From: Sphingomonas sp. 32-66-10
GTDB lineage: Bacteria > Pseudomonadota > Alphaproteobacteria > Sphingomonadales > Sphingomonadaceae
DNA: 41,585 bases
Reading direction: 5' to 3'
NCBI GenBank assembly: GCA_002280565.1
Contig: NCEF01000012.1
Coordinates: 1-41,585 of the forward strand
Numbering within the stretch: position 1 is the stretch's first letter; every line of letters begins with the position of its first letter. The notes beneath the pieces were generated by a model that was not told the origin of the DNA, did not search any database, and saw only the letters and a program-made list of their open reading frames with translations. Below, piece after piece: positions 1-41,585 of the stretch. The position numbers and the translations under genes were made by a program.

Positions 1-1698
<1,698 letters not shown>

Positions 1699-1709
1699 AT
1701 TCCCAAAAT

Positions 1710-1824
1710 CCTCCCCCGCAAGGGGGAGGTGGCGACGGAGGGGGGAGGACGGTTGAGTCCTCTCGGCCGTCGTGCTTCCTCCCCCTCCGTCAGCTGCGCT
1801 GACACCTCCCCATGGCGGGGGAGG
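1710..1824. repeat. Intergenic palindromic repeat element
   Basis: Two G/C hairpins lie between the convergent ends of ftsH and the J-domain gene. The first is CCTCCCCC-gcaa-GGGGGAGG (1710-1729), a perfect 8-bp stem. The second pairs CCTCCCC near 1805-1811 with GGGGGAGG near 1817-1824. Between them is CCCTCCGTCAGCTGCGCTGACACC, which holds a further palindrome around CAGCTGCGCTG. From memory, such elements are common between genes in sphingomonads. The hairpins could end transcription from both sides, but no T-run follows either stem. Confidence 0.6.
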
Positions 1825-1833
1825 ATAGTGCCT

Positions 1834-4107
1834 CTACTTCTTCTCCGCCTCGGCCCTGGCCCGGGAGGTCAGTGCAGTCCGCATCGTCCGGGCGATATCG
1901 ATATCCGGCAGCGCCACCAGCGCCTCCAGCATCACAATGCGCGCGTCGCATTTGGCCGCCGCATCCTTGCCCTCCAGCGCGTCCGCGAGCTTGTTCGCCG
2001 CCGCGTCGTTGCCATTGGTCGCCGTCCGTAACAGCTCCATCAGCGGCACCTCGCGCCCCTTGCTCAGGTCACGCAAGACCAGCAGCGGTGCGCCCGCCAC
2101 CTTCAACGCATGCGCATAGTGCCGCCGGCGAAAGTCGCGGCTAAGCGACCCTGCGCTGACGTCGCGGTCCCCCGCACAGGCGCGCACATCGGCCTTGCGC
2201 AGCTCACGTGCCCGCGCGAGGCGGATGTCCATTTCTGCGGCGATCAGCGCCGATCCAACCAGCGGCAGACGCGTCTGATAAGCCTTGTTGACCAGCGCAT
2301 CGATCGCGCGATAGCCCTCGTCAGCGTTCCGCGTTCCTGCCGCCATTTCCTTACGGATCGCGGCGACCGCATCATAGACTTGGGGGTTCCCCGTCTTGAG
2401 CGCGCGAAAGCCCGGCTCGGACGCTTCCAGCGCCTTCATCGGATCGGCCGGCACCACCGAAATCGGCGGCGGTAGCGGGCCGCCCTTTTGCCGCTCCGGC
2501 ACCGACAGAATCGCCGCGATAATGACGATCGCCCAGAGCAGCATGTTCGCCAGTGCCGCGACGCCGCTACCCCGCCCGTCGGGATCGCCCGCGCGCAACC
2601 CGCTCATCAGCACCAGCGACGTCCCGGCCGCCGCGCCCCAGGCGATCAGCGGCGTGCCGGGCAGCATGTTGCTGCGCACGATCGCCCCGACAATCAGCGC
2701 AGTCATGATGCCGAGCGCAATCAGCACAGGTCGCGGCGCGATCACCCGTGCGATCGCGTCCCGTGCCGACAATCCGACGATGCCAGCGGACAGGCCGAAG
2801 ACGACGGTCAGCGCCTGCTCGCCCACGGTCATCGCGAAAAATGCGGGGCCGATAAAGGCGCCAGCAATGGCCAGCATCACCATCCGCTGCCAGGCTAGCC
2901 CGCCGATCTCCTCCGCACTGTCGAGCACGAAGATCGCGATCGCCAGGATCAGGAATGCAGCCGCCAATCCGCCCGCAATCCACGGTGTCGCCGGCGCAGC
3001 GATAGCGGCGGCGGTCAGCACCAACCACAGGCCGAGCCGCCAGCCGGCACCGCGCGACCGCACCGTCCCCTCCCGCGCCGCGCGCCATCGCATCGGCGTG
3101 ACGAACCGCCAATGCGCCAGCGACAGCACGACGCCGCCCGCCACCGAACCCACCGCGCCCCACAGCCGCACTGCCGGACTCGCGCCCAGCACCGCAAACA
3201 GCGTCGCCACCACCCCGCCGAGCAGCAACAACGCCATTTCGACCGACCCGAAGCGCGGCGCATCGAGATGCGCGTGCCACCATTCCGCCGCCTTGGGGTG
3301 AAAGCTGTGCGATATGCCTGGCACGTCGTAATCGGCAAGCTCGAACAGCTGACGCACCTGGCCCGCAGTTCCGGGCCGCAGCGCGCGTATCCGCCGCAGC
3401 CAGCCCGGAGACTTTCCGTCGATCAGTGCGCGCCACCCACGCTCCAGCGCATGGCCGCGCCCGAACGACGCGATCAACCGCCATTCGTCCAGCCGCGCCC
3501 GCAGTGCCCAAATGGCGGGTGGGTGGTTGCCCTCCCCCTCCCAGCCGAACGCCGCCATCGCCTCACGCAGGATCGCGTCGCTGCGCGGAATCGTGTCGGC
3601 GATCAGCGCAGCCAGCCGGTATTCGGCATAAGCGCGCCGGTCGAGTTCGATCAGCGCGGGCGCGGCCATCACCGCATCGAACGCAGCACGAACGCCGTCG
3701 CGGTCCTTGAACCACGGCCCGCGCAGTCCCGACTCCAGCTCGGCAAAGCGCCGCTCGAACTCCGCAGCATCCGCCGCCCGCTCGACCTCCAGCGGGTCAG
3801 GCTCCGGGGGCGGCAGCGGTTCGGCCTCGGGCAGCGCGGCGTGGTCCGGCGCGAGCGGTTCCCCGACCGGGACCAGCGTCAGCCCAGCGCGCTCGCCCGC
3901 CGCCTCCTCTTGCTCCGCGTCGTCCCAATCGTCGAAATGCTGGTAATCGACCCAGCGCAGCGCCTCTTCATAGGCGGCGCGCAATTCCATGAAGCCGGCG
4001 GCGTCATCCTCGGGGTTGGTGACCTTGAGCTTGGCGGCATAGGCGCGGCGGATCGTCGCGCGGTCGCTGCCGCGCGGGACGCCCAGTACGCGCCACCATT
4101 GCCTCAC
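1834..4107 (-). CDS. J-domain membrane protein, DjlC-like partner of HscC
   Basis: The 757-residue protein begins with a J-domain-like fold (about residues 3-52: WWRVLGVPRGSD.., RRAYAAKLK, ELRAAYEEAL). The HPD loop that normally triggers Hsp70 ATPase is replaced by Asn31-Pro32-Glu33. A hydrophilic helical part (to about 290) follows, then about eight hydrophobic segments between roughly 290 and 520, then a soluble C-terminal region of about 220 residues. The start ATG overlaps the hscC stop as ATGA, so the two are probably translationally coupled. In E. coli, HscC works with the membrane J-proteins DjlB and DjlC, and djlC is next to hscC; I infer the same partnership. The J-domain and the membrane segments are read directly from the sequence; the substrate is unknown. 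Confidence 0.8.
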   Translation of the reverse strand: MRQWWRVLGVPRGSDRATIRRAYAAKLKVTNPEDDAAGFMELRAAYEEALRWVDYQHFDDWDDAEQEEAAGERAGLTLVPVGEPLAPDHAALPEAEPLPPPEPDPLEVERAADAAEFERRFAELESGLRGPWFKDRDGVRAAFDAVMAAPALIELDRRAYAEYRLAALIADTIPRSDAILREAMAAFGWEGEGNHPPAIWALRARLDEWRLIASFGRGHALERGWRALIDGKSPGWLRRIRALRPGTAGQVRQLFELADYDVPGISHSFHPKAAEWWHAHLDAPRFGSVEMALLLLGGVVATLFAVLGASPAVRLWGAVGSVAGGVVLSLAHWRFVTPMRWRAAREGTVRSRGAGWRLGLWLVLTAAAIAAPATPWIAGGLAAAFLILAIAIFVLDSAEEIGGLAWQRMVMLAIAGAFIGPAFFAMTVGEQALTVVFGLSAGIVGLSARDAIARVIAPRPVLIALGIMTALIVGAIVRSNMLPGTPLIAWGAAAGTSLVLMSGLRAGDPDGRGSGVAALANMLLWAIVIIAAILSVPERQKGGPLPPPISVVPADPMKALEASEPGFRALKTGNPQVYDAVAAIRKEMAAGTRNADEGYRAIDALVNKAYQTRLPLVGSALIAAEMDIRLARARELRKADVRACAGDRDVSAGSLSRDFRRRHYAHALKVAGAPLLVLRDLSKGREVPLMELLRTATNGNDAAANKLADALEGKDAAAKCDARIVMLEALVALPDIDIARTMRTALTSRARAEAEKK

Positions 4108-5804
4108 AGAAAGGTCTCGCCCTCAAGCTGGTCGAGCGCGGTGTGGAGCTCCTTGCGTGCGGTTTCGATCACGCGCGGGTCCTGCGTCTCCAGCGCCGCC
4201 ATGAAGCGCGACAGCACTTCATCGACCCAGTAACGCTGCTCGCCCAGGAAATTCTCGAAGCATTTCTCGCCGCGCGCGATTGCCGCCTTGTTTTCAGCCT
4301 CGTCGCGCGGATGGACCTTCAACCCCGCCAAGGCGGCGCGCGCCTTTTCCAGCGCTGCCGGATCGGAGACATTGCCGTCATTGATCGTCAGGCTGACCCG
4401 CTGGCCCGTTTCGGGCACCAGAATATCGACCTCCAGCAACCCCGATACGTCATAGGAAAAGCGCACATCGATCGCCTGCCCCGCCGGCGCGCGCGGCACC
4501 TGAACCTTGGTGTTGCCGATCTCGACATTGTCGCGCACCAGCCGCGCCTCGCCCTGATAGATGCCGAATTCGACCACGGTCTGGTTGTTGTGCATCGTGC
4601 TGAAGCGATGCTCGCGGCTCGCCGGGATGACGGTGCCGCGTTCGATGATTGGGGCGAACAGCCCGTCCTCGAACCCGCCGCCGGGCAACCGCCGGGCGAC
4701 GCCGACCCCCAGCGAATAGGGGCAGACATCGGTGACGACGACTTCCTTCAGCGCCGAATCGCGCGACTTCAGCCCCGCCTGCACCGCCGCGCCCAGCGCC
4801 ACCGCCTCGTCCGGATTGACCGTCGCATTGGGGAAGCGGCCGAACATCCGCGTCACCGCGCTGCGCACCACCGGCATCCGCGTCGCGCCACCGATCAGGA
4901 TGATCTCGCTCAGCTCCGCGCTCTTGATCCCCGAATCGCGCATCGAGCGCAGCACCGGTTCGCGCAGCCGGTCGATCAACGGCTTGGCCGCCTCCTCAAA
5001 CATCGCGGTTGTGATCGTGTGCCGGTATTCGGCATCGTTCCACACGATCCGCATCTCCGCCTCGCCCGCGCTGCTCAGCGTGCGGCGCGCGCGTTCGGCG
5101 GTCTCGCGCAATTTCTGGTGCAGCCCATCGTCGCCGCGCCCGGCATTGCCGAAGGCGGTCGCATGCGCGTCGCGCATCAGGGCGACCAGCAGCTCGTTGA
5201 AATCCTCCCCGCCCAGATGATTGTCGCCGGTCGAGGCGCGGACTTCGATGATCCCTTCGAAAATCTCGACGATCGACACGTCGAACGTGCCGCCGCCCAA
5301 GTCGAACACCAGGAAGCGCGATTCATCGGCGAGCTGGTGGATGCCATAAGCAAGCGCGGCGGCAGTCGGCTCGTTCACCAGTCGCTCGACCTTCAGCCCC
5401 GCCAGCTCGCCCGCGCGATGCGTCGCCTTGCGCTGCTTGTCGTTGAAATAGGCGGGGACAGTGATCACCGCCTCGGTCACTTCCTGCTTGAGGAACGCCT
5501 CGGCATCGGCCTTAAGGCTGCGCAGGATCAGCGCGGACAATTCCTCCGGCGCAAAGCTGCGCTTGCCGAGCTTGGTCGTGCGCTGCGTACCCATGTAGCG
5601 CTTGAACGCAGTGATGGTGACATCGGGGTGGCTCGCCATCCGCTCGCGCGCGGCAAGGCCCGTGATGACGTCGCCATTTTCATCGATGCTGACCGCCGAG
5701 GGGGTGAGGAAATGGCCGAGCCGGTTGGGAATCAGCTCCGCCGCCCCGTCGCGAAACACCGCCGCGGCACTGTTCGTGGTGCCGAGGTCGATACCGATAA
5801 TCAT
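4104..5804 (-). CDS. hscC: Hsp70-family chaperone HscC
   Basis: The 566-residue protein is a short Hsp70, close in length to E. coli HscC (about 556) and well below DnaK (about 640). The nucleotide-binding domain starts at once with IGIDLGTTNSA and continues with the phosphate motif FDLGGGTFDVSI and IGGATRMP. A beta-type substrate-binding domain (about 380-490) follows, then a short helical lid; the tail has no DnaK-type EEVD-like end. HscC is a specialised cytosolic Hsp70 with fast ATPase turnover and DjlB/DjlC as co-chaperones. The downstream J-domain gene overlaps by four bases. No GrpE is encoded nearby. The start ATG is preceded on the minus strand by a purine-rich GGGGGAACC. Symbol based on length, N-terminus and neighbour. 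Confidence 0.88.
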   Translation of the reverse strand: MIIGIDLGTTNSAAAVFRDGAAELIPNRLGHFLTPSAVSIDENGDVITGLAARERMASHPDVTITAFKRYMGTQRTTKLGKRSFAPEELSALILRSLKADAEAFLKQEVTEAVITVPAYFNDKQRKATHRAGELAGLKVERLVNEPTAAALAYGIHQLADESRFLVFDLGGGTFDVSIVEIFEGIIEVRASTGDNHLGGEDFNELLVALMRDAHATAFGNAGRGDDGLHQKLRETAERARRTLSSAGEAEMRIVWNDAEYRHTITTAMFEEAAKPLIDRLREPVLRSMRDSGIKSAELSEIILIGGATRMPVVRSAVTRMFGRFPNATVNPDEAVALGAAVQAGLKSRDSALKEVVVTDVCPYSLGVGVARRLPGGGFEDGLFAPIIERGTVIPASREHRFSTMHNNQTVVEFGIYQGEARLVRDNVEIGNTKVQVPRAPAGQAIDVRFSYDVSGLLEVDILVPETGQRVSLTINDGNVSDPAALEKARAALAGLKVHPRDEAENKAAIARGEKCFENFLGEQRYWVDEVLSRFMAALETQDPRVIETARKELHTALDQLEGETFL

Positions 5805-5928
5805 GTAACTGGTTCCCCCGTCGAATCGCGGTGACTCTAACGGGCGATGCGCAGCTGTGAAGCGGACGAATTCATATGGCGTTCAAGCGGCTTGTCGTGT
5901 TGTGTTGCGGGACCGAGGGAGGATTTGA

Positions 5929-6303
5929 ATGCGGGCGATTCTGGCAGTGATGGCGGGTGCGGCGTTGGTGCTTCCGGTAAGCGCGCAGGCGATGAGCGTC
6001 GCCGAGTTTCTGGCCAAGGCGAATGCGCTCAAGGCCAAGGGCTTCCTCGCAATGGGCTCGCCCGACATCAAATTGCTGCGGACCGAGGTCGAGCGCGCGT
6101 CGGACGCCTATCGCGCCGATCTGGCCAGCGCCAAGGCCGCCGGCCGCGCCCCGCACAGCTGCCCGCCGCCCAAGGGCAAGGCCAAGATCGGCAGCAACGA
6201 GTTGATTGCAGAGTTCCAGTCCATCCCCGCCGCACAGCGCGGGATGAGCGTCAAATCGGCCTTTTACGCGATGATGAAGAAGCGCTTTCCCTGCAAGGGC
6301 TGA
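5929..6303 (+). CDS. Small secreted protein with two Cys, possibly Rap1a/Tai-like
   Basis: The 124-residue protein has a clear signal peptide (residues 1-21, ending SAQA before Met22). The mature part is mostly helical and Lys/Ala-rich, with two cysteines (in HSCPPP and at the end, FPCKG) that could form one disulfide in the periplasm. The C-terminal pattern, a Cys-Pro loop, a helix, IPAAQRGMS, then a helix ending in FPC, resembles the Rap1a/Tai family, which includes type VI secretion immunity proteins. That resemblance is by eye only and no secretion genes are near. An upstream GAGGGAGG (5917-5924 region) supports the start. Its stop lies three bases from that of the convergent DUF3667 gene. 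Confidence 0.7.
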   Translation: MRAILAVMAGAALVLPVSAQAMSVAEFLAKANALKAKGFLAMGSPDIKLLRTEVERASDAYRADLASAKAAGRAPHSCPPPKGKAKIGSNELIAEFQSIPAAQRGMSVKSAFYAMMKKRFPCKG

Positions 6304-6306
6304 ACT

Positions 6307-7371
6307 TCAGCCGAGCAGGCCAAGCCCCAGCAGCAGCAGCCCGAACAGCGTGACGATGATGCTGATGAAGATCAGCAGGGCGAAGGTGCGCAACAGCGCC
6401 TTCCACCCACGCAGACGGTAGGCCCCTTTCATCTGGAAAAAGATGTGCACGGGCGGTGCGAACACTGCGATCGTCGCAATCGCATCGTCCGGCACTCCCA
6501 GCGCTGCGCCGATCATCAGTGCAATGAACAACAGCGACATGAAGGCGAGCGAATAGGTGACGAAGACCGCATGGTCATAGCCGCGATATTGCCGCCGCCA
6601 TGCAAACAGCATCCACACGAACGGGATCGACAACGGAATCAACGCCCAGCTGAATTTATAGCTGTTGGTCTGAAGCTTGTAGAGCGCGAGACCGGGGTTC
6701 CGCTCCATCTTCTCGATGCCCTTGTCGAGCCGCTTCCACCCGGTCTTGATGCCGGAGGGCAGACCGGTGCGCCCGCTCAGCGTGGTCGGGATGCGGTTCA
6801 GCTCAGCCAGATCGGTCGACAGTTTTGCGATCTTGGCATCGAGCTTCGCGGCCCGCTCGCTCCCCGGCTTGGCGCTGGTCCGCGCTTCGCGCGCATCGGC
6901 CAGCGCCTCCTGCGTATTGTTGCGCGCAAACTGCAGGCCTTGCTCGAACTGCGCCGTGCTGCCGACCTCGGCCGGTGGCGACACACCCATGATCTGCAGC
7001 ACCGCGAACATGGTGAAGACCGAGAACAGGAACATCGCCATCGGCGACACGAAATGCGCGCGCTCGCCGAAAATGTAGCGGCGGGTCAGCTCACCGGGGC
7101 GAAAGGTGAGCAGCGGCAGCGTGTTCCACAACTTGCCTTCGAAATGCACGACGCCGTGCAGGATTTCGTGCCAGATCGCACCGATCGTGCGGTGAACATG
7201 CCCGACCTGCCCGCAGCGATGGCAATGCGGGCCGAGCAATTCCGTCCCGCAATTCAGGCAGATGCCGCCATGCCCATCGCCATCATGCGCGTCGGATCGC
7301 TCGACCGCGCGGGCCAGCAGCGTCCCCGTGACCAGATCCCCGGCTGCGTCGAATTCCCCCATGAAGCTCAT
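6307..7371 (-). CDS. DUF3667 zinc-ribbon membrane protein
   Basis: The 354-residue protein has an N-terminal zinc ribbon (Cys38-x2-Cys41 and Cys50-x2-Cys53 in CLNCG..CHRCG). The stretch IWHEILHGVVHFEGK.. then TLPLLTFRPGELTRRYI follows, which is the hallmark of DUF3667. After a first membrane segment (about 125-150) comes a charged coiled-coil-like region (about 160-220), then four more hydrophobic segments to the C-terminus. The family is widespread and of unknown function. The gene is divergent from proA, with about 60 bases between start codons. I see the ribbon and membrane segments directly; no role can be given. Confidence 0.85.
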   Translation of the reverse strand: MSFMGEFDAAGDLVTGTLLARAVERSDAHDGDGHGGICLNCGTELLGPHCHRCGQVGHVHRTIGAIWHEILHGVVHFEGKLWNTLPLLTFRPGELTRRYIFGERAHFVSPMAMFLFSVFTMFAVLQIMGVSPPAEVGSTAQFEQGLQFARNNTQEALADAREARTSAKPGSERAAKLDAKIAKLSTDLAELNRIPTTLSGRTGLPSGIKTGWKRLDKGIEKMERNPGLALYKLQTNSYKFSWALIPLSIPFVWMLFAWRRQYRGYDHAVFVTYSLAFMSLLFIALMIGAALGVPDDAIATIAVFAPPVHIFFQMKGAYRLRGWKALLRTFALLIFISIIVTLFGLLLLGLGLLG

Positions 7372-7434
7372 CTATCAGCTTGGCAAAGCGCGTGCGATAG
7401 GGACTTTGCAGTTGCAGCATGATAGCAAATCCAG

Positions 7435-8691
7435 ATGGACCAGGATGCGCAAACTCTGATCGCTGACATGGGCGCCCGTGCCCGCACTGCTGCTACGCTG
7501 TTGGCGGCGCTGCCGACCGCTGCCAAGGCCGCCGGACTCCGCGCCGCCGCCGCCGCGATCCGTGCCGATGCCGATGCGATCCTCGCCGCCAACGCACGCG
7601 ATATCGAAGCGGGTACGGTAAACGGCCTGTCGGGCGCCTTGCTCGACCGGCTCCGGCTCGATCCGGCGCGGCTCGAGGGCGCGGCAGCGGGCGTCGAAGC
7701 GGTGGCAGGGCTGGCCGATCCGGTCGGCGCGGTGATCGATTCCAGCGAACGCCCCAACGGCTTGCAGCTCAGCCGCGTGCGCGTGCCGATCGGGGTGATC
7801 GGCATCATCTATGAAAGCCGCCCCAACGTCACCGCCGACGCGGCGGCGTTGTGCGTGATGAGCGGCAATGCCACGATCCTGCGCGGCGGGTCCGAAGCTG
7901 CACACAGCAATCGCGCGATCCATGCTGCCTTCGCGCGCGGCCTGGCCGACGCTGGCTTGCCCGCCGACGCGGTTCAGCTGGTGCCAACCACCGATCGCGC
8001 CGCAGTGGGCGCGATGCTCAAGGCCGATGGCGCGATCGACCTGATCGTCCCGCGCGGCGGCAAGAGCCTGGTCGCGCGCGTGCAGGAAGAGGCGCGGGTG
8101 CCCGTGCTCGCCCATCTCGACGGCATCTGCCACACTTATGTCGACCGCGCCGCCGACCCCGCGATGGCAGTCAAACTCGCGGTCAACGCCAAGATGCGCC
8201 GCACCGGCATCTGCGGCGCGACCGAAACCTTGCTGATCGACCGCGCCTTCGCCGATCCCGCCCCGATCCTGTCCGCGCTTGCCGACACCGGCTGCGAGCT
8301 GCGCGGCGATGCCGACATCCGCGCAATCGAGCCACGCGCGGTCGCAGCGAATGCAGAGGATTGGGACACCGAATATCTCGATTCGATCCTGTCGGTCGCG
8401 CTGGTCGATGGGGTCGAGGGCGCGATGGCGCATATCGCGCGCCATTCCAGCCGCCACACCGACGCGATCGTAACTGAAGACGCCGCCACGGCCGAGCGTT
8501 TCCTCAATGGCGTCGACAGCGCGATCGTGATGTGGAACGCCTCGACCCAGTTCGCCGATGGCGGCGAGTTCGGGCTGGGCGCGGAAATCGGCATCGCCAC
8601 CGGCCGCCTGCACGCCCGCGGTCCAGTCGCGCTGGAGGGGCTGACAACCTATAAATGGATGGTGCGCGGGAGCGGCCAGGCGCGTCCTTGA
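7435..8691 (+). CDS. proA: Glutamate-5-semialdehyde dehydrogenase (gamma-glutamyl phosphate reductase)
   Basis: ProA reduces gamma-glutamyl phosphate to glutamate-5-semialdehyde with NADPH, the second step of proline synthesis, in the cytosol. The 418 residues match the family length. Diagnostic stretches are [25 protein letters not shown], the catalytic-Cys segment [11 protein letters not shown] and [17 protein letters not shown] near the C-terminus. proB is not in the window. The stop TGA overlaps the proposed TTG start of nadD as TTGA. This proA-nadD-rsfS-rlmH order is common in alphaproteobacteria. Confidence 0.97.
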
Positions 8692-9308
8692 AACGCATCG
8701 GTCTCCTCGGCGGGTCGTTCAATCCCGCGCATCGCGGCCATCGCGCGATCTCGCTCCATGCCCTGCGCGCGCTGGACCTGGACGAGGTGTGGTGGATGGT
8801 GTCGCCCGGCAATCCGCTCAAGGAAAAGGCGGGCATGGCCCCCTTTTCAGCGCGGATGGCGTCGGCGCGGGCAATGGCGCGGCATGCGCCGATCCGCCCG
8901 AGCGCGGTCGAAAAGCGGCTCAAGACCCGTTACACGGTCGATACGCTCACCAAATTGCCCCGGCTGTACCCCCGTCATCAATTCATCTGGTTGATGGGGG
9001 CGGACAATCTGGCGCAGTTCGACCAATGGCGCGGCTGGCGGCACATTGCGCGACAGGTTCCGATTGCGGTGATCGCGCGTCCGGGCTATGATCGCGATGC
9101 TCATGCGAGCCCCGCAATGAGCTGGCTGCGGCGTTTCGTGCGGCCCGCACGCCAGGCGAAGAACTGGACGAAGTGGAGTTTGCCGGCCCTGGTGCTGTTG
9201 CGCTTCCGCCCCGACAAGACTTCGGCGACCCGCCTCCGCGCCGCCGACCCCGGCTGGCACCGGCGTTTTACCCGTGCCCGCACGCCGCCCCGTCCCGACC
9301 CGATCTAG
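8688..9308 (+). CDS. nadD: Nicotinate-nucleotide adenylyltransferase
   Basis: NadD joins nicotinate mononucleotide and ATP to give deamido-NAD, a step of NAD synthesis in the cytosol. The nucleotidyltransferase motif [14 protein letters not shown] starts a few residues from the N-terminus, and the second ATP motif appears as SATRLRA near the C-terminus. I chose the TTG at 8688 because it overlaps the proA stop as TTGA and puts the motif three residues in, as is normal for this family. An ATG at 8655 in the same frame would add 11 residues inside proA. The basic C-terminal tail ([14 protein letters not shown]) may be dispensable. Function certain, start likely but not proven. Confidence 0.9.
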
Positions 9309-9327
9309 CCCCGATGCACACGAACCC

Positions 9328-9332
9328 AGGAG
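9328..9332 (+). promoter_or_regulatory. Ribosome binding site AGGAG that decides the rsfS TTG start
   Basis: AGGAG lies five bases before a TTG at 9338 in the rsfS frame. The in-frame ATG at 9314 has no comparable site before it, so TTG is the better start. Confidence 0.6.
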
Positions 9333-9337
9333 TCCTC

Positions 9338-9739
9338 TTGCCCGCTTCCCCTCACCTCGATGCCGCCCCCGTGGCGCGTGCCACCGTCGCTCCGGATGCC
9401 GAGGCGCTGCATCGACTGGTCCTGACCTCGCTCGACGACGATCAGGCGGTCGAAACCGTCTCGATCCCGCTCGCCGGGAAAAGCAGCATCGCCGACTATA
9501 TGGTCGTGGCGAGCGGCCGCTCGACGCGTCAGGTCGCATCGATGGCGCAGAAGCTGGCCGAGAAGATCAAGGCCGAGCGTGGCCAGAGCCCGCGCGTGGA
9601 GGGGCTGCCGACCGCCGACTGGGTCCTGATCGATGCGGGCGACGTGATCGTCCATCTGTTCCGCCCTGAAGTCCGCACCTTCTACAATCTCGAACGCATG
9701 TGGGCATTTGGCGACAGCGCGCCGGCCGGCAACGCGTGA
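9338..9739 (+). CDS. rsfS: Ribosome silencing factor RsfS
   Basis: RsfS (RsfA/Iojap family) binds ribosomal protein uL14 and blocks subunit joining when nutrients run low. The core (about residues 20-120) carries LDDDQAVETVSIPLAGKSSIADYMVVASG, the WVLIDAGDVIVHLF segment and the YNLERMW ending typical of the family. The TTG start at 9338 has AGGAG five bases upstream and gives 133 residues; ATG at 9314 would add eight. The frame stays open back to 9173, but that part overlaps nadD and is not RsfS-like. It sits between nadD and rlmH, the usual order. Confidence 0.92.
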   Translation: MPASPHLDAAPVARATVAPDAEALHRLVLTSLDDDQAVETVSIPLAGKSSIADYMVVASGRSTRQVASMAQKLAEKIKAERGQSPRVEGLPTADWVLIDAGDVIVHLFRPEVRTFYNLERMWAFGDSAPAGNA

Positions 9740-9749
9740 TCCTTCCGCT

Positions 9750-10172
9750 ATGCTGCTGCACATCGTCGCCCGCGGGCGGATCGGCCGCAGCCCCGAGGCC
9801 GAGCTGGTCGACCGCTATCTGAAGCGCGTGACGCTGCCCACGCGCATCACCGAACTGCCCGATACCGGCGGCAAGATCCCCGCGGTCGAACCCGGCACGC
9901 GCATCGTGATGCTTGACGAGAAGGGCGAGAACCTGCCCTCACGCGTCTTTGCCGAACGCATTCAGGCATGGCGCGAAGATGGGGTGCGCGAGGCGCGCTT
10001 CCTGATCGGTGCCGCCGATGGCTTCGACGATGAAGCGCGCGCGCAGGCCGATCTGCTGATCTCCTATGGCCGCGCCACCTGGCCGCATATGCTGGCGCGC
10101 GCAATGCTCGCCGAACAGCTCTGGCGCGCGACCAGCATCCTCGCCAACCATCCCTATCATCGCGAGGGATGA
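9750..10172 (+). CDS. rlmH: 23S rRNA pseudouridine-1915 N3-methyltransferase RlmH
   Basis: RlmH is a small SPOUT-class methyltransferase that uses S-adenosylmethionine to methylate pseudouridine 1915 in helix 69 of 23S rRNA on the 70S ribosome. The 140 residues begin MLLHIVARGRI and end with the knot motif LARAMLAEQLWRA and the terminal PYHREG. The ATG at 9750 lies ten bases after the rsfS stop; an upstream in-frame ATG at 9708 would lie inside rsfS and add 14 residues unlike the family. The stop overlaps the envC start as ATGA. The enzyme is slightly shorter than E. coli RlmH (155). Confidence 0.95.
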   Translation: MLLHIVARGRIGRSPEAELVDRYLKRVTLPTRITELPDTGGKIPAVEPGTRIVMLDEKGENLPSRVFAERIQAWREDGVREARFLIGAADGFDDEARAQADLLISYGRATWPHMLARAMLAEQLWRATSILANHPYHREG

Positions 10173-11365
10173 TGCGCAGGCTCGCCCTTGTCGCAGCGAT
10201 CGTCGCAACCGCATCGGTCGGTGTCGCCGCGCTTTCCGCGCAGACCCCGTCGCTCACCGATCAGCGCGCTCAGCTCAATGCCGCGAACAAGGCCGCGAAG
10301 GACGCCGAGGCGCGCGCCCGGCAGCTGCAACGCGCCGCCAGCGCCGAGCGCGACGAGGCGCGGCGCGCCCGCACCCGCGAAGCCGCAATTGCCGCGAGCA
10401 TCCAGGCGGCGGAGGCTGAGATCGTCGCAGCCCGCGCCCGCATCGCGCTGGTCGATCGCATGCTGGGCCGGCAACGCACACGCCTGGTCGAGCGCCAGGG
10501 ACCGATCATGCGGCTGATGGCGGCGTTGCAATCGCTCGCCCGCCGTCCGGCAGTGCTGGGACTTGTCCAGCCCGGATCGACCAGCGACATCGTCCATGTC
10601 CGCGCGGTGCTGGGCGCGGTCACCCCGGCGGTGCGCGCCCGGACCGCCGATATCCGCGCCGAGATCGCCCGAACCCGCCGTATGCGCGAGGGCGCACAGC
10701 TCGCGGCCAAGGCCCTCGCCGACAGCCGCGCGCGGCTCCAGAATGATCGGCTCGCGCTCGTGCGCGCCGAGGGCGAGCACCGCCTCAAATCGGTCGGCTA
10801 TCGGCGCGAAGCGATCTTCGAATCGGATCGCGCGCTGGCGTTGGGCGAACAGGCCCGCGACCTGGTCGACCTGATGGACACGATGGGCGAGGCCGCCGAA
10901 ACGCGCGCGGCGCTCGAGGCGCTGCCCGGCCCTCTGCCGCGCCCCGCCGATGGCGATGCAGCCGCGACCGAAGCCACCCCCGCCCCGAAACGCATCGGTC
11001 CCCCACCCTATCGCCTGCCCGTCTCCGGCACTGTGGTCACGGGTCTGGGCGAGCTGTCCGACACCGGCGTCCGCGCGCGCGGCCTGACGCTGGCGACCTG
11101 GCCCGGCGCACAGGTGGTCGCCCCCACCGCTGGCCGCGTCATCTATGCCGGCCGCTTCCGCCGTTACGGCAATATCGTGATCCTCGACCATGGCGGCGGC
11201 TGGACGTCGCTCGTCGCCGGGCTCGACGCGGTGATGGTCAAGGTCGGCGACACGCTGATCCAGGGCGCCCCGCTCGGCCGCGCGCCGCAGGGCGAAGCGC
11301 CGCGCATCACCGTCGAACTGCGCCGCCAGGGCCGCCCGGTCGATCTGGCGCAATTGCTCGATTGA
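10169..11365 (+). CDS. envC: EnvC-like murein hydrolase activator, degenerate LytM domain
   Basis: The 398-residue protein has an N-terminal signal peptide (about 1-27, ending ALSAQ). A long Ala/Arg/Glu-rich coiled coil (about 30-130, then 170-245) and a C-terminal LytM/M23 domain (about 285-395) follow. The zinc ligands of active LytM enzymes are absent: where HxGxD is expected the sequence reads RGLTLATWPG, and the usual HxH is not present. This is the pattern of E. coli EnvC, which activates septal amidases instead of cutting peptidoglycan itself. I therefore infer a periplasmic amidase activator for cell separation. It is translationally coupled to rlmH (ATGA) and followed after 81 bases by ctpA. 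The start could also be the second ATG, one codon later. Confidence 0.88.
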   Translation: MMRRLALVAAIVATASVGVAALSAQTPSLTDQRAQLNAANKAAKDAEARARQLQRAASAERDEARRARTREAAIAASIQAAEAEIVAARARIALVDRMLGRQRTRLVERQGPIMRLMAALQSLARRPAVLGLVQPGSTSDIVHVRAVLGAVTPAVRARTADIRAEIARTRRMREGAQLAAKALADSRARLQNDRLALVRAEGEHRLKSVGYRREAIFESDRALALGEQARDLVDLMDTMGEAAETRAALEALPGPLPRPADGDAAATEATPAPKRIGPPPYRLPVSGTVVTGLGELSDTGVRARGLTLATWPGAQVVAPTAGRVIYAGRFRRYGNIVILDHGGGWTSLVAGLDAVMVKVGDTLIQGAPLGRAPQGEAPRITVELRRQGRPVDLAQLLD

Positions 11366-11446
11366 CGCCCCGCCGCAGACACGCGCTTGCCGCTTTGCGG
11401 CCACGCGGTTCCGGTCTATCTTGTGCCAAATCCCGTTGAGGCCCGT

Positions 11447-12802
11447 ATGCGTATGATCCGTCCCATCCTTCAGGTTTCCGCTGCCGTCGGCGCGCTGGCG
11501 CTGATCCCCGTCACCACCGGCGCGATGGCGAGCGTCGATACGTCGAGCTATCGCGAGCTCGACGCGTTCATGGACGTCTACACCCGGGTGAAGGCCGCCT
11601 ATGTCGAGAAGGTCGATGACAAGACGCTGATCAAGGGCGCGATCGACGGCATGCTCGCCAGTCTCGATCCGCACAGCTCCTATGTCGATGCGCTTGCCTT
11701 CGACAATCTGCGCCTCGCCACCGACGGCAATTATGGCGGCCTTGGCCTCTCAGTCACGCAGGAGGATGGCGCGGTCAAGGTGATTACCCCGACCGAAGAT
11801 ACCCCGGCGTGGAAGGCGGGGATCAAGGCCGGCGATTATATCACGCATCTCGACGGCAAGCTGATCTATGGCGGCACGCTGGATGAAGCGATCACCCAGA
11901 TGCGCGGGCAGCCGGGCACCAAGATCACGCTGCGCATCGTCCGCCCCGGCCGCGACAAGCCGTTCGACGTCCCGCTGATCCGCGAAACCATCGTGCAAAA
12001 GGCGGTGAAGTGGGAGGTGCAGGACGGCATCGGCATCCTCAACATCAACACCTTCAGCGCCACCACCGCGGCGGACATGCGCGCCGGAATCGCGGCGATC
12101 GAAAAGCAGCTGGGCGGCAAGCCCAAGGGCTATGTCATCGACCTGCGCGGCAATGGCGGCGGCCTGCTCAACCAGGCGATCGAGGTCAGCGACGCCTTCC
12201 TGACGCATGGCGAAATCGTGTCGCAGCGCGGGCGGGAGAAGAGCGATATCGAACGCTGGTATGCCGAATCCGCGATCCGCGGTGACCTGACGGGCGGCGT
12301 GCCGCTGGTCGTGCTGGTCGATGCCGGCACTGCGTCCGCTTCGGAAATCGTCGCCGGCGCGCTGCAGGATCATCACCGAGCGCTGGTGCTGGGCGAAAAG
12401 ACGTTCGGCAAGGGATCGGTCCAGTCGCTGCTCCAGCTTGGCCCACGCACCGCGCTGCGTCTGACCACGGCACGCTATTACACCCCGTCGGGCCGGTCGG
12501 TGCAGGAAGGCGGGATCGAACCCGATCTGGCCGTGCCGCAGATTTCCGACCCCGATTACAAGACGCGGCCCGTCTTCCGCGAAGCCGATCTGCGCCGCCA
12601 CCTGATCAACGAGACCAAGGTCGATAACGCGGTGCTGGAAGAAGATACCAAGACCGATCCGCGCTTCGCCGCCACGCCGGAGGAGCTGGAGAAGAAGGGC
12701 ATCAAGGACTTCCAGCTCCACTACGCGCTGCAGACCATTGCCCGCACCGCCGCGCCCGCGCGCGTCGCCGGGGGCGGCACGGCCAAGGCGGGCAAGCGCT
12801 GA
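11447..12802 (+). CDS. ctpA: S41 family carboxy-terminal processing peptidase (CtpA)
   Basis: The 451-residue protein is a secreted serine protease that trims or degrades periplasmic and outer-membrane-linked proteins. A signal peptide (about 1-29) leads into the N-terminal helical part, a PDZ domain (about 85-170, YGGLGLSVTQED..) and the S41 core. The catalytic dyad is Ser297 (in GTASASE) and Lys322 (in GEKTFGKG). The ATG at 11447 has a TGAGG site five bases upstream; the frame stays open from 11387, but those 20 residues do not look like a leader. Envelope proteases of this family often act on peptidoglycan hydrolases or their adaptors, so placement after envC may be meaningful; that link is inference. 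Confidence 0.93.
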   Translation: MRMIRPILQVSAAVGALALIPVTTGAMASVDTSSYRELDAFMDVYTRVKAAYVEKVDDKTLIKGAIDGMLASLDPHSSYVDALAFDNLRLATDGNYGGLGLSVTQEDGAVKVITPTEDTPAWKAGIKAGDYITHLDGKLIYGGTLDEAITQMRGQPGTKITLRIVRPGRDKPFDVPLIRETIVQKAVKWEVQDGIGILNINTFSATTAADMRAGIAAIEKQLGGKPKGYVIDLRGNGGGLLNQAIEVSDAFLTHGEIVSQRGREKSDIERWYAESAIRGDLTGGVPLVVLVDAGTASASEIVAGALQDHHRALVLGEKTFGKGSVQSLLQLGPRTALRLTTARYYTPSGRSVQEGGIEPDLAVPQISDPDYKTRPVFREADLRRHLINETKVDNAVLEEDTKTDPRFAATPEELEKKGIKDFQLHYALQTIARTAAPARVAGGGTAKAGKR

Positions 12803-12810
12803 GCACGGCG

Positions 12811-13278
12811 ATGACCCCCAACCGTACCGCCCAGACACTCGCCCTGTTCATTCCGCTCGCCCTGATCGCCGGCGCGCTGACCAGCCAATATGGCTTTGGC
12901 CTGTTCCCGTGCGAGATGTGCATGTGGCAGCGCTGGCCGCATTACACCGCGATCCTGCTGGCGGCCTTGTCCTTCATCGTCGCCCCCGCGCGCACGCCGC
13001 TGGTGGTACTCGCCACGCTGGCGATCGCGGTCAGCGGTGCGATCGGCGCCTTTCATGCCGGGGTCGAATATGGCTGGTGGGAAGGCTTCACCCAATGCAC
13101 CAGCAACCTTGGCGGTGAGGGCAGTGCGCTCGACCGGATCATGAACGCCCCGGTGATCCGCTGCGACGTCGCACCCTGGGATCTTTTCGGAGTGTCACTG
13201 GCCGGATGGAATGCGATCTTTTCGCTCGGTGGTGCGTTGGTGATCGCGATTCTCCTGCTGAAGGGCCGTAAGACGTGA
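12811..13278 (+). CDS. dsbB: Disulfide bond formation protein B
   Basis: DsbB reoxidises DsbA in the periplasm and passes the electrons to ubiquinone. The 155-residue protein has four hydrophobic segments and both redox pairs: Cys34-x2-Cys37 (PCEMCMWQRWPH, the family signature) and Cys96 with Cys118 in the second periplasmic loop. The start lies eight bases after the ctpA stop. Its stop overlaps the GTG start of coq7 as GTGA, so the two are probably translated together. No dsbA is present in the window. Confidence 0.93.
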   Translation: MTPNRTAQTLALFIPLALIAGALTSQYGFGLFPCEMCMWQRWPHYTAILLAALSFIVAPARTPLVVLATLAIAVSGAIGAFHAGVEYGWWEGFTQCTSNLGGEGSALDRIMNAPVIRCDVAPWDLFGVSLAGWNAIFSLGGALVIAILLLKGRKT

Positions 13279-13808
13279 AGTGGAAACCCGGAGATCCCCG
13301 CCGCGACGTCGATTCGATGATCCGCGTCGATCAGGCCGGCGAATATGGCGCGACGCGCATCTATGCGGGTCAGCTCGCCGTGATGGGCGACCGCCACCCG
13401 ATGGCGCGCGCCATTGCGGGCATGGCCAATCAGGAAGAACGCCATCGCGCATTTTTCGACGCGCTGATCGCTCGACGCGGTGTGCGCCCGACCGCGTTGC
13501 AGCCGGCGTGGAATATCGCGGGCTTCGCGCTCGGCGCAGCGACGGCGGCGATCGGCCCGACAGCGGCGATGGCCTGCACCGTGGCGGTGGAGACCGAAAT
13601 CGACCTTCATTACCAGGAACAGCTCGACGCGCTGGGCGCAGACGATCCCGAACTGGCCGCTGCGGTGGCCGAGTTTCGCGCCGAGGAACTGGAACACAAG
13701 GATAGCGCGCTCGCAGCGGGCGCGGAAACGGCCCCGGCCTATCCGCTGCTCGCCGGCGCCATCCGATTGGCATGCAAGACCGCGATTGCGGTGTCGAAGC
13801 GGCTGTAA
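13275..13808 (+). CDS. coq7: Demethoxyubiquinone hydroxylase (Coq7 family)
   Basis: Coq7 is a membrane-associated di-iron monooxygenase that hydroxylates demethoxyubiquinone, the penultimate step of ubiquinone synthesis. The 177-residue protein shows two ExxH iron-binding motifs, NQEERHRAFF (Glu55, His58) and AEELEHKDSA near residues 135-140, plus Glu23 in QAGEYGATRIYAGQ and the Glu-rich ETEIDLHYQEQL. The GTG start overlaps the dsbB stop by four bases; no better start exists upstream. The product would supply the quinone that DsbB reduces. The stop is followed at once by the strong ribosome binding site of the next gene. Confidence 0.95.
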   Translation: MKWKPGDPRRDVDSMIRVDQAGEYGATRIYAGQLAVMGDRHPMARAIAGMANQEERHRAFFDALIARRGVRPTALQPAWNIAGFALGAATAAIGPTAAMACTVAVETEIDLHYQEQLDALGADDPELAAAVAEFRAEELEHKDSALAAGAETAPAYPLLAGAIRLACKTAIAVSKRL

Positions 13809-13828
13809 GCCGTTAAGGAGTCGATAAT

Positions 13829-14230
13829 ATGAAGACGTTCCTGCTGACCCTCTCCGCCGCCGCGTCCGCGCTGGCGGTCCCGGCGCTTCCGGCCACCGCC
13901 GCGATGGCACCGCAAAATGGCGTGCTGATCATCTATGGCGACGACAAATGCCCGACCAATAATGACGGCGAGGAAATCGTCGTGTGCGTGCGCCGCCCGG
14001 CCGGTGAGCGCTTCCGCATCCCGAGCGAGCTGCGCGACACCGAAGTGACCCCGGAACGCGAAAGCTGGGCCGTGCGCCAGCGCTCGGCGCTGACCGCGGG
14101 TGATACCGGCATCGGCAGCTGCACCACGGTCGGCCCCGGCGGCGGCATCGGCTGCTCGACGCGCGAGATCCAGGCCGGCAAGGCCGAGGCCGACAAGCGC
14201 AAAAAGGCCGAGCAGGTTCTGCCGGACTGA
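13829..14230 (+). CDS. Small secreted protein with four Cys, sphingomonad type
   Basis: The 133-residue protein has a signal peptide (about 1-25, ending ATAA). The mature chain begins with a beta-like stretch VLIIYGDDKCP and contains four cysteines (in DKCPTN, VVCVRR, GSCTTV and GCSTRE), enough for two disulfides. A Pro/Arg-rich middle (FRIPSELRDTEVTPERESW) follows, then a charged Lys/Glu helix at the end. I recall similar uncharacterised proteins in sphingomonads but no named domain. TAAGGAG lies about 10 bases before the ATG. It may be transcribed with dsbB-coq7, which end 20 bases upstream. Function unknown. Confidence 0.8.
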   Translation: MKTFLLTLSAAASALAVPALPATAAMAPQNGVLIIYGDDKCPTNNDGEEIVVCVRRPAGERFRIPSELRDTEVTPERESWAVRQRSALTAGDTGIGSCTTVGPGGGIGCSTREIQAGKAEADKRKKAEQVLPD

Positions 14231-14254
14231 AATCATAGCGGCGCATTCCAACAT

Positions 14255-14338
14255 CCGTTTGCCCTGAGCTTTTCGAAGGGCCACTCCAACACTCCGAGAG
14301 TGCCGGAACCGTGCTTCGACAAGCTCAGCACAAACGGG
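14255..14338. repeat. REP-like inverted repeat pair
   Basis: Two copies of one unit face each other: CCGTTTGCCCTGAGCTT (from 14255), continuing TTCGAAGGGCC, and its near reverse complement GTGCTTCGACAAGCTCAGC (from 14311), continuing ACAAACGG to 14338. Between them is a small hairpin CACTC-cga-GAGTG (14290-14302). The whole could fold as one cruciform. The CTTCGACAAGCTCAG core is, from memory, a common dispersed repeat in sphingomonads. The right-hand copy contains the GTG that begins the next gene. Confidence 0.75.
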
Positions 14339-15765
14339 TTTGGGCAGTCGCGCCACGCTGCTGGCACGTCCCCACCCTGCTCTTCGCGCTGGTCTGGCTG
14401 TCCTGTACCTGGTTCGGCTCCTGGGCGTTCAACCCCAACAGCGCCACGCGCATCCTCGCCGCCACCGCGATCGTCGAGACCGGCAGCGCGCGCATCGATC
14501 CCTATGCCGCGATGACGATCGACAAGGCGCAGTTCGACGGCCATCTCTACATGGACAAGGCGCCTGGCATGACGCTGATGGCGCTGCCTTTCGTCGCCGC
14601 GACCAACTGGGTGACGCAGCAGACCAGCGCGGACGTGCCGCACGTGCTGTTCGACCCCGCTGCCGAGGCATTTCTGCGCCTGCGGATGCGCATGGCCATT
14701 GCCGGGATCGGCGCGGTGCTGACCGCGCTGGCAGCAGTCGCGCTGCTCGACCTTGGTACCGGCCTCGGCGGCAGCCGCACGGCGGGGCTGTTCACCGCAG
14801 TCAGCTTTGCGCTCGGCACCACCGTTTGGGGTTGGACCACGACGTGGTTCGGCCATGCCGCGGCGACAGCGCTGATCGCCATCGCGCTATGGGCCGTATG
14901 GCGCGGCACGCGCGACGGCCTCGTCCCCCGCTATGCGCTGATCGCCGGTCTCGCGCTGGGCTGGGCCGTGGTGGTCGAACACGGCGCACTGCTGCTCGGC
15001 GCACCCGTCGCGCTCTGGGCCTTGTGGCGCATCCGCAACGCCGACCGCGCGAGCCAGATTCGCACCATCGCCCTCGCCATCGCCGGGGGGATGATCGCCG
15101 CGATTCCCCTCGTAGGCTACAACCTCGCCACCTTCGGCCACCCCTTCACCACCGGCTATTCGGGCGTGGTCGGCTTTGAGGGGATGAAGCAGGGCCTGTT
15201 CGGCCTCACCTACCCCAAGCTCGACATCTTCATCGAAATCCTGTTCGGCAAACGGCGCGGGATGATCTGGGTCGCGCCCATCCTGGCCCTCGCCCCGTTC
15301 GGCATCTGGAGCCTGCTGCGCGACCCGGCCCGGCGCGACCTCGGCGTGGTGGCGGCAGGGGGCGCGCTCGCCTGCTTCCTCTACCACGCCGCCTATGTCT
15401 ATTGGGACGGCGGCAACGCCACCGGCCCGCGCCACGCGCTCCCCGCAATCGCCTATCTCGCCATCGGCCTCGCCGCCTATTGGGGCGGCGCCAGCCGGAT
15501 CGAGCGTGCACTCGGCCTCGCTTTCCTTGCCGCCAGCGTCGCGATCAACCTGCTCATCGCCGCCGTCGATATTCAGGCCCCGCACAAGTTCGCCGCGCCG
15601 CTGACCGACCATATCCTGCCCGGCTTCCTCGCCTTCAACCTGCGTACGATCCCCAGCGAGTTCTGGGGCTGGTCACCCGCCACGGGCCTCACCCTTTATC
15701 TTGTGCTGGCAGCCAGCCTCGCCGCCCTGCTCGCGCTCGCCTGCCGCCGCCGTGCGCCGGACTGA
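14311..15765 (+). CDS. Polytopic membrane protein, possible GT-C type glycosyltransferase
   Basis: The 484-residue protein has about ten to twelve hydrophobic segments (first about residues 23-42). A large loop after the first segment holds DPYAAMTIDKAQFDGHLYMDKAPG. An acidic residue in the first loop and a DGHxYxDKAPG-like motif recall lipid-linked-sugar glycosyltransferases of the GT39/PMT_2 type, but the match is by eye and the substrate is unknown. The only in-frame start before the first membrane segment is GTG at 14311, which lies inside a REP-like repeat. The first eleven or so residues (MLRQAQHKRVW) are therefore repeat-derived. The next in-frame ATG falls after the first segment. No recognisable ribosome binding site precedes the GTG. 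Coding beyond residue 20 is secure; the true start is doubtful. Confidence 0.75.
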   Translation: MLRQAQHKRVWAVAPRCWHVPTLLFALVWLSCTWFGSWAFNPNSATRILAATAIVETGSARIDPYAAMTIDKAQFDGHLYMDKAPGMTLMALPFVAATNWVTQQTSADVPHVLFDPAAEAFLRLRMRMAIAGIGAVLTALAAVALLDLGTGLGGSRTAGLFTAVSFALGTTVWGWTTTWFGHAAATALIAIALWAVWRGTRDGLVPRYALIAGLALGWAVVVEHGALLLGAPVALWALWRIRNADRASQIRTIALAIAGGMIAAIPLVGYNLATFGHPFTTGYSGVVGFEGMKQGLFGLTYPKLDIFIEILFGKRRGMIWVAPILALAPFGIWSLLRDPARRDLGVVAAGGALACFLYHAAYVYWDGGNATGPRHALPAIAYLAIGLAAYWGGASRIERALGLAFLAASVAINLLIAAVDIQAPHKFAAPLTDHILPGFLAFNLRTIPSEFWGWSPATGLTLYLVLAASLAALLALACRRRAPD

Positions 15766-15801
15766 CTGGACAGCCAAGTCGCTGGAACGTATGAAGAACA
15801 T

Positions 15802-17049
15802 ATGGCCCAGCTCGACCTGCGCGAAAAGCTTCAAATCCTCGCCGACGCGGCGAAATATGACGCGTCCTGCGCGTCATCCGGCACATCGAAACGCAAGTCG
15901 TCGGGCGGCAAGGGGCTGGGTTCGACCGAGGGGATGGGCATCTGCCACGCCTATGCGCCCGATGGCCGCTGCATCAGCCTGCTCAAGATCCTGCTGACCA
16001 ACAGCTGCATCTTCGACTGCCATTATTGTATCAACCGCAAAAGCTCGAACGTCCGCCGCGCGCGCTTCACCGCGCAGGAGGTCGTCCGCCTCACCCTCGA
16101 TTTCTATCGCCGCAATTATATCGAGGGGCTGTTCCTCTCCTCGGGCATCATCCGCTCGCCCGATTACACGATGGAGCAGATCGTCGAGGTCGCGCGCAGC
16201 CTGCGCGAGGATCACGACTTTCGCGGCTACATCCATTTGAAGACGATCCCCGACGCCGATCCTGGCCTGATCCATCAGGCCGGGCTGCACGCCGACCGCC
16301 TGTCGATCAATGTCGAACTGCCCACCGTCGCCGGCCTGACCCGCCTCGCCCCCGAAAAATCCGCGCCCCGGATCGAGGGGGCGATGCGCGACCTGAAACG
16401 CGATATCGAGGATACGGGCGACGCGCGCAAACGCTATCGCTCCGCCCCCAAATTCGCCCCCGCCGGCCAGTCCACCCAGATGATCGTCGGCGCCGACGCC
16501 GCGACCGACCGCGACATCGTCGGTCGTGCGGCGGGGCTCTATGGCCGCTTCGGCCTGCGCCGCGTCTATTATTCCGCCTTCAGCCCGATCCCGGACGCGA
16601 GCGCGGTGCTCCCGCTCCAGCGCCCGCCGCTGATGCGCGAACATCGCCTCTACCAGTCCGACTGGCTCATGCGCTTCTACGACTATCGCCCGGACGAGGT
16701 CGCCGACGCCGCCGATCCCGCGACCGGCATGATGCCGCTCGACATCGACCCCAAGCTCGCCTGGGCATTGAAGCACCGCGCCAGCTTCCCGGTCGACGTC
16801 AACACCGCCCCGCGTCAGGCGCTGCTGCGCGTCCCCGGCCTGGGCGTAAAGGCGGTCGACCGCATCCTGATCTCGCGCCGCTGGCGACGCCTGACGCTGG
16901 CCGATGTCGCGCGGCTCACCGTGTCGGTGAAGAAGCTCAAACCCTTCCTGATCACCAGCGACTGGCGCCCCACCCTCCTCGCCGATCGCGCCGACCTGCG
17001 TCCGCTCGTCGCCCCGCCGGCCAAGCAGATGGAGCTGTTCGCGGCATGA
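15802..17049 (+). CDS. Radical SAM protein of the UDG-linked putative DNA modification/repair family
   Basis: The 415-residue protein carries a radical SAM cluster Cys69-x3-Cys73-x2-Cys76 (SCIFDCHYCINRKSSN) and motifs such as GLFLSSGI and the region YIHLKTIPDA. Near the C-terminus it has a helix-hairpin-helix DNA-binding motif (about 341-356, LLRVPGLGVKAVDRIL). This arrangement matches the family usually named putative DNA modification/repair radical SAM protein, whose genes co-occur with a DUF4130/uracil-DNA glycosylase-like gene; that partner lies at 17734. The reaction is not known. The radical SAM fold and DNA-binding tail suggest radical chemistry on DNA bases or a crosslink. The N-terminal segment is Lys/Gly-rich (TSKRKSSGGKGLG). 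The ATG at 15802 lies 36 bases after the previous stop. Confidence 0.92.
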   Translation: MAQLDLREKLQILADAAKYDASCASSGTSKRKSSGGKGLGSTEGMGICHAYAPDGRCISLLKILLTNSCIFDCHYCINRKSSNVRRARFTAQEVVRLTLDFYRRNYIEGLFLSSGIIRSPDYTMEQIVEVARSLREDHDFRGYIHLKTIPDADPGLIHQAGLHADRLSINVELPTVAGLTRLAPEKSAPRIEGAMRDLKRDIEDTGDARKRYRSAPKFAPAGQSTQMIVGADAATDRDIVGRAAGLYGRFGLRRVYYSAFSPIPDASAVLPLQRPPLMREHRLYQSDWLMRFYDYRPDEVADAADPATGMMPLDIDPKLAWALKHRASFPVDVNTAPRQALLRVPGLGVKAVDRILISRRWRRLTLADVARLTVSVKKLKPFLITSDWRPTLLADRADLRPLVAPPAKQMELFAA

Positions 17050-17111
17050 GAATGAGTCGCGGGTGAAACAAGCCGTCGCTCGGGCGGTTGAGCGCGCAAA
17101 GGAGACTTTGC

Positions 17112-17594
17112 ATGGCCGACGAACGCATTTTCGAGGATCTGATCCAGGACCATAACCGCCAGCGCGATCTGCTCGAGCGCATCGGCGAGACGAGCGGCGA
17201 CAGCGACGATCGCCGCACGCTGTTCGAGGAACTGCGCGTCGAGCTTCAGGCACACGCCGCGGCGGAGGAAGAATCGCTCTACGCGACGATGCTCGCCAAC
17301 CCCGATCTGCGCGACGATGCCCGCCATTCGGTGTCGGAGCACAAGGAGGTCGACGACATGCTCGGCGAACTGGTCGAGATGGACATGGCCGCATCCGGCT
17401 GGCTGACCAAGTTCAAGACGATGCGCGACCGCTACCTCCACCATATCGACGAGGAGGAGGAAGAGATGTTCCCCGCCGCGTCGAAGGATCTGGACGAAGC
17501 GACCAAGGCCAAGCTCGCGGCGATCTTCGAGAAGCGCAAGCCAAAGGAACTGGAACGCGCCGAAGACGAAATGCCCGGCGACGCGCGGGAGTGA
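17112..17594 (+). CDS. Hemerythrin-like (HHE) domain protein
   Basis: The 160-residue, very acidic protein has a four-helix hemerythrin pattern. Candidate iron ligands are His14 (QDHNRQRD), His48 with Glu52 (QAHAAAEEESLY), His77 (SEHKEVDDML) and the HHIDEEEEE stretch (His110/His111 with a Glu four residues on). Such proteins bind a di-iron centre and sense or store oxygen, nitric oxide or iron, or help repair iron-sulfur clusters. The ATG at 17112 has AAAGGAG about seven bases upstream, which beats an in-frame start at 17088. It sits between the radical SAM gene and its UdgX partner, both probable iron-sulfur proteins, so a role in protecting or loading their clusters is attractive but inferred. 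A hairpin follows the stop. Confidence 0.88.
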   Translation: MADERIFEDLIQDHNRQRDLLERIGETSGDSDDRRTLFEELRVELQAHAAAEEESLYATMLANPDLRDDARHSVSEHKEVDDMLGELVEMDMAASGWLTKFKTMRDRYLHHIDEEEEEMFPAASKDLDEATKAKLAAIFEKRKPKELERAEDEMPGDARE

Positions 17595-17626
17595 CCCCGC
17601 TCCCGCCCCTGCCGCGCCACGGTAAT

Positions 17627-17653
17627 GTCGCCCCGGACAGGGTCCGGGGCGAC
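17627..17653. terminator. Perfect 12-bp hairpin after the hemerythrin gene
   Basis: GTCGCCCCGGAC-agg-GTCCGGGGCGAC is a perfect 12-bp stem with a three-base loop, 32 bases after the stop. No T-run follows. It may be a terminator, an RNA stabiliser or a dispersed CCGGAC..GTCCGG-type repeat. If it ends transcription, the UdgX gene needs its own promoter in 17654-17730. Confidence 0.55.
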
Positions 17654-17733
17654 GCACGCGCGTCCGCGTACAACCGGGCCGCGTCCGCGTCAGCCCAATG
17701 GATCGAATCGCTCCCCGCGCGTTAAGGGGACAC

Positions 17734-19113
17734 ATGCGGGTCGTTGCACTAGCCTCACAGGATGATTTCGACGGCTGGCGCGACGCCGCCCGCGCGCTCG
17801 CCGCAGCGCGGGTCGATCCGTCGGAGGTGGTGTGGCAAGTCGGCGACCAGCCCGCCGACCTGTTCGGCGACGAAGCCGTCCTTCCCGCTACGGCCCCCGA
17901 ACTGCGCGTCTCGCGCCGCTTCGTCAGCCTCGCGCGCGAGGCGATCCTGCACAGCGACCCCGAACGCTTTGCGCTGGTCTACACGCTGCTGACCCGCGTG
18001 ATCGCGCGACCGGGCAGCATCGAGGACAAGGCCGACCCGCTGCTCCGCCGCCTCGATGACATGGCGAAATCGGTCCGCCGCGACATTCACAAGATGCGCG
18101 CGTTTTTGCGGTTCCGCGAGGTGGCGGACGATGCCGGCCCCCGCTTCATCGCGTGGTTCGAAGCCGACCATCACATCGTCCGCGCCAATGCCCGTTTCTT
18201 CGTCGACCGCTTCCACACGATGCGCTGGTCGATTCTGACGCCCGACATCTCGCTCCACTGGGACGGCAAGACGCTGTCCGAAGGCCCCGGCGCGAGCAAG
18301 GCCGACGCGCCGCAGGACGATCCGGTCGAGGCGGTGTGGAAGACCTATTACGCGTCGATCTTCAACCCTGCCCGGCTCAAGACCGGCGCCATGCTCAAGG
18401 AAATGCCGCGCAAGTACTGGAAAAACATGCCCGAAACCGCGTTGGTGGCAGAGCTGATCAAAGGCGCGCGCGCCCGCGAGCTGGCAATGGTGGAGACGGC
18501 ACGGTTGACCGGACCCGGCGGCAACGCGACCAAGGCGTGGGCCGCGCTGCGCGACGAAGCAATGGCCTGCACCCGCTGCCAACTCTACAAACCCGCGACG
18601 CAAACCGTGTTCGGCGAAGGCCCGGTCGATGCTCCCCTCATGCTGATCGGCGAACAGCCCGGCGATCAGGAGGATCTAGCCGGCCGGCCCTTCGTGGGCC
18701 CTGCGGGGCAGCTCCTCGACGATGCGCTGGCCCAGGCCGGGATCGACCGCGCCGCCACCTATCTCACCAATGCGGTCAAGCATTTCAAATTCGAACCGCG
18801 CGGCAAACGCCGCATCCATTCAACGCCCGATGCGGGTGAGATTAGCGCCTGCCGCTGGTGGATCGAACAGGAATTGCTGATCGTCCGACCCAAAGTGGTG
18901 ATCGCCCTCGGCGCCACCGCCGCCCGCGCGCTGCTGAGTCGGGCGGTCACCATCTCGCGCGAACGCGGCCGCGCCATCCCGCTCGACTCGGGCGCGGAGG
19001 CGTGGATCACCGTCCACCCCAGCTATCTGCTGCGCCTGCCCGACCCGGAGGCCAAGGCGGCACAGCACGCCGCCTTCATCGCCGACCTGCGCGCTGCAGC
19101 TGCGCGGCTTTAA
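17734..19113 (+). CDS. udgX: DUF4130 - UdgX family uracil-DNA binding fusion protein
   Basis: The 459-residue protein joins two parts. The N-terminal DUF4130 domain (about 75-225: LVYTLLTRV.., MRAFLRFREV.., ADHHIVRANARFFVDRF, MRWSILTPD) is the partner domain known from genomes with the radical SAM gene above. The C-terminal part (about 270-459) is a uracil-DNA glycosylase-like domain of UdgX type: GEQPGDQEDLAGRPF (306-320), FVGPAGQLLDD, NAVKHFKFE, the UdgX-specific insert KRRIHSTP with His362, and HPSYLLR. In mycobacterial UdgX the equivalent His bonds covalently to the sugar of excised uracil, so the protein marks uracil in DNA. Only three cysteines occur in the whole chain (Cys279, Cys282, Cys373); the usual fourth iron-sulfur position is Ala391. 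AAGGGGA precedes the ATG at 17734. Its stop shares TTAA with the convergent gene's stop. Confidence 0.93.
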   Translation: MRVVALASQDDFDGWRDAARALAAARVDPSEVVWQVGDQPADLFGDEAVLPATAPELRVSRRFVSLAREAILHSDPERFALVYTLLTRVIARPGSIEDKADPLLRRLDDMAKSVRRDIHKMRAFLRFREVADDAGPRFIAWFEADHHIVRANARFFVDRFHTMRWSILTPDISLHWDGKTLSEGPGASKADAPQDDPVEAVWKTYYASIFNPARLKTGAMLKEMPRKYWKNMPETALVAELIKGARARELAMVETARLTGPGGNATKAWAALRDEAMACTRCQLYKPATQTVFGEGPVDAPLMLIGEQPGDQEDLAGRPFVGPAGQLLDDALAQAGIDRAATYLTNAVKHFKFEPRGKRRIHSTPDAGEISACRWWIEQELLIVRPKVVIALGATAARALLSRAVTISRERGRAIPLDSGAEAWITVHPSYLLRLPDPEAKAAQHAAFIADLRAAAARL

Positions 19114-19628
19114 TCCAGCTGCTTCTTCAGCTTCGCCAGCGCCGCGAACGGCCCGGTTTCATCCTCGCCCAGCACTCCGGCATCGCGCAGTGCCGCGTCT
19201 GCGCCCGCACTGCGCGGGAACGGGTCGAGCGCCAGCGCAAGCGTCTCCGCCGCCGCCTCGCCCAGGTCGATCGCACCGCCGGCGTAGAACACGGTATCGC
19301 AATCCTCCCCCGACAGTTCGACCTCGTCGCCTTCGGGCGTGCCTTCGGGGACGAAGCGGATCGCGAAATCTTCCTCGACCTGCGCCGGAACCCGGTCGCC
19401 GGTGACGCTGCACGGCTGGACCACCGCGCCCGACAGATGCCCGCGCGCGACCACGCCGGTCGCGTCGCGATGCACCGTCATCACCGCATCGAGCCGGTCG
19501 ATCGCGATCAGCGCGAATCGCTTGGCCAGCGCCGCGCGCTCCCCGGCATCGGCGGAAATCTCAACGCGATGCTCGCCCTTGCCGATCGCATCCAGCCGCT
19601 GGGGCCGCGAAAATTCCGGCGCGATCAC
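19110..19628 (-). CDS. YceD family (DUF177) protein
   Basis: The 172-residue protein belongs to the YceD/DUF177 family, whose members are needed for normal 23S rRNA accumulation in some bacteria and plants; the molecular role is unclear. The signature is CDTVFYAGGAIDLGEAAAE followed by TLALALDPFPRS, and the chain ends with the typical FAALAKLKKQLD. The start is GTG at 19628, which overlaps the stop of the upstream chaperone gene as GTGA, giving the expected family N-terminus (VIAPEFSRP). A longer frame reaching 19922 overlaps the chaperone and is not real. The stop TAA overlaps the convergent udgX stop. Confidence 0.92.
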   Translation of the reverse strand: MIAPEFSRPQRLDAIGKGEHRVEISADAGERAALAKRFALIAIDRLDAVMTVHRDATGVVARGHLSGAVVQPCSVTGDRVPAQVEEDFAIRFVPEGTPEGDEVELSGEDCDTVFYAGGAIDLGEAAAETLALALDPFPRSAGADAALRDAGVLGEDETGPFAALAKLKKQLD

Positions 19629-20146
19629 GCCAGCCGCCCCGCCAGCAAATCGCCGTGCGACACGCCCGCCAGCCCATCGTACAGCGCCCGCAGTCCCTCC
19701 GCCGCGTGCGCCAGCGCCGCGTCGCCCGGATGCGCGCCACGATACAGGTTGCGCAGCAGCGCGTCGGAAAACGCCCCCGGCGCCGCCCCGTCGGCCAGCG
19801 CATCGCGATACGCCCCGATCCGCCCGCCCAGCAGCGCCATCATCTTGCCGATCCCCTTGCCGACCACCACGTCGCCGATCCCGATCTGGCGCAGCTGCCC
19901 GTCCATGTCCTCGACGAAACATTCGGTCAGCCGCGCGGTCGTCTCGGCTGCCTCCGCGTCATGCTCGATCCGCAGCATCACCATGGCGAGCACGCTCGCG
20001 ATCATGTCGAACCGGCCGTTCACCGTATCGGGCACGGCGCCCGCCTCATACCAATGCGGTTCGCGCCCGCGCGCGACCACCGCCTGATACAGTTCAGCCG
20101 CCGGATTCTCCGCCTTGCGCCCGGTCAGCCTGTCCCACAATCGCAT
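19625..20146 (-). CDS. Ubiquinol-cytochrome c chaperone (CBP3 family)
   Basis: The 173-residue protein belongs to the CBP3/UQCC1 family that helps cytochrome b assembly in the bc1 complex. Visible family features are the ending of the first helix LYQAVVARGREPHWYEAGAVPDTVNGRFDMIA, the core VLAMVMLRIEH and DGQLRQIGIGDVVVGKGIGKMM, and GRIGAYRDAL. The ATG at 20146 has GGAG about seven bases upstream on the minus strand; the open frame to 20314 would run into bamE on the other strand. The order chaperone-DUF177 and divergence from bamE is common in sphingomonads. Translationally coupled to the downstream gene. Confidence 0.93.
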   Translation of the reverse strand: MRLWDRLTGRKAENPAAELYQAVVARGREPHWYEAGAVPDTVNGRFDMIASVLAMVMLRIEHDAEAAETTARLTECFVEDMDGQLRQIGIGDVVVGKGIGKMMALLGGRIGAYRDALADGAAPGAFSDALLRNLYRGAHPGDAALAHAAEGLRALYDGLAGVSHGDLLAGRLA

Positions 20147-20258
20147 CGTCTCACTCCAATGTCTCTCGGCGCTTGTTTGCCGGAGCCGCCCCGCATATTG
20201 AGGGGAACGGCACGCGATGCAATGCGTGGCCTGTGCCCGTCTGGGGAGAGTGAGTTTG

Positions 20259-20732
20259 ATGAAGTCCGCCCGTATCCTGACCGTCGCGCTCTGCGGCACG
20301 ATTCTGCTCGGCACCAGTGCCTGTGTGAAGCCGCTGCGGGGGTATCAGGGCTATGTGGTCGATGCCGATCTGGTCAACTCGGTTCAGCCCGGCGTGGACA
20401 ATCGCGAATCGGTACTGCAGACGCTGGGCAAGCCGACGCTGACCAGCCAGTTCAACGAAGGCGAATGGTATTATGTCGGGCGCCAGACCCGCAACTTCGC
20501 GTTCAACAACCCCACCGCGAAGGAACAGACGACGCTGCGCATCCGCTTCGACGCGGCCGGCAACGTCACTGAAGTGACGCGCACCGGCGCGGAGCAGATC
20601 GCGTCGATCAACCCGTCTGGCGAAAAGACCCCGACGCTGGGCCGCAAGCGCGGGTTCTTCGAGGATCTGTTCGGCAATATCGGCACGGTCGGCGCGCCCG
20701 GCACCGGCGGCGGTCCGGGCGAAGGGCCCTGA
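20259..20732 (+). CDS. bamE: Outer membrane assembly lipoprotein BamE
   Basis: BamE is a small lipoprotein of the BAM complex that inserts beta-barrels into the outer membrane. The 157-residue protein has a lipoprotein signal with the probable modified Cys22 (LLGTSAC) and the SmpA/OmlA fold: GYVVDADLVNSVQPGVDNRESVLQTLGKPT, then EWYYVGRQ and TTLRIRFDAAGNVTEV. A Gly/Pro-rich tail (about 140-157) is longer than in E. coli. GGGGAGAG lies about ten bases before ATG 20259; a TTG one codon upstream is an alternative. It is divergent from the CBP3 gene with 112 bases between starts. Confidence 0.95.
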   Translation: MKSARILTVALCGTILLGTSACVKPLRGYQGYVVDADLVNSVQPGVDNRESVLQTLGKPTLTSQFNEGEWYYVGRQTRNFAFNNPTAKEQTTLRIRFDAAGNVTEVTRTGAEQIASINPSGEKTPTLGRKRGFFEDLFGNIGTVGAPGTGGGPGEGP

Positions 20733-20823
20733 TCCTCCTTTCAATCGGCTGAATCAGGCGTTCCCGCATCGTTCAGTCAGCGGGTCCTACTTTCTGCTCA
20801 TGCCCAACAACCGGGCCGAGTCG

Positions 20824-20830
20824 AAGGAGG
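20824..20830 (+). promoter_or_regulatory. Strong ribosome binding site AAGGAGG
   Basis: AAGGAGG lies five bases before ATG 20836 and selects that start over an in-frame ATG at 20800. Confidence 0.65.
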
Positions 20831-20835
20831 ACGTA

Positions 20836-21351
20836 ATGAGGAAATTCATCGCAACCGCGCTGATCGCCGCTGTCGCCATGCCGGTCATGGTTCCCGCCGC
20901 CAGCGCCCAGTCGCAGCGCGAAGTGCGCCGCGAGCGCCAGGACCTGCGTGAGGAACAGCGCGAGCTGCGCGACGCCCGCCGCTATGGCGACCGCCGTGAT
21001 GTCCGCCGCGAACAGCGCGACGTGCGTGAAGAGCGCCGCGAATATCGCGACGCGGTTCAGGACCGCAACCGCCGCTGGGGCGACAATGACTGGCGCACCT
21101 ATCGCGGCACCCATCGTGGCGTCTACGCCCGTGGCGGCTGGCGTGCGCCGTTCCGTTATCAGGGCTTCCGCGCCGGCGTGCGCATCGCGCCGACCTATTA
21201 TGGCAGCCGTTACTTCATCGCCGACCCGTGGCGCTATCGCCTGCCCCCGGCCGGCCGTTATCAGCGCTGGGTGCGCCACTATGATGACGTGCTGCTGGTC
21301 GACACCCGTCGCGGCGTCGTGGTGCGGGTCTATCGCAACTTCTACTGGTAA
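20836..21351 (+). CDS. RcnB-like secreted Arg-rich protein
   Basis: The 171-residue protein has a signal peptide (about 1-24, ending ASAQ). A long helix of Arg/Glu/Asp-rich repeats follows (about 27-78, REVRRERQDLREEQRELR..), and then a compact C-terminal part with many aromatic residues ending RWVRHYDDVLLVDTR and VVRVYRNFYW. That C-terminal pattern is the RcnB family signature; E. coli RcnB affects nickel/cobalt homeostasis in the periplasm. The Arg-rich segment is much more extended than in RcnB, so metal homeostasis is only a guess. A perfect hairpin follows the stop. The start is fixed by AAGGAGG. Confidence 0.85.
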   Translation: MRKFIATALIAAVAMPVMVPAASAQSQREVRRERQDLREEQRELRDARRYGDRRDVRREQRDVREERREYRDAVQDRNRRWGDNDWRTYRGTHRGVYARGGWRAPFRYQGFRAGVRIAPTYYGSRYFIADPWRYRLPPAGRYQRWVRHYDDVLLVDTRRGVVVRVYRNFYW

Positions 21352-21364
21352 GTCGTAACAAAAT

Positions 21365-21397
21365 GGCCGCGCCGACGGATACGCTGTCGGCGCGGCC
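21365..21397. terminator. Bidirectional terminator
   Basis: GGCCGCGCCGAC and GTCGGCGCGGCC form a perfect 12-bp stem with a nine-base loop between the convergent rcnB-like gene and pbpC. On the minus strand the stem is followed by ATTTTG, so it looks like a terminator mainly for pbpC, and possibly for both. Confidence 0.8.
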
Positions 21398-21462
21398 TAG
21401 ACTCGTTCCGGCCCAGAAAGGGTAAGGGACCGGATGCGACAACGCGCCGATTCCGCTTTGGT

Positions 21463-23658
21463 TCAGCGGACGGTAAACATCACCTGATCGACCACCCGAC
21501 CGCCCGGCGCCACCAGCCGCAACTGATGCCGGCCCGGCCCCGCCAGCACCAGCGGGCGCGCATCGGCAGCGCCCAGATCACGCCCGTCGAGCAGCAGCCG
21601 GTGGCCGATCATCTCTCCTGATACGCTGATCGCCATGCGTTGCCGCGCGATCGGGATATCCGGGTCGAGCGCATAGACGCTGCCCGCAACCGGGCTGACA
21701 ATGCGCGGTCGCCGCGCCACGGCCGGTGCCGCCGCAACGCTGGTCATCCCGGTTCCCGCAAGGAAATATTCCCGACGCGGCTGTTCGATATTGCCGCCAA
21801 AGCTGATCCGCCGCTCCTCGATCCCCTTGGGTCGCTCCGGCGCGCGACCGGGCCGCTCGGCATGCAGCGCCATCATCACGTCGCGCCACACCGGCGCCGC
21901 GCCGCTGGTCCCCGACACCGCGCGCATCGGATCGCCTTCAAGGTTTCCGACCCACACACCGACCGTGTAGCGGTCGGAAAAGCCGATGCACCAATTGTCG
22001 CGCATCGCCTTTGACGTCCCCGTCTTCACCGCCGCCCAGAAGGGCAGGCGCAACGCCGAATCCATGCCAAAAGTCGATGCCCGCGCCGCTGGATCGGCGA
22101 GCATGTCGGCGACCAGCCATGCGGCCTGCGGCGTCGTCGTCGGACGCGCCTCGGCGTCCTTCGCCTCCGCTTCCACATGCAGCGGCGACCACCGCCCACC
22201 GCGCGCGAGGCTGCGATATGCCGCGACCTGCTCGACCAACGTCACCTCCGCCGACCCCAGCGCCAGGCTGAACCCATAATAATCGCCGCTCTCGGTCAGC
22301 CCGCGATAACCGCTGTCCCACAGCCGGTCGCGAAACGCCTCCACGCCCGTCAGGATCAAGGTCCGCACCGCCGGCACGTTGAGCGACCCCGCCAGCGCCG
22401 ATCGCGCGCTCACCGGTCCCTTGAACGCGCGGTCGTAATTCTGCGGCACATACAGCCCCGACGCAGTGTCGAGCTGCACCGGACTGTCGTCGAGGATCGA
22501 GGCGGGGGTCAGATACCCCTTCTCGATCGCCTGCGCGTAGAGGAACGGTTTGAGCGTCGAACCCGCCTGCCGATAGCTCGCCGCGCCATCGACCGACGGC
22601 GCGGTCGACGCCCCGCCGATCCCGCCGACCCAGGCCAGAATCTCCCCGGTCGCATTGTCCGCAACGATCACCGCCCCGTCGCGCGCACGGGTGCCGCCAA
22701 GGCCAACCAGCTGCCGCCGCAAGGCCCGGATCGCGACGCGCTGCACGTCGAGATCGATGGTCGTCTTCACCCGCAAACCCGGCTGGGTCAGCATCCGGTT
22801 GGACAGGTGCATCGCGAGGCCGGGATCGAGCGTCAGGCTGCGCGCCGGGCCGAGCATCGACGCCGCCGCCCCGGCAAAGCGGCTGCAATCATCATCCCGC
22901 GAGAGCGCGCACGCCCGCCGCGCCACCGCATCCGCCCCCGCAGAGGGATCGGGCAGCAATGCCGCAAGCAGCAGCCCATCGTCGCGCGTCAGCGCATCGG
23001 GCGTCTTGCCGAACAGCCCCAGCGCCGCCGCCCCGATCCCCTGCGCCTCACCCCGAAACCCGGCCAGGTTGAGATAGGCCTCAAGGATCTGATCCTTGCT
23101 CCACCCGCGCTCCAGCGCCGCCCCGGCGCGCATCTGGCGCAGCTTGTCGATGAACCCGCGCGATCCCGGCGCGGCCAGATCGGGCGACAGATAGCCCGCG
23201 ACCTGCATCGACAGCGTCGACGCCCCGCGCGCGCGCTTGCCCTCAAGTCTGTCGCGGATCGACCCCGCGACCGCCCACCAATCGACCCCGTCATGGTCGC
23301 GGAACCGCCGGTCCTCGGCATTCGCAATCGCCTCGACCGCTTCGGGCGCGATCTTGTCGAGCGGCGTCCATGCCAGCCGCCGCGCCTGAAAATCGACCCG
23401 CGAACTGTCGAGCAGCCGCCCCTCACGGTCGTATAGCCACGCCTCGGACGGCTTCCACCCCGCCACCGTCGCGCGATGCGACGGGAGCGGCGGCGGCAGC
23501 GTCGCCCAGTCGACCGCGACGTGCACGCCGGCCAGCGTCAGGATCGCCGCGACTGCAATGCGCGGCCCGGTCCACCACGCGCGATGCGTCGCGGCTTCGA
23601 TCCGGGTCCACAGGCCGCCGACGCGCTCGATCAAGGACTGGAGAAACGCCACACCCAT
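21463..23658 (-). CDS. pbpC: Penicillin-binding protein 1C
   Basis: PBP1C is a bifunctional peptidoglycan glycosyltransferase/transpeptidase anchored in the inner membrane. The 731-residue protein has one membrane segment (about 30-50). The GT51 domain (about 75-240) has the catalytic Glu in NAEDRRFRDHDGVD. The transpeptidase domain (about 300-590) has the active Ser in GSTLKPF, the second motif SLN and the KTGTS triad. The C-terminal PBP1C-specific BiPBP_C beta domain is about 640-731. The gene starts 23 bases after the alpha-2-macroglobulin gene, the same pairing as in E. coli. Downstream is a bidirectional hairpin. Confidence 0.96.
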   Translation of the reverse strand: MGVAFLQSLIERVGGLWTRIEAATHRAWWTGPRIAVAAILTLAGVHVAVDWATLPPPLPSHRATVAGWKPSEAWLYDREGRLLDSSRVDFQARRLAWTPLDKIAPEAVEAIANAEDRRFRDHDGVDWWAVAGSIRDRLEGKRARGASTLSMQVAGYLSPDLAAPGSRGFIDKLRQMRAGAALERGWSKDQILEAYLNLAGFRGEAQGIGAAALGLFGKTPDALTRDDGLLLAALLPDPSAGADAVARRACALSRDDDCSRFAGAAASMLGPARSLTLDPGLAMHLSNRMLTQPGLRVKTTIDLDVQRVAIRALRRQLVGLGGTRARDGAVIVADNATGEILAWVGGIGGASTAPSVDGAASYRQAGSTLKPFLYAQAIEKGYLTPASILDDSPVQLDTASGLYVPQNYDRAFKGPVSARSALAGSLNVPAVRTLILTGVEAFRDRLWDSGYRGLTESGDYYGFSLALGSAEVTLVEQVAAYRSLARGGRWSPLHVEAEAKDAEARPTTTPQAAWLVADMLADPAARASTFGMDSALRLPFWAAVKTGTSKAMRDNWCIGFSDRYTVGVWVGNLEGDPMRAVSGTSGAAPVWRDVMMALHAERPGRAPERPKGIEERRISFGGNIEQPRREYFLAGTGMTSVAAAPAVARRPRIVSPVAGSVYALDPDIPIARQRMAISVSGEMIGHRLLLDGRDLGAADARPLVLAGPGRHQLRLVAPGGRVVDQVMFTVR

Positions 23659-23681
23659 CCCTTGTCGTCAGGGCGCATCGC

Positions 23682-26600
23682 TCACCGCTGCGCCACCACC
23701 ATCGGCTGGTTCGGCACCGCCGCGCGGATTTCCGGCGAATACATCGCCTCGACCCGGCTCGGCGGCAGCTGCAACCGGCCCGCCGCGTTCAGCCGCATCG
23801 CATAGCTCACCGTATGCGTGCCGCGCGGCATCCACGCGAAATAGCCGCGCCACGCATCGCGCCCGCGCTCGACATAGCTGGTTCCACCGCTGCTGGTCCC
23901 TTCGGCCAGCATCTCCGACTGGCCACCCAGCGACCCGATCACCGTCGCGCCCGCCGGCACCGGATCGCTGATCACCACCCAGTTGCGATCCGCGCTCGCC
24001 TCGACCGTCAGCGTCACCTTCAGCACGTCGCCGCGCGTCAGCACGCCCTTGGTCTTGGCCTGCACCACTTCGACCGTGCGGGTCAGCTTGTAGCCGGCGT
24101 TGAGCGGTTGGGTCAGCGGCACCGCCGCCTTGACCTGCACGCTCGCCCACGGCCCCGCCCCACCCGACTGAGCGAGCACCAGCGGCGTCTGCCGTGCGGG
24201 CAGCGCGAACAACAGGCTGCGCTGCGCCTCGGCCAGCGGCCAGCTGCGCGTCACCGTCTGCGTGCCGATCGTCGCCGTCGTGATCCCCGCGACCTGCGCC
24301 GCCGGATACACGCCCTCAAACTTGCGCGCGGCGATCACGCCCCAGGCATTTGCGGTGGTCGTGTCCCAATGGCCGCGTTGCTGGCGCAGCGCCGCACCGA
24401 CCATCATCTTCGGCCCCTCACTCTGGAACGCCGGACGCCCCAGCGTCGCGACCAGCGCCTTGAGCACCGATTCGTCACCCGACGCCATCAGCCACCACGG
24501 GGTATTGCCCTTGTCGGACAGGTCGATCCGCGTGCCTTCATAGACCAGCCGCGTCTTGAGCACGCCCTCCGCCGCCGCGCGCAGCTGCGCACCATTGGCA
24601 AGGCCAGGCACCCGGCCGAGCGCCGCGATGTAATCGGCCAGCGTCGAGGTCGGCATGTCCGCCGGCGTGATGCCAAGCTGCCCCAGCATCGCCGCCGACG
24701 CCGCGCCCTGCCGCGCCAGCGCCGCGAACGCCGCGACCTTTTGCAGCCGCACATCGCCATAGTCATCGTGCCGCAGCCGCCCGTCGAGCACCGCCTTCAG
24801 CGCCTCGATCATCCGGCTCCGCGACGCGTCGGGAATCGGCAGCCCGGCTTCCGCGGTGATCGACAGGATATAGCTGGTCAGCGCCTCCGACCCGCGCAGG
24901 CTCTCCGACGGGAAATACCGCAGCAACCCGTCGCGATCGAGATAGACCGGCAACTCGCCCGCCAACCGGTTCCACGCGCCCATATCGCCCAGCACCACCG
25001 CCTGCGACGTGCGCTGCTCGAAACAGCCATAGGGGTATGCCGCCATATAATCGCGCACGCCCTGCAGCGGCGGGACCAGAGTCTGCGTCAACCGCACCGT
25101 GACGCTGCCGACACCCGGCAGTGCCCCCGCGGGCGGCGCAATCGAAATCGGCCCGCCCTCGCCCACGCGCGCCAGCGTCGCGGCCCAGGTTTCGACCGGC
25201 ACCGCGGGCGCAATATCCTGCACCACCGTCACCGCATCGACCGCCTTGCCCGACTCGTCGCGCGCACTGACCTTCCACTGGAGCTTGTCGAAGCCCTTGG
25301 GCGCAGTCAGGTTCCACGCGATCGGCACCGCGCCGCCGGCCGGAATCTCCACCGTCAGATCGCGGCCCTGCGCCACCTTGGGCGACAGCTCGACCTTCGC
25401 CGTCACCTTCATCGGCTTGTCGGAGCCATTGCGCAGCGTGAACCCGGCCGAGAAGAAGTCGCCATCGCGCACCAAAGGCGGGATGCCGGCAAAGATGCTC
25501 AGATCCTGCGCCGTCCGCACCGCCGTTTCGCCCATGCCGAACGTCTGGCCGTCACTGCCGACCGCCACTGCGACCAGCTTGAACGCGGTCAGCGCATCGC
25601 TCAGCGGCACATCGACCTGCGCGCGTCCCTGGGCGTCGAGCGGTACGGTTCCCCGCCACAACAGTACCGGCTGGAAATTTTCACGGTTCAGCGCCGACAG
25701 ATCGCCGCCGCCACCGCCGCCCGCCGCCACCGCCTTGCGCCCATAATGGCGCTTGCCGACCACCTGCGTCTGCGCGGTGGACGTCAGCACCGACAATGGT
25801 CGCTCACCCATCATCGCCTTGAGCACGTCGAGGCTCTCGTTCGGGGCAAGCTGCAACAGCGCCTCGTCGACCGCGACGAACGCAACATCGGCCTTGGGCG
25901 CGACACTGCCATCGGGGTTCTTGACCTGCAGCGACACCTTGGCGGTGTCACGTGCGGCATAGCGGTCCTTGTCCGCCTTGACGGTCACGCCCATGCGGTG
26001 ACCTTCCCAGCCGACCTTGATCTTGGCGATGCCCATGCGGAAGCTCGGCTTGGCCAGATCGACCAGCGCCGTGGGCTTCGCCCCCTCGCGCGAGAAGAAG
26101 GGCAGGTTCCAGCGCCGCGCCAGATCGGCCCACCACAATTTCCACCCGCCGACACGCCCGCGCACCGCCATGACCGACACGAACACATCGGGGGCATAAA
26201 CGCCCTTCAGCGGCACCTCGACTACCGGATTGTCGCCCGACAATGTGGTGACAAAGCTCGACAGCACGCCCTCGCGCTCGACCGTGACCAACGCGGTCGC
26301 CTCACGGAATGGCATGCGCACCTGGAAGCGCGCGGTGTCGGTCGACTTATATTCCTGGGCTTCGGCGATCACGTCCATGCGGTCGCCATTGTCGCCGCCG
26401 AACCACCAGTCATCCTCGCCCGCCAGCCACACCGACGTCGTCGCACGCGCCACATTGCCTGCGCTGTCGGTGGTCGTCGCCACGACATGCACCTCGCCCG
26501 ACACGCCCGGATCGATCGAACATTGCGCCAGGCCGAGCGCGTCGGTCTTCGCCGAACAGGATCCGCCGATCTTCGTCGTGCGCATGTTGTTTTCATACGC

Positions 26601-29438
26601 GTAGAAGCCGCCGATCAGCCGCCGCCGCGCGGTCAGAATTTCGCGGCTGTACACCGCGACCTGAACCTTCTGCCCCTTCAACGGCTTGCCCTGCGGATCC
26701 AGCGCGACGAAGCGCAGCCGCAGATCATCCTCCTTCATCAACCAGCCATCGGTCTTGATGCCCAGCTGTACCGACGCGCCGAACAGGGTGATGCCGCGCG
26801 ATGCCGTCAGCACCTCGCCATTGGCGTCCTGATAATCCATCTCGACGCGCATCCGGCTGGTGCCGCTCAGCGTCTGCGGGATTTCGACGCTGGTCCGCGC
26901 GGTGCCATCGGCGCCGAGCGTGACGGGGAGCGTCTGCATCGGCGGCAGGTCGGTTGAATCCTCCTCCTCGCCATCGCCGTTGAGCGGCTTGGTCCCCTCC
27001 TCGATCGCGCGCCCGCCAAAGCTATAGCCGTCCCAGCCATCAGGCGTATCGCTCTCGTCATAATAGCCGATGCGCAATTCAACCGGCAGGTTCGACGCCC
27101 CGCCGCCCGACAGATATCCGACGAACAGGTCGAGCGGCAGCGTCTTGGGCCGCACCGCCGCTTCCTTCGGCCCGGCGACCGACGCCTTCATCGTTGGCAG
27201 CTTATACTCGTCGACCTTGATCGACTGGCTGGTCCAGACCGTCTCCTCGCCGCCCTTGCCGTCCGATTTCACGAATTGCAGGTTGTAATCGCCCATCGGC
27301 GCACCCTGCGGCACGTTCCATTGCGTTTCGCCGCTGCCCATGGCGCTGATCGCCACCGGCAGCTCGAACTGCGTGTCCGATCCGCTGTGCGACAGGCGCA
27401 ACTTGCCGCTGAAGCCTTCGGGGAAGACGAAGCCATTGGCGACCGGACGGCGCAAAATATGCTTCATGTTGACGCTCTCGCCCTGGCGGACCAGCGCGCG
27501 GTCGAACACGGTGTGAACGATGTCGCTCGCGGCCTCATAGCCATAGCGCAGGTCGAAGTCGTACGGCCGAATGCCCTCGCCCCACGCGGTCAGCGTAAAG
27601 CTCATATCATCGCCCTTGCGCGCCGACACCATCAGCGGCGGGGCGTTGCCCGCCTCGCACCCGCCCCAACTTTGCGGCTCGGGAATCCCCGGTGCCACCG
27701 TCAGGCGGCCAAATTGGTCGGTCTTGCCGGTGGCGAGCGACTGGCCCGAACAGCTGTCGGTGACGCGCACATCGGCTCCGCCCACCGGCTTGCCGCTGTC
27801 GAGCGCGGTGACCCACACCAGCGATCCCTCACGCCCCCATTTGAAATGCACCGCCATGTTGGTGACCAGCGCACCCGCGGCGACATAACGCGGCGCATCG
27901 CGGCCCAGCAGCGCCTTGCCCAATTGCGGCGATGCCAGCTCGACGACATAGAATCCGGGCTTGCCCAGCGGGATGCCGACGACCTCGAACTCCTTGCCCT
28001 TGCCCGGCAGCGCGATCGGCTGCAGCGCGGCACCGACAGTGCCGGTCAGGATCGACTTGGCCCCGGTCTGGTTGATCGTGACCGTCTCGGTCCCGCGCTT
28101 GACCTCGTCGCTCTTATAGTCGTCGGCGTCGTCGATGGTGCGCAGCCATTTGGCGATCACCCCGTCCGACGCGTCGACGCGCAGCTGCTGGCCCGCAACG
28201 GTCAGCCCCTTGCCCTGCAGCGAGGGTTCGACATTGCGCACCGTGACGGGCAGCACGCCACCCTCCTGCGCCTCGATGATCCCGAACGGTGCGGCGAACT
28301 TCACCAGCGGCGGCGCTTCGTCGAAGCGCACCTCCAGCGGGAAGCGCTGGCCGTTGGACAGCACCCGCCCGCTTTCGTCCTTCAGTCCCTCGGGCAGCAC
28401 CAGCTTGGCGGTGGTGGACGCGGGCAAGGGCCCCGCAAACTTGATGTCGCTGATCGTGTTGGCGCGCTTGTCCTCGTCGCTCAGCGCAGGCTTCAGCTCC
28501 TTGCCATCGGGCAGCGCAATGCGAATCGCCTCGGCCTGCTCACGCGGGATGCGCGCGGTAAAGCGGACATAGGCCTCCTTGACCGGGTTGCACCCGGCCT
28601 GCGGGTTGACCCGCGAACATTCGAACCGCGCCTCGAACGGCTTGCGCACGGTGAAATCGAAGCGCTGGTCGGCACCCGCGGTCTTGCCGCCCGCACCCGC
28701 CACGCCCGCGCCCCATACCAGTGACACGTCACGCCCCGGCGGCAACGGTCGCCCGCATTTCAGTGCGACGACATTGGACAGCACCTTGGCGCGATCTTCC
28801 GCCTTCTCCGGCAGCGCCTCGGCCATCCCGGCTTCACTCAGGAAATTGCGCACTTCCCAGCGTTTGGGGTTCAGGTCCTGCAGCAACTTGCCCGGCACGT
28901 CCTCGGCCAGCAGCTCGACCGGAATCTTCTCGCCAATGCCCTCGACCGCGCAATAGGCGTTGGCGGCGACCGACTGGCGCGTGGCGAGCATGTTGGTGCC
29001 GATCAGGAAGACCTGATCCTCCTCGATCTCACCACCCCAGCGCTGCGGCAGCATCGCCTTGACCGTCGGCCCACCGGCATCAATCGTGAACTCGCGCTTA
29101 CCCGCCACGGCATAGCCGGCAACGCTCTTGAGCTTCTCTTCCAGCGCGACGGTACAGGTCGTTCCACCCGGCAGCGGGCTCGCAAATTCCCAGACATAGG
29201 TCTGCTGATCGACCCAGCGCCCCTCGCCCCCTACGGCGCAGGCCACCTTGATCGGGGATGCAGCGCGCGGATCGCCCAGCGGCACCATCGGCTGGCTGAA
29301 GCGCACGGTATAGCGCTCGATCGCGCCGTCACCCATGCCGGGCGTGGCCAACACCACCTGCGGACTCGAATCACCCCAGGCGGCAATCGGCGTCAACGCC
29401 AGTGCCAGAACTGCGGCGGCGCGTGCGAGCTGCTTCAT
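23682..29438 (-). CDS. Bacterial alpha-2-macroglobulin family protein (YfhM-like)
   Basis: The 1918-residue protein is a bacterial alpha-2-macroglobulin: a periplasmic protease trap whose bait region is cut, exposing a thioester that captures the attacking protease. A cleavable signal peptide (about 1-22, ending AAWG) has no lipobox Cys, unlike the E. coli lipoprotein. Many macroglobulin beta domains follow, then the thioester motif YGCFEQ with Cys1472, inside an alpha/alpha barrel domain rich in helices, and a C-terminal receptor-like beta domain. The start at 29438 has AAGAGG four bases upstream. A longer in-frame start at 29723 overlaps the divergent gene and is rejected. With pbpC directly downstream, the pair probably defends and repairs the envelope after protease or peptidoglycan damage. 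Confidence 0.94.
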   Translation of the reverse strand: MKQLARAAAVLALALTPIAAWGDSSPQVVLATPGMGDGAIERYTVRFSQPMVPLGDPRAASPIKVACAVGGEGRWVDQQTYVWEFASPLPGGTTCTVALEEKLKSVAGYAVAGKREFTIDAGGPTVKAMLPQRWGGEIEEDQVFLIGTNMLATRQSVAANAYCAVEGIGEKIPVELLAEDVPGKLLQDLNPKRWEVRNFLSEAGMAEALPEKAEDRAKVLSNVVALKCGRPLPPGRDVSLVWGAGVAGAGGKTAGADQRFDFTVRKPFEARFECSRVNPQAGCNPVKEAYVRFTARIPREQAEAIRIALPDGKELKPALSDEDKRANTISDIKFAGPLPASTTAKLVLPEGLKDESGRVLSNGQRFPLEVRFDEAPPLVKFAAPFGIIEAQEGGVLPVTVRNVEPSLQGKGLTVAGQQLRVDASDGVIAKWLRTIDDADDYKSDEVKRGTETVTINQTGAKSILTGTVGAALQPIALPGKGKEFEVVGIPLGKPGFYVVELASPQLGKALLGRDAPRYVAAGALVTNMAVHFKWGREGSLVWVTALDSGKPVGGADVRVTDSCSGQSLATGKTDQFGRLTVAPGIPEPQSWGGCEAGNAPPLMVSARKGDDMSFTLTAWGEGIRPYDFDLRYGYEAASDIVHTVFDRALVRQGESVNMKHILRRPVANGFVFPEGFSGKLRLSHSGSDTQFELPVAISAMGSGETQWNVPQGAPMGDYNLQFVKSDGKGGEETVWTSQSIKVDEYKLPTMKASVAGPKEAAVRPKTLPLDLFVGYLSGGGASNLPVELRIGYYDESDTPDGWDGYSFGGRAIEEGTKPLNGDGEEEDSTDLPPMQTLPVTLGADGTARTSVEIPQTLSGTSRMRVEMDYQDANGEVLTASRGITLFGASVQLGIKTDGWLMKEDDLRLRFVALDPQGKPLKGQKVQVAVYSREILTARRRLIGGFYAYENNMRTTKIGGSCSAKTDALGLAQCSIDPGVSGEVHVVATTTDSAGNVARATTSVWLAGEDDWWFGGDNGDRMDVIAEAQEYKSTDTARFQVRMPFREATALVTVEREGVLSSFVTTLSGDNPVVEVPLKGVYAPDVFVSVMAVRGRVGGWKLWWADLARRWNLPFFSREGAKPTALVDLAKPSFRMGIAKIKVGWEGHRMGVTVKADKDRYAARDTAKVSLQVKNPDGSVAPKADVAFVAVDEALLQLAPNESLDVLKAMMGERPLSVLTSTAQTQVVGKRHYGRKAVAAGGGGGGDLSALNRENFQPVLLWRGTVPLDAQGRAQVDVPLSDALTAFKLVAVAVGSDGQTFGMGETAVRTAQDLSIFAGIPPLVRDGDFFSAGFTLRNGSDKPMKVTAKVELSPKVAQGRDLTVEIPAGGAVPIAWNLTAPKGFDKLQWKVSARDESGKAVDAVTVVQDIAPAVPVETWAATLARVGEGGPISIAPPAGALPGVGSVTVRLTQTLVPPLQGVRDYMAAYPYGCFEQRTSQAVVLGDMGAWNRLAGELPVYLDRDGLLRYFPSESLRGSEALTSYILSITAEAGLPIPDASRSRMIEALKAVLDGRLRHDDYGDVRLQKVAAFAALARQGAASAAMLGQLGITPADMPTSTLADYIAALGRVPGLANGAQLRAAAEGVLKTRLVYEGTRIDLSDKGNTPWWLMASGDESVLKALVATLGRPAFQSEGPKMMVGAALRQQRGHWDTTTANAWGVIAARKFEGVYPAAQVAGITTATIGTQTVTRSWPLAEAQRSLLFALPARQTPLVLAQSGGAGPWASVQVKAAVPLTQPLNAGYKLTRTVEVVQAKTKGVLTRGDVLKVTLTVEASADRNWVVISDPVPAGATVIGSLGGQSEMLAEGTSSGGTSYVERGRDAWRGYFAWMPRGTHTVSYAMRLNAAGRLQLPPSRVEAMYSPEIRAAVPNQPMVVAQR

Positions 29439-29616
29439 CGAACCTCTTCCCCCAAAGGCGATGCGCGCGACCCTACGCCCCTCGCGGCCGGAGTCCAGTG
29501 TCAGCGCGGCGTTCTTCTCAGTTTCTGTCAGTGGTTCGGGCGCGGCCGCTCCAGCACATCGAAGCCACCGCGGCACGACGCCGCGTCGCCATTCGAAGTT
29601 GCAAGGAACGCATGAC

Positions 29617-30153
29617 ATGAAAAAGATCGCTCTGGCCCTCGCCGCCGCCCTCGCCACCGTCGCCACCCCCGCGCTGGCACAGGACACCGAAGATTTCAGC
29701 GGTGCCAAGGCTAGCGTCCTCACCGGCTATGACGTGGTCGATCTCAACACCCCCGGCGTGCGCAACCCCGACGGCCTGATCTATGGCCTGGGCCTTGGCT
29801 ATGACGTGCAAAAGGGCAGCACCGTGTTCGGCGTCGAGGCCGAAGTGTCCGACTCGACCGCGCGGCTCAAGGCCGGTGCCGCCACCGTCGCCGAAACCAG
29901 CCGCGACCTGTACATCGGCGGCCGCGTCGGCGTGGTGGCCGGCAAGACGCTGATTTACGCCAAGGCGGGCTATTCCAACTTCCGCCTGCTCAGCATCGCC
30001 GGCAACGGCAACGCCGACGGCTTCCGCCTCGGCGCGGGCGTCGAGCACAAGCTGGGCGAGAAGGTCTTCGCCAAGGTCGAATATCGCTACACCGATTACG
30101 AAGCCGGCGTGACCCGCCATCAGGGTGTTGCCGGGATCGGATTGCGGTTTTGA
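29617..30153 (+). CDS. Outer-membrane beta-barrel protein
   Basis: The 178-residue protein has a signal peptide (1-21, ending TPALA) and a mature part of alternating short beta strands. They end in the barrel-like sequences VFAKVEYRYTDYEAG and GIGLRF, the C-terminal Phe expected for BAM recognition. Strands such as LIYGLGLGYDV and IYAKAGYSNFRL fit an eight-stranded OmpA/OmpW-like porin or adhesin barrel. No extra domain is present. ATG 29617 has AAGGAA about eight bases upstream; another ATG at 29612 is out of frame. It diverges from the macroglobulin gene with 178 bases between starts, a region in which I see no clear promoter. A terminator follows. Confidence 0.88.
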   Translation: MKKIALALAAALATVATPALAQDTEDFSGAKASVLTGYDVVDLNTPGVRNPDGLIYGLGLGYDVQKGSTVFGVEAEVSDSTARLKAGAATVAETSRDLYIGGRVGVVAGKTLIYAKAGYSNFRLLSIAGNGNADGFRLGAGVEHKLGEKVFAKVEYRYTDYEAGVTRHQGVAGIGLRF

Positions 30154-30173
30154 TCTCTACGCGATGCAAGAAG

Positions 30174-30204
30174 GGCCGGTTCCCGATGGGGAGCCGGCCT
30201 TTTT
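30174..30204 (+). terminator. Intrinsic terminator after the beta-barrel gene
   Basis: GGCCGGTTCCC (30174-30184) pairs with GGGAGCCGGCC (30189-30199) with one G-U type mismatch, and TTTTT follows (30200-30204). It lies 20 bases after the stop. Confidence 0.9.
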
Positions 30205-30296
30205 GCGTGTCAGCCCGGGCAAAGCCCGCGCTTGGCGTCGGACGGGTTCCGCTTGCGCGGCCCCGCCGGCCGGGCGGGGCGCTGCGCCGATTGCTC

Positions 30297-30331
30297 GGCG
30301 CACCGGGGGCGGACGTGGCCGCCCCTGCGCC
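30297..30331 (-). terminator. Hairpin after phaB
   Basis: GGCGCA and GGGGCGG on the left arm pair with CCGCCCC and TGCGCC on the right, with a three-base bulge and a six-base loop. It lies directly beyond the phaB stop. No T-run follows, so its role as terminator is probable only. Confidence 0.5.
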
Positions 30332-30333
30332 CC

Positions 30334-31056
30334 TTAGTACATATGCTGCCCACCATTGATGGACAGCGTCGACCCGGTAACGAACCCGCCCTCTTCCGAG
30401 CACAGGAACGCCACGCCGCGCGCAATCTCGTTCGCCTGACCGAGCCGGCCGACCGGAATCTTGGCGACGATCTTCTCCAGCACTTCGGCCGGAACCGCCG
30501 CGACCATGTCGGTGTCGATATAGCCCGGTGCGATCGCATTGACCGTCACCCCGGCACGCGCGCCTTCCTGTGCCAGCGCCTTGGTAAAGCCGTGGATGCC
30601 GCTCTTTGCCGCAGCATAATTGACCTGGCCGTACTGGCCTGCCTGGCCGTTGATCGACCCGATATTGACGATGCGGCCCCATTTGCGGTCGCGCATGCCG
30701 GGGAACACGCCCTTGGCCATGTTGAAACACCCGCCAAGATTGGTGTCCATGACCTCCTTCCACATCTGGTAGGTCATTTTCAGGATCGTGCCGTCGCGGG
30801 TGATGCCGGCATTGTTGACCAGCACATCGACCGGCCCCAGCGCCGCCTCGACTTCAGCAATCCCCGCCTGGCACGCGTCATAGTCCGACACGTCCCATTT
30901 GAACGCCGCGATCCCGGTGCGCTCGGTAAACTCAGCTGCACGCTGATCGTTGCCGGCATAATTCGCCGCAACGGTCATGCCCATATCCTTGAGCGCAACG
31001 CTGATCGCCTCGCCAATACCGCGCGTGCCGCCCGTAACGATCGCTACCCGTGCCAT
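30334..31056 (-). CDS. phaB: Acetoacetyl-CoA reductase PhaB
   Basis: PhaB reduces acetoacetyl-CoA to (R)-3-hydroxybutyryl-CoA with NADPH for polyhydroxybutyrate synthesis. The 240-residue short-chain dehydrogenase has the cofactor motif TGGTRGIG at residues 8-15, NNAGITRD, and the catalytic Ser/Tyr/Lys in NIGSINGQAGQYGQVNYAAAK. PhaB-specific features are DMVAAVPAEVLEKIV and the ending GFVTGSTLSINGGQHMY. The ATG at 31056 has TAGGAG five bases upstream on the minus strand; the longer frame overlaps hemH. phaA and phaC are not in the window. FabG-type acyl carrier protein reductase is the main alternative, less likely from these motifs. Confidence 0.92.
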   Translation of the reverse strand: MARVAIVTGGTRGIGEAISVALKDMGMTVAANYAGNDQRAAEFTERTGIAAFKWDVSDYDACQAGIAEVEAALGPVDVLVNNAGITRDGTILKMTYQMWKEVMDTNLGGCFNMAKGVFPGMRDRKWGRIVNIGSINGQAGQYGQVNYAAAKSGIHGFTKALAQEGARAGVTVNAIAPGYIDTDMVAAVPAEVLEKIVAKIPVGRLGQANEIARGVAFLCSEEGGFVTGSTLSINGGQHMY

Positions 31057-31085
31057 ACTCTCTCCTAAACCGATTTTGACAAAGG

Positions 31086-32093
31086 CTAGGGAAGGTCGGC
31101 CCAACCCGCAAGTTCCGATGCGACAATGCTGCGCAACATCGCGATGCCCGGAACGCTGTCGTTGAGGCACGACAGATAGGCGAAATGCGTTCCCCCCGCT
31201 TCCTCGAAGCTCTCGCGCCCGCGGATCGCCAGCTCCTCCAGCGTCTCCAGGCAGTCGGCGGAAAAGCCCGGCGCGACGATGGCGATCTTCTTCACACCCT
31301 TGCCCGGCAGCGCTTCCAGCACCGTATCGGTCGCCGGCTCCAGCCACTTGGCCCGTCCGAACCGCGACTGGAACGTCACCGTCAGTTCACGCCCAAGCGC
31401 CTCGCCCAGCAGCCGCGCGGTCTTGCGGCAATGGCAGTGATAGGGGTCACCCAGCTCCAGCGTCCGTTGCGGCATCCCGTGAAAGCTCGCCAGCACCGCG
31501 TCCGGCTCGAACTCGAGCGCGGCCAGCTGCGTCCGCACCGACTCCGCCAGCGCGGCGATGTAGCGCGGATCGTCAAAATAGGGCGGCAGCGTGCGCAGCG
31601 CCGGCTGCCAGCGCATCGCGGCCAGCGTCTCGAACGCCTTGTCCACCACCGTCGCGCTCGTCGCCGCGCAATATTGCGGGTAGAGCGGCGCGATCAAAAT
31701 GCGCTCGCACCCGGCATCCTTCATCGCCTTCAGCTTCGCAGGGATCGACGGATTGCCATAGCGCATCGCCCAGTCGACCGTCACTTCGGGCCAAGCCGCC
31801 TGCAACGCCACCGCCTGCCGCTTGGTGATCGCGGCGAGCGGCGAGCCGTCGTCGGTCCACACCTGTTGATAGGCATGCGCCGACTTGGCCGGGCGCGTGC
31901 GCAGGATGATGCCGCGCAGGATCGGCTGCCAGATCAGCGCCGGGATCTCGACCACGCGGCGGTCCGACAGAAATTCGCCCAGATAGCGTCGCACCGCGCC
32001 TGCATCGGGCGCGTCGGGCGTGCCGAGGTTGACCAGCAGCACGCCGATCCGCCGCGGCGCAACCGCGGGATGGCCTTGCGGTAACAGCATCAT
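31086..32093 (-). CDS. hemH: Ferrochelatase
   Basis: HemH inserts Fe(II) into protoporphyrin IX, the last step of haem synthesis, at the cytoplasmic face of the membrane. The 335 residues match the family; visible signatures are GVLLVNLGTPDAP, the stretch APLYPQYCAATS, the catalytic-His loop SFHGMPQRTLELGDPYHCHC and FQSRFGRAKWLEPATD. The start overlaps the upstream Mo-hydroxylase stop as ATGA. There are two adjacent ATGs; I used the first. No other haem genes lie near. Confidence 0.96.
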   Translation of the reverse strand: MMLLPQGHPAVAPRRIGVLLVNLGTPDAPDAGAVRRYLGEFLSDRRVVEIPALIWQPILRGIILRTRPAKSAHAYQQVWTDDGSPLAAITKRQAVALQAAWPEVTVDWAMRYGNPSIPAKLKAMKDAGCERILIAPLYPQYCAATSATVVDKAFETLAAMRWQPALRTLPPYFDDPRYIAALAESVRTQLAALEFEPDAVLASFHGMPQRTLELGDPYHCHCRKTARLLGEALGRELTVTFQSRFGRAKWLEPATDTVLEALPGKGVKKIAIVAPGFSADCLETLEELAIRGRESFEEAGGTHFAYLSCLNDSVPGIAMLRSIVASELAGWADLP

Positions 32094-34315
32094 TCGCCTC
32101 CGGGAATCAAAGGAAGTTGCCGCAACCGCACGCCGGTCGCGGCATGGATCGCGTTAGCAATGGCGGGCGCGACCGGCGGCACCGCCAGCTCGCTCACCCC
32201 GCCGGGATCGGCTTCGCTCGCGATCAGTTCGATCATGATCTCGGGCGTATCGGCCAGGCGCGGCAGGTCGAGATCGGCGAACCCGCGCGCCTCGGCCATG
32301 TTGCCGGTAAAGCCGGTCGTGACGCCCAGCGCCCCGGCCATGCCGAAAATCAGCCCGCCCTCGATCTGCTGCTGCACCACATCGGGGTTGACCACGCGCC
32401 CGCAATCGACCGCCGCGACGATACGATCGACCTTGATCCGCTGGTCGCCGCCGACCGACGCCTCGACCATCACCGCGATGTACGATCCGCGAAAGGCATG
32501 GCACGCCAGCCCCTGCCCGCTGCCGGCAAGCCCCCCCTGCCATCCGCCCAGCGTCGCGACGGTGGACAGGCACCGCGCCAGCCGCGGCTCGCCGCCCAGC
32601 ATCGCGATGCGGAAACTATGCGCCTCGATCTGCGCAACATGCGCCAGCTCGTCGATGAAGCTTTCGGTAAAGAACGCCGTCGCGCCATGCGATCCTGACC
32701 GCCAATAGCCGGTCGGCAGGCCGATCTCGGCCGGGTGGTGATCGACCGCCAGATTGGCGATGCGATAGGGCGGCCGTGCCCCCGCCACCGCCGCCGGATC
32801 GCCGCTGCCCGCCAGCGCCAGCCCCGCCGCAATCGCGCTGTCCCCGCCCATCAGCCGCGCCGCCAGCTCATGCCCGCTCGCCGGTGCCGCAATCTTCGCG
32901 AGCCACCCCGCCACCGCACCATTGCTGCCCAGCCGCGCGGTCATCCGCGCGGCGGCAGGCGCGCGATAGCGGTCGTGCAGGCACGTCTCGCCGCGCGACC
33001 AGGTCAGCTGCACCGGCTTGCCCACTTCGCGCGCGATCAGCGCAACCTGCTGGGCGACCGCATGCTCCAGATTCTGCCCGAACGATCCCCCGGCGAACAC
33101 CGGATGGATGATGACGTTGCTTTCGCTCATGCCCAGCACATCCGCGACCGCCGCGCGGGCAAGGCCGGGGGCCTGCGTCGCCATCCAGATGCGACAGCGC
33201 CCATCGGCAAAGCTCGCCGTCGCCGCCATCGGCTCGATCGCGGCGTGCAGCGCCACCCCGACGCGATATTCGGCGGTGACCACGCGCGCGCCCTTGAACG
33301 TCGCGGACAGGTCCCCCGCCGACTCGATCCGGGTGCCATCGCCATTCAGCGCGGCGTCGAGCGCCGCCTGAATCGACGCGCTGTCGACCTTGGTCGCCAC
33401 CTCGAAGCGCGGCTTCATTGCATCGAGTGCGCGCTGCGCTGCCCAGCTGTTATTCGCCACCGCCGCGACCCAGCGCTCATTCTTCACGATGTGCAGCATG
33501 CCCGGCACCGTCCGCACCGCCGCCTCGTCCAGCGCATAGAGCTTCACCGTCCCGACCGGCCCCTGCCGGATCGCGGCGAACACCATGTCGGGCAGGCGAA
33601 TGTCGGCGGCAAAATTTGCGCTGCCAGTGACCTTGCCCGGCGCGTCGAGCCGCGGCACCGGCTCGCCCATCAACCGCGCGCCATCGCCCTCGCGCAGCGG
33701 CAGATCGGCCGGCACCGTTTCGCCCGCCGCCTCGACCGCCAACTCGCCAAAGCCGATCTTCTGCTTGTCATGCACGACAAAGCCGTTCGCGGTGTCGCAC
33801 GCCGTCCACTCTACGCCCCAGCGCCGCGCCGCCGCCTGGCACAGCATCGCCCGCGCCGCCGCTCCGGCTTCGCGCAAGGGCTCGGCAAACTGGCGCATCG
33901 ATGTCGACGCCCCGGTCAGCACCAGCGCAGTGCGCCGCGCATGAGTCGCGCGCAGCCGTTCGGGCAGCACATCGGGGAACAGCTCCCCTGCCGCCATGGC
34001 ATTGGCATAAAGCGGGCTCAGCGGTGCCTGCTCGACCCCGACCCGCCGCCAGTCCGCGCCTAGTTCATCGGCAACGATCTGCGGCAGCGTCGTGAACACG
34101 CCCTGTCCATATTCGCATTGCGGCACCGCGACCGTGACCTGCCCGTCCGGCGCGATCTTCAGCCACGCGCCAAACGCCGCCTCGCCCTCGCGTACCGGCA
34201 GATTGGGCAGATAGGTGCGCGGCCACGCCGCCCATGCGACGATCAGACCGATCCCCGCCCCGCCACCGATCAGCAGCGTGCGCCGGTCGATCCCCTTGAA
34301 ACCCGTCCGCTCCAT
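32090..34315 (-). CDS. Xanthine dehydrogenase family molybdopterin-binding subunit, Tat-exported
   Basis: The 741-residue protein is the large, molybdopterin-binding subunit of a Mo-hydroxylase of the isoquinoline 1-oxidoreductase (IorB)-like branch. The N-terminus has a twin-arginine signal (DRRTLLIGGGAG then a hydrophobic stretch to about residue 32), so it is exported folded. Family motifs are the VFAGGSFGQNLE loop around Mo and GVSELAVPPVAPAIANA near the C-terminus, with the catalytic Glu of GVSE. Such enzymes normally need a small 2Fe-2S subunit, which is not encoded beside it. ATG 34315 gives the expected leader; an upstream start at 34381 would add 22 unlikely residues. Substrate unknown. 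Stop overlaps hemH. Confidence 0.9.
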   Translation of the reverse strand: MERTGFKGIDRRTLLIGGGAGIGLIVAWAAWPRTYLPNLPVREGEAAFGAWLKIAPDGQVTVAVPQCEYGQGVFTTLPQIVADELGADWRRVGVEQAPLSPLYANAMAAGELFPDVLPERLRATHARRTALVLTGASTSMRQFAEPLREAGAAARAMLCQAAARRWGVEWTACDTANGFVVHDKQKIGFGELAVEAAGETVPADLPLREGDGARLMGEPVPRLDAPGKVTGSANFAADIRLPDMVFAAIRQGPVGTVKLYALDEAAVRTVPGMLHIVKNERWVAAVANNSWAAQRALDAMKPRFEVATKVDSASIQAALDAALNGDGTRIESAGDLSATFKGARVVTAEYRVGVALHAAIEPMAATASFADGRCRIWMATQAPGLARAAVADVLGMSESNVIIHPVFAGGSFGQNLEHAVAQQVALIAREVGKPVQLTWSRGETCLHDRYRAPAAARMTARLGSNGAVAGWLAKIAAPASGHELAARLMGGDSAIAAGLALAGSGDPAAVAGARPPYRIANLAVDHHPAEIGLPTGYWRSGSHGATAFFTESFIDELAHVAQIEAHSFRIAMLGGEPRLARCLSTVATLGGWQGGLAGSGQGLACHAFRGSYIAVMVEASVGGDQRIKVDRIVAAVDCGRVVNPDVVQQQIEGGLIFGMAGALGVTTGFTGNMAEARGFADLDLPRLADTPEIMIELIASEADPGGVSELAVPPVAPAIANAIHAATGVRLRQLPLIPGGE

Positions 34316-34422
34316 CCCCGCCGCTCTAGCGGGGCCGATACCGCTGCGCCACACCATTCCTCCCCTTGGCCCCGCCGTCATATCCCGATAGGACCGCGCC
34401 GAACTCCCGGGGAGCCCGACAC

Positions 34423-35313
34423 GTGATCCTGACCGCCGCCGCGCAAGCGACCTCGCATATCCAGTTCAGCGACCTTGGCCTGCATTCGGTCGCGCTCGAT
34501 CTCGGCTTCTTCCAGCTCAAATGGTATTCGCTCGCCTATATCGCGGGCATCCTGGTCGGCTGGTGGTATCTGCTCAAATTGCTGGCCCAGCCGGGTGCGC
34601 CGATGGCGCGCCGCCATGCCGACGACATGGTGTTCTATGCCACCATCGGCATCATCGTCGGCGGGCGGCTCGGCTATGTGATCTTCTACCAGCCCAGCCT
34701 GTTCCTCGAACCGCTCAAGCTGCTGCAATTGTGGGAAGGCGGCATGTCCTTCCATGGCGGCACGATCGGCGTGATGCTCGCGATCCTGTGGTTATGCCGC
34801 AAGGAACAGCTGAACTGGCTGCGCGTCCATGATTATGTCGCCTGCTGCGTCCCCTTCGGCCTGTTCTTCGGGCGCATCGCCAATTTCGTGAATGGCGAGC
34901 TGTGGGGCCATCCCACCACCGTGCCCTGGGGCATCGTCCACGACATGAACGACCGCCAGCAGCTGACCGGCGAAACCTTTGCCCGCCACCCCAGCCAGCT
35001 TTACGAGGCCGGCCTCGAAGGGCTGCTCGTCGGCATTATCCTGTGGTTCCTGTTCTGGAAGACCGACGCCCGGTATCAGCCCGGCAAGCTCGTCGGCACC
35101 TTCATCCTCGGCTATGGCCTGTCGCGCTGGTTCGTCGAATTCTTCCGCGAGCATGACGCGCAGTTCAACGACACGATCTTCGCCACGCCCGGCCTGCACA
35201 TGGGCCAGCTGCTGACGCTCCCGATGATCTTCGGCGGCATCTATCTGATCGCCACCGCAAAGAAGCGGCGCGAGCGCGTCGAACCCTTTGCGGGCGACCA
35301 GACCATTGCGTAA
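34423..35313 (+). CDS. lgt: Prolipoprotein diacylglyceryl transferase
   Basis: Lgt transfers diacylglyceryl from phosphatidylglycerol to the lipobox Cys of prolipoproteins, the first step of lipoprotein maturation. The 296-residue inner-membrane protein has about seven hydrophobic segments, the signature [13 protein letters not shown] with its essential Arg, [12 protein letters not shown], and [15 protein letters not shown] at 34423 is preceded by GGGGAG about nine bases upstream; the frame is open back to an ATG at 34366, which lacks a site. It begins a plus-strand block with the NDUFAF7-like, GNAT and pgeF genes, a conserved alphaproteobacterial order. A palindrome follows. Confidence 0.95.
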
Positions 35314-35349
35314 AACGCCTCTTCCGTTGCGGGAGGGAAACCAAAATCT

Positions 35350-35371
35350 CCCCTCCCGCTTGCGGGAGGGG
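35350..35371. repeat. Palindromic repeat between lgt and the methyltransferase gene
   Basis: CCCCTCCCGC-tt-GCGGGAGGGG is a perfect 10-bp stem, with a related TGCGGGAGGG just upstream (35332-35341). It resembles the repeats at 1710 and 41459. It may attenuate or end transcription from lgt, though the next gene starts only 26 bases later. Confidence 0.6.
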
Positions 35372-35396
35372 TCGGGGGAGGGCATGTCGCTCAGCC

Positions 35397-36461
35397 ATGA
35401 CCGAACAGGCTAATGCCGAAGGCCCCCTGCCCGAGCGGATCGCCCGCGCGATCACGCTTGCCGGGCCGATTCCGCTCTCGCAGTTCATGGGCGCGGCCAA
35501 CACGCATTATTACGCGACGCGCGACCCGCTCGGCACGCGCGGCGACTTCACCACCGCGCCGGAAATCAGCCAGATGTTCGGCGAGCTGGTCGGCCTCGCG
35601 CTCGCCGATCTGTGGGACCGCGCCGACCGCCCCGACTGCCATTATGTCGAGCTTGGCCCGGGTCGCGGCACGCTCGCCAGCGATGCCCTGCGCGCGATGC
35701 GCAGCGCCGGCCTCGCCCCACCCGTCCATTTCGTCGAAAACAGCCCGATGCTGCGCGCCGAACAGGCCAAAGCGGTGCCGCACGCCGAATGGTCGCTCGA
35801 CCTGGTCGGCATCCCCGATGACAAGCCGCTGCTGGTCGTCGCCAACGAATTCTTCGACGCGCTCCCGATCCGCCAGCTGGTCAAGACGCAACAGGGCTGG
35901 CGCGAGCGGCTGGTCGCCTGTCAGGACACCTTGTTCCTCCCCGTGATCGGCAACACCATCTTCGATCCGATCATCCCGCAGCAGTTCCGCGACGCGCCCG
36001 ACGGCTCGATCCTCGAAACCTCGCCACCCAGCGTCGCAATCCTGCGCGCCCTCGCCGCGCGTTTGCTGGAACAGGGCGGCGCGGCGATCGTCATCGACTA
36101 TGGCTATGCCGGCCCCGCGATCGGCGACACGCTTCAGGCAGTGCGCGGCCATGCCTATGTCAATCCGTTCGAGGATCCGGGCGAAGCCGACCTCACCGCC
36201 CATGTCGATTTCGGCACGCTGATCGAAGCCGCGCGGGTCGAGGGGTTGGAGGCGTATGGCCCGGTATCGCAGGGCGCATGGCTGCGCGATCTTGGCATCG
36301 AACCGCGCGCCGAGGCGCTGACCCGCACCGCGCCCGACCGCGCCGCCGATGTCGCCGCCGCCCGCGACCGCCTGATCGGCGACGACGCGATGGGCGAATT
36401 GTTCAAGGTCGTCGCACTCACCGCCCCCGGCTGGCCGATCCCGGCGGGGTTTGCGGAATGA
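35397..36461 (+). CDS. SAM-dependent methyltransferase, NDUFAF7/MidA family
   Basis: The 354-residue protein belongs to the NDUFAF7/MidA (DUF185) family; the mitochondrial member dimethylates an arginine of complex I subunit NDUFS2 during assembly. Visible family features are the N-terminal PIPLSQFMGAANTHYYATRDPLG.., FTTAPEISQMFGELVG, the SAM-binding VELGPGRGTL (motif I) and LVVANEFFDALPIRQL. The bacterial target is not established; complex I is a reasonable guess. Its stop overlaps the GNAT start as ATGA. It sits between lgt and pgeF, a conserved order in alphaproteobacteria. Confidence 0.92.
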   Translation: MTEQANAEGPLPERIARAITLAGPIPLSQFMGAANTHYYATRDPLGTRGDFTTAPEISQMFGELVGLALADLWDRADRPDCHYVELGPGRGTLASDALRAMRSAGLAPPVHFVENSPMLRAEQAKAVPHAEWSLDLVGIPDDKPLLVVANEFFDALPIRQLVKTQQGWRERLVACQDTLFLPVIGNTIFDPIIPQQFRDAPDGSILETSPPSVAILRALAARLLEQGGAAIVIDYGYAGPAIGDTLQAVRGHAYVNPFEDPGEADLTAHVDFGTLIEAARVEGLEAYGPVSQGAWLRDLGIEPRAEALTRTAPDRAADVAAARDRLIGDDAMGELFKVVALTAPGWPIPAGFAE

Positions 36462-36982
36462 CCATCGCCGCCGCCCTCGCCATCGACACGCCTACTCCCG
36501 CCGACGCCGCCGCGCTCGACGCGATGGCGGAAGCAAGCTGGCGCGACACCTTCGCCCACTTCTACAAGCCGGAGGATCTGGCCGCCTTTCTCGACGAGAA
36601 TTTCGGCGAGGATGGCCGCCTGACCCGCGACCTCGCCAATCCGGCGATCACCTGGGCCGTCGCGCGCGCCGATGGGGTCATCGCCGGTTACGCCAAGATG
36701 GTGCCCCCGACCCTCGAACAGGCCGGCCCGGCCGATGCGCAACTGGCGCAGCTCTATGTCGCGACCGACTGGCACGGGCGCGGTGTCGCACAGGCGCTGA
36801 TGGACTGGGCGATGACCACCGCCCGCACCCGCCGCGCCCCCGCCTTGCTGCTGACGGTGTTCGAAGAGAACCACCGCGCGATCGCCTTCTACGCCAAATA
36901 TGGCTTCGTCCATGTCGGCGACTATGCCTTCCCCGTCGGCCGCCAGATCGACCGCGACCTCGTGATGCGGCTCGCCCTGTGA
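36458..36982 (+). CDS. GNAT family N-acetyltransferase
   Basis: The 174-residue protein has the GNAT fold: an N-terminal strand-helix (about 10-50), then QLYVATDWHGRGVAQALMDWA, where the acetyl-CoA pyrophosphate loop is the Q/RxxGxG-like HGRGVA, and the C-terminal LTVFEENHRAIAFYAKYGFVHVGD motif. The substrate cannot be predicted; the pattern is near RimI/aminoglycoside-type small transferases. ATG 36458 overlaps the preceding stop (ATGA) and its own stop overlaps the pgeF GTG (GTGA). An upstream frame from 36278 is a shadow over the methyltransferase gene. Confidence 0.9.
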   Translation: MTIAAALAIDTPTPADAAALDAMAEASWRDTFAHFYKPEDLAAFLDENFGEDGRLTRDLANPAITWAVARADGVIAGYAKMVPPTLEQAGPADAQLAQLYVATDWHGRGVAQALMDWAMTTARTRRAPALLLTVFEENHRAIAFYAKYGFVHVGDYAFPVGRQIDRDLVMRLAL

Positions 36983-37746
36983 GCGACCTCACCATCCTGC
37001 GCGCCGCCGCGCTCGACGGCGTCGCGCACGGCTTTGTCGGCCGCACCGGCGGCGTCACGACCGGTCCCACCGCCAGCCTCGACATGGGCCGCCGCGGCCT
37101 GCCCGCCACGCCGGAGCTTCAGGAAAACCAGCGCCGCGTCATCGCCGCCATCGCACCCGGCAGCAGCTTCGCGACCGTGCATCAGGTCCACTCGCCCGAC
37201 GCAGTGATCGTCGCCGACGGCTGGGACGAGGACAATCGCCCGCACGCCGACGCCCTCGTCACCGACCGCCCCGGCGTCCTCCTCGGCATCCTCACCGCCG
37301 ACTGCGCCCCCGTCCTGTTCGCCGACCGCGAAGCCGGCGTCGTCGCCGCCGCCCATGCCGGGTGGAAAGGCGCGTTGCACGGCGTCACCGACGCGACCCT
37401 CGCCCACATGGAGGAACTCGGCGCCGACCGCAGCCGCATCGCCGCCGCCGTAGGGCCCTGCATCGCCCGCGCCAGTTACGAAGTCGACGAGGCCTTCCTC
37501 ACCCGCTTCGCCGCCGCCGACCCGGCGAACGAGCGCTTCTTCACCCCCGGCAAGCCCGGCCACCACCAGTTCGACCTCGAGGCCTATGTCGTCCACCGCC
37601 TCGCGCTCGCTGGCCTGCGCCGGATCGAGGCACTCGGCGCGGACACCTATGCCGTTCCCGCGCGTTTCTTCAGCTATCGCCGCGCCACGCATGAAGGCGC
37701 CCCCGACTATGGCCGTCAGATCAGCGTGATCGCATTGACGGAATGA
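36979..37746 (+). CDS. pgeF: Peptidoglycan editing factor PgeF (YfiH/laccase domain)
   Basis: PgeF-family proteins have a laccase-like fold with a zinc/copper site of His-Cys-His. E. coli YfiH removes wrongly incorporated residues in peptidoglycan precursors, and relatives cleave purine nucleosides. The 255-residue protein shows HQVHSPD, the Cys of TADCAPVLF and AHAGWKGALHG, the three metal-site motifs. GTG at 36979 overlaps the GNAT stop by four bases and gives the usual N-terminus (HGFVGRTGGVTTGP follows soon after). The longer frame from 36451 overlaps the GNAT gene and is rejected. Confidence 0.95.
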   Translation: MSDLTILRAAALDGVAHGFVGRTGGVTTGPTASLDMGRRGLPATPELQENQRRVIAAIAPGSSFATVHQVHSPDAVIVADGWDEDNRPHADALVTDRPGVLLGILTADCAPVLFADREAGVVAAAHAGWKGALHGVTDATLAHMEELGADRSRIAAAVGPCIARASYEVDEAFLTRFAAADPANERFFTPGKPGHHQFDLEAYVVHRLALAGLRRIEALGADTYAVPARFFSYRRATHEGAPDYGRQISVIALTE

Positions 37747-37802
37747 TCCAAGGGTGCGACGGCTGCGGCAACTAGTTTCACTTGATACCAGGAGCGGCCC
37801 GC

Positions 37803-39128
37803 ATGACCGACACCCCCGACCAGACCCCCGACGAAGCCGCCCTCACCGGCACCACCCCGCGCCGCCGCCCCAAGCCCCCGGTCGACACCGTCGGCGGCCG
37901 CAAGCTCAGCCCCAGCACGCTGATGATGGGCCATGGCTATGACCCGGTGCTGTCCGAAGGCTCGTTGAAGCCCCCGATCTTCGCCACCTCGACCTTCGTC
38001 TTTCCCAACGCCGCCGCGGGCAAGCGCCATTTCGAAGGTGTCACCGGCAAGCGTCCCGGCGGTGCCGAGGGCCTCGTCTATTCGCGCTTCAACGGCCCCA
38101 ATCAGGAAATCCTCGAGGATCGTCTGGGCGTGTGGGAAGAGGCCGAAGACGCGCTCGCCTTCTCCTCCGGCATGTCCGCCATCGCCACTTTGTTCCTCGC
38201 GATGGTCAAGCCCGGCGACACGATCGTGCATAGCGGCCCGCTCTACGCCGCCACCGAAACGCTGATCGCCCGCATCCTCGGCAAGTTCGGCGTCCACTGG
38301 GTCGACTTCCCCGCCGGCGCGACGCGCGAAGAGATCGACGCGGTGCTGCAAAAGGCATCGTCGGGCAATGTCGCCCTCATCTATCTCGAAAGCCCCGCCA
38401 ACCCGACCAACGTGCTGGTCGATGTCGAAGCCGTCGCCGCCAGCCGCGACGCGATCTTCACCGGCGACACCAAGCCGCCGATCGCGATCGACAACACCTT
38501 TTTGGGTCCCCTCTGGGCGCAACCGCTCAAGCAGGGCGCCGACCTCGTCGTCTATTCGCTGACCAAATATGCCGGCGGCCATAGCGACCTCGTCGCGGGC
38601 GGCGTGCTGGGCAGCAAGGCGCACATCAACACCATCCGCATGATGCGCAACACAATCGGCACGATCTGCGACCCCAACACCGCCTGGATGCTGCTGCGCA
38701 GCCTCGAAACGCTCGAACTGCGCATGAGCCGCGCAGGCGAAAACGCCGCCAAGGTCTGCGAATATCTGCGCACCCACCCGAAGGTCGAAAGCGTCGGCTA
38801 TCTCGGCTTCCTGCCCGAAGGCAGCCGCCAGCGCGACATTTACGACCGCCACTGCACCGGGGCGGGATCGACCTTCTCGCTCTACCTCAAGGGCGGCGAG
38901 AAAGAGGCATTCGCCTTCCTCGACTCGCTCAAGATCGCCAAGCTCGCGGTCAGCCTCGGCGGCACCGAAACCCTCGCCAGCGCCCCCGCCGCCATGACCC
39001 ACCTCTCGGTCCCCGACGCGCGCAAGGCGGCGCTCGGCATCACCGACAATCTCGTGCGCATCTCGATCGGCGTCGAAAATGCCGACGATTTGATCGCGGA
39101 CTTCGAGGAGGCGTTGAAGGCGGTCTGA
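37803..39128 (+). CDS. Cystathionine gamma-synthase family PLP enzyme
   Basis: The 441-residue protein is a Cys/Met-metabolism PLP enzyme. Residues 1-45 form a Pro/Thr-rich extension, then the fold begins with PPIFATSTFVFPNA. The PLP lysine is Lys255 in VYSLTKYAGGHSDLVAGG; other motifs are YSRFNGPNQEILEDRL, AFSSGMSAIA and YLESPANPTN. Members of this branch act as cystathionine gamma-synthase, cystathionine beta/gamma-lyase or methionine gamma-lyase, and sequence alone does not decide. AGGAG lies about ten bases before ATG 37803; an in-frame TTG at 37782 precedes it. I see no S-adenosylmethionine riboswitch in the 56-base leader. A hairpin lies after the stop. Confidence 0.9.
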   Translation: MTDTPDQTPDEAALTGTTPRRRPKPPVDTVGGRKLSPSTLMMGHGYDPVLSEGSLKPPIFATSTFVFPNAAAGKRHFEGVTGKRPGGAEGLVYSRFNGPNQEILEDRLGVWEEAEDALAFSSGMSAIATLFLAMVKPGDTIVHSGPLYAATETLIARILGKFGVHWVDFPAGATREEIDAVLQKASSGNVALIYLESPANPTNVLVDVEAVAASRDAIFTGDTKPPIAIDNTFLGPLWAQPLKQGADLVVYSLTKYAGGHSDLVAGGVLGSKAHINTIRMMRNTIGTICDPNTAWMLLRSLETLELRMSRAGENAAKVCEYLRTHPKVESVGYLGFLPEGSRQRDIYDRHCTGAGSTFSLYLKGGEKEAFAFLDSLKIAKLAVSLGGTETLASAPAAMTHLSVPDARKAALGITDNLVRISIGVENADDLIADFEEALKAV

Positions 39129-39170
39129 GAGTCTTTTTCGAAAGGCGGCACCGGCCCAGCGAAGCTGAAC

Positions 39171-39197
39171 ACCGCCGCCGCGCTCAGCGGCGGCGGT
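39171..39197. terminator. Hairpin shared by convergent gene ends
   Basis: ACCGCCGCCGC-gctca-GCGGCGGCGGT is a perfect 11-bp stem. Its loop holds the stop codon of the minus-strand esterase gene. For the plus-strand PLP gene it lies about 40 bases after the stop. A TCTTTTTCG run precedes the stem on the plus strand, not after it, so termination is plausible but not textbook. Confidence 0.5.
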
Positions 39198-40138
39198 CGA
39201 GAAACGCGAGCGGAATGTCGATCCGCTCGCGCCAAGCCCGTTCGTTATGCTCGGTGCCGGTAAAGCTGCGCAGCTCGAACGTGCGCCCCGGCACCCAGCC
39301 CAGCGTCGGCAGCATCGCGTCCACCGCCTTTCTTGCGCGCCGGGTTTTCCTGCCCCGGCGGGATGAACATGAGATTCCCCATATCCACCACCGAGGCGAA
39401 ATAGAGATTGCGCGTGGGATCGAACGCGCTCCCCGCCAGCCACGCACGCAGCGCCCGCGCCACCGCCTCCGGCCCTTCGGGCGGGCGGCTATAGGGTGCC
39501 ATGGGTGCCGCCAGCGGCAGATGGATCGACAGGCACGCCGCTTGCCCGAACACGCGCGGATATTCGCCGATCGCATAGAGCGAGATCAGCCCGCCCATCG
39601 ACGATCCCATCACCGATGTATCCGCCGCCCCCGCCAGCGTGCGGAACTGCCGGTCGATCGCCGGCTTCAGCTCCTCGACGATGAAGTGCAGATAGGCGTC
39701 ACCCCGCAACGCCCCGCCCGCCATCTCCATCACCGCCGCCCGATACGCCTCGGGCAGATGCGCCGCGACCTTTTGCGGGAAATATTCGGAATAGCGCGCC
39801 GCCGTGTTGACGATCCCCACCACGATCGTGTCGCGCAGGTCGCCGCGCGCCGCCATCCGCGTGATCGCCTCGTCCACGCCCCACTCGCCGGCGAACGCCG
39901 ACTTGCCGTCGAACAGATTCTGCCCGTCATGCATGTACAGCACCGGAAACCGCGCCGACCGCCGCGCGTCATAGGCCGCGGGCAGCCACACCAGCACCTT
40001 GCGCGCCGCGACATGGCGCGAAGCGAACGATTCCAGCGTCACGATCCGCCCACCGGTCACCTGCGCGCGGGCAGGCAACGCTGCGACTCCAAACCCGGCA
40101 AGCGCCCCGCCCAACACCGCGCGTCGCGTCCAGTCCAT
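39184..40138 (-). pseudogene. Esterase D-type alpha/beta hydrolase, one-base frameshift near the 3' end
   Basis: The N-terminus (ATG 40138, GGAGGGG just upstream) has a twin-arginine signal (TRRAVLGG.. to about residue 26, ending PARAQ). An alpha/beta hydrolase of the esterase D family follows, with PVLYMHDGQNLFDG, the nucleophile motif VMGSSMGGLISL and the region PAAYDARRSARFP. After ENPARKK the first frame runs into KGGGRD and ends at 39245. The natural continuation, KAVDAMLPTLGWVPGRTFEL.. to the stop at 39184, including HNERAW with the probable catalytic His, is in the next frame. The switch lies at about 39326-39334 (minus-strand AAGAAAGG). A single extra base, whether real or a sequencing error, explains this. 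Without it the protein would be intact, about 300 residues. Unshifted, it lacks the catalytic His. Confidence 0.8.
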
Positions 40139-40272
40139 GCACCCCTCCCGTCCTGATTGCTGCCAGACTATCATCCCCACGCCCCAGCGCGATGCTGCAT
40201 ACGAATGCGACGGCGCCTAACCTGCCCGCATTCGTCTGTTGCCCCGCGCGCGGCGGCGTCTCACAAGACTGC

Positions 40273-41433
40273 ATGCGCCGCCTCGCCCTGCTGCTCGCCC
40301 TGATCGTCGCCACGCCCGCCGCTGCCGACGAATTCAAATTCGGCCTCCAGCTCGACGAAAGCGCGACCGCACTCCCGCGCGAGGCGGTGCTGACCGCGAC
40401 GCAGGACGCGCGCACCAATTGCACCCCTGCCACTGCGCCGAGCGAAGACTGCGCGCTCGGCCTCGTCGCCGCCGCCGAACTGCTCGCCACCGCCGGCCTG
40501 TTCGACGAAGCCGAACGCGCCGCCCGTACCGCTCTCACGATGATGGAAACACTGCGCGGCCCCGCGCATGAGGATACCAGCGTCGTACGCGGCATGCTCG
40601 GCGCGGTGCTGCTGCGCGGCGGCCGCTATGGCGAGGCCGAACCGGTGCTGCGCGTCGCGGCACAGACGCTTCAGGCCAGCGCGAGCGGCGACCCCGAACT
40701 GCTGGCCGACCATCTGATGAACCTCGGCATCGTGCTCGCCGAACAGCGCCGCTATGCCGAGGCCGAACCCGCGCTGCGCCGCGCGGTCGCGGTGCGGCAG
40801 GACAAGCTGCCCGACAACCTGCTCGCCATCGCCACCGCGCGCTCGAACCTCGGCGTGCTGCTTGCGCGCATGGGACGGGATCAGGACGCGCTGGCCGAGC
40901 AACAGGCCGCGTTCGCGATCCGGCGCGATCGGTTGAAGGCCAGCCATTACGACCTCGGCACCTCGATGCTCAACCTCGCCGAACTGCTCGCGCGCCAGCC
41001 CGATGCTGCGCGCCTGATCGCCGAACCCTATCTGCGCGCCGGGCTGATGACGCGCGAAGCGGTGCTGCCCCCCGGCGACCCGCGCACCACGCTCGCCCAG
41101 ACCATGCTAGCCGAGAATCTCGACGCCCAGGGCAAGCGCACCGGCGCGCTCGAACTCTATCTGCTCGCCTACGCCGGGGGCCGCGAAACCCTCAGCCCCG
41201 ACGCCCCGCTACGCATCCGCGCCGCCCACAACCTCGCCCGCTTCCTCGCCGCGAACGGAACCGGCCTCCCCGTCGCCCGCACCCTGCTCCGCGAAGCCGC
41301 CACCGGCGTCCTCACCCGCACCGCCCGCGCGCCGGGGTTCGACGAGTCCAGTCGCGCCGATTTGTCGCAATGGCGCGGGGTGTTTGCGGGCGGGGTGGCG
41401 GTGGCGTGGCGGTTGGGGGCAGCCACGCAGTAA
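40273..41433 (+). CDS. Secreted tetratricopeptide repeat protein
   Basis: The 386-residue protein has a signal peptide (1-16, ending TPAAA). The mature chain is made of helical pairs with TPR-type spacing: ELLATAGLFDEAERAARTAL, LRGGRYGEAEPVLRVAAQTL, LAEQRRYAEAEPALRRAVAV, LARMGRDQDALAEQQAAFAI and more. TPR proteins bind partners, and in the periplasm often serve envelope complexes; no partner is identified. ATG at 40273 gives the leader; the frame is open from 40192, but that segment is Cys-rich and unlike a leader. It is divergent from the esterase gene with 134 bases between starts. A palindrome follows. Confidence 0.85.
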   Translation: MRRLALLLALIVATPAAADEFKFGLQLDESATALPREAVLTATQDARTNCTPATAPSEDCALGLVAAAELLATAGLFDEAERAARTALTMMETLRGPAHEDTSVVRGMLGAVLLRGGRYGEAEPVLRVAAQTLQASASGDPELLADHLMNLGIVLAEQRRYAEAEPALRRAVAVRQDKLPDNLLAIATARSNLGVLLARMGRDQDALAEQQAAFAIRRDRLKASHYDLGTSMLNLAELLARQPDAARLIAEPYLRAGLMTREAVLPPGDPRTTLAQTMLAENLDAQGKRTGALELYLLAYAGGRETLSPDAPLRIRAAHNLARFLAANGTGLPVARTLLREAATGVLTRTARAPGFDESSRADLSQWRGVFAGGVAVAWRLGAATQ

Positions 41434-41458
41434 AGCGGTGTCGGCCTCCTTCCCCTCG

Positions 41459-41475
41459 CCCCTCCGCAGGAGGGG
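41459..41475. repeat. Palindromic repeat after the TPR gene
   Basis: CCCCTCC-gca-GGAGGGG is a perfect 7-bp stem about 25 bases after the stop. It resembles the G/C repeats at 1710 and 35350. Possible terminator; no T-run. Confidence 0.5.
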
Positions 41476-41525
41476 GAAAGAAGGCCGTGCTGGCACCGCA
41501 TCCTTACTATGGCTACACCCGCCAA

Positions 41526-41585
41526 GTGCCCGACGAGTTCACCTTCCTCACCGCCCTGCGCGCGATCGCGACGCATCCTGCAGCG
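41526..41585 (+). CDS. thiL: Probable start of thiamine-monophosphate kinase (truncated by window end)
   Basis: Twenty codons read from GTG 41526: VPDEFTFLTALRAIATHPAA. The FTFLTALR..ATHPAA pattern matches the N-terminus of sphingomonad ThiL, which phosphorylates thiamine monophosphate to thiamine pyrophosphate. The frame is also open upstream to GTG 41487, but no ribosome binding site decides the start. Identification rests on a short segment from memory. Confidence 0.45.
   Translation, partial: MPDEFTFLTALRAIATHPAA

Follow-up and report, generated by a model that had tools for sequence, protein, structure and literature searches.

The window analyzed here is a 41,585-nucleotide stretch of Sphingomonas sp. 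32-66-10 DNA (contig NCEF01000012.1). The three genes that the initial annotation had placed in one direction were confirmed as plus-strand open reading frames (Table 1), and its family assignments (radical SAM, hemerythrin, DUF4130 and UdgX) were all matched by profiles. Between the second and third genes lies a perfect 8-bp inverted repeat; when up to two mismatches were allowed, 8 out of 100 shuffled versions of the window also contained a match. A scan for promoters and terminators gave no signal exceeding chance.

Table 1. Coordinates of genes, domains and sequence motifs in the window
Feature	Position	Strand	Details
Predicted LexA (SOS) box, GTTCTTCATACGTTC	15785..15799	-	2 bases 5' of the radical SAM start codon
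Radical SAM gene	15802..17049	+	TIGR03916 / rSAM_link_UDG, C-terminal helix-hairpin-helix; 415 aa
Cys69-x3-Cys73-x2-Cys76 cluster motif	16006..16029	+	alignment, 62/62
Hemerythrin-domain gene (PF01814), lineage-restricted insertion	17112..17594	+	160 aa
Perfect 8-bp inverted repeat	17631..17649		without T run; between hemerythrin and DUF4130-UdgX genes
DUF4130-UdgX fusion gene	17734..19113	+	459 aa; other start 17698, giving 471 aa
DUF4130 / TIGR03915 domain	17755..18438	+	profile matches
UdgX domain (TIGR03914)	18445..19095	+	GEQPG 18649-18663, KRRIH 18805-18819, HPSYLLR

The radical SAM protein scored 563.1 bits against TIGR03916 (curated cut-off 343.5) and 27.3 bits against Pfam PF04055 (gathering score 29.5), which is matched by 62/62 family members at E 0.01. 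The residues of the CX3CX2C motif named in the initial annotation are present in the window protein and were conserved in all 62 aligned radical SAM sequences. Cys23, Cys48 and Cys57, N-terminal to this motif, were equally invariant (all six cysteines in 62/62). The helix-hairpin-helix tail claimed earlier had weak support from the window protein by itself (HHH_3 at E 0.005, under the gathering score) and held at the level of the family, with HHH_3 matched by 60/62 aligned members at E 0.01. Structure prediction gave a moderate model (mean pLDDT 71.8, cluster loops < 50), and its fold search returned a resemblance to radical SAM enzymes in general. Weak sequence neighbors were of the ThiH, HydE, LipS1 and MqnE types, together with ribonucleotide-reductase activators. 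Searching PHROGs gave a single weak radical SAM match (E 0.00012) and no DUF4130 match.

The UdgX domain scored 318 bits against TIGR03914. GEQPG (motif A) occupies residues 306-310 and KRRIH (R-loop) residues 358-362 in 459-aa numbering, in which His362 had been correctly placed. GEQPG and the loop histidine were each kept in 102/104 fused ORFs (counted as loci, some of which share a genome; the histidine was scored partly by eye). The best PDB matches were chains 6ajo (182 bits, residues 282-468 of the 471-aa reading) and 6iod, the former of which we take to be UdgX of Mycobacterium smegmatis. GEQPG, KRRIH and HPS..LLR are common to M. smegmatis UdgX and the window domain; unlike it, the window UdgX makes up the second half of a fusion protein that begins with DUF4130, and its operon has a predicted SOS box. 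GEQPG and KRRIH agree with the motif definitions in the available text of PMC10359453. Compared with motif B, HPS(S/A)(L/V)(L/V)R, HPSYLLR agrees at 6/7 positions, with Tyr rather than Ser/Ala at position 4.

DUF4130 was identified in the fusion protein with 213.6 bits against TIGR03915 (curated cut-off 112.25) and 130 bits against PF13566 (cut-off 27), and its invariant residues comprise Arg, His and aromatics. The structural search of this domain yielded no significant match. DHH-superfamily-type names made up 29 of the 50 matches listed in the PDB fold search (best E 0.028, TM-scores about 0.2-0.3), among them PPase II, RecJ, PAP phosphatase, NrnA and archaeal RecJ types, presumably all members of the DHH superfamily; some of the same names were returned from a viral structure library (best E 0.008). 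Profile comparison with RecJ gave a probability of 0.04 on a 0-100 scale, against 0.2 and 0.3 for control comparisons with the radical SAM and UdgX alignments. Comparison with 18 NrnA-like ORFs (our own label for ORFs with a DHHA1 match and a DxDG motif) gave 0.36, the best-aligned stretch being the expected motif, or 0.11 with another column rule; the positive control, RecJ against the same set, gave 76. Assignment of DUF4130 as a DHH-type phosphoesterase was rejected, with the fold match retained as a lead only.

Co-occurrence was scored over family cut-offs in 398 genomes of the same phylum, and gene neighborhoods were read in 110 genomes (43 of the same order, 41 other alphaproteobacteria and 26 other Pseudomonadota). 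DUF4130 was found without the radical SAM gene in 3/398 genomes. Caulobacter vibrioides, one of the control genomes, had matches to TIGR03916, TIGR03915 and TIGR03914. In the stretches read, 108/110 genomes had a codirectional DUF4130 gene downstream of radical SAM, within 300 bases in 99, and in the remaining two (G044 and G047) it lay about 3 kb downstream, also on the same strand. A second set of 80 loci, mainly Bacteroidota (70, plus 10 other), had DUF4130 after the radical SAM gene in 78. No UdgX match was found near these 80 loci, and no UDG domain was found in the 48 of 78 DUF4130 partners scanned. In most alphaproteobacterial loci read, UdgX was fused to DUF4130. Because all 84 radical SAM genomes of the 398 also had DUF4130, 21 of them lacked UdgX over cut-off, and the second set had no UdgX match nearby, the comparison of gene content indicates that radical SAM and DUF4130 are the constant core, to which UdgX is an optional addition, fused to the C-terminus of DUF4130.

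The hemerythrin protein scored 65 bits against PF01814 (gathering score 25.3). It shares its hemerythrin domain with the ribosome-binding persister protein of the PA2171 family, a weak match at 60.1 bits, under the curated cut-off of 190. In the neighborhood survey that had been proposed for this gene, hemerythrin was found beside the module on the same strand in 9/43 order genomes, 0/41 other alphaproteobacteria and 0/26 other Pseudomonadota. It lay on the opposite strand past UdgX in G480 (locus L096), and the match in G047 was broken by an in-frame stop. Hemerythrin presence required 4 changes on the radical SAM tree (bootstrap 3-4) and is therefore clustered, not stable. The gap in G135 was occupied by a different ORF. 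Gap ORFs in G044 and G047 were putatively of beta-helix type, with a putative cytochrome-like ORF also in G044 (labels by reading). The initial annotation had hemerythrin guarding the oxygen-sensitive clusters, or else being an unrelated insertion. The guard role is not supported, given its place beside the module in 9/110 genomes, the stop in G047 and the other ORFs in the same gap of some relatives; the second option fits better. The hemerythrin gene is thus a local, lineage-restricted inserted neighbor, and a functional part in the module was rejected as a general feature (9/43 order genomes versus 0/67 others).

These distributions bear on the mechanism first put forward for the locus, in which UdgX would trap uracil covalently, radical SAM and DUF4130 would resolve the UdgX-DNA crosslink or abasic lesion, and hemerythrin would shield the clusters. 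Bonding of UdgX to DNA is described in the available part of PMC10359453, and the prevalence of the fusion among alphaproteobacterial loci and the retention of the covalent-bond residues are consistent with such a role. The model is improbable, and as the core reaction it is not supported: besides the radical SAM genomes and second-set loci without UdgX, the radical SAM gene over cut-off was absent from 15/78 UdgX genomes, and 101/110 genomes were without same-strand hemerythrin by the module. A UdgX-centered mechanism could be restricted to UdgX-bearing lineages.

A GTTC-N7-GTTC direct repeat, absent from the initial annotation, lies on the minus strand just before the radical SAM start codon. 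Within -200 to +30 of the radical SAM start, this motif was found in 40/43 order genomes and 41/41 other alphaproteobacteria (control windows 6/926 and 2/1067). The E. coli-type box, CTGT-N8-ACAG, was found in 18/26 other Pseudomonadota. Among the 70 Bacteroidota loci, CTAA-N5-TTAG was found in 22 and at least two GGA-N5-TCC in 16 (either, 38/70). Control windows across the box motifs gave 0.16-0.65%. By these motifs the box was absent from 3/43 order genomes, 8/26 other Pseudomonadota (three of the 8 having a looser CTG-N10-CAG) and 32/70 Bacteroidota loci, and the 10 non-Bacteroidota loci of the second set had none of the three specific motifs. GTTC-N7-GTTC alone is weak, since it occurs five times in the window (0.79 expected) and 63 times in the genome, against 34 for the reversed pattern. 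No further GTTC-N7-GTTC that might serve the downstream gene was found in the stretch read in 8/10 genomes with an insert; one lay 2150 bases past the radical SAM stop in G047, and the sequence read in G044 and G047 does not reach the fusion gene. Overall, most of the Pseudomonadota relatives examined, and roughly half of the Bacteroidota loci, have a predicted lineage-type LexA box at the operon head. The available text of PMC8565304 describes the LexA motifs of Alphaproteobacteria and Bacteroidetes. A radical SAM gene, which may or may not be of the TIGR03916 family, is bound by LexA in Streptomyces according to the portion available of PMC9380542. An SOS box alone is no proof of repair; the operon could also act in modification, in tolerance or as a damage checkpoint.

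All three models of the rSAM_link_UDG operon (TIGR03916-TIGR03915-TIGR03914; COG4277-COG1573) were matched over cut-off with the genes together, and the window copy differs by the extra hemerythrin gene in the gap. COG4277 is presumably the TIGR03916-type radical SAM family. UdgX is optional in this operon by the present counts; the second-set partner is DUF4130 without a UDG domain (48/78 scanned), so the COG1573 UDG label there may stem from fused relatives. To our knowledge, the radical SAM-DUF4130 pair has no described phenotype, substrate or activity; the literature search turned up none, nor any account of its reaction. Nor was an experimental test of the pair found, including in the available portions of PMC8565304, PMC3765255, PMC10776899, PMC1839093, PMC10359453, PMC9380542 and PMC8307549. 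In the text available, PMC8565304 predicts SOS control of the COG1573-COG4277 operon in Bacteroidetes and cites SOS reports on it for Verrucomicrobia and Alphaproteobacteria, and PMC3765255 associates DUF4130 with SplB-like radical SAM proteins and UDG. The family is thus already known and SOS control of this operon type already in print. The link, which the initial annotation noted in family names, is also in print in these two papers; its further statement, that the joint reaction is to its knowledge not described, agrees with the literature search.

Spore photoproduct lyase (SplB) is a radical SAM enzyme that carries CX3CX2C, as does the window protein, which differs in its three additional invariant cysteines and its helix-hairpin-helix tail. 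An association of splB with SOS is stated in the available part of PMC8565304. Direct reversal of UV dimers by an SplB-type enzyme, following the label SplB-like that the 2013 paper gives the associated radical SAM proteins (available part of PMC3765255), would agree with the CX3CX2C motif, the DNA-binding tail and the SOS boxes. We nevertheless hold it to be unlikely. The weak neighbors include no listed lyase (the library was without TIGR00620), and no lyase family or structure was listed in the family search, the PDB profile matches to E 10 or the 50 fold matches listed, libraries from which a lyase model is possibly absent.

There is a slim chance that the operon encodes a damage-induced enzyme modifying DNA bases or the nucleotide pool, not repairing lesions. 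The NCBIfam name of the radical SAM family, DNA modification/repair, would allow this, as would the weak neighbors, namely radical SAM enzymes of cofactor synthesis and activators of ribonucleotide reductase. The helix-hairpin-helix tail and SOS boxes instead favor damaged DNA as the target, PADLOC defense models gave no match, and a relative was encoded at only 2 viral-contig loci. A defense system was rejected on the same PADLOC result.

The reading favored here, with a probability of roughly 0.6, is a LexA-controlled DNA-lesion-processing operon with a radical SAM-DUF4130 core and UdgX as a uracil/abasic-site anchor. To this extent the earlier proposal of a DNA repair module is supported, by SOS boxes of the type expected for each lineage, by the close linkage of radical SAM with DUF4130 and by the helix-hairpin-helix tail. 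DNA damage would release LexA from the operon. The radical SAM protein, kept on DNA by its tail, would act through a 5'-deoxyadenosyl radical on a lesion of a base or sugar, either reversing or altering it, and DUF4130, through its invariant residues, may recognize the lesion or present the substrate. In fusion lineages, UdgX would excise uracil and bond the abasic sugar, a bond that may tether the complex or shield the site until repair is complete.

A more specific version is offered tentatively. The radical SAM-DUF4130 pair may be a second, non-photoproduct-lyase form of radical DNA repair, with an N-terminal auxiliary cluster (Cys23/48/57) acting on an SOS-inducing lesion. DUF4130 would possibly be a former DHH phosphoesterase with its metal site lost, and Proteobacteria would have gained UdgX as a covalent tether at uracil-derived sites. 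A radical enzyme always accompanied in the sampled genomes by one partner, together with lineage-specific LexA motifs, makes a strong candidate for a DNA repair reaction not described in the papers searched, and the fusion of UdgX to this SOS-boxed core provides a testable setting.

The three co-directional genes of the initial annotation (15802..19113) were recovered as plus-strand ORFs with the families it had named, and every part of the module falls in a named family. Coordinates and matches are collected in the table.

Module genes and promoter repeat in the window
Feature	Position	Strand	Basis
Radical SAM gene	15802-17049	+	TIGR03916, 563 bits
Hemerythrin gene	17112-17594	+	PF01814, 65 bits
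DUF4130-UdgX fusion gene	17734-19113	+	TIGR03915/DUF4130, 214 bits; TIGR03914/UdgX, 318 bits
GTTC-N7-GTTC repeat	15785-15799		Motif search of window

Gene presence was counted over family cut-off in 398 genomes sampled from the Pseudomonadota. The radical SAM gene was found in 84, TIGR03915 in 87 and both in 84; DUF4130 occurred alone in three (G341, G357 and G421) and the radical SAM gene alone in none of the 398. Loci were then read in 110 genomes, comprising all 43 over-cut-off genomes of the order (Sphingomonadales) sample, 41 other alphaproteobacteria and 26 of 29 other Pseudomonadota. A same-strand DUF4130 gene lay downstream of the radical SAM gene within the stretch read in 108 of the 110, at ≤300 bases in 99; larger gaps occurred in nine, namely seven genomes with the hemerythrin gene plus G135 and G519. 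In G044 and G047 DUF4130 lies ∼3 kb further downstream on the same strand, and in three genomes outside the 110 loci (G375, G420 and G520) the match coordinates of the two genes are adjacent.

A second, non-random set was formed from the best 80 matches to a first sequence from a Psychrobacter-like genome (by title, 70 Bacteroidota and 10 others). DUF4130 follows the radical SAM gene in 78 of these loci; of the exceptions, L136 stops at a contig end and L169 is without detectable DUF4130. Bacteroides ihuae, included as a named control, matched TIGR03916 and TIGR03915 and gave no match to TIGR03914. The constant unit is the pair of radical SAM and DUF4130.

The window radical SAM protein contains exactly six cysteines (23, 48, 57, 69, 73 and 76), all kept in the 62 aligned sequences (the window protein and 61 of the 80 second-set loci), including the previously annotated Cys69-x3-Cys73-x2-Cys76. 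The three outside this CX3CX2C motif (Cys23, Cys48 and Cys57) would fit an auxiliary cluster. The helix-hairpin-helix tail also annotated was matched at E 0.01 in 60 of 62 family members but is weak in the window protein itself. The radical SAM model (mean pLDDT 71.8) resembles radical SAM enzymes at large, its matches being HydE, MiaB, viperin, biotin and lipoyl synthase. For the DUF4130 model (mean pLDDT 78.1), neither the PDB nor a viral library yielded a match at E 0.001, and neither of the two models points to a substrate. Repeated sub-threshold fold likeness of DUF4130 (17734-18474) to DHH-type phosphoesterases was seen in two libraries; profile comparison gave this likeness no support. 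Two contigs in a viral collection (L213 and L214) encode radical SAM relatives of 50% and 75% identity.

UdgX is an optional part of the system. The co-occurrence of radical SAM with DUF4130/UdgX, as initially annotated, held for DUF4130 in 84/84 radical SAM genomes, but for UdgX over cut-off in 63/84. One of the remaining 21 (G514) has a degenerate sub-cut-off UdgX-like domain behind DUF4130, and 15 of the 78 UdgX genomes among the 398 are without the radical SAM gene. Fusion was seen in the stretch read in 39/43 order genomes (the stretch truncates G000 and G002; match coordinates show fusion in G044 and G047), 38/41 other alphaproteobacteria (the G335 locus runs into a contig end; DUF4130 stands by itself in G243 and G324) and 10/26 other Pseudomonadota. 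No UdgX match was present in the stretch at the 80 second-set loci. A Pfam scan of 48 of the 78 second-set DUF4130 proteins and the window domain returned DUF4130 in 49/49 and UDG in none; UDG is not a fitting label for the scanned partner genes of this mainly Bacteroidota set.

The window UdgX carries GEQPG and KRRIH, and its motif B reads HPSYLLR. Of 105 fused ORFs, one was too short to compare; in the remaining 104, where some loci share a genome, GEQPG was kept in 102 and the loop pattern matched in 94. The other ten were judged by eye, and the loop His was absent only in L021 (Asn) and L097 (degenerate). From these motifs, covalent UdgX chemistry seems to be retained wherever the domain is kept. 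A full UdgX match in G216 (contig C1, 5486827-5487696) stands beside a DUF4130 remnant (49 bits, one internal TGA) with no radical SAM gene over cut-off, so UdgX may outlive loss of the other two. At L027 (G030) UdgX is split over two overlapping pieces from different ORFs, and the fusion therefore looks broken there. G454 has three UdgX domains over cut-off (contigs C2, C5 and C6); two adjoin DUF4130 matches, of which the one on C5 falls short of the DUF4130 cut-off, and the third stands alone.

The initial annotation had hemerythrin guarding the module's clusters, with an unrelated insertion as alternative. A same-strand hemerythrin gene was found by the module in 9/43 order genomes (G000, G005, G044, G047, G094, G103, G132, G140 and G144; split by an in-frame stop in G047) and in none of the 67 others (0/41 alphaproteobacteria, 0/26 other Pseudomonadota). 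On these counts it was dismissed as a general module part, and we read it as a lineage insertion. Two genomes inside the hemerythrin clade (G039 and G125) are yet without the gene, and the own genome holds three other hemerythrin-domain genes. A perfect 8-bp inverted repeat with no T run separates hemerythrin from the fusion gene. The inserted gene probably rides on the SOS transcript, and may act as a helper within its own clade. Other ORFs fill the radical SAM-fusion gap in G044, G047 and G135. Extra ORFs accompany hemerythrin at L055 and L057, loci of two genomes from the window's genus; hemerythrin is last in one gap and first in the other.

GTTC-N7-GTTC occurs five times in the window (0.79 expected) and 63 times in the own genome (34 for the reversed control pattern), so a single match means little and the argument rests on conservation. 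The search for the box spanned positions −200 to +30 relative to the start codon of the radical SAM gene, with control windows drawn from the same loci. It was present in 40/43 order genomes (absent in G002, G039 and G114) against 6/926 control windows, and in 41/41 other alphaproteobacteria against 2/1067. It was found in 0/26 other Pseudomonadota, where CTGT-N8-ACAG, which we take to be the E. coli-type box, stood in its place in 18 (2/774 control). Among the 70 Bacteroidota loci, CTAA-N5-TTAG was found in 22 (21/3702 control) and at least two copies of GGA-N5-TCC in 16 (6/3702 control); 38 had one or the other, 32 neither, and four had GTTC-N7-GTTC. The ten non-Bacteroidota second-set loci had none of the three specific motifs. 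By these counts, a damage-type promoter box ahead of the pair is conserved.

In the window (15785-15804) the box stops two bases short of the radical SAM ATG, at an offset identical in 30/43 order genomes. This leaves no room between them for a usual ribosome-binding site, and leaderless translation is possible. A further repeat (20760-20774, +) lies 25 bases ahead of an ORF at 20800; this and the remaining three (604, 3679 and 27504) are possible LexA sites.

Around the constant pair, its box, the DNA-binding motif and the optional UdgX, a mechanism can be proposed in which LexA release would lead to action on DNA: DUF4130 would recognize a lesion, UdgX, where present, would tether the proteins and the radical SAM enzyme would perform radical chemistry on the lesion. 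We give this DNA-lesion reading as a whole a probability of about 0.6.

Association of the parts is already published (section 5 and its figure legend in PMC3765255; PMC8565304). The alphaproteobacterial and Bacteroidetes LexA motifs were taken from PMC8565304, which predicts COG1573-COG4277 to be under SOS control and cites previous reports on Verrucomicrobia and Alphaproteobacteria; SOS control is thus known in outline and the per-lineage counts extend it. New here are the dismissal of hemerythrin as a general part, the misfit of the UDG label to the scanned, mainly Bacteroidota partners, the numerical split into core and optional parts, and the switch of LexA box between lineages.
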